The notes under the pieces: generated by a model | Seen by the model: the letters and a program-made list of their open reading frames with translations, nothing else | Database searches by the model: none | What the model was told of the DNA's origin: nothing | Position numbers and translations under genes: made by a program | In this document: in pieces, positions 1 through 64,000 of the stretch | Numbering within the stretch: position 1 is the first letter of the stretch | How the letters are laid out: every line of letters begins with the position of its first letter | NCBI RefSeq assembly: GCF_024305245.1 | Contig: NZ_JAMWYX010000003.1 | Span: 62,001-126,000 of the forward strand | DNA: 64,000 nt | Direction: 5' to 3' | Source of the DNA: Erythrobacter sp. | Lineage (GTDB): Bacteria > Pseudomonadota > Alphaproteobacteria > Sphingomonadales > Sphingomonadaceae

Positions 1-551
1 GCGTTGATCTCGCGGACGAGATCGGGGTCCCAGGTGCTGGCGAGGCCGATGGATTGCGGGAAGGCGGTCGCATCTTTCGCCGCAAAGCCATGGAGTGATT
101 CTTCGTGAAACAGCACCGGGATGCCGAGCCGGGTGTTCTCCATCGCCCAGCGCTGCGCGTCGATCACGTATTGAATAGAATCTTCGATATTGCGGCGCGG
201 CACAACGCGCGGACTGGATGGCCCCTTGCGATCCGAAGGACGGGCGATCTGGCCGATTCCGTCGGGGAATTTGGCCGAGGCCTTGGCGGGATCGAACACA
301 TCGCCGGCACTCTGGATTTCGCCCTTGCTGTCCCAGATGGTGATGATCTGCGCGATCTTTTCTTCAAGTGTCATGCGCGCCATCAGATCATCGACGCGCT
401 GTTCGACCGGCAATGCGGCGTTCCAGTACGGCGCGTCCTTCATGGCGCGTTCCACCGCCACTTCCTGCGCCTGCGTTGCCGGCACTGCGACCAGATTGAA
501 CGCCGCCAGACACACGCCAGCCGCCAAGGCTGCCCGCTTGATCCCAAACAT
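1..551 (-). CDS. GH3 beta-glucosidase/beta-xylosidase, partial (N-terminal part only)
   Basis: This gene runs off the left edge, so it is missing from the ORF track. Reading the minus strand from an ATG at 551 gives a signal peptide (MFGIKRAALAAGVCLAAFNL...), then YWNAALPVEQRVDDLMARMT and the GH3 N-terminal block RLGIPVLFHEESLHG followed by SIGLASTWDPDLV. These match exported GH3 exo-acting beta-glycosidases. About 183 residues are visible and the catalytic aspartate lies off the window. It is divergent from the alpha-glucuronidase gene and shares the 599-612 operator region with it, so a role in trimming xylo-oligosaccharides is likely. Beta-glucosidase versus beta-xylosidase cannot be decided from this part. 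Confidence 0.85.
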   Translation of the reverse strand, partial: MFGIKRAALAAGVCLAAFNLVAVPATQAQEVAVERAMKDAPYWNAALPVEQRVDDLMARMTLEEKIAQIITIWDSKGEIQSAGDVFDPAKASAKFPDGIGQIARPSDRKGPSSPRVVPRRNIEDSIQYVIDAQRWAMENTRLGIPVLFHEESLHGFAAKDATAFPQSIGLASTWDPDLVREIN

Positions 552-598
552 GGTATTCCCCTCTCCTCTACGCGATTGCTTGACTGTCACCGCGTTTG

Positions 599-612
599 TG
601 GTAGCGCTACCA
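599..612. promoter_or_regulatory. Perfect 14-bp LacI-type operator TGGTAGCGCTACCA
   Basis: A perfect palindrome with the central CG typical of LacI/GalR-family operators. It lies in the divergent gap between the GH3 gene (minus) and the GH67 gene (plus). A TTGACT -35-like hexamer (580-585) precedes it on the plus strand, which puts the operator over the -10 region. Near-identical sites occur at 12351, 16280 and 19930, also upstream of xylan genes, and a LacI-family gene is encoded nearby (2776-3900). Binding by that regulator is inferred. Confidence 0.75.
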
Positions 613-647
613 TGATGAGAGGGAGAGGCCTTGTCAACCGGATTGCA

Positions 648-2720
648 ATGCGTCTTGCGGCGCTGAGCGCGGCAATTGTGCCGTTAGCATCTTTGCAGGC
701 CGAAGATGGCTATGACTTGTGGCTGCGCCACGCTCCGCTTGAAGGCGAATCCCTGGCACGGCTGCAAGCTCATGATGGTGAGATTGTTGCCCTCAATCCC
801 GATGAGCCGACCGTAGCACTCGCCATCAGCGAACTGCGCGCCGGTCTTGACGGGTTGCTGGGCAAAGCAGATCGGGCTGCGCAAACTGGCTCATACACAG
901 CGTTTCGCTTCGATTGCGACCATCCTGCAATAGCCCCTGGCGGCGCATTCCGCATCACTCCAGCTGACCGCTTGCTTAGCATCGACGCCGCTGAACCGGT
1001 TGGTTGCCTCTATGCCAGTTATGCCATTCTACGCGAGCTGGGGCAGGGCGCCGACCCGTCGACGCTAGCGCTCGATAGCGCTCCGGCGATGCCGCTCAGG
1101 ATGCTCAACCACTGGGACAATCCCGATGGCCATGTCGAACGCGGCTATGCGGGCCGGTCGATCTTCGATTGGTGGCACCTGCCCGAGCGCCTCGACCAGC
1201 GGATGATCGACTATGCCCGCGCGAATGCCTCGGTCGGCATCAACGGCGTGGTGGTGAACAACGTCAACGCCCGCGCTTTCATGCTGGAGCCGCGTTACAT
1301 CGCCAAGTTTGCCCGGTTGGCCGATGCGTGGCGGCCCTATGGCATCCGCGTCTATCTCTCGGCCCGCTTTTCCGCGCCGATGGACATTGGCGGTCTGACA
1401 ACTTCAGATCCGCTCGATCCGCAAGTGGCGGCGTGGTGGCGTGCCAAGGCGGACGAAATCTACACTGCCATCCCCGATTTCGGCGGCTTTCTGGTCAAGG
1501 CGAACAGCGAAGGCCAGCCCGGCCCGCAGGATTATAGCCGCACCCATGCCGACGGCGCGAACATGCTTGCGGAAGGGCTCGGCGACCGGGGGACAGTAAT
1601 CTGGCGTGCCTTCGTTTATTCGGCGGAGGACGAAACCGACCGCACCAAACAAGCCTATGCCGAGTTCGTACCGCTCGACGGGCAATTTGCCGACAACGTG
1701 ATCGTGCAGGTCAAGAACGGCCCGCTCGATTTCCAGCCGCGTGAACCGTTCCACCCGCTGTTCGGCGCGATGCCCAAAACCAAGCTGATGTTCGAAGGCC
1801 AGATCACCAAGGAATATCTCGGCTTTGCCAGCCACCTCGCGTACCTCGCCCCGCTGTGGAAGGAAGTGCTGGGCGCCGATACGGGCAGGGGCGGCCCCGT
1901 TACGAAAAGCGTTGCGCAAGTGATCGCGCCCGCTGGCATGGCCGGCGTGGCCAACACCGGATCGGATCGCGACTGGACGGGATCGGATTTCGATCAGGCG
2001 AACTGGTATGCCTTCGGTCGACTGGCGTGGAATCCGGCGCTCTCCAGCGAGAGCATCGCGCGCGAATGGGCGGCGCAGACGTTTACCCGCGATCCGCAGG
2101 CGCTCGGCACAATCACCGCGATGATGCAGGGTAGCCGCGAAGCGGTCGTGCGATACATGACCCCGCTCGGCCTCGCGCATGTGATGGACACCGGACACCA
2201 CTATGGCCCCGGCCCGTGGGTGTGCGATCTGGCACGACCCGACTGGAATCCGTGCTATTATCACCGCGCCGACGGGGAGGGGATCGGGTTCGACCGCACG
2301 CCCGCAGGATCTGACGCGCTGGCACAATACGCGCCCGATGTCACCGCACAGTGGGCCGATCCTGCAACGGTCGATCCGCGCTACCTGCTGTGGTTCCACC
2401 GCGTTCGCTGGGATCGCGTGATGCCATCTGGTCGAAGCTTGTGGGCCGATCTGGTACACGAATATGATGCCGGGGTGGCTGCAGTCGATGCCTTGGCGCG
2501 CGATTGGCAGACCCTCGCCCCGCACATCGATGCGCAGCGGCACCGCGCCGTGGCTGAAAATCTCGCAATCCAGCAGGTCGAGGCGCGCTGGTGGCGCAAT
2601 GCCTCGCTCGCCTATTGGCAATCGCTCCACGGCCTCCCGCTGCCCGCCGGGGCCGCGCCGATCCCGGAAAGCCTTGCCGACTATCAGCGCCGCGCCTTTC
2701 CCGAGGCTCCCGGACAATGA
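648..2720 (+). CDS. aguA: GH67 alpha-glucuronidase
   Basis: Removes (4-O-methyl-)glucuronic acid from the non-reducing end of aldouronic acids released from glucuronoxylan. The GH67 signatures LNHWDNPDGHVERGYAG and VKANSEGQPGP are present, and the total length of about 690 residues is normal for the family. The ORF track start (105) is false because it runs through the divergent GH3 gene. The ATG at 648 gives a good signal peptide (MRLAALSAAIVPLASLQA). ATGs at 612 and 615 are also in frame, but 612 overlaps the operator palindrome. The export signal suggests a periplasmic enzyme, whereas many characterised GH67 enzymes are cytoplasmic. A LacI regulator gene follows 55 nt downstream. Confidence 0.92.
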   Translation: MRLAALSAAIVPLASLQAEDGYDLWLRHAPLEGESLARLQAHDGEIVALNPDEPTVALAISELRAGLDGLLGKADRAAQTGSYTAFRFDCDHPAIAPGGAFRITPADRLLSIDAAEPVGCLYASYAILRELGQGADPSTLALDSAPAMPLRMLNHWDNPDGHVERGYAGRSIFDWWHLPERLDQRMIDYARANASVGINGVVVNNVNARAFMLEPRYIAKFARLADAWRPYGIRVYLSARFSAPMDIGGLTTSDPLDPQVAAWWRAKADEIYTAIPDFGGFLVKANSEGQPGPQDYSRTHADGANMLAEGLGDRGTVIWRAFVYSAEDETDRTKQAYAEFVPLDGQFADNVIVQVKNGPLDFQPREPFHPLFGAMPKTKLMFEGQITKEYLGFASHLAYLAPLWKEVLGADTGRGGPVTKSVAQVIAPAGMAGVANTGSDRDWTGSDFDQANWYAFGRLAWNPALSSESIAREWAAQTFTRDPQALGTITAMMQGSREAVVRYMTPLGLAHVMDTGHHYGPGPWVCDLARPDWNPCYYHRADGEGIGFDRTPAGSDALAQYAPDVTAQWADPATVDPRYLLWFHRVRWDRVMPSGRSLWADLVHEYDAGVAAVDALARDWQTLAPHIDAQRHRAVAENLAIQQVEARWWRNASLAYWQSLHGLPLPAGAAPIPESLADYQRRAFPEAPGQ

Positions 2721-2729
2721 AAGGCCCAA

Positions 2730-2743
2730 TGGTAGCGCCCATC
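2730..2743. promoter_or_regulatory. Possible degenerate LacI operator half-site
   Basis: TGGTAGCGC followed by CCATC lies in the 55-nt gap between the alpha-glucuronidase and the LacI-family gene. The left half matches the locus palindrome exactly and the right half does not. It could allow weak autoregulation, but a half-site can occur by chance. Confidence 0.3.
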
Positions 2744-2775
2744 ATCGCGCTTGCTGACACTCGGGCAGCGGTTCT

Positions 2776-3900
2776 ATGGCCGTAACCATGAACAGCAAGC
2801 CAGAAGTCGCCGCCACGGCCCGCAAACGCAGCGCGCGGCGCAGCAATGCCGCGCCCACCATCACCGATGTCGCGCGCGAGGCGCAATGTTCGCCGATGAC
2901 CGTCAGCCGCGTCATCAATGGCGAGGAAAACGTGCGTGAGGACACCAAACAAAAGGTGCTCGGCGCAATTGCCAAGCTCAACTATGTGCCCAACCGAGCG
3001 GCGCGGTCGCTCGCAGCCGGATCGCAGTTGCGGATCGCGCTGCTGTTCGACAACCCCTCCGCATCATACCTCAGCGAATTTCTGATGGGCGCGCTGGAGG
3101 AAGCGAGCCGACGCGACATCTACCTGGTGGTGCAAAGCTGCGAGACGGTGAACGAGGCTTATGGCGTGATCCGCAAAATGCTCGATGGCGGGATCGAAGG
3201 CTTCATCCTGCCGCCACCCTTGTGCGACGATCAAAGTGTGCTCGACCTGATCCGCAGTAATGGCGGAATTGCGGTCGCGGTGGGACCGGGGCGCGCGACC
3301 GGCAGCCACGGCGCAGTGTTGATCGACGAATTCCAGGCCGCTTATGACATGACCCGCCACATCATCGGGCTGGGGCATGAACGGATCGCCTTCATCATCG
3401 GCAACCCCGATCAGGTCGCCAGCGGACGGCGTTTGCTCGGCTATCGTTCGGCGATGAAGGATGCCGGGCTGGCGATTGACGAGAGCCTGATCGCGCAGGG
3501 CCAGTTCACCTATCGTTCGGGCATGGTCGCGGCGGAAAAGCTGCTGGGCGTACCGCATCGCCCGACCGCCATTTTCGCTTCCAACGACGATATGGCTGCT
3601 GCCACTGTCGCAATGGCGCACCGGCGGCATCTGGATGTGCCGAACGACATTACCGTCTGCGGGTTCGACGATACCGAGCTGGCGAGTTCAATCTGGCCGG
3701 AGCTGACAACAATCCGCCAGCCGATCCGCGAGATGACCGCCGAAGCGGTCGCGATGATTGCGCGGGTGTACAAGCAAAAGCCGCGCATCGCCCGCGCCAA
3801 GGCCGAGCAGTTAACGCTCGCCTATCAACTGATCCGCCGCAATTCCGATGCCGGGCCCAGCCTTGCCGCCTCGTTCAACCCGCCGCCCGAGAAAACATGA
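2776..3900 (+). CDS. LacI-family transcriptional regulator, likely xylan/xylose locus repressor
   Basis: 374 residues. After a basic N-terminal tail comes a LacI helix-turn-helix (TITDVAREAQCSPMTVSRVI, then NRAARSLA as hinge helix) and a periplasmic-binding-protein-like effector domain ending in QPIREMTAEAVAMI, as in GalR/LacI proteins. It is the only regulator within the sugar locus and overlaps the xylD start by 4 nt (ATGA), so it is translated with xylD and the following GH43. It is the natural candidate to bind the TGGTAGCGCTACCA sites. The inducer (xylose, xylonate or an oligosaccharide) cannot be read from the sequence. The start may instead be the ATG at 2788. Confidence 0.9.
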   Translation: MAVTMNSKPEVAATARKRSARRSNAAPTITDVAREAQCSPMTVSRVINGEENVREDTKQKVLGAIAKLNYVPNRAARSLAAGSQLRIALLFDNPSASYLSEFLMGALEEASRRDIYLVVQSCETVNEAYGVIRKMLDGGIEGFILPPPLCDDQSVLDLIRSNGGIAVAVGPGRATGSHGAVLIDEFQAAYDMTRHIIGLGHERIAFIIGNPDQVASGRRLLGYRSAMKDAGLAIDESLIAQGQFTYRSGMVAAEKLLGVPHRPTAIFASNDDMAAATVAMAHRRHLDVPNDITVCGFDDTELASSIWPELTTIRQPIREMTAEAVAMIARVYKQKPRIARAKAEQLTLAYQLIRRNSDAGPSLAASFNPPPEKT

Positions 3901-5681
3901 CCGAAACACCCACACCCCGCCGCCTGCGTTCGCGCGACTGGTTCGACAATCGTGAGCGGATGGATATGACCGCGCTCTATCTCGAGCGGTTCATGAATTA
4001 CGGGATTACACCCGAAGAATTGCAAAGCGGCAAGCCGATTATCGGCATCGCGCAAAGCGGCAGCGACCTTTCCCCCTGCAATCGCATCCACATCGATCTG
4101 GCCAAGCGCACGCGTGACGGCATCCGCGATGCAGGCGGCATCCCCATCGAATTTCCCGTCCACCCGATCTTCGAAAACTGCCGCCGGCCGACAGCGGCGC
4201 TGGATCGCAACCTTCTGTATCTCGGGCTGGTGGAGCTGCTCAACGGCTATCCTATCGATGGCGTGGTGCTGACCACCGGCTGCGACAAAACCACGCCGAG
4301 CCAGATCATGGCGGCCAGCACGGTCGATATTCCCGCCATCGTGCTGTCAGGCGGGCCGATGCTGGATGGCTGGCACGAAGGCGAGTTGGTCGGCAGCGGC
4401 ACAGTGATCTGGCGCAGCCGCCGCAAGCTGGCGGCTGGCGAGATCGACGAGGACGAATTCCTCCGCCGCGCCACCGACAGCGCGCCGAGCGCCGGACACT
4501 GCAATTCGATGGGCACGGCGAGCACCATGAACGCGGTGGCCGAAGCGCTGGGCTTGTCGCTCACCGGCTGCGCCGCGATCCCCGCGCCTTATCGCGAGCG
4601 CGGGCAGATGGCCTATCGCACCGGCCGCCGGATCGTCGAAATGGTGCTGGAGGATCTGAAACCCTCTGACATCCTGACCCGCAAGGCCTTCGAAAACGCC
4701 ATCGCCACGGTCAGCGTGATCGGCGGATCGTCCAACGCGCAGCCGCATATTCAGGCGATGGCCGCCCATGCCGGCGTCGAACTGGAAACCGGCATCTGGC
4801 AGGCGCATGGCTATGATCTGCCGCTGCTGGTCAATATGCAGCCTGCAGGCGCCTATCTGGGCGAGCGTTTTCACCGTGCGGGCGGGGTTCCCGCAGCGAT
4901 GTGGGAGCTGTTGGAGGCCGGCAGGCTGAACGGTGACTGCATCACCTGCACCGGGCAAACGCTGGCTGAAAATCTCGCCGGAGCGGAAAGCCATGATCGC
5001 GAGATGATCCGGCCCTTCGCTGATCCGCTGATCGACAAGGCCGGTTTCATGGTGCTGTCGGGCAATCTGTTCGACTTTGCGATCATGAAAACCTCTGTGA
5101 TCTCCGAGGCGTTTCGCGCCCGCTACCTCTCGCGTCCCGGCATGGACGGCGTGTTCGAAGCGCGTGCGATCGTATTCGACGGGTCTGACGATTACCATCA
5201 CCGCATCAACGATCCCGCGCTGAACATCGACGAGGATTGCATTCTGGTGATCCGCGGATCGGGCGTGATCGGCTGGCCGGGCAGCGCCGAAGTGGTCAAC
5301 ATGCAGCCGCCCGATGCGATGATCCGCGCAGGCAAGCAATGGCTGCCGACGCTGGGTGACGGGCGGCAATCGGGGACCAGCGACAGCCCTTCGATCCTCA
5401 ACGTCAGTCCCGAAAGCGCGGTTGGCGGAGGGCTTTCGTGGCTGCGCACCGGCGATATCATCTGCGTCGATCTGAACACGCGGCGCTGCGATGCGCTGGT
5501 GGACGAGGCCGAGATCGCCCGCCGCCGCGCCGAGGAGACCTGCCCGCCCGTGCCCGAAAGCCAGACCCCGTGGGAAGAGCTGTACCGCGAGAAGACCGGC
5601 CAACTAGCCGAGGGCGGGGTGATGGACTTTGCACTCAAATATCGCGGCACAGCGCGCAAATTGCCGAGGCATAATCACTGA
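3897..5681 (+). CDS. xylD: D-xylonate dehydratase (IlvD/EDD family)
   Basis: Converts D-xylonate to 2-keto-3-deoxy-D-xylonate in the Weimberg pathway. The 594-residue protein is collinear with Caulobacter XylD from the N-terminal RSRDWFDN and MTALYLERFMNYGITPEEL to the C-terminal KLPRHNH. Family iron-sulfur and metal ligand motifs are present (TGCDKTTPSQIMA, SAGHCNSMGTASTMNA, CITCTGQT). Arabinonate or other aldonate dehydratases share the fold, but the close resemblance to XylD and the presence of xylB, xylC and xylX nearby make xylonate the best substrate. The start overlaps the lacI stop and the stop overlaps the GH43 start. Confidence 0.95.
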   Translation: MTETPTPRRLRSRDWFDNRERMDMTALYLERFMNYGITPEELQSGKPIIGIAQSGSDLSPCNRIHIDLAKRTRDGIRDAGGIPIEFPVHPIFENCRRPTAALDRNLLYLGLVELLNGYPIDGVVLTTGCDKTTPSQIMAASTVDIPAIVLSGGPMLDGWHEGELVGSGTVIWRSRRKLAAGEIDEDEFLRRATDSAPSAGHCNSMGTASTMNAVAEALGLSLTGCAAIPAPYRERGQMAYRTGRRIVEMVLEDLKPSDILTRKAFENAIATVSVIGGSSNAQPHIQAMAAHAGVELETGIWQAHGYDLPLLVNMQPAGAYLGERFHRAGGVPAAMWELLEAGRLNGDCITCTGQTLAENLAGAESHDREMIRPFADPLIDKAGFMVLSGNLFDFAIMKTSVISEAFRARYLSRPGMDGVFEARAIVFDGSDDYHHRINDPALNIDEDCILVIRGSGVIGWPGSAEVVNMQPPDAMIRAGKQWLPTLGDGRQSGTSDSPSILNVSPESAVGGGLSWLRTGDIICVDLNTRRCDALVDEAEIARRRAEETCPPVPESQTPWEELYREKTGQLAEGGVMDFALKYRGTARKLPRHNH

Positions 5682-6661
5682 TGCGGGGGTGGCTCGTCCT
5701 GGGCGCGTTGCTGGCCGCCGTCCCGCTTCTGGCGGAGGAGCCTGCACCCGGTTCGAACCCGATTATCCGCGACCGGTTCACCGCCGACCCAGCGCCCTTG
5801 GTGATCGGCGATCGGCTGTGGCTCTATACCAGCCACGACGAGGCGGCGGACGGCGAGATGTTCAACATGAAGGAATGGCTCGCTTTTTCGACCACCGACA
5901 TGCGGGAATGGACCTACCACGGGCCGGTTATGAACATCACTGGCTTCAAATGGGCATCGCATGATGCATGGGCGGTGCAAGTAATCGAAAAGCACGGGCG
6001 GTATTGGATGTATGCTCCGGTCGAACATGACGAGACCAAACCCGGCAAGGCGATCGGCGTTGCCGTTTCGGACCGCCCTGAAGGCCCGTTTGTGGACGCC
6101 AAGGGAGAAGCGCTGATCAGCAACGACATGACTCCAAAGGGAAACCACAGCTGGGAGGATATCGACCCGACGGTGTTCACCGATGACGACGGCACCAGCT
6201 GGATCGCATGGGGCAACCGCCAGTGCTACATCGCCCGCCTTGGTGCGGACATGATCAGTATCGATGGCCCGATCACCGAAATCACCCCGCCGCATTTCGA
6301 AGAAGGGCCATGGCTGCACAAGCGCGGTGCGCTCTATCACCTCACCTACGCCTCGCTCGACCGGGCCACGCATACCGATGAGCGCGTGTCCTATGCCACC
6401 GCCACTTCGCTGGAAGGCCCGTGGACATACCGGGGCGAGTTGACCGGATCTGGTGAGGGCAGCTTCACCATCCACCCCGGCATCGCCGAGTTCAAAGGGC
6501 AGTGGTATCTGTTCCTCCACAACGCCGCGTTGACCATCGGGACACGCAAGGGTGCGCTGGGGCGGCGGGCAGTGACGGTGGAGCATCTGACCTATGATGA
6601 TCAGGGCCTGATGCTGCCGGTCAAACAGACCAAAGCGGGCGTGACAGCGCCAGCGCCCTAG
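5681..6661 (+). CDS. GH43-family glycosidase (arabinofuranosidase/xylosidase type)
   Basis: 326 residues with an N-terminal signal peptide (MRGWLVLGALLAAVPLLA) and a five-bladed beta-propeller glycosidase sequence. The likely GH43 catalytic triad is D in FTADPAP (base), D in EDIDPTVF (pKa modulator) and E in FEEGPWL (acid). The ATG shares one base with the xylD stop (TGATG), so translation is coupled. The 3' end shares CTAG with the convergent mutarotase gene. The substrate is probably an arabinose or xylose side chain of xylan; the exact specificity is not visible. Confidence 0.88.
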   Translation: MRGWLVLGALLAAVPLLAEEPAPGSNPIIRDRFTADPAPLVIGDRLWLYTSHDEAADGEMFNMKEWLAFSTTDMREWTYHGPVMNITGFKWASHDAWAVQVIEKHGRYWMYAPVEHDETKPGKAIGVAVSDRPEGPFVDAKGEALISNDMTPKGNHSWEDIDPTVFTDDDGTSWIAWGNRQCYIARLGADMISIDGPITEITPPHFEEGPWLHKRGALYHLTYASLDRATHTDERVSYATATSLEGPWTYRGELTGSGEGSFTIHPGIAEFKGQWYLFLHNAALTIGTRKGALGRRAVTVEHLTYDDQGLMLPVKQTKAGVTAPAP

Positions 6662-7515
6662 GTGGCGGCGATCCTCAGGCTCAGGCTGATCGTTTCGCCG
6701 GGTGCGCACAGTGGCATCCCGCCTGCATTGATCGCATCGGGCAAGTGGCTGACGGGTTCGAGGCACAGGATATCGGGCGCTTGCGGCGCGTAGAGATGCA
6801 GGTGCGGCGCTCCCGCCGCGCGTAGCGTGATTGTGCCAAGGTCATCCTCCACTACCGCCGCGCCGTCCCACCCAGTATAGCAGTGGTCGATCAATGCAGG
6901 CGGTAGAACAGCGCCGCCCGCAGCGGCGTAATCGCCGAACTGCGAAGGCGGCAAGTGTTCGCCGGTCGGGATCATGTCCGCACCCACGGCCACCACGCTG
7001 CCCGCAGCAAAGCGCACGCGGCTTTCCGGGCGGCGGCGCAGATAGGGGTGGAGGCCGAGGCCTGCGGGCATCGGCTCAGGCGAAAGGTTGGTCAACGACA
7101 GCGTGATCGTGCAGCCCGCCGCGTCCAGCACCACTGCCTGCCGGGCTTCATAGGCCCAGAGCCAGCGCGGCGCGGTGCCATCATGGCGGTGAACCAGCGT
7201 GCAGCGGCTGGCTTCTGCCTCCGCCACAATCCACACCGATTGCCAGCCATGGCCATGGATCGCGTGCGGTTCAGGCGCGAAATTGGGCGCAAGGGAGATG
7301 CGCTCGCCCGCCCACGCATACTTCCCGCCAGCGATGCGGTTGCACCACGGCACCATCGGGAAACAGGCGGCGTCGAGCGGGTTGGCCGAGCCAGCGGGCA
7401 TGGCGCGCAGCACCGGCACACCGCCGCAATCCAGCGCTGTCAGCAGCCCGCCCGCTTGCGGCAGGATACGCGCGCGCCAATCGCCGTGTCCGAGGATTAG
7501 ATGGGGCAAATCCAT
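6658..7515 (-). CDS. Aldose 1-epimerase (mutarotase)
   Basis: 285 residues of the galactose-mutarotase-like fold: NRIAGGKYAWAG near the N-terminus, HAIHGHGW with the conserved histidines, GLGLHPYL, and LCLEPVSHLPDA with the catalytic glutamate. It interconverts sugar anomers and would feed beta-D-xylose to the dehydrogenase. It is last in the minus-strand operon xylX-xylB-xylC-esterase-epimerase, with a 41-nt gap from the esterase. No signal peptide is seen, so it is probably cytoplasmic. Confidence 0.88.
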   Translation of the reverse strand: MDLPHLILGHGDWRARILPQAGGLLTALDCGGVPVLRAMPAGSANPLDAACFPMVPWCNRIAGGKYAWAGERISLAPNFAPEPHAIHGHGWQSVWIVAEAEASRCTLVHRHDGTAPRWLWAYEARQAVVLDAAGCTITLSLTNLSPEPMPAGLGLHPYLRRRPESRVRFAAGSVVAVGADMIPTGEHLPPSQFGDYAAAGGAVLPPALIDHCYTGWDGAAVVEDDLGTITLRAAGAPHLHLYAPQAPDILCLEPVSHLPDAINAGGMPLCAPGETISLSLRIAAT

Positions 7516-7556
7516 TGTCGCGGCGCTGTGATGGGGCAGGCTTCGGCGCGCAAGCC

Positions 7557-9470
7557 TTAGCGTGCAATATCAAGGCCGAAACCGGGGACAGGCATGCCGT
7601 CGCCATCGACCAGATTGACCACCGGCGCATCGGCCCAGGCATAACGGACGCGGGTGGGCGCCATGCCCTCAGGCACGGCGATAACCATGCTGCTGTCGTC
7701 GAGGCCCGCCAGCACAAAGCGGCAGGTGCCCGGCGCAGCCTCGCACAGTTCCACGCCGAGGGGGTAGGGGCCGCCCTGCGCCTGCAACGCGCCAGTAATC
7801 CCGCTGAAACTCACGGTGACCTTGCCGCTCGCCAGCACCGCGCGCTGCGGCATGGGCAGGCTGCGGCCATTGAAAGCATCGGCCAATCGTTTGCCCAGAA
7901 CGTTCTTGTTGGCGGGATGGATATCGGTCGGCTCGCCAAGGTCGATGGCCGTCACCAGCGCGGCGTTGGCATCGGCAGCGACGGCGCGGCGCTGTTCATC
8001 GCGCAGCTGCGCCCAGCCGGATTCGCCCGGAGCGCTGCGGCGTTCCCCGAAATCGGCCAGTTGCACCACCAGCATCCGCGCCTGCGGGCCGAACTGGCGG
8101 CGCCATCCGGCAAATATCGCTTCCAGCTTCCTGTCGTAGTCAGGCTGCCCCACATCGGATTCGCCCTGATACCAGGCCACGCCCGCCAGCCGCATCGGCC
8201 CAAGCGGGGCGATCATCGCATTGTGCATCGCGCCCACGCCCGCATTGGCATCCCACGGCGCGCGCGGGGGCACATCGGTCACAGGCGTGGTCGCATAGTC
8301 CCAATCCGCTCCCAGCGGAATGCGCGTTCCATCAGCGGCGGTGAAGTGCAGCCGTTCCGGTCCGGCGAAGAACCCGCCATTGTCCCACGCATTGTTGGCG
8401 GCGATCAGGACGGTGTTCTCGCCCGCTTTCAGGTGCTGCGGGGGAACGCGGTAGGTGCGTTCCACCCCCCAGCCGAAGGTGTAACCGACCGGCGCACCAT
8501 TGACGAAGGTGAGGTCGAGATCGTCGATCGCGCCGATGGCAAGCTGGCCTTCGCCCTTGGCCTGATCCGGCGTGAGCGTGATCGTCTGGCGGAGCCATAC
8601 ATTGGCAATCGGCTTGCTATCCAGCCCTGTTCCGGTCCATTCGTTCCAGAACGAAAAGCGCGGGATCGGCTTCCAATCGAGGCTTTGCGGGTTGCGCCAC
8701 GGCTCGCGCCCGCCATCGGCCTTGCGCCACCAGTCGAACCACTGCGGCACGAAGCCTAACGTCGCGGCATAGGGATCGCGGGCGTAGAGCGCGAGTTGGT
8801 CGAGCGCTTCGGCTCCGTGCAGCGCGCGCACGCCCTCCCGATCAAGCCATGCCCGCGCAGCGCTGCCGCCCCAATTGGAATGAATGAGGCCGATGGGCGT
8901 GGCCGTGTCTTTCCCGCGCAATGCCTTGGCCATGTAAAAGCAGGCCGCGGAAAAATTAGCGACGCTGTCGCTGGTCGCCGCCTTCCATACGACCGGCGCG
9001 GCGAAACGGGGTTGCGGCAGCGCGGCAGTGGCCTTGGGCACCATCAGCAACCGGATTCCATCATCTGCGGCGAGGCGCAGCTGGGTATCGGCGTCCAGCG
9101 CGCGGGTGACGGGCAGTTCCATGTTGGATTGTCCGGCGCACAGGAACACATCGCCGATCAGGATATTGGCGTAGGTTTTCGTGCCGCTCTCGTCGGTCAG
9201 CGTCAGGGCTTGCGGGGCGGCGTTTGCAGGTAGCGGGGGCAGGGTGAGGGTGAAGTTGCCCGACCCATCCTTGGCCGCGCTCGCCGTGACCTCGCCCAGC
9301 CTTGCCGTCACCTTGCCCCCGGCTTGGCCTTGCCCTGACAGAGTGATCGGTTGCCCCTGTTGCAGCACCATGTTGTCGCCATAAGCGGCGTCAAGCGAGG
9401 GTGCGGCAGCCGCGCCAAACGGAGCGGCGATCGCAAGAGAGGCAGCTAGAGCATTGTTAAATAAGCACAT
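7557..9470 (-). CDS. Exported SGNH/sialate O-acetylesterase-type carbohydrate esterase, probable acetylxylan esterase
   Basis: 637 residues with a signal peptide (ending FGAAAA). The nucleophile block GDVFLCAGQSNMELPV is typical of sialate-O-acetylesterase-like SGNH hydrolases, a conserved SNWGGSAARAW block follows, and the distal Asp/His is in DIHPANK. A jelly-roll-like insertion sits in the middle, as in long members of the family. The ATG overlaps the xylC stop (TGATG). In a xylan locus the likely substrate is O-acetylated xylan or xylo-oligosaccharide rather than sialic acid. The first codons (TGCTTATTTAACAAT) are unusually AT-rich. Confidence 0.85.
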   Translation of the reverse strand: MCLFNNALAASLAIAAPFGAAAAPSLDAAYGDNMVLQQGQPITLSGQGQAGGKVTARLGEVTASAAKDGSGNFTLTLPPLPANAAPQALTLTDESGTKTYANILIGDVFLCAGQSNMELPVTRALDADTQLRLAADDGIRLLMVPKATAALPQPRFAAPVVWKAATSDSVANFSAACFYMAKALRGKDTATPIGLIHSNWGGSAARAWLDREGVRALHGAEALDQLALYARDPYAATLGFVPQWFDWWRKADGGREPWRNPQSLDWKPIPRFSFWNEWTGTGLDSKPIANVWLRQTITLTPDQAKGEGQLAIGAIDDLDLTFVNGAPVGYTFGWGVERTYRVPPQHLKAGENTVLIAANNAWDNGGFFAGPERLHFTAADGTRIPLGADWDYATTPVTDVPPRAPWDANAGVGAMHNAMIAPLGPMRLAGVAWYQGESDVGQPDYDRKLEAIFAGWRRQFGPQARMLVVQLADFGERRSAPGESGWAQLRDEQRRAVAADANAALVTAIDLGEPTDIHPANKNVLGKRLADAFNGRSLPMPQRAVLASGKVTVSFSGITGALQAQGGPYPLGVELCEAAPGTCRFVLAGLDDSSMVIAVPEGMAPTRVRYAWADAPVVNLVDGDGMPVPGFGLDIAR

Positions 9471-10354
9471 CAGCCAAGCTTTGCGCGGGCCTGCGCGAAG
9501 CCTCGCACCGGAGCGTCAAAGGCGAACAGGCTGCCCGCATGGGGAAAGGCGATCATATCGTCAGCCGACATGTTCTTGGTTGCCGAAGTGACATAGCCGG
9601 TGCTCAAAGCCGCCCCGCCGAATGCCATCTTGGTGATGTCGCGGGCAGGCATGGCGATGGTTGCAACCAGTTCGCCATCGGGCGAAAACCGCGCTACGCG
9701 CCCGCCGAGGTAAAGGCCGGTCCAGACATGGTCTTCCGCGTCGACCACCGGCCCATCGGGATAGGCCGAAGGGAACAGCGCGCCAGTATCGGCAAACAAG
9801 CGCGCCTCGCCAACGCCAGACGGTGTAAGATCGGCGACCATGATTTTTTGCGCACCGGTATCGGTAAAATAGATGCGGTCGCCCGCGGCGTTGACGGCAG
9901 GGCCATTGGTGATCGCGATGCCCGCAGGCCCCGCCGCACGGATTTCTCCGCGATCGAACACATAGAACCGGCCCGATGCCGCGCCTTCGGCATCGTCCAT
10001 CGATCCGAACCACACCCGGCCCCAGGGATCGGTGCAGGCATCGTTGAGCCGGTTGGTCGCAGGCTCACCCGGAACCGCGCCCAATTTTTCGAAGCGTTGG
10101 GCTTCGGGATCGAAGGTATAAAGCCCGTCCTTCAACCCGCACAGCAACAGCCCGCCTTCGGCCGGTATCGCCCATCCGATCTGTTCGGGTGCCTGCGTAA
10201 AAGCGTTGCTGCCGGTTGCCGGATCATAGTGCCACAGGCGATGCCGCTTGATATCGACGAACCAGACAATCCCGCGCTCCGCATCCCACAGCACCCCTTC
10301 GCCGAGCTTGCTGTCGGCGGCGAGCACCGGGCGAACGGGCAGATTTATCTCCAT
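9470..10354 (-). CDS. xylC: Xylono-lactonase (SMP-30/gluconolactonase family)
   Basis: Hydrolyses D-xylono-lactone to D-xylonate, the second Weimberg step. The 294-residue beta-propeller shows the SMP-30 metal-site pattern: E in SKLGEGVLWD, N and D in NRLNDACTDPWGRVWFGSM, and D in YPDGPVVD. It overlaps xylB by 10 nt and the esterase by 1 nt. Family members act on several aldonolactones, so the substrate is assigned from the operon (xylX-xylB-xylC). Confidence 0.9.
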   Translation of the reverse strand: MEINLPVRPVLAADSKLGEGVLWDAERGIVWFVDIKRHRLWHYDPATGSNAFTQAPEQIGWAIPAEGGLLLCGLKDGLYTFDPEAQRFEKLGAVPGEPATNRLNDACTDPWGRVWFGSMDDAEGAASGRFYVFDRGEIRAAGPAGIAITNGPAVNAAGDRIYFTDTGAQKIMVADLTPSGVGEARLFADTGALFPSAYPDGPVVDAEDHVWTGLYLGGRVARFSPDGELVATIAMPARDITKMAFGGAALSTGYVTSATKNMSADDMIAFPHAGSLFAFDAPVRGFAQARAKLG

Positions 10355-11103
10355 CCGGCATCAACCCAGTAATTGTGCGCGGTGCAGTATCGCGCATCGT
10401 CAGAGGCGAGGAACAGCGCCATCGCGGCGATATCGACCGGCTGAATACGCCCGTCAAGGCATTGCGCAGCAACGATTTCAGCCTCTCCTGCAGGCGAATA
10501 CCACTGCATCTGACGGGGAGTCTGGACATTGCCGGGGATGATCGTGTTGACCCGGATATTGTCGCGCCCAAGCTCGCGCGCCAAGCTTCGGGTCAGGCCC
10601 TCGATCGCAGCTTTGGCAGTCTGATAGATCACCAAGTCCTTTAAGCCCAAGTGCCAGCTGATCGAGCCCATGTTGACAATCGACCCGCCGCCCGCCGCGC
10701 GCATCGCATGCACCACCGCCTTGGCTGCAAAGAATTGATGCTTGAGGTTGACCGCCATGCGATCGTCCCAATAACTGGATGTGACGTCATCAAGCGCGTG
10801 CCGATCATCGCTGGCGGCGTTGTTGATAAGCACGTCGCAGCCGCCCAGCCTATCGATCAGCTGGCCGATCTTGTCGCTGTAATCGATGCAGTCGGTAACA
10901 TCGCAGGCGATGAATTGCGGCGGGATTTCCGCATCTGCCAGTCGGCCCATCAGCTCTGCGCTGGGGGCTTCCTGAATGTCGACGAACGCCACCGCAGATC
11001 CCTGCCGGACAAAGGCTTCGACCATTGCCTCGCCAATGCCCGATCCGCCACCGCTGACGATCACCTTCCGGCCGGTGAGGCTCGGATAGATCGCGTTATG
11101 CAC
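10345..11103 (-). CDS. xylB: D-xylose 1-dehydrogenase (short-chain dehydrogenase)
   Basis: Oxidises D-xylose to xylonolactone with NAD(P)+. Classical SDR features are the cofactor motif SGGGSGIG, NNAASDD, catalytic Ser in MGSISWHLGL, and an active-site YQTAK. It aligns with Caulobacter XylB through to the shared C-terminal DAGWR. The ORF track uses a TTG at 11178 and adds about 25 unrelated residues. The GTG at 11103 gives MHNAIYPSL, matching the Caulobacter N-terminus; a TTG at 11130 with GGGGA six bases upstream is an alternative. The product is certain, the start is not. Confidence 0.92.
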   Translation of the reverse strand: MHNAIYPSLTGRKVIVSGGGSGIGEAMVEAFVRQGSAVAFVDIQEAPSAELMGRLADAEIPPQFIACDVTDCIDYSDKIGQLIDRLGGCDVLINNAASDDRHALDDVTSSYWDDRMAVNLKHQFFAAKAVVHAMRAAGGGSIVNMGSISWHLGLKDLVIYQTAKAAIEGLTRSLARELGRDNIRVNTIIPGNVQTPRQMQWYSPAGEAEIVAAQCLDGRIQPVDIAAMALFLASDDARYCTAHNYWVDAGWR

Positions 11104-11203
11104 GCTCGCAGTGCTTGAATGCGCCTCCAAAGCTATTCCCCATCCCTTATTGCCGGCGTGTCTGATGTGCCGGTTCAATCGTACGTCTATTCGTATCGAT
11201 TCG

Positions 11204-12337
11204 TTACATTTTGTCGATCAGGCCCCGTTCGGCCAGATTGCGCGCGAAGGCGGCGATGCCGACTTCCCATACCGGCGCATCGCGGGAGGTCATGACCGTG
11301 TTCGTTAGCGCGCCCAGCCGCTTGGATCGAATGGTTACGACATCGCCGACCTTGTGGGTGAACCCCGCGCCCGGCTGATCGCGATCCTGCGTCGGTGCAA
11401 ACAATGTGCCGCAGAACAGCACGAACCCATCGGGATAGTGATGTTCCGACATGCATTGCGCTACCAGGTCGAGCGGATCCCGGCTGATCTCGGCCATGAC
11501 GTTGCGCCCCTCGAGCCTATAGCCTTCGGGCCCGTCGATGGTGAGTTCGACATCCGCATTTCGCACGTCATCAATAGTGAAGTTATTATCGAACAATCGG
11601 ATGAACGGGCCAATAGCGCAGCTGGCAGTATTGTCCTTGGCCTTTGAAAGCAGCAGCGCGGAGCGCCCTTCGAAATCGCGCAGGTTGACATCATTGCCGA
11701 GCGTTGCGCCGAGCACTTCGCCCTTCGCGTCGCACACCAGCACCACTTCGGGTTCCGGATTGTTCCAGATCGAATCCGAGCGCACCCCGACAGGCGCGCC
11801 AGTTCCCACTGCGGACAGCACGGGCGCCTTGGAAAAGATTTCCGCATCGGGGCCGATCGCGACTTCGAGGTATTGCGACCACATGCCTTCCTCGATCAGC
11901 ACAGCCTTGAGTTCAGCGGCGGCTTTGCTGCCGGGAACAACAGTCCGGATCCCCGAACCGATCTTGTCTTCCAGCTGAGCGCGGATCGCAGTGGCCCGGA
12001 CTGCATCGCCGCGCGCGCGCTCTTCAATCACCCGCTCGATCGCCGACACCGCGAAGGTCACACCGCTCGCCTTGATGCAGTGCAGGTCGATGGGGGTGAG
12101 CAGGTGCCAGCCTTCGGGCAGGCCATGCTCGACCGGGCCGATAGCTGTGCCGCCGGTCAGTGTGCGGCGGGCCAACGCGCCTGATACCGTCGAGGCGACG
12201 CTTGAAAGGTCGCGAAGCATGCCGTCTGCGATGGTAATTACACAGGGTCCGTCCGGCGATTGCGCGCGGCCGATGAAATGGCCGTGCGGGAAATCCGCCG
12301 GCAGGCTGTCCAATATATGTACGGCCATTACTGGCAC
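11204..12337 (-). CDS. xylX: 2-keto-3-deoxy-D-xylonate dehydratase (FAH family)
   Basis: Dehydrates 2-keto-3-deoxy-xylonate to alpha-ketoglutarate semialdehyde, the fourth Weimberg step. The 377-residue protein has the fumarylacetoacetate-hydrolase-like core with WSQYLEVAIGPDAEIF, SIWNNPEPEVVLV, LGNDVNLRDFEGRSALLL and KDNTASCAIGPF, closely matching Caulobacter XylX. The start is GTG with GGAGG four bases upstream; an ATG three codons in is possible. It is the first gene of its operon, directly behind an operator-like palindrome at 12351-12364. Confidence 0.93.
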   Translation of the reverse strand: MPVMAVHILDSLPADFPHGHFIGRAQSPDGPCVITIADGMLRDLSSVASTVSGALARRTLTGGTAIGPVEHGLPEGWHLLTPIDLHCIKASGVTFAVSAIERVIEERARGDAVRATAIRAQLEDKIGSGIRTVVPGSKAAAELKAVLIEEGMWSQYLEVAIGPDAEIFSKAPVLSAVGTGAPVGVRSDSIWNNPEPEVVLVCDAKGEVLGATLGNDVNLRDFEGRSALLLSKAKDNTASCAIGPFIRLFDNNFTIDDVRNADVELTIDGPEGYRLEGRNVMAEISRDPLDLVAQCMSEHHYPDGFVLFCGTLFAPTQDRDQPGAGFTHKVGDVVTIRSKRLGALTNTVMTSRDAPVWEVGIAAFARNLAERGLIDKM

Positions 12338-12350
12338 TTGCCCTCCACAT

Positions 12351-12364
12351 TGATAGCGCTACCA
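12351..12364. promoter_or_regulatory. LacI-type operator TGATAGCGCTACCA
   Basis: Matches the 599-612 palindrome at 13 of 14 positions. It lies between xylX (minus) and the GH43 gene (plus). On the minus strand TTGTCG, a 17-nt spacer and TATGGT form a plausible promoter whose -10 overlaps the operator. This would place the xylXBC operon, and perhaps the divergent GH43 gene, under the locus repressor. Confidence 0.7.
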
Positions 12365-12421
12365 TAGGGGCAGAATCATGGGTCGACAAGCCCTAAGGAT
12401 CGGCATTCGGGAGATAACGGG

Positions 12422-14065
12422 ATGACTGGCAAGATGGCGATGCTGTTCAGTGCGCTGGCACTGGCGGCGCATCCTGCAACGGCGCGAGATGTGGTCGCGA
12501 CATTCGATTACCTGGCCTACGAATCGCGAGAGATCGAGATGCCAGCGCCAGAAGGTGCATTCCGCAACCCGGTCCTACCTGGCTTTCACCCGGATCCATC
12601 GATCGTACGGGTGGGCGATGATTTCTATGCTGTCACATCGACCTTCAGCTGGTTTCCCGGTCTGCCGATCCTGCACAGCACCGATCTGGTCAACTGGCGG
12701 CTGATCGGCAATGCGATCGACCGTCCGACCCAGCTCGATTTCAGCGGGCTGGGCACCAATCGCGGGCTGTTTGCGCCCGCTATCGAACATCACGACGGGC
12801 GGTTCTGGATCGTCAACACCTGCATCGAATGCGGCGGCAACTTCGTCATCACCGCCAGCGATCCGGCCGGGCCGTGGAGCGATCCGGCGTGGCTGGATTT
12901 CAGCGGGATTGATCCATCGCTGTTCTTCGATGCCGATGGCACCGCGTGGATCGTCTACAACGACGCGCCTCCGGGCGAGCCGCGTTACGAAGGGCACCGC
13001 GCCCTGTGGTTGCAGCAGTTCGATGCGCACACCGTGCAGGTCATGCCCGGCCGCACACTGCTGGTGGATGGCGGAGTCGATCCGTCCACCAACCCGATCT
13101 GGGCGGAAGGCCCGCATATCTACAAGGTGGGGGAGTGGTATTATCTGCTGACAGCAGAAGGCGGGACGGCTGACCAGCATTCGCAGACGATCTATCGTTC
13201 GCGCGCGCTGAAGGGGCCTTATACCCCCGGACCGTTCAACCCGATCCTGACCCAGCGCGATTTGCCCGCAGACCGGCCCGACCGGGTCGAAGCAACCGGC
13301 CATGCCGATATCGTCAAGCTCGACGATGACACATGGTGGGGCGTGTTTCTCGCCACGCGGCCCTTTGCCGGGCAATCGACGCTGATGGGGCGCGAGACTT
13401 TTCTGCTGCCGCTTGAATGGAAAGACGGCTGGCCGCGCTTCCTTGATCGGGGTGAAGCCGTGCCGATGGTGGCGGAAAGGCCAAATCTGCCCGCTGCAAC
13501 CGGATCGGAATGGCAGAATTGGCGCGACGAGTTCGACGGCGCGCTATCGGATGAATGGATCGGCCTGCGCACACCGGGGCAGGAAGCATTGATTGCGGTC
13601 GATGCGGGCGAGCTGCGCGTTGTCGCCGGGCCAGCAGCGGCGGGCAGCCTCGGCAAGCCCGCCTTTATCGGTCGCCGCCTGCGTCATCACAAGGCCGAGT
13701 TCACCACCCGCCTCACCTTCGCTCCGCAGCGCGGCGGCGATTTTGCCGGGCTGCTCGCCTTCATGGACGAACATCACTTCCTCGCCGCAGGCAAGGAACG
13801 CGGGCGGCTGGTTGTGCGGCTGCGCACGTCGGCGGAGCAAGGAACAAGCGGCGTGGTTGTGACCGATCAACCGCTGACCGCCGAAGGACCAGTCGAACTC
13901 AAGCTCGCGCTCGACGGCGGCAGTGCCCGCATATTCTGGCGGAGTGCGGACGCGGACGAATGGCAGCAGGTGGGCGAGACGATCAATGTCGAACCGCTCG
14001 CCTCGGTTCATGCCGGGCTGTTCACAGGGCTGGTCGTCGGCCCCTACGCCTACTCGCCGGGCTAG
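12422..14065 (+). CDS. Exported GH43 beta-xylosidase/alpha-arabinofuranosidase with C-terminal beta-sandwich
   Basis: 547 residues: signal peptide (ending HPATA), then a GH43 propeller with the triad in GFHPDPSIVRVGDDFYAVTS (base Asp), SGIDPSLFF (Asp) and IWAEGPHIYK (acid Glu). A C-terminal domain from about residue 360 (WRDEFDGALSDEWIGLRTPG onward) resembles the beta-sandwich that follows GH43 xylosidases and completes the active site. GGAGATAACGGG precedes the ATG as ribosome-binding site. It is a single gene, divergent from xylX and convergent with the duplicated-domain protein, sharing CTAG at the stops. Confidence 0.9.
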   Translation: MTGKMAMLFSALALAAHPATARDVVATFDYLAYESREIEMPAPEGAFRNPVLPGFHPDPSIVRVGDDFYAVTSTFSWFPGLPILHSTDLVNWRLIGNAIDRPTQLDFSGLGTNRGLFAPAIEHHDGRFWIVNTCIECGGNFVITASDPAGPWSDPAWLDFSGIDPSLFFDADGTAWIVYNDAPPGEPRYEGHRALWLQQFDAHTVQVMPGRTLLVDGGVDPSTNPIWAEGPHIYKVGEWYYLLTAEGGTADQHSQTIYRSRALKGPYTPGPFNPILTQRDLPADRPDRVEATGHADIVKLDDDTWWGVFLATRPFAGQSTLMGRETFLLPLEWKDGWPRFLDRGEAVPMVAERPNLPAATGSEWQNWRDEFDGALSDEWIGLRTPGQEALIAVDAGELRVVAGPAAAGSLGKPAFIGRRLRHHKAEFTTRLTFAPQRGGDFAGLLAFMDEHHFLAAGKERGRLVVRLRTSAEQGTSGVVVTDQPLTAEGPVELKLALDGGSARIFWRSADADEWQQVGETINVEPLASVHAGLFTGLVVGPYAYSPG

Positions 14066-15192
14066 TTGGTCTTGAAGATGTAGACCGGACCGATCTCGAC
14101 GTTTTGTTTGGCACCGGCAAAGTGCAGCGCCGCCACGGCGTCGCCCGGTCCGAAGCCGCGGGTTGCGGTGAAGGGCAGTTTGACCATCTGCCACCGGTCG
14201 CCGACTTTGAACACCTTGTCACCGAACCCTTCGAACGGAGGGAAGGCGCCCTGGATGCGAGCGTAAATCAGGCCCTTTGCATCCTCGGTTTCGGCACTGA
14301 TTGTTCGCGCCACGATCGCGACCATCATCTGGTCGCCTTCCTTGACGGCGGTAGTGATCGGGATCGCGGTGCTCAGGTCCCAGCGGTTTTCGCCCACTCG
14401 TGAAGTGGTGAAGCTGGTCGCCTTCTGAAGCCAGATTTCGGGGACGTCGAGTTCCTGCCAAGTCCCGGCCGTGCCGCCATGACCCCAACCGCGTCGGGTG
14501 GGATCGTTGATCAGTTGCCCTGCGCTGCGCAAGCCATCGGGCATTTCGATGGTGGACGGATCCTTGAGAGTGGGTTGCGGGTCTGTAGCTGCCACTTCAG
14601 TGGTAGCCACGATCGTCGCGGAGCCCTTGACGACGATCGCCTGGCCAATCTCGACCTGCTGCCTGGCACCGGCCAGTTGCAGCGCCACGATGGCATCGGC
14701 GCGGCGTATGCGTTTGTCGGCGAGTGTGCTGACTTCGTACCAGTCCCACTCCGAACCGATCAGGACATTGGTGTCGCCGAACCCGCCATAGGGTGCAGCG
14801 TTTTCCTGAATGCGGACGCCGATGACGCCCTTGCCGTCGCTGCGTTCGCTGCTAACGCTCCGGGCGTAGAAGCCTACCGTCACCCGGTCGCCGCTGTCGA
14901 TTTGCGCAATCAGTGGCACGTTGGCGGCCACGTCATAAATATTGGCGCCCTTGGCTTTGATATCGAACACGCGCGCCGCGCCGCCGCCGGGAATTTCCTC
15001 TGCCGCGCGTCCGCTGGTTTCGTAGTTGGTGCCATAGCTTTCCCAGTCGATCCGAGTCGGATCATTGATCAGGTCGCCGGGCACCTGTTCGTCGAATGCG
15101 GCCAGTTCGGGCGGCAATTGTGCCGTCACCGGGGTTGCGATGCACAGCAGAGCAGCGCCCGTAGCAAGCGCGATGCGATAGTGGTTCATCAT
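14062..15192 (-). CDS. Exported protein with two tandem homologous beta-rich domains, possible carbohydrate-binding protein
   Basis: 376 residues from the ATG at 15192 (AAGGTGA just upstream); the ORF-track start is about 52 codons too long. After a signal peptide (ending IATPVTA), two repeats of about 150-170 residues are visible. Each begins G(D/Q)LINDPTR, continues with a Gly-rich segment, an IP(L/I).. turn, V(G/A)..AR(S/T)(V/I)S.E..D.KG(V/L)I, P(Y/F).GFGD, a GD/RRADA(I/V)(V/A)AL block and ends LAGARQQVEIG / FAGAKQNVEIG. No catalytic motif was recognised. The gene lies 25 nt downstream of the GH5 gene and is probably co-transcribed with it. A glycan-binding role is inferred from context and from the jelly-roll-like sequence. 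Confidence 0.75.
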   Translation of the reverse strand: MMNHYRIALATGAALLCIATPVTAQLPPELAAFDEQVPGDLINDPTRIDWESYGTNYETSGRAAEEIPGGGAARVFDIKAKGANIYDVAANVPLIAQIDSGDRVTVGFYARSVSSERSDGKGVIGVRIQENAAPYGGFGDTNVLIGSEWDWYEVSTLADKRIRRADAIVALQLAGARQQVEIGQAIVVKGSATIVATTEVAATDPQPTLKDPSTIEMPDGLRSAGQLINDPTRRGWGHGGTAGTWQELDVPEIWLQKATSFTTSRVGENRWDLSTAIPITTAVKEGDQMMVAIVARTISAETEDAKGLIYARIQGAFPPFEGFGDKVFKVGDRWQMVKLPFTATRGFGPGDAVAALHFAGAKQNVEIGPVYIFKTN

Positions 15193-15217
15193 GGTCACCT
15201 TTCGCTCGTCTCGTTCT

Positions 15218-16243
15218 TCAGTTCGATTCCTTGAGCCCCAATGCGCCGAGCATCCCCGGCATCCATTCGCGTTTCTCGCTGTCGTAGAACGGGAAGGTGT
15301 TCGTGTAGGCCCATACGCACACGCCAATGCCGGTGGGCGCAAAGGCATCGGTGATTGTGCGGTGATACTTCACTCTATCGTTGAGCGAGATGTGTCGATC
15401 GAAAGCGCCGACCTCGCCCATGAACGGGGTCTTGCCCGTGCGGTTTATATAGGATTGCACCGCCAGCACATCATTGGCGAGTTGGGCCGCATCGGCATGG
15501 GTGGGGAAACTGCGACCCACTGGCGGAATATCGGGCGCGGTCCACTCCGCTCCCTGATGGGTATAGGCAAACGGGTCGTAATAGTGAAAGGTGGGGTGCA
15601 CATTGGGGTCATCAGGCAGCGGCAGCGTCTCAAGCGACTTGATGCCGCTCCAGTTTTCACCGCCTATGATGACCGCGCGGGTCGGATGCACCGCGCGCAC
15701 TTCCTTCATCGCCGGCGCCAGCGTCGCAAGCAGGTTGGTGTGGTTGAAGTTCTTGTGCGGTTCGTTTTCCAGTTCGAACCATAGCGTGTCTTCGGGGTAG
15801 CCGGCAAAGCGCGCTGCGATCTGTTTCCATACCCCGCCATGCCATGCGGCAACAGCCAGCGGATCATCATGGATCGGATCGAAATGGTGGCTGTTGAGGA
15901 TGACGTTGAGGTCTTCCGCCAGCGCCCAGTCGACGATCTGTTGCACCCGGTCCATCCACTTGGGATCGACCGTATAGGGCGGCTTGTCGCTGGACTTGTT
16001 GTGCCAGCGCACGGGGATGCGGACCGTATCGAAGCCCGCTGCCTTGATGCGTTCGAAATCCGCCTTGCGCGCCGGAGCGCCGCCCCATGCGCCTTCGGTC
16101 TGCGGTTCCAGCGTATTGCCCATGTTGATGCAGGTGCCGACCGGCAGCGCTTTGGCGGTTGGGGCCGGAGCCTGCGCCTGTAAGGGTGCGAGGCCTGACG
16201 CTGCTACCGCCAGCGCCGATGCCAAAGCCATGGCTTTCATCAT
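15218..16243 (-). CDS. GH5 endo-beta-1,4-glucanase (cellulase family)
   Basis: About 341 residues from the tandem ATGs at 16243/16240, preceded by GGGGAGAGA; the ORF-track start is too early. There is a signal peptide (MKAMALASALAVAASGLAPLQA). GH5 features are INMGNTLE, GFDTVRIPVRW, ILNSHHFD, the acid/base Glu in LWFELENEPH and the nucleophile Glu in PFMGEVGAF. The likely substrate is a beta-1,4-glucan, mixed-linkage glucan or mannan. It carries its own operator-like site at 16280 and is followed by the duplicated-domain protein. Confidence 0.88.
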   Translation of the reverse strand: MMKAMALASALAVAASGLAPLQAQAPAPTAKALPVGTCINMGNTLEPQTEGAWGGAPARKADFERIKAAGFDTVRIPVRWHNKSSDKPPYTVDPKWMDRVQQIVDWALAEDLNVILNSHHFDPIHDDPLAVAAWHGGVWKQIAARFAGYPEDTLWFELENEPHKNFNHTNLLATLAPAMKEVRAVHPTRAVIIGGENWSGIKSLETLPLPDDPNVHPTFHYYDPFAYTHQGAEWTAPDIPPVGRSFPTHADAAQLANDVLAVQSYINRTGKTPFMGEVGAFDRHISLNDRVKYHRTITDAFAPTGIGVCVWAYTNTFPFYDSEKREWMPGMLGALGLKESN

Positions 16244-16279
16244 TCTCTCCCCATGTGTGCGGCCTTGCTGGCCTGCTTG

Positions 16280-16293
16280 TGGTAACGCTACCA
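16280..16293. promoter_or_regulatory. LacI-type operator TGGTAACGCTACCA
   Basis: Matches the locus palindrome at 13 of 14 positions. It lies upstream of the GH5 gene on the minus strand. Reading that strand, TTGGGA, a 16-nt spacer and TATTTG form a weak promoter with the operator touching the -10. This suggests that GH5 and the duplicated-domain gene are controlled with the xylose genes. Confidence 0.68.
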
Positions 16294-16333
16294 AATATTT
16301 GCCGCTTGGCAATTCCCAATCGGCCCAAACGGA

Positions 16334-17338
16334 TCAGGGGCTGCCCAGCACCTGCAGGATGAAGCGGCGGATCTGTTCGTCGCGCTGCGGCGATGCTGGC
16401 CCGTTCACCCCCTGTGCGTGCGGCGGCAGGTGCGCGGCGGCATCGCCCGCCTGCTCATCGAACACGAAATGATCGAACCATGTGCGCCACGCCGCGCGCT
16501 GCGCTGCTGGTTGTTCGCGGATCGCCAGCATAGCGTGCACCAGCGCCAGAAACCCGCCGCCGCGCGAGGCATCATTGTGCCAGTAATTCACCAGCACATT
16601 GATGGGCGCGCTGGCTGCGACATGGTGCCACCACAGAGTTGGAATGTAGATCGCATCGCCCGGTTCAAGCTCGGCAAACTGCGCCAGTCCTTCTGCCTTC
16701 GCATAGCGCGGATAGCGTGCATGATCGGGCGCAAGCGGATCGACCATGCTCACCGGCTGCCCGGCAAGCGTGATGTTGAGCGGGCCAACATAGAGCTCGG
16801 GCGTCGCTGCGGGCGGAAACAGCGTGAACCGGCGGCGTCCGGCGGCGACGACCGCGATATTGTCAGACAGATCGAAATGGGTGGCGACCTGCGTCGCGTT
16901 GCCCAGCCATATGCGCGCGGTCGCTTCCATCGCGGCAACCAGCGGCAGCGGGTTCGCTGCGCCAAGAGCGGGCAGGTGGCGGGCGATCTCGGCGGCTCCG
17001 GCATAGATGCCGATGGGGTGCGGTGTGTCTGCGATATCGCGGAGATGCCGCGCCAGCGCGGCCAGCGTCATCTGTTCCCGCCGAAAATTGAACCCGCGCA
17101 TATCGGGCGTGTAAAAAAATCGCCCCGCTTCCGATGGCGGGGCAACCATCACATCGGCTGGCAGCCCGGTATCGGCCTGCAAGACCAGATCCAGCGCGGC
17201 GTTCGCATCGGTCTCGCCCGCCGCCACCAGCGGCCAATCCGCAGCCAATCCGCGCATCACGACCGGACGAAACGCGGCCCTGACATCGCGCTCGAAACTC
17301 GCGGCATCGGGGATCGCAATTTCGTCGACGGGCGTCAT
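16334..17338 (-). CDS. Cupin-like JmjC-type (cupin_8) protein
   Basis: 334 residues of the Fe(II)/2-oxoglutarate-dependent cupin_8 family. The N-terminal motif PVVMRGLAADWPLV is followed by the metal-binding pair HFD in ATHFDLSDNIAVV and a distal histidine in IPTLWWHHV; RRRFTLFPP is also typical. Such proteins are common in sphingomonad sugar loci beside TonB-dependent receptors and tryptophan-halogenase-like genes, neither of which is visible here. The hydroxylation target is unknown. It follows the GH3 gene by 9 nt and is probably in its transcript. Confidence 0.82.
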   Translation of the reverse strand: MTPVDEIAIPDAASFERDVRAAFRPVVMRGLAADWPLVAAGETDANAALDLVLQADTGLPADVMVAPPSEAGRFFYTPDMRGFNFRREQMTLAALARHLRDIADTPHPIGIYAGAAEIARHLPALGAANPLPLVAAMEATARIWLGNATQVATHFDLSDNIAVVAAGRRRFTLFPPAATPELYVGPLNITLAGQPVSMVDPLAPDHARYPRYAKAEGLAQFAELEPGDAIYIPTLWWHHVAASAPINVLVNYWHNDASRGGGFLALVHAMLAIREQPAAQRAAWRTWFDHFVFDEQAGDAAAHLPPHAQGVNGPASPQRDEQIRRFILQVLGSP

Positions 17339-17347
17339 GGCGTCAGA

Positions 17348-19882
17348 TCAGGTGCATGGCACAACGCGCTCGGCATCGCTGCCGAGCCGCACTTCGGCAA
17401 TGGCGTAATCCGCCGCGCCTTCGGTTTCGAGCACGAAGGGCCGGTTGAGATTGGTCACGTCGGCTCCCTTGTTGCGCAGGCATTTGAGCGGAATGCCATA
17501 GCGGACATAGTCGCTTCCGGCGGCGAGATCGAGCGCGGCATAGCCGCTGCCATTGGGCCCGATCGCGCCGATCCGCGCGCGCTGCGGTGCGGCCCAGCTG
17601 CGCAGTGTGACCAGCAGCATCACATCGGCATTGGTTTCGCGGTCGATATCGACACCTTCGAAATTGCCGAGCTGCACGCTTGCCGTGCCGCCTGCGATGG
17701 TGAAGCGGCGTGCGCCTTCCTGCACCTTGAAGTTTTCCGCCGTCACCCGCACGCGTCCGCCCAGCGCGTCTGCCGGAACAGTGGTGATGCGCGTTCCGGC
17801 ATCGCTGCCCGTGCCTTCGATCATCAGCGACCAGCGCGCGGCGGGGGCGCCAGCGTTGAACCACAGGCGACTGTCGCCCGCGAGGTTGCCGGTGTCGAGT
17901 TCGGGCAGCGCAGTCCAGCCGGTGGCGGGCGCGGTGTAATCCAGCCCGTAACCGAACGGAAACAGCGTCCCTTCGCTCAGCAGCGTGGTGCGCGGCCAGG
18001 CGGCCGGCAGCTTTCCGGCAAAATCGAACCGCGGCTTGCCGGCAGCATCGCCCACCAGCACGTCTGCAACGCCGCCGCCTTCGCTGCCCGGCAGCCATGC
18101 GACCACAAAGGCATCGGCGGCATTGAGCGCGGGGTTCACATACAGCGGCCGCCCGGTGATCATCACCGCGACCACTGGGATTCCCTGCGCATGCAGCTTG
18201 CGCATGGTTTCGTAAGGCGCGGTCAATTCGGGATCGAGCACCAGCGCTTCGCGGTCACCCTGAAACTCGGCATAGGGCGTCTCGCCGAACACCACCACGG
18301 CGGCATCGGGACGGTCGGTGAAGCTGCCATCGGGCGAGATCACGGCGCTGCCTCCGCCCGCTTCGACCGCCTGTTTCAACCCGGTTCCGATCGAAGTTGC
18401 GCCGGGGAAGTGGCTGTTGTCGATCCCGGTGCCCTGCCAGCTCAGCGTCCATCCGCCCGATTGCCGTGCAATATCGTCCGCGCCGTCACCCGCGATCAGC
18501 AGGCGCTGGCCCGGTGCCAGCGGCAGAACGCCTTCGTTCTTGAGTAGCACCAGCGATTTGCGCACTGCCTCACGCGCAACAGTGCGGTGTTCAGGCGCGC
18601 CGAGCAGGTCATACCGGCCGGAGTATGGGCGCTCTGACGGTTTGGGTGCAGTGAACAGGCCGAGCCGCGCCTTGACCCGAAGAATCCGCGCCACGGCCTC
18701 ATCGATCCGCGCCATCGGGATCGTACCCGCCTGCGCACGCGCCAGCAGATCGGCGTAGATCGGCTTCCACGTATCGGGCGCCATATACATGTCGACGCCG
18801 GCCATCAGTGCCTGTGGGCAGACTTCATTGGTGCAGCCCGCGACCTGGCCGTGAGCGTTCCAGTCCGACACCACAAATCCGCCGAAATCCATGCGATCTT
18901 TAAGCACGCCGGTGACGAGCGAGTGATTGCCAGTCATCTTGACGCCCTGCCAGCTGGAGAAGCTGACCATCACGGTTGAGACGCCCTCGGCAATCGCCGG
19001 TCCGTAGGGGAGTCCGTGAATATCGCGCAGGTCTTCTTCCGAGATCGAACTGTCGCCTTGATCGACCCCGTTGTCGGTACCGCCGTCGGCGAGAAAGTGC
19101 TTTGTCGAAGCCAGCACCCACGGGCCAGCCAGCAGATTATCGTTGCTTGGTGAGCCTTGCAAACCGCGTACCATCGCGCCGACATAGGATGCGACGAGTT
19201 CGGGGTCGGACGAATAGCCTTCGTAGGCGCGACCCCAGCGGAAGTCCTGCGGCACGGCCACAGTCGGCGCGAAGGTCCACTCCTGACCTGTAACCCGGAT
19301 TTCCTTGGCAGTGATGGCACCAATCCGCTCGATCAGCTCTGCATCGCGCATCGCGCCGAGGCCGATATTGTGAGGAAAGATCGTGGCGCCGATGATGTTC
19401 GAATGTCCGTGCACGGCGTCGATCCCCCAGATCATCGGTATGCCGACACCGCCATCCGATCGATCCACTGAGGCAAGGTAGAACTCGTCAGCCGTCTCCA
19501 ACCATTCAGGGGCAGGGGCCAGATCGTTCCCCTCCGGCCCACTATTTCCACCAACAAGGATCGAGCCGAGTTTGTATTTTCTGAGATCATCCGGAGTGAC
19601 GCAGCATAGATCGGCTTGTACCAACTGCCCGATCTTTTCCTCGATCGTCATGCGTCCAATCAGGTCCGCAATCATCTGCTCGTGATCCAAACTGATCGGC
19701 ACAGGATAGTCGTAGGCCGGCCAATGCTCAGGGCGGGCCACACCCCTCTCGGTCGGTGCGATTGTTTCAGCGGAAGCTGGCGTCGTTGGTTCATGGATAG
19801 CGCTAGCCGCCATTGGCGACGCGGTCGCGACTGCCAGTATCCCGGCTGCGAAATACGCAGTTTCCCGACCAAAACGAATCAT
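17348..19882 (-). CDS. GH3 exo-beta-1,4-glucosidase/xylosidase, large exported form
   Basis: 844 residues: N-terminal signal segment, GH3 TIM-barrel (MTIEEKIGQLVQAD, IPMIWGIDAVHGHSN, nucleophile Asp in GFVVSDWNAHGQV), the alpha/beta sandwich domain (ARILRVKARLGLF, SLVLLKNEGVLPLAPG), and an extra C-terminal beta-sandwich from about residue 665 as in ExoP-like glucan exo-glucosidases. It releases terminal sugars from beta-glucan or xylan oligosaccharides. It is the promoter-proximal gene of GH3-cupin_8, behind an operator-like site at 19930. Confidence 0.9.
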   Translation of the reverse strand: MIRFGRETAYFAAGILAVATASPMAASAIHEPTTPASAETIAPTERGVARPEHWPAYDYPVPISLDHEQMIADLIGRMTIEEKIGQLVQADLCCVTPDDLRKYKLGSILVGGNSGPEGNDLAPAPEWLETADEFYLASVDRSDGGVGIPMIWGIDAVHGHSNIIGATIFPHNIGLGAMRDAELIERIGAITAKEIRVTGQEWTFAPTVAVPQDFRWGRAYEGYSSDPELVASYVGAMVRGLQGSPSNDNLLAGPWVLASTKHFLADGGTDNGVDQGDSSISEEDLRDIHGLPYGPAIAEGVSTVMVSFSSWQGVKMTGNHSLVTGVLKDRMDFGGFVVSDWNAHGQVAGCTNEVCPQALMAGVDMYMAPDTWKPIYADLLARAQAGTIPMARIDEAVARILRVKARLGLFTAPKPSERPYSGRYDLLGAPEHRTVAREAVRKSLVLLKNEGVLPLAPGQRLLIAGDGADDIARQSGGWTLSWQGTGIDNSHFPGATSIGTGLKQAVEAGGGSAVISPDGSFTDRPDAAVVVFGETPYAEFQGDREALVLDPELTAPYETMRKLHAQGIPVVAVMITGRPLYVNPALNAADAFVVAWLPGSEGGGVADVLVGDAAGKPRFDFAGKLPAAWPRTTLLSEGTLFPFGYGLDYTAPATGWTALPELDTGNLAGDSRLWFNAGAPAARWSLMIEGTGSDAGTRITTVPADALGGRVRVTAENFKVQEGARRFTIAGGTASVQLGNFEGVDIDRETNADVMLLVTLRSWAAPQRARIGAIGPNGSGYAALDLAAGSDYVRYGIPLKCLRNKGADVTNLNRPFVLETEGAADYAIAEVRLGSDAERVVPCT

Positions 19883-19929
19883 CAGTACCGTCTCCCGCGA
19901 CAGAATTCCCGTCGTCCGCCCCCGTTCTT

Positions 19930-19943
19930 TGCGAGCGCTACCA
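19930..19943. promoter_or_regulatory. LacI-type operator TGCGAGCGCTACCA
   Basis: Matches the locus palindrome at 12 of 14 positions. On the minus strand it lies just after TTGACT, an 18-nt spacer and TAAGAG, so it would sit near the transcription start of the GH3-cupin_8 unit. Weaker than the other sites because one half is degenerate. Confidence 0.55.
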
Positions 19944-20084
19944 TTCTCTTAGGAAAGACTGGAGCTCAAAGTCAAATTCAAGGATTATCTGTCGGTTCGA
20001 TGAGCGTAAAAGATGTTATAACTATCTATAAATATGAATTAAAAGATTTGGAATGCTTGACCATCAAATCCTCATCCACCCTTT

Positions 20085-20098
20085 TGGTAGCGATATCA
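20085..20098. promoter_or_regulatory. Additional operator-like sequence TGGTAGCGATATCA
   Basis: Matches the locus palindrome at 12 of 14 positions but lies 203 nt from the GH3 start codon with no obvious own promoter. It could be an auxiliary operator for looping with the 19930 site, or a chance or relic site. Confidence 0.35.
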
Positions 20099-20325
20099 GG
20101 CGGTATCCGCACAAGAGGCAGGCCGTTTGCGGCATATATCCGCGCGCGACCGGGAACTCGGTACGGATTACGCTCTTCGGGCTGATTTGGCAGGGGCGGA
20201 CTGTCGTGCCCACGCTCGCCCCCGAGATTGGTCGGCGATACAGCGACCAAAGTCAAAGCAGGGTCGGTCTTTATCAGTTGCTCGCCAACCGAATTTACCG
20301 TGATGAGAACATCCGCATGGTTGCA

Positions 20326-20401
20326 TGGTGGGCGGTGACGGGCTCGAACCGCCGACCCTCTCGGTGTAAACGAGATGCTCTACCAACTGAGCTAACCGCC
20401 C
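20326..20401 (-). tRNA. tRNA-Val (anticodon TAC)
   Basis: Minus-strand sequence GGGCGGTTAGCTCAGTTGG...CACCGCCCACCA folds as a normal 76-nt cloverleaf: acceptor GGGCGGT/ACCGCCC, D-arm GCTC..GAGC, anticodon loop TTTACAC with anticodon TAC, T-arm with GTTCGAGC, and an encoded CCA end. The ORF at 20168-20386 is a shadow of it. Confidence 0.96.
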
Positions 20402-20534
20402 TGCGGTGCAGGAGTGCGCCGTTTAGCGGGGATTGCTCGCCGGTCAAGCCGGGTTTGCGCCACCCCGGGGACAGGTGGCGGGGGAAAGCGAAGCTGCTAT
20501 GATTGCGGCTCCAGCCTTAGCGGGACGATATGCC

Positions 20535-21122
20535 ATGATCATCGAAACGCATCTGAACGACGGCACCCCCGTCTGCATCCGCCGGGTGCGCAAGGACGAC
20601 GAACAGCGACTGAAAGACGGGATTGCGAGGCTTTCTCCGCAATCGCGCTATCTGCGGTTCTTTTCCGGAATGCGCGAAGTCCCGCCGCAGGTTCTGCAGG
20701 CGCTGGTGACGGTCGACGGACATAAACACATTGCCTGGGGCGCGCTGCGATCCGATCTGGCCGATACCCCGGCGCTGGGGGTGGTGCATGCCTTCCGGGA
20801 CAAGGACGATCCCGAGACGGCGGAATTCTCGGTCGCGGTGATCGACGAGTATCACGGGCAGGGCCTTGCCCGGCTGCTGTGCGCGGTGCTGCTGCTCGAT
20901 TGTGCGCGCGAGGGGCTGGATCATCTGGAAGTGCACATCCTGCCCGAAAACCGCCCGGCGCTGGCGCTTGCCCGGTCGCTCGGGGCGGAGGGGCGGGGCT
21001 ATGAAGACGGGGTGTCGCAGTTCGAGATCGACATACCCGAGGCGCTTGCCGCACTGAAGGTCGAGGCGGACGTGCCGGGGCTTGCCGCCGTGTTTGCGCA
21101 GTTCGCCGACGCGGTGGACTAG
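20535..21122 (+). CDS. GNAT-family N-acetyltransferase
   Basis: About 195 residues from the ATG at 20535. The N-terminus DGTPVCIRRVRKDDEQRLKDGI and LSPQSRYLRFF are typical of GNAT domains also found fused to CoA ligases, and DEYHGQGLARLLCAVLL is the acetyl-CoA pyrophosphate-binding motif. The ORF track starts 34 codons upstream; an ATG at 20499 is another option. Substrate unknown (protein lysine or small molecule). Confidence 0.82.
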   Translation: MIIETHLNDGTPVCIRRVRKDDEQRLKDGIARLSPQSRYLRFFSGMREVPPQVLQALVTVDGHKHIAWGALRSDLADTPALGVVHAFRDKDDPETAEFSVAVIDEYHGQGLARLLCAVLLLDCAREGLDHLEVHILPENRPALALARSLGAEGRGYEDGVSQFEIDIPEALAALKVEADVPGLAAVFAQFADAVD

Positions 21123-21155
21123 CCGCCCCTGCGGCCCGCGGCTAAGGCAGCGGCC

Positions 21156-22142
21156 ATGGCAAAAGCGCGTATCCTTGTTCTGGGCACCGGCGGCACGATT
21201 GCGGGCGCGGCGGGCAGCGCAACGGGCGGCGGTTACCGCGCAGGCGGACTGGCCCTGGCAGCGATGCTGGAGCAACTGGCGGCGCTGGGGCTGGATGCCG
21301 ATCTGGTGCCGCACGAGGTCGCGCGGATCGGATCGCAGGATATCGGCTGGCCGCAGTGGCAGGCGCTCCATGCTGCGTGCCATGGCGCGATGGACGATCC
21401 GGCGATCACCGGGGTCATCATCACCCACGGCACCGATACGGCGGAGGAGACCGCCTTCCTGCTCGATCTCACCTTGCCGACTCACAAGCCGGTGGTGCTG
21501 GTTGGCGCGATGCGGCCTGCCGATGCGGTGGGGGCGGACGGGATGCGCAACTTCGCCAACGCAGTGAAAGTGGCGAGCGACAGCCAGGCTGCAGGGCGCG
21601 GCGTGATGCTGGTGATGGGCGACAATGTGCTGGCCGCGCGCGATGCCCGCAAGGCGGCGACCGCGCAGATCGATGCCTTCAAAAGCTTCCCGCGCGGAAG
21701 CATCGCGCGTGTCACTCCGGCGAACCTCGATTGGTTCGGCCCGCCGCACCGCGTCGGTGAGGCCGCGCGCTATGCTTTCCCCGACAGCCTGCCGCGTGTC
21801 GCGATCCTGACAGCGGGCGCGGGGATGGACGAACAGCCGGTGAAGGCGCTGCTCGGCATCGGGTGCAAGGGCATGGTGCTGGCCGGAATGGGGCAGGGCA
21901 ACGCGCCCGCCTGTGTGCTGGCGGCGCTGGCCGATGCGGCGGCGGCAGGCGTGCCGGTGGTGCGATCGACGCGGGTGGACGAAGGGCTGGTCGACCGCAA
22001 CGTCGAGGTCGATGACGATGCGTTGGGGCTGGTTGCGGCCCGCGCGCTCGGCCCGGCCAAGGCGCGGATGCTGCTGATGGTGCTGATCGCGTGCGGGATC
22101 ACGGACGTAGCCCGCATACAGGCGGCGTTCGACGGCGGATAG
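21156..22142 (+). CDS. L-asparaginase
   Basis: 328 residues. Both asparaginase active-site motifs are clear: ILVLGTGGTIAGAAG (first Thr nucleophile) and IITHGTDTAEETAFLLD (second Thr and Asp). GAMRPADAVGADGMRNF completes the family pattern. It hydrolyses L-asparagine to aspartate and ammonia. No signal peptide is seen, which suggests a cytoplasmic enzyme. It starts 33 nt after the GNAT gene and may be in the same transcript. Confidence 0.92.
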   Translation: MAKARILVLGTGGTIAGAAGSATGGGYRAGGLALAAMLEQLAALGLDADLVPHEVARIGSQDIGWPQWQALHAACHGAMDDPAITGVIITHGTDTAEETAFLLDLTLPTHKPVVLVGAMRPADAVGADGMRNFANAVKVASDSQAAGRGVMLVMGDNVLAARDARKAATAQIDAFKSFPRGSIARVTPANLDWFGPPHRVGEAARYAFPDSLPRVAILTAGAGMDEQPVKALLGIGCKGMVLAGMGQGNAPACVLAALADAAAAGVPVVRSTRVDEGLVDRNVEVDDDALGLVAARALGPAKARMLLMVLIACGITDVARIQAAFDGG

Positions 22143-22152
22143 GCTGCAAAGG

Positions 22153-22188
22153 TTGCCAAATGGCATGAATGTTTCTATATTATGCCAT
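22153..22188 (+). promoter_or_regulatory. Promoter and inverted-repeat operator of the RES-Xre module
   Basis: TTGCCA (22153-22158), a 17-nt spacer and TATATT (22176-22181) form a good sigma70-type promoter. The arms ATGGCAT (22160-22166) and ATGCCAT (22182-22188) flank the -10 as a perfect inverted repeat. This is the expected layout for autorepression by the antitoxin. The whole site sits within 50 nt of the asparaginase stop. Confidence 0.72.
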
Positions 22189-22200
22189 ATGGAGACTGCC

Positions 22201-22614
22201 ATGCTGGCTTTGCAACCTGTTGATACCGAAGTTCCCGCTTTCCGCCCCGACCCGATCACGCAGGACGAGGGCGCTGCCATGTTCAGGGCAGCGGTCAACC
22301 TGTTCGGCAAGTGGGAGGTGACCGATGAACAGGCGGCGACCCTGCTCGATATGCCTGTCCGGTCCTATCGGCGCTGGAAGGCGGAAGGGCCGGGACGGAT
22401 ATCGCGCGACGGACGCGCGCGGCTTTCCAACCTGATGGGCATTCACAAGGCGCTGCGGATCATCTTTTCGCAAAGCGCGCGCGGCTATGCGTGGATCAGG
22501 GCCGCCAACGAAGCCTTTGCCGGAGCCAGCGCGCTCGACGTGATGCTCGGCGGAGAATTAACCGACATCATGCGGGTGCGCCGCTATCTGGATGCGACGC
22601 GCGGTGGCTGGTGA
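22201..22614 (+). CDS. Xre/MbcA/ParS-type antitoxin of a RES-Xre module
   Basis: 137 residues from the ATG at 22201, with GGAG six bases upstream; the earlier ATGs of the ORF track lie within the promoter. An N-terminal Xre-like helical region (EVTDEQAATLLDMPVRSYRRWK) is followed by the toxin-binding domain (HKALRIIFSQSARGYAWIRAANEAFAGASALDVMLGGELTDIMRVRRYLD). It should neutralise the downstream RES toxin and repress its own promoter. It overlaps the toxin gene by 4 nt (GTGA). Confidence 0.9.
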   Translation: MLALQPVDTEVPAFRPDPITQDEGAAMFRAAVNLFGKWEVTDEQAATLLDMPVRSYRRWKAEGPGRISRDGRARLSNLMGIHKALRIIFSQSARGYAWIRAANEAFAGASALDVMLGGELTDIMRVRRYLDATRGGW

Positions 22615-23339
22615 CAGGCCCTGCTGACATTCCCGTTTCGCCTGTTGCGTGGACAGGCGCAGTCAGGATCATCCGCAGCGCCTACCCGCCGATCGACCTG
22701 TTCGAGGATGTCGCCGACCCCGCCGATTGGGCGCTGCTGATATCGGCGGAACAGAAGACCAATCCCCGCATCATGGCGACGATCGGCAATCTCGATCTGG
22801 TTCCGGCTGACAGGCGGGTGGGTGGCAGCGGAGCATCATACCTGATGGCGCCGTTCACCCATGTCAGCGCCGACCGGCCGAGCCGGTTTACCGATGGCCG
22901 TTACGGCGTGCTGTATGTCGGCGACCGGTTCGAAACCGCGCTGTTCGAGACGATCCACCACCACGCCCGCTTCATGGCGAGAACCGGGGAAGCGCCGGGC
23001 TGGACGTCGCAGTTCCGCGAAATCATTCTGTCGGTGGAGGCCGCGCTGCACGATCTGAGAGCGCCGGATGCAGACACCGCGCCCGCGCTCGATCCGCAAA
23101 GCTACGCCGCCGGTCAGGCGCTGGCGGCGATGTTGAGGGGGATGGGGGCTGACGGGATCGTCTATCCCAGCGTTCGCCATGCGGGGGGCGAATGCGCCGC
23201 GCTGTTCTATCCCGACTGCGCGTCGAACCCATCGCAGGGGCGCCACCTCGATTATCACTGGGATGGCGAGCGCGTGGATTTTGTCCGCGACGCCGGATCG
23301 GGCGCGGTCTTCCGCGTCGTGGACCTGCGCGCCGGATGA
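22611..23339 (+). CDS. RES-domain toxin (probable NAD+-degrading enzyme)
   Basis: About 242 residues from a GTG overlapping the antitoxin stop. The RES core has an early Arg (VRIIRSAYPPIDLFED), RPSRFTDGRYGVLYVGDRFETALFET with the conserved Arg, Tyr and Glu, and a late GIVYPSVRHAGGECAALFYPD with the conserved Ser. Characterised RES toxins (MbcT, Res) deplete NAD+. The N-terminal extension in the ORF track lies in another frame of the antitoxin gene and is not real. Confidence 0.9.
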   Translation: MTGPADIPVSPVAWTGAVRIIRSAYPPIDLFEDVADPADWALLISAEQKTNPRIMATIGNLDLVPADRRVGGSGASYLMAPFTHVSADRPSRFTDGRYGVLYVGDRFETALFETIHHHARFMARTGEAPGWTSQFREIILSVEAALHDLRAPDADTAPALDPQSYAAGQALAAMLRGMGADGIVYPSVRHAGGECAALFYPDCASNPSQGRHLDYHWDGERVDFVRDAGSGAVFRVVDLRAG

Positions 23340-23530
23340 TCGACGGGGGATGCAGGTAAGCCGACGAACCTGCGTTGCCCAAAGCGGGGCAGGCTGGTAG
23401 CACCGGCATGACTTATTGTGGACTTCGCTGCGGGCGTGTTTCCATTGCCGGATCAATGAGGTAACGGACTGCGGAGAGAGAACGTTCAGGGGGCGCGTGG
23501 CTTGTTCCGACAACAACAGCAGGACTGTTC

Positions 23531-24988
23531 GTGATGACGATAGGCGATCGCAGTCGAACCGTGTGGCCGAAAGCTGGGCTTGGCGCGGTCTGCACGGCGC
23601 TGGCGCTGGCCGGATGCACAGTTCCGCGCGCCGATCCGCCGTCGCTGGAGATCGCGCAGCCTGTGCCGGAAGACTGGGCGCTCGCGCAGCCCGGCGGGAC
23701 AGCGATCCCGCTCGATTCCTACTGGTTGATGCTGGACGATCCCTTGGTCGAGCAATTCGTCGCGCGGGCGCAGGATGAAAATCTCGATATCGTGCAGGCC
23801 GTAACGCGGCTGCGTGCGGCGCGTGCAGGCCTACGTCAGGCGCGCGCGGCGCGCGTGCCGACGATTACGGCCAGCAGCGGTGCGGGCCGGGATGTCGGCG
23901 ATTTTGCCCGAGACGAAGTGCTGTACTCGCTCGGCGGCGATGTTTCGTGGGAAGTCGACCTGTTCGGCCGGATTGATGCTTCGGTCGATGCCGCGCGCGG
24001 CGATCTGCAGGCGGCAGGCTATTCGCTCGGCGATGTGAAGCGGGTGATCGTCGCACAGGTGGCGAGCCAGGTGGTGACAGCCCGCTCGGTCGCGGCGCAG
24101 TTGGCGATTGCGCGCGACACGCTGGCCAATCAGGACGACAACCTGCAAATCGCCCGCTGGCGCAATCAGGCGGGACTTGTCGCGACGCTGGATGTCGAGC
24201 AGGCGCGCACCCAGCGGGCGCAGACGGCGGCGGCGATCCCGCAGCTGGAAAGCAATCTGGCGGCGGTAGCGAACGCGATCTCCACCCTGATCGGCGAGCC
24301 GCCCGGCCGGGTCTATCGCCTGCTGGCCGATGCGCCGCGCGGCGTGCCGGTGCCACCGGCCGATGTCGAACTCACCGCGCCTGCCGATATGCTGCGCCGC
24401 CGGCCCGACGTCAGCGCCGCCGAAGCGCGGCTGGCCGCCGATCTAGACCGGGTGGGTGTTGCACGCGCGCAGCTTTATCCGCTGGTGCGGCTGACCGGCA
24501 GCGTCGGCACCAATGCGACCAATATCGAGAACCTGTTCGACATCGTGACCGGCAACGTCTTCGCCGGTCTGAGCCAGCTGATCTTCGACGGCGGGCGCGT
24601 TCGCGGACAGATCGAAGGCGCGCAGGCGATTGCTGACGGATCGCTGGCGGCATGGCGTCAGAGCATATTATTCGCGCTCGAGGATGTCGAAACCTCGGCA
24701 GTCGATCTCGAAACCAGCGCCGCGCGGGTCGTCGCATTGGCCGAGGCAAGCGACGGCGCGAGCAATGCGGCACTGCTGGCGCGCAGCCAGTATCAGGCGG
24801 GGCTGATCGATTTCCAGACATTGCTGGTGGTCGAAAGCCAGCTGCTCAGCACCCGCACCGCGCAGGTCAACGCCGAAGCCTCGCGCGCGCTTGCCTTTAT
24901 CAGTCTGGCGCGCGCGCTGGGCGGCGGATGGTCGGTGCCGGACGGCGCCGGGCTTGAAGAAATTGCGGCGAAGGGGCCCAACCCATGA
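23531..24988 (+). CDS. NodT-family outer-membrane efflux lipoprotein (TolC-like)
   Basis: 485 residues: lipoprotein signal with lipobox LALAGC, then two OEP repeats with long coiled coils (for example VTRLRAARAGLRQARAARVPTI and the ADMLRRRPDVSAAEARLAADLDRVGVARAQLYPLVRLTGSVG block typical of the NodT family). It forms the outer-membrane channel for the MacA-MacB-like pump encoded immediately downstream; the next start overlaps its stop by 4 nt (ATGA). Confidence 0.92.
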   Translation: MMTIGDRSRTVWPKAGLGAVCTALALAGCTVPRADPPSLEIAQPVPEDWALAQPGGTAIPLDSYWLMLDDPLVEQFVARAQDENLDIVQAVTRLRAARAGLRQARAARVPTITASSGAGRDVGDFARDEVLYSLGGDVSWEVDLFGRIDASVDAARGDLQAAGYSLGDVKRVIVAQVASQVVTARSVAAQLAIARDTLANQDDNLQIARWRNQAGLVATLDVEQARTQRAQTAAAIPQLESNLAAVANAISTLIGEPPGRVYRLLADAPRGVPVPPADVELTAPADMLRRRPDVSAAEARLAADLDRVGVARAQLYPLVRLTGSVGTNATNIENLFDIVTGNVFAGLSQLIFDGGRVRGQIEGAQAIADGSLAAWRQSILFALEDVETSAVDLETSAARVVALAEASDGASNAALLARSQYQAGLIDFQTLLVVESQLLSTRTAQVNAEASRALAFISLARALGGGWSVPDGAGLEEIAAKGPNP

Positions 24989-26316
24989 GTGATGCAGGCC
25001 AGATGAACGAAACGGGCAACCCGGCCGAACAGCCGAACGTGGACGAATTCCTGGGCACCAAGCCGAAGCCGCGCTGGCGGCGCACGATGAAGTATTGGCT
25101 GCCGGGCCTGATCATCCTCGCGCTGATCCTCACCATCGTCCAATGTTCCGGCGACCCGCCGCCGCCCGATTACATCACCGAGGAGGTGGCGCAGGAATCG
25201 CTCGATCTGTCGGTCACCGCGACCGGCAACCTGCGCCCGACCAATCAGGTCGAGGTCGGCGCGGAAGTCACCGGGCCAGTCGATTCCGTGCTCGTCGATG
25301 TCAATGACCGGGTGACCAAGGGGCAGGTGATCGCGGTGATCAACACCGAGATCATCGACCAGCAGATCGCCCAGTCGCGTGCCAATCTCAACGCCGCACG
25401 CGCCGCGCTGGCGCAGGCGCAGGCGACCTTCGACATCGACAAGGTGCAGCTCGCCCGGCTGGAAGAAGTGCGCCGCCTGTCCGATGGCCGCGTGCCATCG
25501 CTGATCGAAGTCGAACAGGCCGAAGCCGCGGTCGAGCGTGACCGTGCCGCAGTCGCATCCGCGCGCGCCAATATCGAAGCCGCCGATGCTTTGCTCAGAG
25601 GCAACCTGACCACCCGCAGCCGCGCCGTGATCCGCGCCCCGGTCAACGGGGTCGTGCTCGCCCGGCGGATCGAGCCCGGACAGACCGTGGTCGCCACCTT
25701 CAACACGGTGACCCTGTTCGTGATCGCCGAGGATCTGTCCAACATGGAGCTGCGCGTTTCGATCGACGAGGCCGATGTCGGTCAGGTCAAGGCAGGGCAG
25801 AAGGCCACCTTCACCGTCGATGCCTATCCGGGCCGCCGCTTTCCCGCGGTGCTCGAACGGGTCGATCTCGCCTCCAGCAACACCACGCAGGCCGCGGCCA
25901 GCGGCGCTGCGGCCAGTGCAGCGGGCGGATCGGTGGTCAGCTACGAAGCATTGCTCGCCGTGCGCAACCCCGACGGCGTGCTGCGTCCCGGCATGACGGC
26001 CACGGCGACGATCGCGACGGAGAACACCGGCACGGCGCTGCTGGTGCCGAACGCGGCGCTGCGCTTCCGACCGGAAGAGGAGGAGGCCGAGGGCGGCGGC
26101 GTATTCAACCCGCAAATCGGGCTCGAGGATCAGGGACAGCAGGCCAGCATCGGCGTCGGCAGCCGTCAGCAGGTGCAGGTGTTGCAGGCGGACGGCACCT
26201 TGCGCGCGGTTTCGGTGGTGACGGGCCGCAGCGACGGTCGGCGCACGGTCGTCCGGTCCTCCGATCTCGAGCCGGGCATGGAGGTCGTCACCGGGATCAA
26301 GGCCGCCGGACCGTGA
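24985..26316 (+). CDS. MacA-like periplasmic adaptor (membrane fusion protein)
   Basis: 443 residues. A cytoplasmic tail and one transmembrane anchor (about residues 33-50, YWLPGLIILALILTIV) precede a barrel-sandwich hybrid domain (TGNLRPTNQVEVGAEVTGPV..VLVDVNDRVTKGQVIA), an alpha-helical hairpin, and the second lipoyl half (IRAPVNGVVLARRIEPGQTV). The C-terminal beta-barrel and membrane-proximal domain follow. It links the inner-membrane ABC transporter to the NodT channel. It overlaps both neighbours by 4 nt. Confidence 0.92.
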   Translation: MSDAGQMNETGNPAEQPNVDEFLGTKPKPRWRRTMKYWLPGLIILALILTIVQCSGDPPPPDYITEEVAQESLDLSVTATGNLRPTNQVEVGAEVTGPVDSVLVDVNDRVTKGQVIAVINTEIIDQQIAQSRANLNAARAALAQAQATFDIDKVQLARLEEVRRLSDGRVPSLIEVEQAEAAVERDRAAVASARANIEAADALLRGNLTTRSRAVIRAPVNGVVLARRIEPGQTVVATFNTVTLFVIAEDLSNMELRVSIDEADVGQVKAGQKATFTVDAYPGRRFPAVLERVDLASSNTTQAAASGAAASAAGGSVVSYEALLAVRNPDGVLRPGMTATATIATENTGTALLVPNAALRFRPEEEEAEGGGVFNPQIGLEDQGQQASIGVGSRQQVQVLQADGTLRAVSVVTGRSDGRRTVVRSSDLEPGMEVVTGIKAAGP

Positions 26317-27035
26317 CCGAAGAACCGCTGATCGCGATGGAGGGCATCACCAAGACCTTCGGCAACGGGGCTGCCGCCTTTCAGGCATTGAAGGGCATCG
26401 ACCTGACCATCGCGCGCGGCGAATTCGTGGCGATCATGGGGCCGTCGGGCTCGGGCAAATCGACCACCATGAATATCCTCGGCTGCCTCGATGTGCCGAC
26501 CGGCGGCGTGTTCCGGTTCCGCGGGGTCGAGGTGCAGAAACTCGACCGCGACCAGCGCAGCCTGCTGCGCCGCCGCTATCTCGGCTTCGTGTTTCAGGGC
26601 TTCAACCTGCTCGCGCGCACCACCGCGCTCGAAAATGTCGAACTGCCGCTGCTCTATCGCGGCGAAAGCAAGACGCAGCGGCGCGAGGCGGCGATGCACG
26701 CGCTCGACCAGGTCGGGCTGGTGCCGTGGGCAAGCCACACCCCTGCCGAATTGTCGGGCGGCCAGCAGCAACGCGTCGCCATTGCGCGGGCGCTGGTGAC
26801 ACAGCCCGACGTGCTGCTGGCGGACGAGCCGACCGGCAACCTCGACAGCGAACGCTCGGTCGAGATCATGGAACTGCTGCAGCGGCTCAACCGCGAAGGC
26901 ATCACCGTGCTGATGGTCACGCACGAGGAGGAGATGGCGTCGTATGCCAAAACCATCGTGCGGTTCCGCGACGGGGTGGTCGAACGGGTCGATCGCGGCG
27001 CACACAGCCTCGCCGATGACGGAGCGCCCGCCTGA
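26313..27035 (+). CDS. MacB-type ABC transporter ATP-binding protein
   Basis: 240 residues, a single ABC ATPase domain: Walker A GPSGSGKST, Q-loop VFQGFN, signature LSGGQQQRVAIARAL, Walker B VLLADEPTGNLD, and H-loop VTHEEEMA. This matches the LolD/MacB class. Here the ATPase and the permease are separate genes, unlike E. coli MacB. The stop and the permease ATG share a base. Confidence 0.93.
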   Translation: MTEEPLIAMEGITKTFGNGAAAFQALKGIDLTIARGEFVAIMGPSGSGKSTTMNILGCLDVPTGGVFRFRGVEVQKLDRDQRSLLRRRYLGFVFQGFNLLARTTALENVELPLLYRGESKTQRREAAMHALDQVGLVPWASHTPAELSGGQQQRVAIARALVTQPDVLLADEPTGNLDSERSVEIMELLQRLNREGITVLMVTHEEEMASYAKTIVRFRDGVVERVDRGAHSLADDGAPA

Positions 27036-28231
27036 TGCTGGGCACCACCATCCTGCTGGCGCTGCGTGAAATCCGCCGCCATATCCTGCGCTCGATCCTG
27101 ACCACGCTCGGCATCATCATCGGCGTGGCGGCAGTGGTGACGATGGTGACGCTCGGCAACGGGGTCACGGCATCGGTGCAGGAGGAGATTTCCTCGCTCG
27201 GCGCGAGCAATTTCATCGTGTTCCCGGTGCGCACCGATCGCGGCACGATCCGCCCGTTCGACGAGGCCGATGTGCGCGCGGTCGAACAGCAGATCGCCGG
27301 GGTGACGATTGCAGCGGGCAACGTGGCGGCCAACGCCACCGCGTTCTACAACGGGCAGGATTGGGACACGCGGGTGCAGGGCGTAAGCAATGCGTTCTTC
27401 GCCGCGCAATCGATCAAGATCGAGGAAGGCCGGCCGTTCAGCAGTGACGAAGAACAGGCTGGCAAGAATGTCTGCCTGCTCGGCACGAAGGTGCGCGAGG
27501 CGATATTTGTGCCGGGCACCAGCCCGGTGGGCGCACGCATGCGGTTGGGCGACGTTTCCTGCATGGTCATCGGCGTGGTCGAGGAGCGCGGGCAGGGCGG
27601 GGGCGGCGCGGATGATGACGATGCGGTCTACATGCCGATCAAGAACGTGCAGCGGCGGTTTCGCGGCAATGACAACCTCGATTTCTTCGTGGCCAAGTAT
27701 GATGCCGCCTATGCGCCATCGGTGATTCAGACCTCGCTGGTGGACCTGCTGCGCGAGCGACGCTTGCTGCAAGGGTCGCAGCCCAATGATTTCAACGTGA
27801 TCGACACAGCGCAGGTCAATCAGGCACTGGGCGCGGTCACCGGCGCGCTGACCGCAATGGTGGCGGTGATCGCCTCGATCAGTCTGCTGGTGGGCGGGAT
27901 CGGGATCATGAACATCATGCTGGTTTCGGTGACGGAACGCACCCGCGAGATCGGCATCCGGCTGGCGATCGGCGCGTTGGCGCGCGAAGTGCGGCTCCAG
28001 TTCCTGACAGAAGCGGTGGTGCTGTGCGCTCTGGGCGGACTGGTCGGCATCGGCCTCGGCTTCGTCGCCTCGCTCGGGCTTGCGGCGGTGATCGACGTGC
28101 CGTTCGCCTTCGATCCGTTCATCAACATCGTCAGCTTCCTGTTCGCCGCCGGGATGGGGATCGTGTTCGGATACTACCCCGCCAGCCGCGCATCGCAGCT
28201 CGATCCGATCGACGCGCTGCGGCACGAATAG
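27035..28231 (+). CDS. MacB-type ABC transporter permease (FtsX domain)
   Basis: 398 residues with the MacB topology: one N-terminal membrane helix (HILRSILTTLGIIIGVAAVVTM), a large periplasmic domain, and three C-terminal helices of the FtsX domain (LTAMVAVIASISLLVGGIGIMNIMLVSVTERTREIGIRLAIGA ... LGGLVGIGLGFVASLGLAAVI ... FLFAAGMGIVFGYYPA). With the three upstream genes it forms a complete tripartite pump. The substrate (macrolide, peptide, siderophore or lipid) is not predictable. Confidence 0.93.
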   Translation: MLGTTILLALREIRRHILRSILTTLGIIIGVAAVVTMVTLGNGVTASVQEEISSLGASNFIVFPVRTDRGTIRPFDEADVRAVEQQIAGVTIAAGNVAANATAFYNGQDWDTRVQGVSNAFFAAQSIKIEEGRPFSSDEEQAGKNVCLLGTKVREAIFVPGTSPVGARMRLGDVSCMVIGVVEERGQGGGGADDDDAVYMPIKNVQRRFRGNDNLDFFVAKYDAAYAPSVIQTSLVDLLRERRLLQGSQPNDFNVIDTAQVNQALGAVTGALTAMVAVIASISLLVGGIGIMNIMLVSVTERTREIGIRLAIGALAREVRLQFLTEAVVLCALGGLVGIGLGFVASLGLAAVIDVPFAFDPFINIVSFLFAAGMGIVFGYYPASRASQLDPIDALRHE

Positions 28232-28622
28232 GCGTTGGCGGTATTCAGAAAACTGCCAGTTTCTAGCAGTGGCTACGTCCGCAAACCACCCATCGTCGCT
28301 CATAACCACGACCCGTGCGCGATTCTGAAAACTGTATGGCGGCTTAGGCCATCTTCTGGATAATTCCGGACATTCGGCTATCGACCCCATTTAGGAATTA
28401 CAGCCTGCAAACTATGAGCAGGTCTTGGGTAATTTCATTAACTAACTGATCTCCTTGAAAATCGGGGGAAACCGCTGAGTCGATGACATGTATCGATTTG
28501 ATACAGTTAGATTGATTTAGCTATCTCGCGTTGCCGATCTTGCGATTATTGTTGATAGGTTATACAAGAAAATACGTATCCAGCGTGCTGATCTGGCGCG
28601 CCGTGCTCTCGAGGAGATAGAT
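28232..28622. other. 391-nt AT-rich gene-free gap upstream of the PEP-CTERM gene
   Basis: No coding region was recognised. Base composition falls sharply just after the MacB permease stop and stays low to about 29280. It contains the palindrome at 28489-28505 and a good ribosome-binding site (GAGGAG) before the GTG at 28623. A weak near-repeat, ATTCAGAAAACTG / ATTCTGAAAACTG, occurs about 80 nt apart near the left end. Confidence 0.55.
28489..28505. promoter_or_regulatory. Palindrome TGTATC-N5-GATACA upstream of the PEP-CTERM gene
   Basis: Perfect 6-bp arms with a 5-nt centre, 118 nt ahead of the GTG start of the PEP-CTERM lectin-like gene. The size suits a dimeric regulator. No specific regulator can be named. 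Confidence 0.4.
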
Positions 28623-29261
28623 GTGAAAACGAGTTTTCGGACTTTTCTGCCATTGATGGCCGCATCTGTGATTGCGACAGCCCCGGCCCATGCAGCAACG
28701 ACAATTGAAGACACTACTACGAATGGTACCAGTAAGTATCGGCTTGTTGTCTCGGATACTGCAATCAATTGGAATGATGCTAGGGCACAAGCGATAAATA
28801 TAGGTGGCTACCTTGCCAATATCACATCACTTGTTGAACAGAATTTTTTAAAGGACTGGCTCGCCAATCGCTACAGCAATGTATGGATTGGGGCAAGTGA
28901 TGTAGGCGAAGAAGGTAAGTGGATTTGGATGGACGGGCCAGAAGCTGGTCTTAATTTTTGGAATGGGGCTGCAAACGGCGCTACAACCCCCGGATCTTTT
29001 GCTGCCTGGGGCACCGTGAGGTTCAGCGAACCAAACAATTCAGGAAATGAAGATTACGGATCATTCAACACCTCGTACGGTGGCCCTGATGGCGCTTGGA
29101 ACGATTTGCAATTGAACGGGAACAACGTAACGCGAGCGTTCTTCGTTGAGTCTGCGGTGCCGGAACCGGGCACATGGATGCTAATGATTCTTGGTTTGGG
29201 CGCAGTCGGCTTTGCTATGCGGCGGCGTCAAAAGGTGGGCGTACGTTTTCAGTTCGCTTGA
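28623..29261 (+). CDS. PEP-CTERM protein with C-type-lectin-like domain
   Basis: 212 residues from a GTG with GAGGAG six bases upstream. Signal peptide (ending APAHA), then a C-type-lectin-like domain: WNDARAQAINIGGYLANITS, NVWIGASDVGEEGKWIWMDG, SEPNNSGNEDYGSF and GAWNDL, which keep the EPN and WND calcium/sugar-binding motifs, but with no cysteines. The C-terminus VPEPGTWMLMILGLGAVGFAMRRR is a PEP-CTERM exosortase sorting signal. The gene is clearly AT-richer than its neighbours, suggesting transfer. Likely a surface or matrix protein; no exosortase is encoded in the window. Confidence 0.88.
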   Translation: MKTSFRTFLPLMAASVIATAPAHAATTIEDTTTNGTSKYRLVVSDTAINWNDARAQAINIGGYLANITSLVEQNFLKDWLANRYSNVWIGASDVGEEGKWIWMDGPEAGLNFWNGAANGATTPGSFAAWGTVRFSEPNNSGNEDYGSFNTSYGGPDGAWNDLQLNGNNVTRAFFVESAVPEPGTWMLMILGLGAVGFAMRRRQKVGVRFQFA

Positions 29262-29287
29262 TTTACAAGCCAGTCTGTCAAATGCCG

Positions 29288-29325
29288 AGGGGGTCGACCA
29301 AACAGTCGGCCCCTTCGCCTTTTTT
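29288..29325 (+). terminator. Rho-independent terminator after the PEP-CTERM gene
   Basis: GGGGGTCGAC, loop CAAACA, GTCGGCCCC, then TTCGCCTTTTTT. A strong GC stem with one wobble pair and a T-run, starting 27 nt after the stop codon. Confidence 0.8.
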
Positions 29326-29437
29326 GGAGGGTTAAAAGGCTAGAGAAAAAAGCCGAAATTCACGAAACCACCCAATATCGGCGATTCAAACCCAAGCCGC
29401 CGTTCGCCGAAAGCAGTCGTTTCCGCAAATGATCGCG

Positions 29438-29457
29438 GCCCCCGCCTGAGCGGGGGC
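29438..29457 (-). terminator. GC-rich hairpin at the 3' end of the MDR oxidoreductase gene
   Basis: GCCCCCGC-CTGA-GCGGGGGC, a perfect 8-bp stem with a tetraloop, 12 nt beyond the stop of the minus-strand gene. There is no clear T-run, so it may act as a weak terminator or as an mRNA 3'-end stabiliser. Confidence 0.5.
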
Positions 29458-29468
29458 GCGCGCTTGCA

Positions 29469-30581
29469 TCAGGCCCAGGGCGTGACGAGATATTTCTCGC
29501 CGGTCTTCATCTGGCGGTAATCGCAGATGGCGTCCTTCTCCAGCATCCCTTCGAGGCTGACCTTGGCCTTGTAATGGCTGGCAAAGGTGGTGGTGAGGTT
29601 CTGCTGCACCCGCGTGCGCATCCGCACCACGGTCTCCATCCCTGCGCGCTGCAGGAAGGGGGTCAGCAGCCAGCCCGAAATGCTCCATTGCAGGCCATAC
29701 GAAGGCGTCAGGATGGTCGGGCTGAGGTCGAGCCGCCCGTACATGTACATCTTCTTGTCCTGGTTCGATCCATAGCGCGAAAACTCGGCCATCTGGCTGG
29801 ATGCGACCTGTTCCATCGCCTTCAGCACGCCGTCGCTGGCCTGTCCGCCGCCGATCGGATCGAAGCCGAGGAACGCGCCGGTTTCCTTAATCGCGGCACG
29901 CAGATCGGCCATGTAGGTCGGGGCCGACGAGTTGACGACATGCGTCGCGCCCTGCGATTTCAGCAGTTCGACATGCTCGTCCTTGCGCACGATGTTGACC
30001 AGTTTCATGCCGTCTTCCACGCAGATGCGGTTGAGCATCTGGCCAAGGTTCGACGCCGCGGCGAGGTGGATGATGGCGTCATGGCCCTCCATCTTCGCGG
30101 TCTCGACAAAGCCCAGCGCGGTCATCGGATTGACGAAGCTGGATGCGCCCGCCTCGCACGAATTGTCGCCCAGCGGGATGCACATCATCGCCTCGGCAAT
30201 GGCATACTGGCTGAAGGCATGGCCCGGAACGCAGGCGACCCGCGCGCCCATCAGCGCCTTGGCCATGTCGCTGTCGCCGGTGGCGATCACCGTGCCTGCG
30301 CCTTCGTTACCGGCGGTGAGGCGCTGGCCGTGGCGGCCCTTCTGGCCCGACAGGAAGGGTTCGGGCATTTGCGCGACGACCTTGCCCGGGGTGTATTCGG
30401 CGTTTGCGAAATCGGCGGCGCTGGTGAGGATCGCCAAGTCCGAGGGGTTGATCGGCGCGGCCTCCATCTTGACCAGCACCTGATTGCCGGTGGGCGCGGG
30501 AAAGGTGCTTTCCGCCACTTCCAGCGTCAGCTTGCCGTCTGCGGTGAGGGTGGTGAAAAGCTGTTTGCCGGTGGTGGTCAT
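29469..30581 (-). CDS. Zinc-binding/MDR-family NAD(P)H oxidoreductase (quinone-oxidoreductase-like)
   Basis: 370 residues of the medium-chain dehydrogenase superfamily. The N-terminal GroES-like fold includes APINPSDLAIL and GNEGAGTVIATG, and the Rossmann domain has AIIHLAAASNLGQML and the usual MDR order. Structural-zinc cysteines are not seen, so it is closer to the quinone oxidoreductase or enoyl reductase branch than to alcohol dehydrogenases. Substrate unknown. The 20-residue spacing around LLTPFLQRAG suggests a C-terminal extension. Confidence 0.82.
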   Translation of the reverse strand: MTTTGKQLFTTLTADGKLTLEVAESTFPAPTGNQVLVKMEAAPINPSDLAILTSAADFANAEYTPGKVVAQMPEPFLSGQKGRHGQRLTAGNEGAGTVIATGDSDMAKALMGARVACVPGHAFSQYAIAEAMMCIPLGDNSCEAGASSFVNPMTALGFVETAKMEGHDAIIHLAAASNLGQMLNRICVEDGMKLVNIVRKDEHVELLKSQGATHVVNSSAPTYMADLRAAIKETGAFLGFDPIGGGQASDGVLKAMEQVASSQMAEFSRYGSNQDKKMYMYGRLDLSPTILTPSYGLQWSISGWLLTPFLQRAGMETVVRMRTRVQQNLTTTFASHYKAKVSLEGMLEKDAICDYRQMKTGEKYLVTPWA

Positions 30582-30600
30582 TATGGTTCCTCTCGTGTTT

Positions 30601-30674
30601 CGTCATTGCGAGGAGCCGAAGGCGTCGCGGCAATCCAGCTCCGGGAGTGGACTGTCTCGCTACGCCTGCAATGA
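30601..30674. repeat. Palindromic interspersed repeat, family A copy 1
   Basis: CGTCATTGCGAGGAGCCGAAGGCGTCGCGGCAATCCAG at one end and a partial inverse (CTACGCCTGCAATGAAG) at the other. The same core occurs at 51807-51888 (GTCAATGCGAGCGCAGCGAAGCAATCCAG). Such elements recur in sphingomonad genomes. It sits between the MDR oxidoreductase start and the truA stop, within 20 nt of both. Confidence 0.65.
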
Positions 30675-30693
30675 AGCGATGGCTAGGGTGACG

Positions 30694-31446
30694 TTACGGC
30701 AAGTCGTCCGGATAGCTCGCTTCGACGAAATACAGCCCCTGCGATGGTGCGTTGAGCCCTAGCGCGCGGCGGTCACGCGCGGCAAGGGCTGCGGCGAGGC
30801 GGGCTTCGTCCCACGTTCCGGTGCCAACCAGTTTCAGGCATCCGACCATGCTGCGCACCTGATGATGCAGGAAAGAACGTGCGGCGGCGTGGATGTGCAC
30901 TTCCTCGCCAATCCGCTCCACATCCAGCAGATCGAGCGTCTTGACCGGATCGGCGGCCTGGCAATGGACCGAACGGAAGGTGGTGAAGTCATGCCGCCCG
31001 ACCAGTACCTGCGCGGCGCGGTGCATCGCGTCGGCATCGAGTGGGGTCGGCACCTGCCATGCCCGGTCACGCTGCAGGGCGAGCGGGGCGCGGCGGTTGA
31101 CAATGCGGTATAGATAGCGCCGCCCGGTGCAGGAAAAGCGCGCGTGCCAATCATCCGGCACCACTTCGCAGGCCGTCACCGCAATCGGATCGGGCCGCAG
31201 ATGCGCGTTGAGCGCCCCCATCAGGCGGAACGGGGCGATGTCCTTTTCCAGATCGACATGGCTGCGCATCCCCAGCGCATGCACGCCCGCATCCGTGCGC
31301 CCGGCGCTGTGCAGCGTGGTCCGCTCGCCGGTGATCCGGTGCAGCGCGTCTTCCATGCTTTGCTGCACGCTCGCCCCGTTGGACTGGCGTTGCAGCCCGC
31401 TGAAGGGCGTCCCGTCGAATTCGAGGGTGAGCGCAAAACGGGTCAA
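30694..31446 (-). CDS. truA: tRNA pseudouridine(38-40) synthase TruA
   Basis: About 250 residues from a TTG that overlaps the fmt stop (CTTGACC); the ORF-track N-terminus is an out-of-gene extension. The catalytic motif [14 protein letters not shown] with the Asp nucleophile, [14 protein letters not shown] and [11 protein letters not shown] are diagnostic of TruA. It modifies uridines in the tRNA anticodon arm. Confidence 0.95.
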
Positions 31447-32348
31447 GCGAGGATAGCCCCCGCCGCCACCGCCCGTCCGCGCAGGAAGTCCGCGCGCGCC
31501 ATCGCCGGTTTGCCAGCCCGCTGGAGCATAAGGGGCCGGATCGCGCCTTCTCCGCAAGCGATGGTAAAGTCGTCGTCCAGCACCGCGCCGGGTGGATCCG
31601 AGCCTTCAACCACTTCGGCCAGAAGCAGTTTCACCCGTTCATCGCCAAGCTCAAACCATGCGCCGGGAAAAGGGGCGAGAGCGCGCACTGTGCGTTCGAT
31701 GACTGCGGCGGGCTGGGCCCAGTCGATTTTCGCTTCCGCCTTGTCGATCTTGGGGGCGTAGATTGCCGCAGAGTCGTCCTGCACCTCGGGCGGGAAGGCG
31801 GCGAGATCGGACAAGACGGCGACCATCGCTTCGGCTCCCAACGCGGCCAGTTCCTCGGTCAGCGCGCCGGTGGTCTTGCGATCGATCGGCACCGTGATTT
31901 TGTGCAGCATCGGCCCGGTATCCAGCCCGGCTTCCATCTGCATGATCGTGACGCCGGTCTCCACGTCGCCCGCCATCACCGCGCGGTGGATCGGCGCCGC
32001 CCCGCGCCAGCGCGGGAGGAGCGAGGCGTGGATATTGAGGCACCCATGCACGGGCGCATCCAGCACCGCTTGCGGCAGGATCAAGCCATAAGCGGCGACC
32101 ACCGCGACATCGGCATTCAGCGCGGCGAACTCCGCCTGCTCATCCGCACCTTTCAGCGATTTGGGCGAGCGAACTGTCAGTCCCAAGGCTTCTGCCGCCG
32201 CCTGCACCGGCGATGCGCGCAGCTGCTTGCCCCGGCCCGCCGGACGCGGGGGCTGGGTGTAGACGCAGGCGATATCGTGCCCGGCAGCGTGCAAGGCCCG
32301 CAGCGCAGGCACCGCGAAATCGGGCGTTCCCATGAAGATGATGCGCAT
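31443..32348 (-). CDS. fmt: Methionyl-tRNA formyltransferase
   Basis: 301 residues. Family signatures are [25 protein letters not shown], and [18 protein letters not shown] with the catalytic Asn/His, then [13 protein letters not shown]. It formylates initiator Met-tRNA using 10-formyl-THF. It is upstream of truA with a 4-nt overlap. def, which removes the formyl group, lies about 700 nt away on the opposite strand. Confidence 0.96.
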
Positions 32349-32401
32349 AAGCCTTGCCCGCAGCCTTTGTTAAGCGAAGCGCAGCCCCTATCTCTCCCCC
32401 C

Positions 32402-32998
32402 ATGGCATCGCAAGAGATCGAGGCGCTAAGTTCCGCGCTCGCCCGGTTGCCGGGTCTGGGGCCGCGTTCGGCGCGGCGGGCGGTGCTGTGGCTGGTCAAG
32501 CACCGCGAACAGGCGCTGCCCGCGCTGTTGGAGGCGCTGGCGGCCGTGTCGGAGACGCTGGTCGAATGCCAGACCTGCGGCAATGTCGACACGCGCGACC
32601 CCTGCGGCATCTGCACCGATCCGCGCCGCGACGCGCGCAGTCTGTGCGTGGTGGAGGAAGTCGCCGACGTGTGGGCATTGGACCGCGCACGGCTGTTTCC
32701 CGGACGCTATCATGTGCTCGGCGGCCGGCTGTCGGCATTGGACGGGATCGGGCCGGAGGATCTCAACCTCGCCGCATTGCTCGCCCGCGTCGAAGGGGGC
32801 GGGGTGGACGAGGTGGTGCTGGCGATGAACGCCACGCTCGAAGGACAGACCACCGCGCATTACATCGCCGAGCGGCTGGAGGCCTTTCCGCTGCGGGTAA
32901 CCCAGCTTGCCCACGGCCTGCCGGTGGGGGGCGAGCTCGATTACCTCGACGAAGGCACGCTGGCGCAGGCTTTGCGAGCCAGAAGACCCGTCGGTTAA
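32402..32998 (+). CDS. recR: Recombination protein RecR
   Basis: About 198 residues from the ATG at 32402. Helix-hairpin-helix region [19 protein letters not shown], the Cys4 zinc finger ([16 protein letters not shown]) and a Toprim domain ([14 protein letters not shown] ... [23 protein letters not shown]). It acts with RecF and RecO in gap repair. It is divergent from fmt by about 50 nt. Confidence 0.96.
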
Positions 32999-33039
32999 GC
33001 TGCGTTGAAATCTACCGACTCCTCGCCTATCTGCGCAAC

Positions 33040-33612
33040 ATGGCTATCCGCGAAATCCTTGAAGTGCCGGACCCCCGGCTGAAAACCATCTCGACTCCGG
33101 TCGAACCGCATGAGTTCGATGCCGACCTGCGCACGCTGGTCGAAGACATGTTCGAGACGATGTATGATGCCCCCGGCATCGGCCTCGCCGCGATTCAGGT
33201 CGGCGTGCCCAAGCGGGTGCTTGTGATCGATCTGCAGCCTGACGATCCGGACGCCGAGCCGGTCGAGTGCAGTCACGATGGCCACAGTCACACGCACCCG
33301 GCCACGAAAAAGGAACCGCGGGTGTTCATCAACCCGGTGATCCTCGATCCGGCGGACGAGCTTTCGACCTATCAGGAAGGCTGCCTCTCGGTCCCCGAGA
33401 TCTACGCCGATGTCGAGCGTCCGGCGACCTGCAAGGTGCGGTATCAGGATCTTGACGGCAAGACGCACGAGGAAGCGCTCGAAGGGTTGATGGCGACCTG
33501 CCTGCAGCACGAGATGGACCACCTCGAAGGCATCCTGTTCATCGACCACCTGAGCCGCCTGAAAAAGGCGATGGCGCTCAAGAAGCTCAAGAAGATCCGT
33601 CAGGCAGCGTAG
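33040..33612 (+). CDS. def: Peptide deformylase with His-rich insertion
   Basis: 190 residues from the ATG at 33040; the long ORF-track start runs through recR. The three deformylase motifs are present: [18 protein letters not shown] (metal Cys) and [12 protein letters not shown] (metal His pair and catalytic Glu). An insertion before FINPVI carries [11 protein letters not shown], a run of four His and one Cys that is not part of the catalytic core. Removes N-formyl from nascent proteins. Confidence 0.95.
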
Positions 33613-33620
33613 CTTGTTTG

Positions 33621-33642
33621 CGAAGGCGCCTCCGCGCCTTCG
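33621..33642 (+). terminator. Stem-loop after def
   Basis: CGAAGGCGC-CTCC-GCGCCTTCG, a perfect 9-bp stem with a 4-nt loop, starting 9 nt after the def stop. No immediate T-run follows, so termination strength is uncertain. A second perfect hairpin, CGGTTCGC-TAT-GCGAACCG, lies at 33701-33719 in the same GC-rich gap. Confidence 0.5.
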
Positions 33643-33783
33643 TCCTCGGGGCTGTTCTTTCGCTACGCTCCAGGCCCCTGCGGGCCCGCGGTCGCGCTTG
33701 CGGTTCGCTATGCGAACCGTCGCTGGCGCCCCGTCTGCTGACGTGAGATGGAACACAGACCGCCCCAGCCTGTTAGCCCTGCC

Positions 33784-34182
33784 ATGATCAGCGATGCGAC
33801 CATGCTCGCCATTGCCGGGGCGGTGGCGAAGGTGTTCGAACTTGCCGGAATCGGCGTCATCATTCTTGGCGCGGTCTATTCGGCGGGGCGGTTCGGTTAT
33901 CGGACGGTCACCGGCGGCAGCGGCACCAAGGACGGCGAAGACCGCGTCGCCGCCTTCCGCCGCATGCTCGGCCGCGCGATCCTGACCGGGCTGGAACTGC
34001 TGGTCGCCGCCGATATCATCCGTACAGTGGCCATCGATCCCACGCCGGAGAGCGTGGCTGTGCTGGGCCTGATCGTCCTGATCCGCACCTTCCTCAGCTT
34101 CAGTCTGGAGGTGGAGATCGACGGGCGCTGGCCGTGGCAAAAGAAGGCGTCGGCGGACAATAGCGACACGGATAGGAGCTAG
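33784..34182 (+). CDS. DUF1622-like small integral membrane protein
   Basis: About 132 residues from the ATG at 33784. It starts with a membrane helix (VFELAGIGVIILGAVYSAGRF), then a basic loop with FRRMLGRAILTGLELLVAADIIRTV and a further hydrophobic stretch (SVAVLGLIVLIRTFLSFSLEVEIDGRWPW). This pattern matches the DUF1622 family, function unknown. An in-frame ATG at 33748 is a weaker start. Confidence 0.72.
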   Translation: MISDATMLAIAGAVAKVFELAGIGVIILGAVYSAGRFGYRTVTGGSGTKDGEDRVAAFRRMLGRAILTGLELLVAADIIRTVAIDPTPESVAVLGLIVLIRTFLSFSLEVEIDGRWPWQKKASADNSDTDRS

Positions 34183-34253
34183 CCTGACCCTTGAGCGGGG
34201 ATATCGGCGCGCGGGGACTAGCGTTCTCTATTCGTTCTGTGTAGGAAATCCGG

Positions 34254-35726
34254 ATGGATTCCTCGATTCTCCCGCTTGTCGCCCTCATCCTCGGTGTCGT
34301 GCTTGGCGGCGCGGCCTGCTGGTTTCTTGCCTCGCGCCCGCTCGGCGATCTGCGCGCGCGGCTGGCTGAGGCGGAGCGGGACGGGGACGGGCTGGAGGCC
34401 GAATTCAAACGTGCCATCGCCGAACTGGGCGAAGCGCGGATCGAGGTTGCCGGGCTGAAAGAGCGCGCCGGGCAGGCCGATGGGTTGTTGACTCGGCTCG
34501 ATGCGGTGCAGGCCGATCGTGCGGCGCTGGCCGAACGGCTCGCCGCGCTCGAAAGCGCTGCCGCTGAGCGCGAAAAGGCCTTCACCGAACAAAAGGCCGC
34601 GCTGCTGGGCGCGCAGGAATCCATGCGCAAGGAGTTCGAGAACGCCGGCAGCAAGGTGCTCGAAGCAGCGCAGAAGACATTTCTGGAGCGGGCCGAGGCG
34701 CGCTTTCGCCAGTCCGAGGAGACGGGCGAGGCCAAGCTCAAGGCGCTGCTGTCCCCCGTGGGCGAGAAGCTGGCGAGTTACGAAAAGCAGGTTACCGAAC
34801 TGGAGGCCAAGCGCACCGATGCGTTCGGACAGCTTTCGGGCCTGATCCAGTCGATGCGCGAAGGGCAGGAAGAGGTGCGGCGCGAGGCACAGCGGCTCGG
34901 CAATTCGCTCACCAATCAGCCCAAGGCGCGCGGGCGTTGGGGGGAGCGGGCGCTGCAGAACTTGCTTGAACAATGTGGTCTTGCTCAGCACACCGATTTC
35001 ATCGTTGAACACTCAATAGACACAGATGATGGGCGTCTGCGTCCCGATGCGATTATAAATGTCCCGGGTCAGAAGAAGCTGGTCGTAGACTCAAAAGTCT
35101 CGCTCAATGCATATCAAGAGGCATTTGAAGCCGAGGACGATGCAGAGCGGAAGCGTCATCTCGATCTTCACGCTAAATCGATGCGAAATCACGTCCAGAC
35201 GCTGAGTGCCAAAAGTTATCAAAGCCAGTTCGAGGAAGCGCCCGACTACGTGATTATGTTCATTCCCGGAGAGCATTTTGTAACTGCTGCGCTTGAGGCC
35301 GACCCCAAGCTATGGGACTTTGCCTTCGAGCGTCGCGTATTGCTCGCAACGCCTACCAATCTTGTCGCTATCGCACGCACTGTGGCGCAGGTCTGGCGGC
35401 AGGATGGACTAGCCAAGGATGCACAAGAGATCGGCCGAATGGGCGCGGAATTGTATGACCGTCTCAGAAAGTCAGCCGAGCACTTAAAACGTGTTGGTGG
35501 CGGCTTGGAATCCGCAGTGAAGAACTACAACAGTTTCGTCGGTAGCTTCGAGCGCAATGTCTTGTCGTCTGGTAGACGTCTCGCCGAGAAGGGAATCGAG
35601 ATAGGTAAAAGCGAGATCGAGGAAGTTCCGCTGGTGGAATCCGTTCCTCGCTACAATGCAGTTGATGCTGCCGAGGTCGAGGACGAGCCGCTCGCGCTCG
35701 ATGCGAGCAAGGATGCGGCGGAGTAG
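34254..35726 (+). CDS. rmuC: DNA recombination protein RmuC, compositionally mosaic
   Basis: 490 residues: an N-terminal membrane anchor (LPLVALILGVVLGGAACWFLA), a long coiled coil to about residue 220, then the RmuC nuclease-like domain (GRWGERALQNLLEQCGL, VVDSKVSLNAYQEAFE, FIPGEHFVTAAL, ATPTNLVAIARTVAQVWRQ). The first 710 nt have the usual GC-rich codons. From about 34970 to 35640 the gene is markedly AT-richer and uses codons such as ATA that are rare nearby; the last 85 nt look normal again. The reading frame is intact. Confidence 0.9.
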   Translation: MDSSILPLVALILGVVLGGAACWFLASRPLGDLRARLAEAERDGDGLEAEFKRAIAELGEARIEVAGLKERAGQADGLLTRLDAVQADRAALAERLAALESAAAEREKAFTEQKAALLGAQESMRKEFENAGSKVLEAAQKTFLERAEARFRQSEETGEAKLKALLSPVGEKLASYEKQVTELEAKRTDAFGQLSGLIQSMREGQEEVRREAQRLGNSLTNQPKARGRWGERALQNLLEQCGLAQHTDFIVEHSIDTDDGRLRPDAIINVPGQKKLVVDSKVSLNAYQEAFEAEDDAERKRHLDLHAKSMRNHVQTLSAKSYQSQFEEAPDYVIMFIPGEHFVTAALEADPKLWDFAFERRVLLATPTNLVAIARTVAQVWRQDGLAKDAQEIGRMGAELYDRLRKSAEHLKRVGGGLESAVKNYNSFVGSFERNVLSSGRRLAEKGIEIGKSEIEEVPLVESVPRYNAVDAAEVEDEPLALDASKDAAE

Positions 35727-35729
35727 CAG

Positions 35730-36530
35730 CTAACGCTCGACCCCTGCCAGCACCTCGTAGGCCAGCACTGCGCCCGCCACCGCCGCATTCAGCGAATCCG
35801 CCCGCCCGCGCATCGGCATGGTTACGCGCAGATCGCAGGCCGCTTCATAATCCTCCGGCAGCCCCTGCGATTCGTTGCCTACCAGGATGAAGCACGGCGC
35901 GGCGTAATCCGCCCCGCGATAGGGCACCGCATCGCGCAGGCTTGCCGCAACCAATTGACCCGTTCCGGCGCGCAGCCACGGCAAAAACTCCTCCCACCGC
36001 GCCTGCGCCAGCCCCACGGTGAATACCGCGCCCATGCTCGCGCGCACGGCTTCGGCGCTGAAGGGATCGGCGCAATCGTCGATCAGGATCAACCCGCCCG
36101 CGCCCACCGCGTCGCAGGTGCGCAGCATCGTGCCGAGATTGCCCGGATCGCGCAAAGCCTGCGCCGCCAGCCAGATCGGCGCGGCGCTCCGGTCGAGCGT
36201 TTCCAGCGATGTATCCCATTCGTCAAACACTCCGGCCACGCTTTGCGCGTTCTCCTTTCCGGTGACCTTGGAAAGAATATCGGGCGTGGTGGTGATGACC
36301 TCGCCGCCAGCCGCCATGACGTCAGCTTCGAGCCGCGCCAGCAGATCATGCGGCGCGCGAGCCTCCGCCATGACCAGCATTTGCGGCAGCCGGCCGGTGC
36401 TGCGGGCATCCTCGAGCAGCCGCAGCCCTTCGACCAGAAACTGGCCGGCGCGCTTGCGATGCTTCTTGTCACGCAAGGACCGCAGGTATTTGACGGTCGG
36501 ATTGGAAAAGCCGGAAATGTGCCTGCGCAT
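35730..36530 (-). CDS. TrmH/SpoU-family RNA 2'-O-ribose methyltransferase
   Basis: 266 residues. An N-terminal substrate-binding domain (RRHISGFSNPTVKYLRSLRDKKHRKRAGQFLVEG) is followed by the SPOUT knot motifs ALRDPGNLGTMLRTCDAVGA, FILVGNESQGLP and MPMRGRADSLNAAVAGAVLAYE. The substrate could be 23S rRNA or a tRNA; the N-terminal type resembles RlmB/TsnR-like rRNA enzymes. It is convergent with rmuC, 3 nt apart. Confidence 0.88.
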   Translation of the reverse strand: MRRHISGFSNPTVKYLRSLRDKKHRKRAGQFLVEGLRLLEDARSTGRLPQMLVMAEARAPHDLLARLEADVMAAGGEVITTTPDILSKVTGKENAQSVAGVFDEWDTSLETLDRSAAPIWLAAQALRDPGNLGTMLRTCDAVGAGGLILIDDCADPFSAEAVRASMGAVFTVGLAQARWEEFLPWLRAGTGQLVAASLRDAVPYRGADYAAPCFILVGNESQGLPEDYEAACDLRVTMPMRGRADSLNAAVAGAVLAYEVLAGVER

Positions 36531-36587
36531 GGGCTAATCCGCTGGGGCTTTGCGCTCGCCGCGTCAATCCCCGTGCGAGCTGCGGCG

Positions 36588-36866
36588 TCAGTCTTCCCCG
36601 AAACCGGATTCGACCAGCGCCGCCAGTTCCGCCAGCACCGCCTCGGCGTTCTCGCCTTCGACCAGCACTTCGATCACATCGCCCTTGGCCGCGCCCAGCA
36701 TCATCAGCCCGAGGATCGATCCGCCCGCCGCGCTGTTGGGGACCTTGCTGACCGTCACGGTCACGCCGTCCGGCAGAGCGGCAACCGCGCCAACGAACTT
36801 TGCGCTCGCCCGCGCATGCAGCCCGCGGCGGTTGACGATGGTAATGGTCTTGCGTGCCTCCCCCAC
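36588..36866 (-). CDS. ptsH: Phosphocarrier protein HPr
   Basis: 92 residues from a GTG with AAAGGAG five bases upstream. The active-site His15 region is VNRRGLHARASAKFVG, and the Ser46 regulatory region is PNSAAGGSILGLMMLGAAKGD, phosphorylated by HprK. Part of the regulatory (not sugar-transporting) PTS of alphaproteobacteria: no EIIB or EIIC is present. The ORF-track product extends too far upstream into the EIIA gene. Confidence 0.95.
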   Translation of the reverse strand: MGEARKTITIVNRRGLHARASAKFVGAVAALPDGVTVTVSKVPNSAAGGSILGLMMLGAAKGDVIEVLVEGENAEAVLAELAALVESGFGED

Positions 36867-36877
36867 GGCGGCTCCTT

Positions 36878-37303
36878 TCAGGCTTTCGCCCGCGCCGGAC
36901 TGGTGTCCTGACCGAGCAGCTCGCTGGCGACGGTAATGTAATTGCGCCCGGCCGTCTGCGCGGCGGCGACGGCGGCGGTGACATCCATCACCTTGCGCGC
37001 GCCGGCGAGGCGAATCAGCATCGGCAGGTTGATCCCCGCGATCACCTCGACATGGCCTGCGTCGAGCAGCGATATCGCCAGGTTGGACGGCGTTCCGCCG
37101 AACAGATCGGTGAGGATGATGACGCCGGTGCCGCTGTCGACCGTCTCGATCGCCTGCGCAATATCGGCGCGGCGCTGTTCCATGTCGTCGTTGGGGCCGA
37201 TGCACACCGTGACGATCCCGTCCTGCGGGCCGACAACATGCTCCATCGCCTCGACGAACTGGTCCGCGAGCCGACCGTGAGTAACCAGGATCAAACCGAT
37301 CAT
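36878..37303 (-). CDS. PTS EIIA component, mannose (EIIA-Man) type
   Basis: 141 residues from the ATG at 37303. The phosphorylated His is in ILVTHGRLADQFVEAME and the fold-defining block is VIILTDLFGGTPSNLA. It receives phosphate from HPr in a regulatory chain. It lies 11 nt upstream of ptsH and downstream of rapZ in the order hprK-rapZ-EIIA-ptsH. Confidence 0.93.
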   Translation of the reverse strand: MIGLILVTHGRLADQFVEAMEHVVGPQDGIVTVCIGPNDDMEQRRADIAQAIETVDSGTGVIILTDLFGGTPSNLAISLLDAGHVEVIAGINLPMLIRLAGARKVMDVTAAVAAAQTAGRNYITVASELLGQDTSPARAKA

Positions 37304-37395
37304 GAGTGAATTAGCGTCCGTTAACTGCCCGCATGCGGCGAGGCTTACGCGTTTCAACTAAGCTGGACAATGCCATGTCTGCCCTGAACCGCGCC

Positions 37396-38313
37396 TTAGC
37401 GTCGATCGCGTTCGATTTCATCCGCCACACGCGACCCCAGATTGCGGTGCCGGACAGTGGGCGAAAATCCGGCCGCACGCAAGCCTTCCGCCATGCGCTC
37501 GGCGGTGTAGACCGAACGGTGTCTCCCTCCGGTACAGCCGAAAGCGACATGGACATAGGGCTTGCCCTGCGCCTGATAGCGCGGAAGCAGCATCAGCAGC
37601 AGGTCGCGGATGCGCGTGAAGGCTTCGGCAAATGCGGGATCACGCTCGATATGCGCGCCGACGGCGGCGTCCTGTCCGGTGAGGTCGCGCAGTTGCGGAT
37701 CCCAGTGCGGATTGTCGAGAAAGCGCATGTCGAACACGAGATCGGCGAGCGGCGGCATCCCGCGGGCAAAGCCGAAGCTCGACAGTGTCAGCGTGATCGC
37801 GCTGTCGCTGCTGGCGGGGGCGAACAGCTGGCGCACCTGAGTTTGCAAGTCGTTGCTGGTCATGGCCGAGGTATCGATCATGATCTCGGCCCAGCGCCGC
37901 AGCGGCTCGAGCAATTCGCGCTCGGCAGCAATGCCTTCCATCACCGGGCGTCCGGCGGCCATCGGGTGCCGGCGGCGGGTTTCGTTATAGCGCCGCTCAA
38001 GCTCGCCGCCCGAGCAATCCATGAACACGAAAGTGAGCGCGATGTCCTCGCGTGCGGCCAATTCCTTGACCAGCGCGATGATGTCGGCCGGGACGAAGCC
38101 GCGGGTGCGCGAATCGAACCCGATCGCGAGCGGCCCGCGGGCCTCGTCGGGCATGGCGACCAGCCGGTTGAGCAGCCGCACCGGGAAATTGTCGATCGTC
38201 TCCCAGCCGAGATCCTCCAGCACGGCGAGCGCGGTCGATTTGCCTGCGCCTGCAAGTCCGGTGACCAGAAGTACGCGGCGCGGAGTGGAGGAAGGATCTG
38301 GAGAAGCGTTCAT
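37396..38313 (-). CDS. rapZ: RNase adapter protein RapZ (P-loop nucleotide-binding)
   Basis: 305 residues from the ATG at 38313. Walker A is VTGLAGAGKSTAL, followed by LEDLGWETIDNFPV and GFDSRTRGF, and the C-terminal domain has FGCTGGRHRSVYTAERMAEGL. In enterobacteria RapZ directs sRNA decay in cell-wall precursor control; in alphaproteobacteria its role beside the nitrogen/carbon PTS is less defined. It starts 5 nt after hprK ends. Confidence 0.95.
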   Translation of the reverse strand: MNASPDPSSTPRRVLLVTGLAGAGKSTALAVLEDLGWETIDNFPVRLLNRLVAMPDEARGPLAIGFDSRTRGFVPADIIALVKELAAREDIALTFVFMDCSGGELERRYNETRRRHPMAAGRPVMEGIAAERELLEPLRRWAEIMIDTSAMTSNDLQTQVRQLFAPASSDSAITLTLSSFGFARGMPPLADLVFDMRFLDNPHWDPQLRDLTGQDAAVGAHIERDPAFAEAFTRIRDLLLMLLPRYQAQGKPYVHVAFGCTGGRHRSVYTAERMAEGLRAAGFSPTVRHRNLGSRVADEIERDRR

Positions 38314-38318
38314 CGCCG

Positions 38319-38807
38319 TTATTCTCGCTCCGATTGCGCGGCAAGGGAAGGCGAATCTACGGGCAGGTGTACGGGCAGGCCGTGCAGGGCAAGCGCCCAT
38401 TCGGCGCGCTGTGCCGGTGCGACAGATCCGGGGTCGAAGCGCAGCACCGGCACCGCCACCCCGCCGATCATCCGGCGCGGCAGGGGTGTTTCGGGCAGGC
38501 GTTCGCCCGACTCTCTGCCCAGTTCCAGCACCAGCGCCGCCATTGCAGGTTCCGCGACAGGCAGGCGCACAAGCCCGACGCCGCGCAGTTCGATCAGGCC
38601 TGCGATATTGGGCGGCGGGCTGGCGATCAGCTGTTCTCCCGACGGTGTCAGCGTCACCGCGTCATCGCCGATCAGCGCCGCCCCTCGGTCGATCAGCGCG
38701 AGCGCAAGGCTCGACTTGCCGCAGCCCGGCGGCCCCTCGATCAGCAGCGCGCGTCCGCCGATCGCCACCGCGCTGGCTGCGTGGACGAAGGATGCCTGCG
38801 CGCTCAT
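38319..38807 (-). CDS. hprK: Short HPr kinase/phosphorylase
   Basis: 162 residues from the ATG at 38807, corresponding to the C-terminal catalytic domain only, as is usual in alphaproteobacteria. P-loop LIEGPPGCGKSSLALAL, catalytic IGDDAVTL, and the family motif region IELRGVGLV. Phosphorylates HPr on serine. It overlaps the chvG stop by 4 nt. Confidence 0.93.
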   Translation of the reverse strand: MSAQASFVHAASAVAIGGRALLIEGPPGCGKSSLALALIDRGAALIGDDAVTLTPSGEQLIASPPPNIAGLIELRGVGLVRLPVAEPAMAALVLELGRESGERLPETPLPRRMIGGVAVPVLRFDPGSVAPAQRAEWALALHGLPVHLPVDSPSLAAQSERE

Positions 38808-40363
38808 GCTGCCGCCGGCAGTCGCAATTTGAGGCATGCACCGGATTCTCCATCGGCGCGGGCATGGGCGGTTAGCGTGCCGTCCAGCGCCTCGGCAATG
38901 GCGCGGGCGATGGCGAGGCCGAGGCCGGAGTGGTTGCCGAAATCCTCTTCGTCCGGGCGCACCGAATGGAACCGCTGGAACACTTTCTCGCGCGATTCTT
39001 CGGGGATGCCCGGGCCGTGGTCGCACACGGTCAGCGTCACCCAGGCGCCGTCATTGTCGATTGCGACCTCGATCGGCGCGTCGGGCGGGGAGAAGGATAC
39101 CGCATTGTCGAGCAGGTTTTCGACCACGCGTTCCAGCCGTGCGCCGACGCCGCGCACGCGGGCGGCGAATCCGCGCGCCGCCAGCGCGATGGCGCGGCCT
39201 TCGTTTTCGGCGCGGTGTTCGCGCCCGCCGATGATCGCGCGGACCAGATCGCCCAGATCGATCGTCTCCAGCGTCGCGCGGCTCATTTCCGCATCGATCC
39301 GGCTGGCATCGGAGATTTCGGACACCAGCCGATCGATCCGTCGCACGTCGTGGGTGGCGATCTGGATCAGTTCTTCCTTGAGCGCGGGGTCCTGCACGCG
39401 GGGCAGCGATTCGATGGCGCTGCGCAAGCTGGCCAGCGGGTTCTTGATTTCGTGCGCCACATCGGCGGCGAAGCTGTCGACCGCGTCGATCCGCTGACGC
39501 AGCGCCCCGGTCATGTCCGACACCGCGCGGGCAAGCAGGCCGATTTCGTCGCTGCGCTGCGGCAGGCGCGGCACCTCGACCTCGCGCTCGCGTCCCTGCC
39601 GCACCCGCACTGCCGCGCGGGCAAGCTGGCGCAGCGGAGTGACGATCGTGCGCGCCAGAAACAGCGACAGCAGCGCCGATGCGGCCAGCACCATCAGCAT
39701 CGCAAAGCCCAGCGTCGTGCGCGCGGACCGAACGCTTTCGGTGATGTCGACCGCGTTGCGCACTGTCAGCAGGGTTGCCCCGTTAAGGCCCACCGGCGCG
39801 GCGGCGGTGATCACCGGGGTGCCGTCGAGCCAGTCGTACAGACGCACCTGCGACAGGCCGAGTTCGCGCGCGCGGGCGAGTTCGGGCCAGGCATCGGCCT
39901 CCTGCGCTTCGGGCTCGACATAGTCCTGCACCGCTTCGGCGGAGACGATGGCGTCGACGGTGCGATCGAGCCAGCGGGCGAATCGCTGTTCCCAGTCGTC
40001 GTCGCTAATGTCGTTGAACCGGAACGCGGGGTCGGCCAGAGCGAAGCTGTCGGCGGTCAGCCGCCCATCGGCATCGAACATGCGCAGCCGCATCCGCTGT
40101 TCCTTGCCGATCTGCACCAGCAGCGCCTCCTGCCGTTCGCGGGTGGCACCAGCCAGCGCCTCGGCGGTGATCTGCGCTTCGATGCGGGCAAGTTTGAAGC
40201 GTTCGTTGATCAGCTGGGTGCGGTAGCTGTCGAGATAGAGCAGCCCGCCGCCCATGATCGCGAGCGGCAGGATGTTGACCACCAGAATGCGCGCGGTGAG
40301 GGCAAAACGGCCCGTTGCGGTAAGTTGTTCGCCGCTTGAAGCGGCACGGCGCAAATCAGCCAT
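38804..40363 (-). CDS. chvG: ChvG-type sensor histidine kinase
   Basis: 519 residues from the ATG at 40363, which overlaps the chvI stop by 8 nt. Two membrane helices ([19 protein letters not shown] and [20 protein letters not shown]) bracket a periplasmic sensor domain. HAMP follows, then the phosphoacceptor His in [19 protein letters not shown]-box [15 protein letters not shown]1 VCDHGPGIP and G2 [12 protein letters not shown]. In related alphaproteobacteria ChvG responds to acidity or envelope stress. Confidence 0.93.
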
Positions 40364-41132
40364 CGGTGAAGCTGTAGCCCGCGCCGTACAGCGTATCGAT
40401 CGCACCGAATTCGGGATCGACCATCCGGAACTTGCGCCGCATCCGCTTGATATGGCTATCGACCGTGCGATCATCGACGAACACGTCGTCGGGATAAGCG
40501 GCATCCATCAACTGGTTGCGGCTCTTGATTACGCCGGGCCGTACCGCCAGCGCTTCGAGGATCAGGAATTCGGTGACGGTGAGGCACACCGGCAGATCGT
40601 CCCACGTCACGTGATGACGCGCGGGGTCCATAAATAATCGCCCGCGGGTCAGGCAGGCTTGCGCGGCCTCGGGCGGGCCGATCTGGCCCTCGCCGCCCGG
40701 GACCGGATCGGCGCGGCGCAGGATCGCGCGGATGCGGGCGATCAGCAAGCGCAGGCTGAACGGCTTGGCGATGTAATCATCCGCGCCCAGTTCCAGACCC
40801 GCTTCCTCGTCGCTTTCATCATCCTTGCTGGTGAGGAAGATCACCGGCAGCGGCGAATGCTCGCGTAACCGCCGCAGCAGTTCCATCCCGTCCATCTTGG
40901 GCATCTTGATGTCGAACACGGCAAGATCGGGCGGGTTGTCGAGCAACGCCTTCAGCGCTGTTTCGCCATCGGAATAAAGTCGCGTCGCGAAGCCTTCCGA
41001 TTGCAGCGCGATCGAGACGGTGGTGAGGATATTGCGATCATCGTCGACCAGCGCGATCTGCATCGCGCGCGCGGCAGGCTCGCCGGGCTGGGTGCCGGGA
41101 AAAGCCAGATCAGGGGTGCTTTCGGACATCAT
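40356..41132 (-). CDS. chvI: ChvI-type response regulator
   Basis: 258 residues from tandem ATGs at 41132/41129. Receiver domain with the acidic pocket VDDDRNIL, phosphoacceptor Asp in [15 protein letters not shown], switch Thr in FLTSKDDE and Lys in [10 protein letters not shown]. The C-terminal OmpR/PhoB winged helix contains [14 protein letters not shown] and YGAGYSF. Divergent from pckA across a 278-nt gap. Confidence 0.94.
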
Positions 41133-41280
41133 GCCTATCCTTCCTGCCGCCGCCATCGCATGCGCCGAGCGGTAGCGCCATTGCCTTGCCGAGACAATCG
41201 CCGGACGTCCGCCTGCTCCCCGATCCGGCGGGTTGCATCGGGAAGGGGGCAAGTTGCGGATGTCATAGCCTGTGATGGTT

Positions 41281-41292
41281 GCATACGTATGC
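41281..41292. promoter_or_regulatory. Palindrome GCATACGTATGC between chvI and pckA
   Basis: A perfect 12-bp palindrome in the divergent 278-nt gap, 118 nt from the pckA start and about 150 nt from chvI. A candidate regulator-binding site; ChvI itself usually recognises direct repeats, so another regulator may be involved. Confidence 0.4.
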
Positions 41293-41410
41293 GCGGCTGC
41301 TACTTGGGGCGCTAGGCGGGATGTTGCAGATTCGCTCGCGGCCTGGTGCTCGGACGTTTCGCCTCGACTTTTGCATTGCTGTCACAATGATCGGCTCAGG
41401 AGACACGACC

Positions 41411-43018
41411 TTGACCTCGCTTGCACACCCGCTGTCCGCCCAGAACCTTCAGACCCGGGCGACGATCCACGCCAATCTCGGCACGGCGCCGCTGGTGGAA
41501 CATGCGCTGGCGAAGGGCGAGGGCAAGCTGACGAAGCACGGCGCGCTGCTGGTGGAAACGGGCAAGTTCACCGGGCGCAGCGTGAAGGACAAGTTCATCG
41601 TGCGCGACGCCGCGACCGAGGACACGATCAACTGGGGCGCGATCAACCAGCCGATGAGCGCGGAGCATTTCGCGACGTTGAAGGCGGATTTCCTCGAAGC
41701 TCTCGAAGGGCAGGACGAGCTTTACGTCGCCGACCTGTTCGGCGGTTCGCAGCCCGAATACCGCGTCAACGTGCGCGTCATCACGCAGATGGCGTGGCAC
41801 AGCCTGTTCGTGCGTACGCTGCTGGTGCGACCCTCGGCCGACGAAGTGGCGAATTTCACGCCCGAATACACCATCATCAACCTGCCCAGCTTCAAGGCCG
41901 ATCCCGAACGCCACGGCTGCCGCAGCGACACCGTGATCGCGGTGAGCTTCACCGAAAAGCTGATCCTGATCGGCAACACCGAATATTCGGGCGAAATGAA
42001 GAAGGGCGTGTTCGGCCTGCTCAACTATCTGCTCCCCGCACAGGGCGTGATGCCGATGCATTGCAGCGCCAATATCGGCGCGGACGGCAAGAGCGCGATC
42101 TTCTTCGGCCTGTCGGGCACCGGCAAGACCACGCTTTCCGCCGACGCCAGCCGGACGCTGATCGGCGATGACGAGCATGGTTGGTCGGACACTGCGGTCT
42201 TCAATTTCGAAGGCGGCTGCTATGCCAAGATGATCAACCTCTCCGAAGAGGGTGAGCCGGAAATCTACGCCACCACCAAGATGTTCGGCACAATCCTCGA
42301 AAACGTGGCGATGGAGGAGGACACGCGCGAGCTCGACTTCACCGACGCCAGCAAGACCGAAAACACCCGCGGCGCGTACCCGATCGAGTTCATTCCGAAC
42401 ACGTCTGAAAAGAACCTCGGCCCGGCGCCGTCGAACGTCATCATGCTGACCGCAGACGCGTTCGGCGTGCTGCCTCCGATCGCGCGGCTGACGCCCGATC
42501 AGGCGATGTATTACTTCCTCAGCGGCTACACCGCCAAGGTCGCCGGCACCGAAATCGGCGTGACCGAGCCGGAAGCGACCTTCAGCACCTGTTTCGGCGC
42601 TGCCTTCATGCCGCGTCACCCCAGCGTCTACGGCAACCTGCTGAAGGAACGCATCGGCAAGGGCGGGGCGCAGTGCTGGCTGGTCAACACCGGCTGGACT
42701 GGCGGCAAGTACGGCACCGGCAGCCGCATGCCGATCAAGGCGACCCGCGCGCTGCTTAACGCGGTGCTCGACGGGAACATGGACGAAGTGGAATTCCGCA
42801 AGGATCCCAATTTCGGCTTCGACGTGCCGGTGCATGTGCCGGTGCTGGCGGCAGCAGGCATCGATCAGACGCTGCTCGATCCGCGCAGCACCTGGGCCGA
42901 CGGGGCCGAATATGATGCGACAGCGCGCAAGCTGGTGCAGCTGTTCATCGACAACTTCGCCCAGTTTGCCGAGCACGTTGATGAAGGCGTGCGGCAGGCC
43001 GCACCGGCCGCCGCCTGA
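41411..43018 (+). CDS. pckA: Phosphoenolpyruvate carboxykinase (ATP)
   Basis: 535 residues from a TTG with AGGAGA seven bases upstream, the usual length; the ORF-track start adds 44 codons. Signature blocks are [35 protein letters not shown] (kinase-1a loop), LIGDDEHGW and [12 protein letters not shown]. Converts oxaloacetate to PEP, the gluconeogenic entry needed when the Weimberg pathway delivers alpha-ketoglutarate to the TCA cycle. Adjacent to chvI-chvG as in many alphaproteobacteria. Confidence 0.95.
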
Positions 43019-43078
43019 TCGCATTCCCGCCTGATCCTTGGGGCCATCTGGCTTCCCGCGCCTTCATGGCGTAACAAT

Positions 43079-43105
43079 GCTGGCGGAACATGGGGTTTCG
43101 CCAGC
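43079..43105 (+). promoter_or_regulatory. Leader stem-loop upstream of the small 109-residue protein
   Basis: GCTGGCG and CGCCAGC form a perfect 7-bp stem around a 13-nt loop just before the ribosome-binding region of the 43121 gene. It could be a leader structure or a weak terminator for pckA; there is no T-run. Confidence 0.4.
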
Positions 43106-43120
43106 AAGGGGAAGAACACG

Positions 43121-43450
43121 ATGAGCATTCTTGACGGGATTCTGAAGAATATCGGCGGGGCGCCGGATGATGTCGTCAATCTGGCGTCGAAGCTCGGGAT
43201 CGATCCCAAGATGGCCGAAATGGCGATCGGCGCGCTGGGCAAGACCCATCAGATGGACGGCGACACCGTGACGCTGGCGGCCGAAAAGACCGGGATGAGC
43301 CCCGAAATCCTCAACCAGATCGTCGCCGCGATCGGCGGCGAAGGTTCGCTCGCCAATTTCGCGTCGATCCTCGACCGTGATGGCGACGGTAGCCCGGTCG
43401 ACGATATCATGGGCATGGCCAAGGGATTTTTCGGCGGCGGCAAGAGCTAA
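43121..43450 (+). CDS. Hypothetical small alpha-helical protein with Asp-rich motif
   Basis: 109 residues, no signal peptide. Two similar helical segments (VVNLASKLGIDPKMAEMAIGALGK and AAEKTGMSPEILNQIVAAIGG) suggest an internal duplication. They are followed by ILDRDGDGSPVDDIMGMAKGFFGG, which resembles both an EF-hand-like Asp loop and the tail of YidB/DUF937-type proteins. Function unknown. Codon use is normal, so the gene is probably real. Confidence 0.75.
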   Translation: MSILDGILKNIGGAPDDVVNLASKLGIDPKMAEMAIGALGKTHQMDGDTVTLAAEKTGMSPEILNQIVAAIGGEGSLANFASILDRDGDGSPVDDIMGMAKGFFGGGKS

Positions 43451-43468
43451 GCGCGCGCGAGGCGCCCG

Positions 43469-45034
43469 TCACTCTCCTTGGTCGGAGAGGTCGGGCGTTT
43501 CGATCCGCTCCGTCAGGGCGCTGAGATCGAGCATCGTGCCGTCGGGCGTCTGTTCGAGCGCCGCCATCAACTGCTTCGCCCGCGCGGCCCGGCCGGTGCC
43601 ATGCGGATCGGCCGCCAGCGGAGCGAGCATCAGCCGGGCCAGTTCGTTCTTGCGCTCGGAAATCATCATCATGGCGACATTGAGCCGCAGACCCTGATCG
43701 AACGGGGCAAGCCGCGAGGCATGTTCGAGCGCGGCGCGGGCATTTTCGTCCGGCACTTTGCGGCGTTGTACGAAGCTGCGGTAATAATGAATCAGCGGCA
43801 GCGGGTGATCGTTCTCGATCGCGTTGAGCGCCTCGAACGGCTTCATTGCCGCCGCAAACGCCTCGTCGACCGCGCCTGCATCGGCGTTATCGGCGATCCG
43901 GAACAGCGCGAAGCCTTTCTGCACATACGCATTGGTCTGCGACGGATCGAGCGCGATTGCCGCGTCCGCTGCGGCAATCGCCTCGGCATCGTTTCCGGCA
44001 TCGTACTCCGCCTCCGACAGCGCGGCGAGGACGCCGCCATCATCAGGAAACTTCGCGGCAATGGCGCGGGCGTCGGGCAGCAGGTCGAGCGCCTGTTCGC
44101 GGTCCACTCCGCGCCGCGAACGCAGCACGACGTCCATCATTTCATTCATGCCGGGGCTGAGGGAGGTGACTGCAATTTCGCCGATCGGGAGTGATTCTGC
44201 GGTCAATCGCCAGCCCGGCATGCGGCGGCTGCGCTGGTAGGCTTTCAATTCCCGCTCAAGCTGGTCGAGATCGCCGAAGGCCTCCTCGGCGGCCTGCAGG
44301 CTGGGAACGCCTTTGACATATTTGGACAGGTAAGCGCGATATTGCGACTCCCGCTCCTCGCTGAAATAGAGATAGTGGTACAGCATCCACGCCTGACCAT
44401 AGAACCCGTCGCGACGGGGGCCGCCGCCTTGCGCGACCCTGTCGTAATCGAGGATTTCGCGGATCGAGAGCTTGTCCGCATAGTTCAGATCGCCGACCCG
44501 GTGATTGGCCGGGAGGCCGATATCGACCCCGCCATCGGGCGCAAACTTCGCCGCTGCGAAGAATTCGGCCGAGCCTTCGGTGACCCAGCGCGGCAGGGCA
44601 AAAGGCGTCGAGGCGATGGTGAAATGGTGCGCGTATTCGTGCAGCAGCACGATCAAGGTAAAGTCGGTCTGGCTGCCGCGCAGCTTCACATTGGGCACGA
44701 ACGCCACCGAACCGCCCGCGCGCGGGATATAGAATCCTGCCACGTTGGAACCCGTATCGCCATACAGTTTGCGCAGCGTGCGCTCGCTGCCCACGGCATA
44801 GACCGTTACCCGGTTCGAAGGGCTCGGCACGGGGGGATCGAACCCGGTGATCCGGGTCATCGCTACATGATAGCGTTCCAGCCGTTCGGAAAACTCGCGA
44901 ATGTCGTCAGCATTGCTGTCCGAGTAGATGACGAAGTGGTCGCTTTCCGCCTTGTTCCAATCCGCCCATGCCGGCGCTGCTGCAAACAGCGCGAACGCCG
45001 CCACGATCAAACGGAAAACTGCGGATTTCAACAC
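43469..45034 (-). CDS. Exported zinc metalloprotease-like protein with TPR repeats
   Basis: 521 residues from a GTG preceded by GAGGGGG. Signal peptide (ending APAWA), then a gluzincin-like domain with HEYAHHF (HExxH) and a downstream Glu in WVTEGSAEFFA, as in DUF1570/peptidase-MA-type proteins. The C-terminal half (from about residue 320) has TPR-like repeats (AAADAAIALDPSQTNAYVQKGFALF). Substrate unknown, location periplasmic. It is a single gene, convergent with the small protein. Confidence 0.8.
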   Translation of the reverse strand: MLKSAVFRLIVAAFALFAAAPAWADWNKAESDHFVIYSDSNADDIREFSERLERYHVAMTRITGFDPPVPSPSNRVTVYAVGSERTLRKLYGDTGSNVAGFYIPRAGGSVAFVPNVKLRGSQTDFTLIVLLHEYAHHFTIASTPFALPRWVTEGSAEFFAAAKFAPDGGVDIGLPANHRVGDLNYADKLSIREILDYDRVAQGGGPRRDGFYGQAWMLYHYLYFSEERESQYRAYLSKYVKGVPSLQAAEEAFGDLDQLERELKAYQRSRRMPGWRLTAESLPIGEIAVTSLSPGMNEMMDVVLRSRRGVDREQALDLLPDARAIAAKFPDDGGVLAALSEAEYDAGNDAEAIAAADAAIALDPSQTNAYVQKGFALFRIADNADAGAVDEAFAAAMKPFEALNAIENDHPLPLIHYYRSFVQRRKVPDENARAALEHASRLAPFDQGLRLNVAMMMISERKNELARLMLAPLAADPHGTGRAARAKQLMAALEQTPDGTMLDLSALTERIETPDLSDQGE

Positions 45035-45136
45035 AAACGCCCCCTCGCCTTGCCTGCGACTGCCATGCGATGGGGCCGAGCATAGGCATTTGATGAGGCT
45101 TGGCCAGAGGCTTCCGGCGAATATTGGCGTTTTGGT

Positions 45137-46774
45137 TCAGTCAGCCTGCAAGGCGGGGGAAGGGCGCGTATCCTCCAGATATTGCCAGATCCGGCTGACC
45201 ACCACCGATCCTTCGCCCACCGCGCTCGCCACCCGTTTGACCGATCCGGCGCGCACGTCGCCGACGGCGAATATGCCGCGGGCGGTGGTGGCGTAATCAT
45301 CAGCCTGTCCCGCCGCCGCGCCGGTCAGCACGAAGCCCTTGGCGTCGGTTTCGGCCAAGCCCGAAAGCCAGCCGGTATTGGGCGCCGCGCCGATCATGAT
45401 GAACAGCGCGCGCGTGGCGATCCGGCGTTCGCTGTCTTTGGTCTTGAGCGTGACCGCATCGAGCCATGTATCGCCGTGCAATGCGGTGACTTCGGAGTGG
45501 TAATGGATGGTGACGCGCGGATCGGCCTCCAGACGCTGCGACAGGTAGCTCGACATCGAGGCGGCCAGGCTGCTGCCGCGCACCACCAGATGCACATGCG
45601 CCGCCGCGCGGCTGAGGAACATCGCCGCCTGCCCCGCCGAATTGCCGCCGCCGATCACCACGGCTTCTGTCTGGGAACAGAACCGCGCTTCCATCTCGGT
45701 CGCCGAATAGAAGATGCCTGCGCCTTCGAGTTCCTCCAGCCGGTCGAGCGGCAGGCGGCGGTATTGCACGCCGGTCGCCACCAGCAGCGCGCGGGCGCAG
45801 AGCTCATCGCCGTCATCCAGCGTGGCGCAGAACGCCCCGTCCTCGCGGCGCGACAGCGCTGCGACCCGGCGCGGCATGACAAACCGCGTGCCGAACTTCA
45901 TCGCCTGCACCTGCCCGCGAAAGGTCAGATCGGTGCCGCTGATGCCGGTGGGAAAGCCCATGTAATTCTCGATCCGGCTGGATGTCCCCGCCTGCCCGCC
46001 AACGGCGGTATCCTCGATCACCAGCGCGCCGATCCCTTCCGACCCGGCGTAAACCGCCGCCGCCACGCCTGCCGGGCCGCCGCCGACGATCAGCAGATCG
46101 TAAGTGCGCTGCGAACAAATATCGAGATCGAGCCCGAGATATTGTGCCACCTTGCGCGGGGTAGGATCGGCCAGCCGCGTCTCCGCGCCCAGAATCACGC
46201 CGGGTTCGTGGCCCAGCAGGCTGCACAGCGTCGGGGCTTCGCGGTCGGCGGCGTCCATGTCGTAGCTCTGGAACGGGATGCGGTTGCGCGACAGGAAGCG
46301 TTCGACCGCCTGCACCTGTGGATCACGATCTGCACCGATCACCTTGATCGTGTCGTTGCGCGCTTCGAACTGCATCCGCCGCCGCGCGGTGAATACGGTG
46401 ATGAGGTGATCGGACAATTCCGGCACGCGGCCCATCAGCGCCAGCATCGCTTCGCGCGGAGCCTCGATCACGGTCGTATCGACCGCCGCGCGCATCCGCA
46501 TGATATTGGTGCTGCGGTTGAGGAAGCCGATCTCGCCCATGAACTGTGTCGGGCCGAGCGATGAGGGCAGCAGCCGCTCACCGGTGTGGGGATTGACCAC
46601 CTCGATCTCGCCTTCGACCACATAGACGAACCGGTCCATCGGCTCGCCGATGTCCATCACGATGTCGCCGGCCTTGTAGATCTTTTCGCCGCCGATGTCG
46701 CAGATCGCCGCGACATGATCGGGCGCGAGCGGCACCCGGCGCATGGTTTCAAGTTCTTGTCCGAGTGTTTCCAT
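45137..46774 (-). CDS. Cyclic-nucleotide-binding domain fused to a thioredoxin-reductase-like flavoprotein
   Basis: 545 residues. Residues 1-125 form a cNMP-binding domain (AGDIVMDIGEPMDRFVYVVEGEIEVV, MGEIGFLNRSTNIMRMRA). Residues 140-215 look like a thioredoxin-fold segment without CxxC. The rest is a TrxR-type FAD/NAD domain (LLIVGGGPAGVAAAVYAGSEG, GGQAGTSSRIENYMGFP, VVIGGGNSAGQAAMFLS, GIFAVGDVRAGSVKRVA). At the place of the TrxR CxxC the sequence is FYSATEMEARFC, so the redox-active disulfide is missing. Electron acceptor unknown. Confidence 0.88.
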   Translation of the reverse strand: METLGQELETMRRVPLAPDHVAAICDIGGEKIYKAGDIVMDIGEPMDRFVYVVEGEIEVVNPHTGERLLPSSLGPTQFMGEIGFLNRSTNIMRMRAAVDTTVIEAPREAMLALMGRVPELSDHLITVFTARRRMQFEARNDTIKVIGADRDPQVQAVERFLSRNRIPFQSYDMDAADREAPTLCSLLGHEPGVILGAETRLADPTPRKVAQYLGLDLDICSQRTYDLLIVGGGPAGVAAAVYAGSEGIGALVIEDTAVGGQAGTSSRIENYMGFPTGISGTDLTFRGQVQAMKFGTRFVMPRRVAALSRREDGAFCATLDDGDELCARALLVATGVQYRRLPLDRLEELEGAGIFYSATEMEARFCSQTEAVVIGGGNSAGQAAMFLSRAAAHVHLVVRGSSLAASMSSYLSQRLEADPRVTIHYHSEVTALHGDTWLDAVTLKTKDSERRIATRALFIMIGAAPNTGWLSGLAETDAKGFVLTGAAAGQADDYATTARGIFAVGDVRAGSVKRVASAVGEGSVVVSRIWQYLEDTRPSPALQAD

Positions 46775-46835
46775 TGCGCGCCCCTATGCACGATGCAGGT
46801 TGCAAGATGGGGTCAGGGACGAAGCTTTGCAATTC

Positions 46836-46878
46836 GGCGCCTGCCCACCCCCGAATCGCAGCGGGGTGGGCAGGCGCC
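46836..46878. other. Perfect 16-bp stem-loop between two minus-strand genes
   Basis: GGCGCCTGCCCACCCC and GGGGTGGGCAGGCGCC flank an 11-nt loop. It sits 12 nt beyond the stop of the DUF885 gene and 62 nt upstream of the CNB-reductase start. There is no T-run on either strand, so it is not a canonical terminator, though it could still block read-through or protect a 3' end. Confidence 0.6.
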
Positions 46879-46889
46879 GCGCAGAATGG

Positions 46890-48734
46890 TTACGCCTTCG
46901 CGCCTGCAATATACCGGCTGACAGTGTTCGCGACGACCGAGAGCGGCGCGTTGCCGCCCAGCACCACGGCGGTGTTGAACGCCTTGAAATCATACGCGCT
47001 GCCCAGCTCCGCCTGCGCGCGGGCGCGTTGCCGCACGATTTCGCTGTGGCCGATCTTGTACCCGCAGGCCTGCCCGGGCCAGCTGCAATAGCGATCGACT
47101 TCGGATGCGACTTCCTCGGCCTTGGAACCATTGCGTTCGACGAAGAAGCGGTTCCCCTGTTCGCGCGTCCAGCGTTTCGAATGCAGGCCGGTATCGACCA
47201 CCAACCGGCAGGCGCGGAAGGCGAGGCTTTGCAGGTAACCCAGCCGCCCGACCTTGAAGTCGTCATACGCGCCCAATTCGTCCGCCAGTTGTTCGGCATA
47301 GAGCGCCCAGCCTTCGGAGAAAGCGTTGAAGGCGAGGATCGAGCGGATCAGCGGCAGGCGGTTGGAAAACTCGCCTTCCCAGACGTGGCCGGGGATCGAT
47401 TCGTGGAAGGTCAGATCGGCCAGATCATACTTGCGGTGCAGATCGGTGGTGCGCAGGTTGATCCAGAACCGGCCCGGAATGCTGCCATCCTTGCTGCCCG
47501 CCCCGCCATAAGCGCCCGGCGCGCCGGGTTCCTCGGCCAGTGGTAGGCGGCGGATTTCGAGCGGCGGATCGACCAGCTGGTTGAACGCGCGCGGCATCTG
47601 CGATTTGATCCAGGATACCCGGTCGTTGATGAAAGCGAAGATTTCCTCGCGCCCCGGATCGCCCTCGGCGAATTTGTAGCGGGGATCCTGGCTGAGCGCC
47701 TGCATCCGGTCGCCCACGCTGCCTTGCGTGTAGCCGATTTCCCGCAGGATCGGGTCCATCTTGCCGTGGATTTCGTCGAGTTCGGCCAAGCCCTGACGGT
47801 GAATCTCGTCCGGGGTCATGGCGGTGGTGGTCGATGCGCCGACCGCCCAGCTGTAATATTCCTCGCCCATCGGCTGCGCCCACATGCCTGCGTTGTCGGT
47901 GGCGGCGGCGCGCTGCACCTTGAGTTCGGCAAGCTGCGCCTCGAGCGCGGGGACGATCCCGGCGGCGACGATGCGTTCAACCTGCGCTGCCGCGCGGTCG
48001 CTTCCGGCGATGTCGGCACCGGCCATGGGCGCGCCATAGGTCTCGCCCGCTCCGGCGATGCTGGCTTCCATCTGCGCAATCGCCTTGTCGAGCAGGAACG
48101 CGGGCGGCACCACGCCCATTGCGCGCGCGTCGCGGATCCGGTCGAGCTCTCCGCCGAGAATGGCGGGCACTTCGGCCATGCGGTCCATGTAGGGGCCGAT
48201 GTCTTCGGGTGTGTTCAACGGCTGGGTCGAACCGAAGAAGCGCGGCAGATCAATATACCCACCGACATTCTGGATCACGACATAGGGCGCGTTGCGCCAG
48301 CTGCCGACCGCGACATCGCCGTAGGGCATCGCCATGCCTTCGAGCGCCCTCGCAAACGCGGTCTCGACCACTTCAAAGCCGATCTGCTGATCGCTGGTAA
48401 GGCCTTGCTTGGGATAGGCGCGGGCTTCGGCGACGAGTTCTTTCAGCGTGCCGGCATAGGCCGCGCGTCCGGCTTCGCCCGGCGTGCCGAAGGTGGAGCG
48501 CCACGCGGCGTAGTCTCCGGTATCGACCCCCAAACCCGTCGCCCGGCCCGGTTCGTGGGCGAGCATCCGGTAAGCGATACTGTCCAGCGCGGCATCGGGC
48601 GCGAGGCTGGCGATTGGCGCAGTGGCGGGGACTGTCTGGTTGCGAGCGCAGGCGGGCAGCAGCGCAAGAGCGGATACGCCGCCAAGGCTCTTGATGGTCT
48701 GGCGGCGGGTGAAATCTGCGAATATCTCTCTCAT
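46890..48734 (-). CDS. DUF885-family metallopeptidase-like lipoprotein
   Basis: 614 residues from the ATG at 48734. The N-terminus has a twin-arginine-like TRRQTIKSLGG and a hydrophobic stretch ending in LLPACA, a possible lipobox. The DUF885 signature is HESIPGHVWEGEF with a zinc-type HExxxxH arrangement, followed by AFNAFSEGWALYAEQLADELG. Members are predicted or shown to be periplasmic peptidases. Substrate unknown. Confidence 0.87.
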   Translation of the reverse strand: MREIFADFTRRQTIKSLGGVSALALLPACARNQTVPATAPIASLAPDAALDSIAYRMLAHEPGRATGLGVDTGDYAAWRSTFGTPGEAGRAAYAGTLKELVAEARAYPKQGLTSDQQIGFEVVETAFARALEGMAMPYGDVAVGSWRNAPYVVIQNVGGYIDLPRFFGSTQPLNTPEDIGPYMDRMAEVPAILGGELDRIRDARAMGVVPPAFLLDKAIAQMEASIAGAGETYGAPMAGADIAGSDRAAAQVERIVAAGIVPALEAQLAELKVQRAAATDNAGMWAQPMGEEYYSWAVGASTTTAMTPDEIHRQGLAELDEIHGKMDPILREIGYTQGSVGDRMQALSQDPRYKFAEGDPGREEIFAFINDRVSWIKSQMPRAFNQLVDPPLEIRRLPLAEEPGAPGAYGGAGSKDGSIPGRFWINLRTTDLHRKYDLADLTFHESIPGHVWEGEFSNRLPLIRSILAFNAFSEGWALYAEQLADELGAYDDFKVGRLGYLQSLAFRACRLVVDTGLHSKRWTREQGNRFFVERNGSKAEEVASEVDRYCSWPGQACGYKIGHSEIVRQRARAQAELGSAYDFKAFNTAVVLGGNAPLSVVANTVSRYIAGAKA

Positions 48735-48806
48735 GCGGCAGGTTTGGCGGGGCCGTGCGTCCAAGTCAATTGCGCGGCTGGCCGCTGACGGGCTAGAGCC
48801 GAAAGC

Positions 48807-49019
48807 ATGACCGATATCGTGCTATCCATCGTGATGCTGGCCGCGCTCGCGCTGCTGGCGGGGGCGTTCGTGCTGTGGCGGCGGACGGGTCAGGTGAAAC
48901 AGCCTGCGCTGATGGTGCTGCTTGCGGTGATCGCGGTGTTCAACGTGCTGATCTGGACGGTGCCGAGCAGCGGCGGCGAGGCACCGATCGCGCAGATCAA
49001 GGCCGCCGGGGAAGGGTAA
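48807..49019 (+). CDS. Small two-helix membrane protein
   Basis: 70 residues with two hydrophobic helices (IVLSIVMLAALALLAGAFVLW and ALMVLLAVIAVFNVLIWTV) joined by a short basic loop, and a polar tail. No motif or family recognised. It is divergent from the DUF885 gene and convergent with the TonB-like gene, with 72 and 22 nt gaps. Confidence 0.68.
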   Translation: MTDIVLSIVMLAALALLAGAFVLWRRTGQVKQPALMVLLAVIAVFNVLIWTVPSSGGEAPIAQIKAAGEG

Positions 49020-49041
49020 ACCTGCCCCGGCGGCGATATTC

Positions 49042-49722
49042 TCAGTCCGGTATTTTCCAGGTGATCGCTCCGGTGAAGCTGCCGGCCACCGGCTTGCCTG
49101 TACCGTCACGCGCGGCATCGAACCGGGCGCGGTCGGTCACCAGATCGCAGGTCGCCGCGTCCAGCACGCCGTGCCCGGTCGAGCGGGTGATAGTGCATCC
49201 GGTCACCTTGCCCGCCGCGTCGATGGACAGGGTGAAGCGGGCACTGCCCGACAGACCTTCTCGCATCCAGCGAGTGCGGTAATCGCTATCGGTGACCCAC
49301 CGACCGGGGTTGTTGCGGGGTGCCGCGCTGACCGGATCGAAGGGCGAGGCGCTGGGTGCCGGGCCGGGGGTGCCGAAATCGACCGGGCTGACAACGGGAC
49401 CGACCAAATCTCCCACACCCGGCAGCGTCTGGATCGGATTGTCGTTTCCGAGGTCGACCGGAGCGTCCGGGCGGGTCACTGTGGTGGTGGTGGCCTGCTG
49501 CTGGGTGCTGGTGGTCGAGGTTGGCTCAACCGGATCGGCCGGAGTCGGCGGGGGGATCGGCACCGGCTTCAGCGTAAAGCCTTCGAGGCCAGGGTCTTCG
49601 GGCACGGTCACGACCTTGACCGCAAGGCCCACCACCAGCAGCGCGGCAAAGGCGGCGGGGATGCCGAGCGCGCCGACAAGTGCAGCGGGGTTGGGACGGC
49701 GGGTATGGGAGGCGTAAGTCAT
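49042..49722 (-). CDS. TonB-family energy-transducer-like protein
   Basis: 226 residues from the ATG at 49722. One N-terminal membrane helix (LGIPAAFAALLVVGLAVKVVTV), a proline- and threonine-rich periplasmic linker (PVPIPPPTPADPVEPTSTTST), and a C-terminal TonB domain (GSARFTLSIDAAGKVTGCTITRSTGHGVLDAATCDLV). No exbB or exbD is adjacent. It may energise one or more TonB-dependent receptors. The ORF-track N-terminus is too long. Confidence 0.85.
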   Translation of the reverse strand: MTYASHTRRPNPAALVGALGIPAAFAALLVVGLAVKVVTVPEDPGLEGFTLKPVPIPPPTPADPVEPTSTTSTQQQATTTTVTRPDAPVDLGNDNPIQTLPGVGDLVGPVVSPVDFGTPGPAPSASPFDPVSAAPRNNPGRWVTDSDYRTRWMREGLSGSARFTLSIDAAGKVTGCTITRSTGHGVLDAATCDLVTDRARFDAARDGTGKPVAGSFTGAITWKIPD

Positions 49723-50034
49723 CAGGGGGGCTCCTCTCTCCATCATCGTGGGAGCGGCGGCCGGAGTGCTGATGACACCAACGCGAGTGAGCAAAACCCT
49801 CCGGCCCCGCTCGGGAGTGAAGGTACACCGGGTTCGGCTGGCGGCGAAGAAGTTTCGCGTTGCTAATGGCAACGCAAATCAGGCATTTAGCCCAGATTTT
49901 TCGTTTCCGTTCGCCCTGAGCTTGTCGAAGTGCCGTTCTTTCTCTTCGAACTCGATGTGTAGTCCCTGGAGAAAAGGCAGTCCTTCGACAGGCTCAGGAC
50001 GAACGGGGAAGGGGCGATGCGCCTCAGACAACCA
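49723..50034. other. 312-nt gene-free gap with palindromic repeat
   Basis: Between the start of the TonB-like gene and the stop of the alpha/beta hydrolase gene. It holds the family B palindromic element (49907-50006). The remainder includes a plausible ribosome-binding region for the TonB-like gene (GAGAGGAG). No ORF is convincing. Confidence 0.55.
49907..50006. repeat. Palindromic interspersed repeat, family B
   Basis: CCGTTCGCCCTGAGCTTGTCGAAG and its imperfect inverse CTTCGACAGGCTCAGGACGAACGG bracket a 52-nt centre. This arm sequence is a commonly seen dispersed element in sphingomonad and related genomes. No coding capacity. Confidence 0.72.
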
Positions 50035-50691
50035 TCACTTGATCGGGCATTCCGGCGAGAGTCGGAAATCCAGATAATTGTCCACCGATGCCATCAATTC
50101 ATCGAGCTCGTTCTCGAAGAAATGGTTGGCGCGCGGGATTTCCTCGTGGTGGATGGTGATGTGCTTTTGCGTGCGCAGCTTGTCGACCAGCTTCTGCACC
50201 GCATTGGGCTGCACCACGGTATCGGCCGCGCCCTGCACGAAGATGCCGCTGGCGGGGCAGGGGGCAAGGAAGCTGAAATCATACATGTTGGCGGGCGGTG
50301 CGACCGAAATGAAGCCGCGCACTTCGGGCCGGCGCATCAGCAATTGCATCCCGATCAGCGCGCCAAAGCTGTAGCCCGCGATCCAGGTGCTCTGCGCTTC
50401 GGGATGGATCGACTGGATCCAGTCGAGCGCGCTCGCTGCGTCGGAGAGTTCGCCGATGCCGCTGTCGAAACTGCCTTGCGAACGGCCCACGCCGCGGAAG
50501 TTGAACCGCAGTGTGGCAAAGCCGCGATCGGCGAAGGTCTTGTACATCCGCTGCACGATCCGGTCGTTCATCGTGCCGCCGCCTTCGGGGTGCGGGTGCA
50601 GGATCATCGCCACCGGCGCACGCGGGCGCGGCGGCGGGGAGAAACGGCCTTCGAGACGACCTTCAGGGCCGGGAAAGATGACTGAGGGCAT
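50035..50691 (-). CDS. Alpha/beta hydrolase (dienelactone-hydrolase-like)
   Basis: 218 residues from the ATG at 50691. Features are the oxyanion region ILHPHPEGGGTMNDRIVQ, FNFRGVGRSQGSFD, the nucleophile elbow IAGYSFGALIG, and a late Asp and His (QGAADTVV, IPRANHFFEN). No signal peptide. Substrate unknown. Its start is divergent from the cysteine desulfurase genes. Confidence 0.85.
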   Translation of the reverse strand: MPSVIFPGPEGRLEGRFSPPPRPRAPVAMILHPHPEGGGTMNDRIVQRMYKTFADRGFATLRFNFRGVGRSQGSFDSGIGELSDAASALDWIQSIHPEAQSTWIAGYSFGALIGMQLLMRRPEVRGFISVAPPANMYDFSFLAPCPASGIFVQGAADTVVQPNAVQKLVDKLRTQKHITIHHEEIPRANHFFENELDELMASVDNYLDFRLSPECPIK

Positions 50692-50813
50692 CGGTAAACC
50701 TTGTGATCGAGGAGCCGCAAGCTGCCGGGTGGCGCACGCGAAAGCGGGCTCTATATAGGGCGCGATGGTATTTTCGCAATTTTTTGTCGCGGCTGGCGCA
50801 AAGCGGGGCGCAA

Positions 50814-51803
50814 TTGGCTGAGCGGGTCTATCTCGATCACGCGGCAACCTCGCCTTTGCGGCCCGAGGCGAAGGCGGCGATGGAGGAGGGGTTCCGGCTG
50901 TGGGCCAACCCGTCTTCGCCCCATGCGGAGGGCCGCAAGGCGCGGGCTGCGCTGGAGGATGCGCGCGAGCGGATCAAAGCGGCGTTGGAGTGGGATGGGG
51001 AATTGATCTTCACCTCAGGTGCGAGCGAGGCGCTGTGGATTGCGCTGAACCGCGCGAAGGTCAGCCGCCGGATCATCAGCCCGGTCGAGCATGACGCGGT
51101 GTTCCGGGCGGCGCCCGATGCCACAATTTTCACCGGCGCCGAGCGTATCGACGCTGATGCGCTGGTCGCGATCCAGCATGTCAATTCCGAGACCGGCACC
51201 ATCAATCCGGTCAGCGAAATGGCGGTGAAAGTCCGGGATGCCGGCGCTTTGCTTCTTTCCGATTGCTCGCAAAGTGCGGGCAAGATGCCTTTGCCTGATG
51301 CTGATATGATCGTGGTCAGCGCGCATAAGTTCGGCGGCCCGATCGGGACAGGCGCGCTGCTGGTGCGCGACTTCGATCTGCTTGAGCCCGTCGGCGGGCA
51401 CGAGCGTGGCTATCGGCAAGGCACCGAGAACCTTCCCGGCGCGATTGCCATGGCGGCGGCGCTTGAAGCGGGCGAATGGGGCACGACCTCGGCGCAGCGC
51501 ACGGCATTCGCTGAAATTCTATCGGCGCGGCGCCTGACCGTCGGCGAGCAGGTCGACTATATCATCGCGCTGACGCATCCCACCATGAGCGCGCAGGCTC
51601 TGCTAATCCGGCTCGATGCGATGGGTTTCGCCGTCTCCGCAGGTAGCGCCTGTTCTTCGGGCACGCTCAAGAAAAGCCGGGTGCTCGATGCCTTCGGCGT
51701 GCCCGATGATGTGGCGGCGCGCACGATCCGGGTGAGTTCGGGGTGGTCGACCACGCCGCAGGATCTGGAGCGGTTCGCGGACGTGTGGGCTTCGCTATGC
51801 TGA
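50814..51803 (+). CDS. Cysteine desulfurase family protein, first copy
   Basis: About 329 residues from a TTG at 50814 (GGGG five bases upstream); the N-terminal part of the ORF track looks non-coding. PLP-enzyme features are YLDHAATSPLRPEA, ISPVEHDAVF, the Lys in VSAHKFGGPIGTGALL, and the Cys loop GSACSSGTLKKSRVLDAFG. It is shorter and more divergent than the second copy (HVNSETG in place of VNNEIG). Role in Fe-S cluster assembly or thiolation. Confidence 0.85.
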   Translation: MAERVYLDHAATSPLRPEAKAAMEEGFRLWANPSSPHAEGRKARAALEDARERIKAALEWDGELIFTSGASEALWIALNRAKVSRRIISPVEHDAVFRAAPDATIFTGAERIDADALVAIQHVNSETGTINPVSEMAVKVRDAGALLLSDCSQSAGKMPLPDADMIVVSAHKFGGPIGTGALLVRDFDLLEPVGGHERGYRQGTENLPGAIAMAAALEAGEWGTTSAQRTAFAEILSARRLTVGEQVDYIIALTHPTMSAQALLIRLDAMGFAVSAGSACSSGTLKKSRVLDAFGVPDDVAARTIRVSSGWSTTPQDLERFADVWASLC

Positions 51804-51806
51804 TCC

Positions 51807-51888
51807 GTCAATGCGAGCGCAGCGAAGCAATCCAGAGCCGCGCGCAATCCGCTCTGGATTGCCGCGCGCCTGCGGCGCTCGCAATGAC
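51807..51888. repeat. Palindromic interspersed repeat, family A copy 2
   Basis: GTCAATGCGAGCGCAGCGAAGCAATCCAGAGC pairs with GCTCTGGATTGC...GCGCTCGCAATGAC to form a long imperfect hairpin. It fills the 97-nt gap between the two cysteine desulfurase genes, starting 3 nt after the first stop. Related to 30601-30674. Confidence 0.75.
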
Positions 51889-51900
51889 GAGAATAAACCC

Positions 51901-53001
51901 ATGATCTACCTTGACTACCAAGCCACCACGCCGCTTGCGCCCGAAGCGCGTGAGGCGATGCTGCGTTGGCTGGGCGGGCCGGACAGCGACACCTTCGGCA
52001 ACCCGCATTCGCCCCACCGCATGGGCCGCATGGCGGCCGCCGCAGTGGAGCCGGCGAGGGAACGGGTCGCGGCGCTGCTGCCCGAAGGCGGCAAGGTGAT
52101 CTTCACCTCCGGCGCGACCGAAGCGCTGAACATGGTGCTGCAAGGCACGCCGGGCGATGTCATCACCTTCGCCACCGAACACGCCGCCGTTCTGGACTGC
52201 AAGCGCGCGGTCGAATCGCAGGGGCGGCGGTTCACGGTCCTGCCGGTGCTGCCCGATGGCCGCGCCGATCCGAACGCGCTGCAAGCCGCGATCACGCCGG
52301 AAACCGGGCTTGTCGCGATTATGGCGGTCAATAACGAGATCGGTGTGGTGCACCCGCTCGGCGAGGCGATTGCCATCGCCCATGCGGCGGGCGCGCGGGT
52401 GCTGGTCGATGCGGTGCAAGCCTGCGGCAGGCTGGATCTGACCGGCTTCAACGCCGATTATATCGCGATTTCTGCGCACAAGGTGCACGGCCCCAAGGGG
52501 ATCGGCGCGCTGTGGATCGGCCCCGATGCGCCGCAGCCCGCGCCGCTGATGCTGGGCGGGGGGCAGGAGGCCGGCCTGCGATCCGGCACGCTCTCGCCCG
52601 CGTTGTGCGCAGGCTTTGGCGCGGCGGCGCAGGTGGTGGCAGAGGGAATGGAAGCGCAGATGCTCCATGTCGAGCGCTTGTGGAGCCTCGCCCGCGATGC
52701 CTTCGCCGATTGGCAGATCAACGGCAGCGCCGAACACCGCTGGCACGGCAATCTCAATGTACGCCGGGACGGGTTAGACGTCGCCCGCTTGATGTCCGAT
52801 TGCCGCACCATCATGTTCTCCGCCGGCAGCGCATGCGCCAGCGGATCGGGGCGGCCGAGCCATGTGCTGCGCGCCATCGGTTTGACCGACGCCCAAGCAA
52901 AACACTCGATCCGACTGGGGTTTGGCCGCTATACCACCCCCGAAGACATCGCTGCCGCCGCTGACGCAATCAACCATGCTGCAAGGGAACAGGGCCTGTG
53001 A
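51901..53001 (+). CDS. Cysteine desulfurase (IscS/NifS-like), second copy
   Basis: 366 residues from the ATG at 51901; the extra residues in the ORF track come from the repeat. YLDYQATTPLAPEA, FATEHAAVL, MAVNNEIGVVHPL, the PLP Lys in ISAHKVHGPKGIGALW, and the catalytic Cys loop AGSACASGSGRPSHVLRAIG. Supplies sulfur for Fe-S clusters. It overlaps the ferredoxin gene by 4 nt, which supports an Fe-S role. Confidence 0.92.
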   Translation: MIYLDYQATTPLAPEAREAMLRWLGGPDSDTFGNPHSPHRMGRMAAAAVEPARERVAALLPEGGKVIFTSGATEALNMVLQGTPGDVITFATEHAAVLDCKRAVESQGRRFTVLPVLPDGRADPNALQAAITPETGLVAIMAVNNEIGVVHPLGEAIAIAHAAGARVLVDAVQACGRLDLTGFNADYIAISAHKVHGPKGIGALWIGPDAPQPAPLMLGGGQEAGLRSGTLSPALCAGFGAAAQVVAEGMEAQMLHVERLWSLARDAFADWQINGSAEHRWHGNLNVRRDGLDVARLMSDCRTIMFSAGSACASGSGRPSHVLRAIGLTDAQAKHSIRLGFGRYTTPEDIAAAADAINHAAREQGL

Positions 53002-53333
53002 GCATCACCATCACCTTCCGCGACCCCCATGGCAATCCGGTGGAAACGACCGCCATGCCGGGCGACAATCTGCTGCGCGTCGGGCAAGCGGCGGGCCTGC
53101 CGCTGGAAGGCACCTGCGAAGGGCAGATGGCGTGCTCCACCTGCCACGTCATCGTCGCCGCCGAATGGTTCGACCGCCTGCCGCCTGCGAGCGAGGAGGA
53201 GGAGGACATGCTCGATTTCGCCGCCGGGGCGCGGCGCACGTCGCGCCTGTCGTGCCAGATCGATCTGACAGGCGAGATGGACGGCCTCAGCGTTAGTGTG
53301 CCTGCGGACAGCAACGATGTCAGACGGATGTGA
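52998..53333 (+). CDS. [2Fe-2S] ferredoxin, adrenodoxin type
   Basis: 111 residues from a GTG overlapping the desulfurase stop (GTGA). The cluster ligands are in CEGQMACSTCHVIV and RLSCQIDL, i.e. the C-x5-C-x2-C...C pattern of vertebrate-type ferredoxins such as ISC Fdx. Likely an electron donor for Fe-S assembly or a P450. Confidence 0.93.
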   Translation: MSITITFRDPHGNPVETTAMPGDNLLRVGQAAGLPLEGTCEGQMACSTCHVIVAAEWFDRLPPASEEEEDMLDFAAGARRTSRLSCQIDLTGEMDGLSVSVPADSNDVRRM

Positions 53334-53347
53334 CCACACTTGCCAAA

Positions 53348-53381
53348 AGGCCCTGCCGCGCACAAGGGCGAGGCAGGGCCT
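53348..53381 (-). terminator. Rho-independent terminator of the DJ-1/PfpI gene
   Basis: AGGCCCTGCC and GGCAGGGCCT form a perfect 10-bp stem around a 14-nt loop. On the minus strand it ends in TTTT, 58 nt beyond the DJ-1/PfpI stop. It may also limit read-through from the ferredoxin gene. Confidence 0.72.
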
Positions 53382-53438
53382 AGGATCGACCGGCAACTTA
53401 GGGGGGCATAACGCCGCCGGTCTTTAACGGGTAGCCGA

Positions 53439-54002
53439 TCAGGCGGCCTGTTTCTGCGCCTTGGCGTCGCTGTTCGACTGCTGCATCCCCACCGCATCCT
53501 TCAGCGCCTTGGTGAAGGCGGGGATATCGTCGGGATTGCGACTGGTGATGAGGTTGCCGTCGACGGCAACCTTCTGGTCAATCACTGCGCCGCCTGCATT
53601 GGTCAGATCGGTGCGGATCGAAGGCCAGCCAGTCACGACCTTGCCGCGAATGATTCCGGCTTCCGCCAGCAACCACGGGGCGTGGCAGATCGCGGCGATC
53701 GGCTTTCCGGCCTTGTCGAATTCCTGCACCAGTCGGATCACGTCCTTGTTCATCCGCAGGATATCCGGGTTCATCTGTCCGCCGGGCAACATCAGGGCGG
53801 CGTAATCGTCGGTCGTGACATCCTTGACCAGCATGTCGACCTTCACGCTCTTGCCCCAGTTGCCGTTATCCCAGCCCTTGATCTCGCCCTCTTCGAGGCT
53901 GGCGACGATCGTCTTGGCCCCTGCTTCTTCGAGCAGGCCCTTGGGCTCCATCAGTTCGGACTGTTCGAACCCGTCGGTGGCGATGATGAGGATCGGTTTC
54001 AT
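53439..54002 (-). CDS. DJ-1/PfpI-family protein (PfpI/YhbO-like)
   Basis: 187 residues. Features are DGFEQSELMEPKGLLEEAG, ALMLPGGQMNPD with the conserved Gly-Gly, and the nucleophile elbow AAICHAPWLLAEAG (Cys-His). The family covers glyoxalase III/deglycase-like stress proteins and some proteases. Its exact activity is uncertain. Confidence 0.88.
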   Translation of the reverse strand: MKPILIIATDGFEQSELMEPKGLLEEAGAKTIVASLEEGEIKGWDNGNWGKSVKVDMLVKDVTTDDYAALMLPGGQMNPDILRMNKDVIRLVQEFDKAGKPIAAICHAPWLLAEAGIIRGKVVTGWPSIRTDLTNAGGAVIDQKVAVDGNLITSRNPDDIPAFTKALKDAVGMQQSNSDAKAQKQAA

Positions 54003-54161
54003 ATACTATCTCCTTGTTTTCTCTTACCTCACCAACGGACGCGGGGCGGGAGCGTTCCGGCCGATCGGCTCGGGCGTGGCTGGGGCGGGACGGCTCGCAT
54101 CCGGGTCAAGCCTGTGGAAAGCCCTCTCCCTGCGCCGCGCGAGGGTTGCTAGACCAAAACA

Positions 54162-56453
54162 ATGTCCGATCCCGTCACGACCGATTCAGACCCGTTCGAC
54201 GCCATCGTCGATGCGCCCTTCGATGCGGCGCTGTCAGAGCGTTATCTGGTCTATGCGCTGTCCACCATCACCGCGCGCAGCCTGCCCGATCTGCGGGACG
54301 GGCTAAAGCCGGTGCACCGCCGCCTGTTGTGGACGATGCGCCAGCTCAAGCTTGATCCCGGCAATTCCTTCAAGAAAAGCGCCCGCGTTGTGGGTGAGGT
54401 GATCGGCAAGTATCACCCGCATGGCGACACCGCGGCCTATGATGCGATGGTGCGGCTGGCGCAGGATTTTTCGCTGCGATACCCGCTGGTCGAAGGGCAG
54501 GGCAATTTCGGCAATGTCGATGGCGATAATGCCGCTGCCTATCGCTACACCGAAGCCCGCCTGACCAAAACCGCCATGCAATTGATGGAGGGTCTGGACG
54601 CAGGCACCGTCGATTTCATTCCCACCTATAATGGCGAGGAAGAAGAGCCCGCATTGATGCCGGGCCTGTTCCCCAACTTGCTGGCCAACGGCTCCAGCGG
54701 GATCGCGGTGGGCATGGCGACCAGCATCCCCAGCCACAATGTCGCGGAAATCATCGATGCGACGCTGGAGCTGATCGACAATCCGCATGTCACGCACGAA
54801 CGGTTGATGGAGCTGTTCCACGGCCCCGATTTCGCCACCGGCGGGCAGGTGGTGGATAGCTTTGCCGCCATTTCCGAAGCCTATCGCACCGGGCGCGGCG
54901 CGTTCCGCGTGCGCGGCCGATTCCATGCGCCCGAGGCGAAAGAAGCTGATGATATCGCCGCCGGAATCGAGCGGCTTGGGGCCGGACAATGGCAGCTGGT
55001 CATCTCGGAAATCCCCTATCAGGTAGCCAAGGGCAAGCTGATCGAGCAGATCGCGCAGGCCATCGCCGATCGCAAGCTGCCGATCCTCGAGGATGTGCGC
55101 GACGAAAGCGACACCGCGATCCGCATTGTGCTGGTGCCGAAAAGCCGCAATGTCGATCCCGATCTGCTGAAGGAAAGCCTGTTCAAGCTGACCGATCTGG
55201 AAACGCGGTTCAGCCTCAACCTCAACGTGCTGGACGCCACCCGCACGCCGATGGTGATGGGGCTGAAGGAACTGCTCGATCACTGGACCTCATCGCAGAT
55301 CGACATCCTGCAACGCCGCGCGCGCCACAGGCTCGGCCAGATCGCCAATCGGCTGGAACTGGTGCGCGGCTACATCATCGCCTTCCTCAACCTCGACCGG
55401 GTGATCGAAATCATCCGCACCGAGGACGAGCCCAAGCCGGTGATGATCGCCGAATTCGAGCTGACCGACCGGCAGGCCGAGGCGATCCTCAACATGCGGC
55501 TGCGGTCGTTGCGCAAGCTGGAAGAAATGGAGCTGCGCAAGGAGCAGGACGCGCTGCTTACCGAAGAGGCGGAGCTGAATGCGTTGCTGGAAAGCCCGGC
55601 CAAACAGCGTACCCGGCTCAAGCGTGATCTGCGCACCCTGCGCAAGGACTATGCCGAGGACACCGCGCTGGGCCGCCGCCGCACCTTGATCGCCGAGGCT
55701 GCGCCGACGGTGGAATTCAGCATGGACGCGATGATCGAGAAGGCACCGGTCACGGTGATCCTCAGCCAGAAAGGCTGGATCCGCGCGGCCAGCGGTCACG
55801 TGCCGCTGGATCAGGAATTCAAGTACAAGGAAGGGGACGCGCTCGCCTTCATCCTCCACGCGCAGACCACCGACAAGCTGTTGCTGGCCGCGTCCGACGG
55901 GCGGTTCTTCACGCTCGGCTGCGACAAGCTGCCCGGCGCACGCGGGTTCGGCGAGCCGGTGCGCACGATGATCGATCTGGAAAGCGACGCTTCGATCGCT
56001 GCGATGATGGTGCACCGTCCCGGCGGGCGGCTGCTGCTGGCGTCGAGCCACGGCAAGGGCTTTGTCGCCGCCACCCAGGAATTGCTCGCCGAAACGCGCA
56101 AGGGGCGGCAGGTGGTGAACCTGAAGGACGGCGCGGTGCTGCGGGTGATCCGCGAGATCCCGGCGCAGCACGATCACGTCGCCTGCGTCGGCGATAATCG
56201 CAAGCTGGTGGTGTTCAATCTGGAGGAATTGCCGGTGATGACCCGCGGGCAAGGAGTGCAGTTGCAACGCTTCCGCGATGGCGGCTTATCGGACGCGACC
56301 ACCTTCGTGCTCGCCGATGGTCTCAGCTGGCAAATGGGCGGTTCGGGTGAGCGCACCCGCACCGAAACCGAAATCCGGATGTGGAAGGTCGCGCGCGGCG
56401 CGGCCGGGCGGATGCCGCCACAGGGCTTCCCCAAAAACAACCGCTTCGACTGA
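54162..56453 (+). CDS. parC: DNA topoisomerase IV subunit A
   Basis: 763 residues. N-terminal breakage-reunion domain [51 protein letters not shown], and the catalytic Tyr in [27 protein letters not shown] follows. A coiled coil (residues 390-470) and a shortened beta-pinwheel C-terminal domain follow. The length and short C-terminus fit ParC rather than GyrA. At the residue equivalent to the quinolone-contact Ser (HGDS) this protein has Thr. Confidence 0.94.
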
Positions 56454-56482
56454 CGCAAACGGATTGCTATTCATGCAAACGA

Positions 56483-56519
56483 AAAACCGCGGCCACCTGT
56501 TATCGGTGACCGCGGTTTT
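56483..56519 (+). terminator. Bidirectional Rho-independent terminator after parC
   Basis: AAAACCGCGG-CCACC...GGTGA-CCGCGGTTTT, a long stem flanked by A-run and T-run, so it can serve parC (+) and the 56549 gene (-). It starts 30 nt after the parC stop and 30 nt before the convergent stop. Confidence 0.85.
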
Positions 56520-56548
56520 GTTTGTCCCGTTGAAGGCGGGGAGCGTGC

Positions 56549-57145
56549 TTACATGGTGACGCCGCTTGCGGAATCGCCGTCATCCGACGTGGCCATTTCC
56601 GCTTCCTTGGCGCGGGCCTGTGCGGCGGTGAGGATTTCCGCGCCTTCGGGCACTGCGACGGTGTTCGCAGCAAGCTGCTCCGCCGAATAGAGCGCCATCA
56701 GCGCGCCTTCGGGGCTTACAGCGAAGGATTCGCGGGTCATGGTGACGATGCCGTTTTCGTTCTGGACGATCACGGCGTCTTCGCTGTCGATGGTGTAGAC
56801 CATGCCTGCGGGCATACCGTCGGCGCTGACCACGGCTGCGCCTTCGACCAGTGCGGCGTCGCGCTTGGCATTGGCTTCGGCGACCTGCTGATCCATCATC
56901 GAATTGATCTGCGCCTGAGTGGCATTGATGCTCGGCCCGGTCTCACCGGTGCCGATCAGGTCGGCGGGAATCGGTGCCTTGTGCTTACCGGTGTCGATCG
57001 TGACGACGCCGTCCGCCACGGCTTCGACCGTGCCGATGGGATTGCCGTCGTTACCGTAAACGGTTGCGCCGACATCCTGCGCGAAGGCGACAGCCGGGGT
57101 GGTTGCAAGGAGGGTGGCAATCAGCGCCAGCTTCACGGATTTCAT
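56549..57145 (-). CDS. Hypothetical exported protein with PRC-barrel-like repeats
   Basis: 198 residues from the ATG at 57145 (GGAG seven bases upstream). Signal peptide (MKSVKLALIATLLATTPAVAFA). Two or three beta-rich repeats resemble PRC-barrel segments: GATVYGNDGNPIGTVEAVADGVVTIDTG and GAAVVSADGMPAGMVYTIDSEDAVIVQNENGIVTM, followed by an Ala-rich helical tail. Function unknown; periplasmic. Confidence 0.75.
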   Translation of the reverse strand: MKSVKLALIATLLATTPAVAFAQDVGATVYGNDGNPIGTVEAVADGVVTIDTGKHKAPIPADLIGTGETGPSINATQAQINSMMDQQVAEANAKRDAALVEGAAVVSADGMPAGMVYTIDSEDAVIVQNENGIVTMTRESFAVSPEGALMALYSAEQLAANTVAVPEGAEILTAAQARAKEAEMATSDDGDSASGVTM

Positions 57146-57389
57146 CAGATTTCTCCATCTGTATATTTCATCAAATCGATCCCGAGAGGAGGGACCGCTG
57201 GACGGACACGCAAGACCGCTGATCTCGAAAGGACAGCGGAAAAGGCCAGCACTGTCGGCCATGGGAAAGAGGAGCGCGTATGCAGATAATGCATGAACTC
57301 CTCTTAGGGTTCCTAACCTGCACCAAGGCTGTACGGCAACCCGGTTGTTGGCTGCGGCAAAGCAGCCTTTGTCGCGGATTCGGCGCGGC

Positions 57390-58580
57390 TCACCGCTGGA
57401 GGCTGGCCTCCGCCAATGCCTCGGCGAGCATTTCTTCGATCCGTTCGGAGCCGGGAAAGCCTTCAGCCACCCAGCGCTGCTCGACTATCCGCAATATGCG
57501 GGCCACCGCTGGCCCCGCGCTTACCCCGCGGGCGACGATCTGCCCGCCTTTGAGCGGAAGTTCCGGCACAGCCCAATCGGCCAGCCCCTGCGCATCGGCA
57601 CCCAGCAACAGTAGTCGGTCTATCGCCAGCGCCGGGGAGAGGCGGTAGGCCAGCGCCCTTGGGTTCTCGCAATCATTCGCCGTCCGCTCGGCCGCGCTGA
57701 CGAGCCGGTTTCGCTGGGCCTTGGACAGCCGCAGGCGCGCCGCGACCGCCTCCGCCACATCGGGGGAGGGCGGCAGCAGCGCCGCGAGCCGACGGACGGG
57801 ATCGGGCGTGAAACCCTGCCCGGCTTCGGCAGCGATCAGCCGGGCGAGGGCGGCCAGCTGCGCGGCGCAGGCTTCGGGCAGGATCACGCCCAGCACCCCG
57901 CCAGCGCGCATCCGTGCAAGCGTGGCGTGCGGATCGGGCAGCGCCAGCAGCGCCAGCAATTCGGCGGCGATGCGTTCGCGGCTCAGACCCTTCAGCGTGT
58001 GGGCGAGGGCGGTGCAGGCTTCTTCGGCCGCTGCGTCAAGCTCTGCCCCGAAACGCGCCTGAAAGCGGTAATAGCGCAGGATGCGCAGGTGATCCTCGGC
58101 AATCCGTTCGCGGGCATCCCCGATGAAGCGCACCCTCCGCGCTGCCAGATCGTCGCGCCCACCGAAATAGTCGTCGATCGCCAGCGTTTGCGGGTGGGCG
58201 TAGAGCGCGTTGATGGTGAAATCGCGGCGCGCCGCATCCTCGCGCCAGTCGCCTGCGAAAGCGATGGTTGCGCGGCGGCCATCGGTGGTGACATCGCGGC
58301 GCAAGGTGGTGATCTCCACCGGCCCGTCCTTCAGGATCGCGGTGACGGTGCCGTGGTCGATCCCGGTGGGGACGGTGCGGATGCCCGCCTCGCGGCAGCG
58401 GTCGATCACCACATCCGGGGTGAGCAGCGTGGCGCAATCAACATCGCGCACCGGCTGTGCCAGCAGACTGTCGCGCACCGCCCCGCCGACCCAGCGGATA
58501 TTGTCCGCGCCCAGTGCTGCAGTCAGAGCGGCGAGGCCCGCGCGTTTCGGCCAGTCGGCTTGGGCCAGATCACGCAGCAT
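57390..58580 (-). CDS. cca: CCA tRNA nucleotidyltransferase/poly(A) polymerase family
   Basis: 396 residues from the ATG at 58580. Nucleotidyltransferase motif WVGGAVRDSLLAQPVRDVDCAT with the DxD metal ligands, RRDFTINAL, the RNA-binding block EDHLRILRYYRFQARFG. Adds or repairs the 3' CCA of tRNA. The class II family also includes poly(A) polymerases; CCA addition is the more likely role. It overlaps the NUDIX gene by 11 nt. Confidence 0.92.
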   Translation of the reverse strand: MLRDLAQADWPKRAGLAALTAALGADNIRWVGGAVRDSLLAQPVRDVDCATLLTPDVVIDRCREAGIRTVPTGIDHGTVTAILKDGPVEITTLRRDVTTDGRRATIAFAGDWREDAARRDFTINALYAHPQTLAIDDYFGGRDDLAARRVRFIGDARERIAEDHLRILRYYRFQARFGAELDAAAEEACTALAHTLKGLSRERIAAELLALLALPDPHATLARMRAGGVLGVILPEACAAQLAALARLIAAEAGQGFTPDPVRRLAALLPPSPDVAEAVAARLRLSKAQRNRLVSAAERTANDCENPRALAYRLSPALAIDRLLLLGADAQGLADWAVPELPLKGGQIVARGVSAGPAVARILRIVEQRWVAEGFPGSERIEEMLAEALAEASLQR

Positions 58581-59196
58581 CGCGCAGTCCCTCCAGCGCG
58601 ATCCGCCGCGCAAGATTGGCGATGATCGCCGCGGTCACGCCCCAGATCCGGAAGCCCTGCCAGTCCAGCTCCAGATAGCGCCGCGTTGCCCCGCGCCAGA
58701 ACACCTCCTGCGTGGTCCAGCTATCGGGGGCGAGCAACAGCGAGAGCGGCGCCTCGAACCAGTCGGCGACTTCGATGGGATCGGGCCGCAGATCGAGCCC
58801 GGGCGGCACCACCCCCACCACCGGCGTGACGATGAAGCCGGTGCCGGTGTGATAGACATCGCTGGTGCCGATCACGCGCACCGCCTCACGCGGCAGGGCC
58901 AGTTCCTCCTCCGCCTCGCGCAGGGCGGCGGTGACGGCGTCTTCGCCCGGATCGAGCTTCCCGCCCGGAAAGGCGACCTGCCCCGGATGATCGCGCATCC
59001 CGCGTGGACGCTGGGTGAGGATCACCTGCGGATCATGCGGCACATCGGTAATCGCGATCAGCACTGCCGCAGGGGTGGCGCGGCCGCCGCGCGCGAATTG
59101 CTCATCGCTGAGCAGATCGGGAATGTCGCGCGCGTGGCCTTCCGCGAACAGGCGCGACAGCGGATCGAACAGGCTGGTCGCGGCGGCCATCGTCAC
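58570..59196 (-). CDS. NUDIX hydrolase, CoA-pyrophosphatase type
   Basis: 208 residues. The Nudix box reads GGKLDPGEDAVTAALREAEEEL, preceded by RPRGMRDHPGQVAFPGGK, the extended motif of CoA pyrophosphatases (NudL/YeaB). The start is a GTG overlapping the DUF1285 stop (GTGA); an ATG two codons in is possible. Part of a DUF1285-NUDIX-cca operon. Confidence 0.9.
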   Translation of the reverse strand: MTMAAATSLFDPLSRLFAEGHARDIPDLLSDEQFARGGRATPAAVLIAITDVPHDPQVILTQRPRGMRDHPGQVAFPGGKLDPGEDAVTAALREAEEELALPREAVRVIGTSDVYHTGTGFIVTPVVGVVPPGLDLRPDPIEVADWFEAPLSLLLAPDSWTTQEVFWRGATRRYLELDWQGFRIWGVTAAIIANLARRIALEGLRDAA

Positions 59197-59747
59197 GGCA
59201 GCAGCGAGAACCGCGCGCCCTGGCTTGCGATCTGCCAGCCGTTATTCTCGGCCCCTTCGGCGAGCGCGATCTCGGCCAGTTGCGCATAGGTCGAACGGTT
59301 GAGCCGCGCCTCGCAGCCGCGCCGGACGTGCAGGTAGAGCGCCGGGGTTTCGGCATCGCCCGCCGCGCGCAACGGATGGTCCGGCCCGGCGATCACGAGA
59401 TCATCGGTGTTGAGGCGGAACGCCAGCGCATCATCGGCGCGCGCGCAATCGACCGCGATGAAGGCGGCATCCTCGACTTCGATCGAAAGTTTCTCGAACG
59501 GAGTGACCAGCCAGTGCTGCCCGGCCTCGTCGCGTGTCAGCAGCCCGGCAAAGGCGCGCACCATCGCCTCGCGCCGGATCGGGTCGCCTTCGTGATACCA
59601 GGTGCCGTCGGCTGCGATCCGCATCGCGCTGTCGCCCGATTTCTGCGGCGCCCAGCCTTCGACAGCGGGCAATTTGCGCGCCGCGACAAGATCGGCGATT
59701 TCGGCCAGAGTGAGTTCGGCAAGATAGGGGGGTGGTTCGTAGGGCAT
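59193..59747 (-). CDS. DUF1285-family protein
   Basis: 184 residues. DGTWYHEGDPIRREAMVRAFAGLLTRDEAGQHWLVTPFEK and the C-terminal RLNRSTYAQLAEIA are characteristic of DUF1285, a family conserved in proteobacteria and of unknown function. Usually next to the NUDIX and cca genes, as here. Confidence 0.87.
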   Translation of the reverse strand: MPYEPPPYLAELTLAEIADLVAARKLPAVEGWAPQKSGDSAMRIAADGTWYHEGDPIRREAMVRAFAGLLTRDEAGQHWLVTPFEKLSIEVEDAAFIAVDCARADDALAFRLNTDDLVIAGPDHPLRAAGDAETPALYLHVRRGCEARLNRSTYAQLAEIALAEGAENNGWQIASQGARFSLLP

Positions 59748-59800
59748 GATGTGTTCAATGCGATGCCAGAAGCAAGAGTTCCCGCCAAGAGGCTAAGGCG

Positions 59801-60346
59801 TCAACCTTCCCACGGCCCCAGCATGCCTTCACCCGGCATCGCCGCCAGTGCCGGCCCGCGCGCCAGCAGTCGCTGCGGCTCATACGGGCCGGGACAGCGC
59901 CAGCCTCCGGTCATCGCGGCGGAAAAGCCCCAGCGCCCGTAATAATCGGCATCGCCGATCAGCATTTGCGGCAGCGACCGCGCCCCCCCTTCGCTCGCCA
60001 GCCGTGCATCTTCGGCGATCATTGCGCTCATCAAACCGACGCCGAAGCCTTCGCCCTGCCGTTCGGGCACGACGGCGACCGGGCCGACCATCACCAGCGG
60101 CACCTGACCCTGCCGGGTCTGCAGCGCAATCGGCCAGCACTGGATCGTGCCGACCAGCAGGTCTTCCTCGTCGAGCGCAGCGAAGCTCAGCGCCGGTAGC
60201 CACGGCATGCCTTCGCGGATTCGATAGGCGGTGCGGGCGTGGCGATCCGTCCCGAAGGCACGGTCGAGCACCGCCTCGATCATGGCGGGCTCGACCGCTT
60301 CGAGCGGGATCAGCGTGGCGCTGGCGGCAGGGGCGGCAGCGGTCAT
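59801..60346 (-). CDS. GNAT-family N-acetyltransferase
   Basis: 181 residues from the ATG at 60346, which overlaps the sugar dehydrogenase stop by 4 nt. GNAT motifs are VMVGPVAVVPERQGEGFGVGLMSAMI (acetyl-CoA binding) and DADYYGRWGFSAA; the order resembles YhbS-like acetyltransferases. Substrate unknown. Confidence 0.85.
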   Translation of the reverse strand: MTAAAPAASATLIPLEAVEPAMIEAVLDRAFGTDRHARTAYRIREGMPWLPALSFAALDEEDLLVGTIQCWPIALQTRQGQVPLVMVGPVAVVPERQGEGFGVGLMSAMIAEDARLASEGGARSLPQMLIGDADYYGRWGFSAAMTGGWRCPGPYEPQRLLARGPALAAMPGEGMLGPWEG

Positions 60347-61503
60347 TGTGGGGTGAGTTTCAGCACCTGACCATCCTCGCCATCCTCGGCGATCCAGATC
60401 GCGCCGTCGGGGCCTTGTTCGATCGAGCGCAGGCGCTTGTCGAATTCGTAGCGGGCAACCTCGCTTGCATTCTCGCCGTCGATGGCGACGCGCACCAGCG
60501 ATTGCGAGCCGAGGCCGGGGATCAGCGCCTGACCCTGCCATGCATCGAACATCTCACCCGAATAGATGATCATGTCGCCCGGCGCGATCACTGGGTTCCA
60601 GCTGAGCGCAGGCTTGGCAAAGCCATCATCCGCCGAATGATCGGGGATCGGATCGCCGTTGTAATGTTCGCCATTGGAACGCACCGGCCAGCCGTAATTG
60701 GCGGCGCGCTGGACGAGGTTGAGTTCGTCGCCGCCCGCCGGGCCGTGCTCGACTTCCCACAGCCGCCCCTGCGAATCCCAGTCCATGCCGAGGATGTTGC
60801 GGTGGCCGTAAGACCAGATTTCCGCAGTCACGCCACCCTTTTCCGCCATCGGGTTGCCCGCAGCAGGCGTGCCGTCGAGGTTCAGGCGCACCATCGTGCC
60901 GAGCGTGTTGGAGGTGTCCTGCGAAGGCTGCATCTTCTGCCGCTCTCCGCTGGCGATCCACAGATGCTGGCCATCGGGTGAGATACCGAGGCGGTGCGAA
61001 TAGTGGCCACGCCCGGTGACCTTGGGGGTCTGACGCCAGATCACGTCCAGCCCTTCGATGGTGCAGGATTCGGCCTCGCCGCATACCAGCGTGCCTTTGC
61101 CGACCACGGCGCCGCGGGTGTCGCCGTCCCCTGCTTCGGCCCAGCTCAGGTAGATTGTGCGGCGCTCGAGCGTGTCGGAGGATTCCGACGGTAGGAACGC
61201 GATGTCGCCAAGCCCGCCCTGGCCGCCGTAATCCACATCCGGCAACCCGCTGACCGTGCCTATGGTGCCGCTGGCCGTCTCGAGAAACTTCATCGTTCCC
61301 GATTTCTCGGTCACGAACAGCACCGGGGTGCCGGGCGCGAACTCGATCGCCCAAGGTTCGTTGAATGCACCCATTTCCGCGACCGCGAACGGCGTGCCTT
61401 CGGCAGCGACGGGTGCGCTTTCCCCGGTTTCCGCATTCGCGCAGCTTGTCAGCGCGAGGACGGACAGGGAAAACGGGGCAAGGAGTCGGGACGAACGGAT
61501 CAT
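60343..61503 (-). CDS. PQQ-dependent soluble aldose sugar dehydrogenase-like lipoprotein
   Basis: 386 residues from the ATG at 61503. Signal with lipobox VLALTSC, then the six-bladed GSDH propeller: AFNEPWAIEFAPG, GGQGGLGDIAF, GRGHYSHRLGISPDG, SYGHRNILGMDWDSQGRLWEVEHGPAGGDELNLV and NYGWPV. The His in GHYSHR and the EHGP region are typical of the Asd/YliI subgroup that oxidises aldoses to lactones. Its start codon overlaps that of rnhB on the other strand. Confidence 0.88.
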   Translation of the reverse strand: MIRSSRLLAPFSLSVLALTSCANAETGESAPVAAEGTPFAVAEMGAFNEPWAIEFAPGTPVLFVTEKSGTMKFLETASGTIGTVSGLPDVDYGGQGGLGDIAFLPSESSDTLERRTIYLSWAEAGDGDTRGAVVGKGTLVCGEAESCTIEGLDVIWRQTPKVTGRGHYSHRLGISPDGQHLWIASGERQKMQPSQDTSNTLGTMVRLNLDGTPAAGNPMAEKGGVTAEIWSYGHRNILGMDWDSQGRLWEVEHGPAGGDELNLVQRAANYGWPVRSNGEHYNGDPIPDHSADDGFAKPALSWNPVIAPGDMIIYSGEMFDAWQGQALIPGLGSQSLVRVAIDGENASEVARYEFDKRLRSIEQGPDGAIWIAEDGEDGQVLKLTPQ

Positions 61504-62125
61504 GCTAGGGATTACTCCGGGTTTCACGGTCACGGACGGGGCACTCGTCATCGGTGTCGACGAGGCCGGCCGTGGGCCGCTGGCCGGGCCGGTGGTGGCC
61601 GCGGCGGTTGTTCTTGGCCGATCGATACCTGCGGGGCTCGACGATTCCAAGCGCCTTTCCGCAAAGCGCCGCGCCGTGCTGGATACCGCCATCCGCGCCA
61701 GCTGCTGCTGGGCGGTGGCGGTGGTCGAGCCGGAGGAGATCGACCGGATCAACATCTTTCAGGCGACCATGCTTGCGATGACCCGCGCGGTCGCCAATCT
61801 CGATGCCGCGCTGGGCGGCGCGCGCTGCGAGGTGCTGATCGATGGCAACATGACCCCGGCGGGCCGGCGCAGCGAATGGTGCTGGCCGGCGCGTGCAATC
61901 GTGGGCGGCGACGGGATCGAACCGTGCATCTCCGCCGCGTCGATCATCGCCAAGGAATGGCGCGACCGGCTGATGCTGGAGGCGTCGGGTGCCTTTCCCC
62001 ACTACGGCTGGGAGCGCAACAAGGGCTATGGCACGCCCGAACACATGGAAGCGCTGCGGCTGCACGGCGCAACCCCGCTGCACCGCCGCAGCTTCGCCCC
62101 GGTGGCACAAGGCCAGCTGATCTGA
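61502..62125 (+). CDS. rnhB: Ribonuclease HII
   Basis: 207 residues from the ATG at 61502; the ORF-track start extends into the divergent gene. RNase H fold acidic residues are in VIGVDEAGRGPLAGPV (D, E), VLIDGN (D) and AASIIAKEWRDRLM, followed by HYGWERNKGYGTPEH. Removes ribonucleotides from DNA. Whether translation really begins at the shared CATG, or slightly later, is unresolved. Confidence 0.94.
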   Translation: MLGITPGFTVTDGALVIGVDEAGRGPLAGPVVAAAVVLGRSIPAGLDDSKRLSAKRRAVLDTAIRASCCWAVAVVEPEEIDRINIFQATMLAMTRAVANLDAALGGARCEVLIDGNMTPAGRRSEWCWPARAIVGGDGIEPCISAASIIAKEWRDRLMLEASGAFPHYGWERNKGYGTPEHMEALRLHGATPLHRRSFAPVAQGQLI

Positions 62126-62158
62126 TCGGAAAAACCGCATAGCGGAATGGCGGCGGGT

Positions 62159-63522
<1,364 letters not shown>

Positions 63523-63539
63523 TCCGTGCAGCCAAAGCC

Positions 63540-64000
63540 ATGACCGGCAACGTCTATCTCCACCCGATCACGCTCGTTTCCGGCCCGCAGGCGGTTGAGG
63601 GCGATGCCGTGCGGCTGGGCGGCAGCATGGTCTATGCCCGCGAATTCGCGCTGGTGCTGCGCGACGAAACCGGCGCGGCGACCCGCATCGTGACCACCGC
63701 CGCCGGAATGCCCGAGGCCATTGCCCGCCTGCCCGACACAGCCGCGCGCGAAGCCGAGCGGCAGTGGGCCAACATCAGGAAAACCCACGTGCCGCTGCAA
63801 CTGGGCACCCGTACCATCCGGCTGGATCAGCCGCAGGTGATGGGAATCCTCAACGTCACGCCCGACAGTTTCTCTGACGGCGGGCAGCATGAGGATCTGC
63901 AGGCCGGGCGCGATCATGCTGCGGCGATGCTGGAGGCGGGCGCGTCGATCATCGACATCGGCGGCGAAAGCACGCGGCCCGGCGCTGCGGCGACGTTCGA
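63540..64000 (+). CDS. folP: Dihydropteroate synthase, partial (N-terminal part only)
   Basis: The gene runs off the right edge and is absent from the ORF track. The ATG at 63540 lies 17 nt after ccrM. An N-terminal extension of about 97 residues precedes the pterin-binding core: MGILNVTPDSFSDGG and SIIDIGGESTRPGA are diagnostic. It condenses pterin pyrophosphate with p-aminobenzoate in folate synthesis. The long N-terminal extension is seen in many alphaproteobacterial enzymes. Confidence 0.93.
   Translation, partial: MTGNVYLHPITLVSGPQAVEGDAVRLGGSMVYAREFALVLRDETGAATRIVTTAAGMPEAIARLPDTAAREAERQWANIRKTHVPLQLGTRTIRLDQPQVMGILNVTPDSFSDGGQHEDLQAGRDHAAAMLEAGASIIDIGGESTRPGAAATF

Follow-up and report, generated by a model that had tools for sequence, protein, structure and literature searches.

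The open reading frame at positions 14062-15192 on the minus strand of the window (the whole 64,000-nucleotide stretch of Erythrobacter sp. DNA analyzed here) encodes a protein of 376 amino acids that, judged from its own sequence and those of its relatives, is probably an exported, soluble, and non-catalytic pair of CBM4-type modules serving as the detached partner of the GH5 enzyme encoded 25 bp upstream. The mechanism is an ordinary one, whereas the family is unannotated and the architecture, a stand-alone tandem CBM4-like accessory to a GH5 enzyme, is a novel variation on a known one; no published description of this module family was found in the open-access literature.

The module gene has its ATG at 15192 and its stop codon at 14064-14062, and it shares the bases CTAG (14062-14065) with the convergent GH43 gene so that the two stop codons overlap. 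The N terminus of the protein, MMNHYRIALATGAALLCIATPVTA followed by QLPPEL, reads as a Sec-type signal peptide (residues 1-24, positions 15121-15192, minus strand) with a predicted cut between TPVTA and Q. A scan of this N terminus shows no lipobox cysteine, and the N termini of the relatives contain no convincing lipobox, the few flagged instances lying ahead of the start codon or within the hydrophobic core. The signal peptide alone, which has no lipobox, favors a soluble protein, periplasmic or secreted, over one anchored at the surface. The remainder of the chain is composed of domain 1 (residues 24-198, positions 14599-15123) and domain 2 (residues 224-374, positions 14071-14523), both on the minus strand and delimited with hmmsearch. 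The two domains align with 36% identity over 151 residues (BLASTP E = 2e-28), a homology far beyond chance that bears out the description of an exported protein with two tandem homologous domains in an earlier note on this DNA, and the repeat motifs quoted in that note are located within the alignment. The module gene follows the GH5 gene, as also noted earlier, and is on the same strand, its start codon lying just past the GH5 stop (15218).

Taken alone, the module protein gives no meaningful sequence match in Pfam, NCBIfam, or the PDB and lies under every family cut-off of the first two, which is why the earlier note saw no known CBM family in it. That claim does not survive the use of profiles built from the relatives. 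The profile of the domain 1 relatives has four matches among all PDB sequences, all of them CBM4 modules (1gui with E = 6e-6, 3jxs, 1k42, and 3p6b at 1.2), and a broader profile of both domains has eleven, of which ten are CBM4 modules with a best E of 2.2e-5. The Pfam family CBM_4_9 (PF02018) is matched by 18 of 31 domain 1 members with a best E of 1.3e-5, and ten relatives scored against it reach 14.0-25.0 bits or give no match, the curated cut-off being 25.9 bits. Because the relatives' profiles match CBM4, the domains are by sequence classed as distant, divergent CBM4-type modules falling just under the Pfam cut-off. CBM22 chains are absent from the PDB sequence-profile matches up to E = 10 despite their close fold. 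A separate two-domain profile, A1, returned mostly biotin-carrier proteins from the PDB, which were judged to be chance matches.

The AlphaFold2 model calculated with an alignment of 18 sequences has a mean pLDDT of 86 and shows two β-sandwich domains joined by a low-confidence linker (residues 197-205). Its pTM is 0.51, and the relative placement of the two domains is therefore unreliable; the prediction made without an alignment (pLDDT 40) was of no use. A Foldseek search of the PDB with the model gives the CBM22 tandem of Xyn10C (4xup) as the best whole-protein match and SGBP-B of Bacteroides thetaiotaomicron (7kwb) at the second rank, followed by the CBM4 modules of CelK, CbhA, Xyn10A, and Lam16A, with CelK matched at E = 8e-9 and a TM-score to the target of 0.64. 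Comparison of the model with CBM families had been proposed as a check in the earlier note, and the folds matched include those of tandem CBM22 and CBM4. A known enzyme fold whose active site is intact, which the same note had set against its own reading, was sought among the Foldseek PDB matches and not found, and the matches to non-catalytic β-sandwich modules fit its statement that no catalytic residues are recognizable. Cry, Vip3, and other large enzymes or toxins also in the list match, on our reading, only through common β-sandwich domains.

Two positions of the CBM4 binding site have aromatic counterparts in both domains, Tyr-86 and Tyr-135 in domain 1 and Trp-271 and Phe-320 in domain 2, located from the CBM4 alignment and, for domain 1, from the letters of the alignment columns. 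In the profile alignment Tyr-86 is placed on Trp-69 of the Rhodothermus marinus CBM4-2 and on the tryptophan of the TDTWHI motif in 1gui, and Tyr-135 falls on the tryptophan of HDPW in 1gui, its position against the R. marinus module being uncertain to within a few residues. In the CBM4 pair of the Pm25 xylanase a tyrosine is essential for binding and a tryptophan, equated there with Trp-102 of Lam16, contributes to it (PMC7848910); this tyrosine is equated here with the first groove position by its motif and not by a computed alignment. Aromatic residues occupy both groove positions in 51 of 52 copies of domain 1 and in all 23 single-domain members. Domain 2 retains both aromatics in 31 of 35 copies found beside a GH5 gene compared with 3 of 17 away from one (Fisher p = 8.6e-7, a statistic that ignores shared descent).

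The GH5 partner (15218-16243, minus strand; Pfam Cellulase, E = 6e-45) is closest to the GH5_25 type, with CelH of Clostridium thermocellum, FnCel5A, and Cel5A of Thermotoga maritima (TmCel5A) as its closest PDB matches. GH5_25 enzymes such as TmCel5A are active on β-glucan and β-mannan (PMC3526467). Of the 75 loci examined, 16 have the module joined in frame to the GH5 C terminus and 26 have it immediately downstream of the GH5 gene, and for 31 relatives no GH5 was found nearby. Erythrobacter donghaensis (L038) has one of the naturally fused enzymes. In each of the 26 adjacent loci a possible module start codon is positioned between -3 and +45 nucleotides from the GH5 stop, which together with the 16 in-frame fusions argues for joint action with the enzyme. 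On a tree of domain 1 sequences (quick search, SH-aLRT support only) the fused state changes six times, at least four of these changes being forced by supported branches, and the well supported clade of 14 sequences that holds the window protein itself contains five fused and nine split forms. The split forms carry signal peptides of their own, several of them similar in sequence to one another and to that of the window protein, which excludes a sequencing error as the cause of the split.

The gene run is ordered GH3, Cupin_8, GH5, and module. It begins with a GH3 gene with an ExoP_C domain by Pfam (17348-19882, minus strand), a GH3 being present in 37 of the 42 GH5-linked loci, and continues with the Cupin_8 gene (16334-17338, minus strand; Pfam E = 1e-61), a recurrent neighbor. 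Downstream lies the convergent GH43 gene of the β-xylosidase type (12422-14065, plus strand; Pfam), which has the same place in many relatives. The surrounding locus contains GH67, two GH43, a SASA-type esterase, an SMP-30 lactonase, an SDR, an FAH-type protein, and an IlvD/Edd dehydratase. It extends upstream of the window with a GH10-like frame, further GH3 genes, a TonB receptor-like frame, and a sugar transporter, the GH10-like and TonB receptor-like frames having been recognized by sequence reading and not by family search. Genes for xylose oxidation, GH10, or GH43 are nearby in 40 of 42 GH5-linked loci compared with 4 of 33 others. Tryptophan-halogenase-like and Cupin_8 genes also recur inside glycan loci (L139 7732-11736, L140 1276-2847, and the window at 16334-17338).

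An operator-like palindrome, TGGTAACGCTACCA, is located at 16280-16293 just upstream of the GH5 start (around 16243), and as a sequence feature it bears out the claim that the GH5 and module genes lie under one operator. A guessed LacI-type pattern matched the cluster at several sites and was then refined to TGGTANCGNTACCA, fitted to the window's own sites. Without mismatch this pattern occurs at only two places in the 3.5-Mb genome, window positions 599-612 at the GH67 gene and 16280-16293. With one mismatch it is found at 12351-12364 between the FAH and GH43 genes, at 20085-20098 upstream of the GH3 gene, on contig C18 (44208-44221) just before a sugar-transporter frame, and at two more sites elsewhere. 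Because the pattern was fitted to its own sites and the backwards-read control is commoner genome-wide (18 occurrences versus 7), the operator argument rests on clustering, five of the seven sites lying within 38 kb. The sites at GH67, FAH/GH43, GH5, GH3, and the sugar transporter probably define one LacI-type regulon, for which the gene at 2776-3900 is perhaps the regulator.

The GH5_25-type enzyme and the ExoP-type GH3 at first suggested an operon directed to β-glucan, a reading countered by the operator-like sites and by the conserved neighbors, which are genes for xylose oxidation, GH10, GH43, and GH67. The predicted ligand of the module pair is most likely xylan or β-1,4-glucan. Xylan would be favored by the locus and operator only, whereas the type of the GH5 points to glucan or mannan.

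Of 301 genomes searched within this bacterial family, 34 have relatives, covering 23 of 96 genera, although Pfam detects no CBM_4_9 above its cut-off in any of 101 sampled genomes of that family. A scan of genome contigs gives 60 named loci in Sphingomonadales, with Erythrobacter, Porphyrobacter, Sphingopyxis, Novosphingobium, and Sphingorhabdus among the genera. Otherwise the family is almost missing from the wider samples, the class sample adding a single genus and the phylum sample a single weak match. Plasmids contribute two homologues, one with two domains in Niveispirillum and one with a single domain in Sphingomonas parapaucimobilis. Divergent single-domain exported relatives of about 190 amino acids (L118-L123 and L031) occur away from any GH5, and one divergent single-domain relative on a Sphingomonas plasmid adjoins a TIM-barrel hydrolase and a TonB receptor. 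Locus L077 (10082-11712) has three consecutive module matches, the third of which lies just past the two-domain frame and looks like a separate neighboring copy.

A side clade of fifteen relatives (support 99) has no GH5. Eight of its loci lie beside a hydroxyphenylpyruvate-dioxygenase-like gene, six are tryptophan-halogenase loci, and one is on a short contig, the neighbors being named from reading their sequences. Domain 1 keeps its aromatics in this clade, and domain 2 is without at least one of them in nearly all members, which suggests that the pair has been re-used for another glycan or another role. Loci L056, L058, L064, L104, L108, and L109 represent a conserved housekeeping locus containing the hydroxyphenylpyruvate-dioxygenase-like gene. 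Several of them also have PDH, mechanosensitive-channel-like, and MFS-like genes close by. The domain 2 groove aromatics are gone at this locus, and nothing seen in the surroundings of these six points to glycan use.

In the proposed function each domain would bind a single β-1,4-linked glycan chain in its groove and the tandem arrangement would raise the avidity. The protein, acting free or in complex with the GH5 enzyme, may thereby keep hemicellulose fragments near it in the same compartment, most likely the periplasm. An unlikely alternative is that the module acts independently of the GH5 and retains glycan in the periplasm as suggested for YeCBM32, holding oligo- or polysaccharide that enters through the TonB receptor for other hydrolases. 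The signal peptide without lipobox, the precedent of YeCBM32 as an exported CBM without an enzyme (PMC7843439), and the stand-alone single-domain relatives lacking GH5 all fit such a role, but the start codon is tied to the GH5 stop in 26 of 26 adjacent loci and the module is fused in frame in 16. A surface protein capturing glycan for the TonB receptor is very improbable, since the module is linked to the GH5 and not to the receptor and since a lipobox is absent from the window protein and not convincing in any relative, even though SGBP-B ranks second by fold and the TonB receptor-like frame belongs to the same locus.

The β-sandwich might also have no plant glycan ligand and instead serve in the envelope or in assembly, or bind glycans of the cell itself. 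The fold is a common one, Foldseek lists unrelated β-sandwich proteins too, and the clade beside the hydroxyphenylpyruvate-dioxygenase-like gene occupies a housekeeping locus; the CBM4-specific profile matches, the conserved groove aromatics, and the GH5 fusions nevertheless make this improbable. For the preferred reading, the GH5 partnership, a tentative extension is that the enzyme and its modules switch repeatedly between one covalent and two exported polypeptides and so form a non-covalent complex, one lineage having re-used the pair at the housekeeping locus with the site of domain 1 kept and that of domain 2 lost. Such a complex, if real, would be unusual for CBMs.

The interpretation put forward in the earlier note thus stands in part. 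The CBM4 profiles and fold, the groove aromatics, the GH5 fusions, and an operator-like site common to GH67 uphold its view of a duplicated glycan-binding module that stands free within a xylan-type locus; the placement outside the known CBM families gives way to a distant CBM4 relationship, and a surface location is less likely without a lipobox. These bacteria gain a defined candidate glycan-binding accessory from a family passed over by Pfam. In close relatives the same module occurs both fused to and apart from one and the same enzyme, a natural experiment in which the value of the covalent CBM-enzyme linkage is directly measurable.

Compared with known systems, the module shares the β-sandwich, profile similarity, and two groove aromatics of the CBM4 modules from R. 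marinus Xyn10A (CBM4-2), T. maritima Lam16A (CBM4-2), and Cellulomonas fimi CenC (CBM4-1), and like CBM4, often tandem in known cases, it is attached C-terminally to an enzyme, the GH5, in some relatives. It differs in being a separate exported protein with no catalytic domain, in scoring below the Pfam cut-off, and in being almost confined to Sphingomonadales. The GH10 xylanase Pm25 (PMC7848910) likewise has two tandem CBM4 modules with aromatics at the essential position, but its pair interrupts the catalytic domain of the GH10 whereas that of the window is a separate polypeptide. The CBM22 tandem of Paenibacillus barcinonensis Xyn10C (4xup) has the most similar overall fold with two tandem β-sandwich modules, yet it forms part of an enzyme and has no sequence-profile match to the window module. 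SGBP-B (7kwb) is also a multi-domain non-catalytic β-sandwich protein encoded in a glycan locus, and differs from the window module, in which no lipobox or surface anchor is seen. The functional analogue is YeCBM32 of Yersinia enterocolitica, an exported CBM with no catalytic domain that binds polygalacturonate and for which periplasmic retention has been suggested (PMC7843439 and PMC5651945), although it belongs to a different CBM family with a single domain and a pectin ligand.
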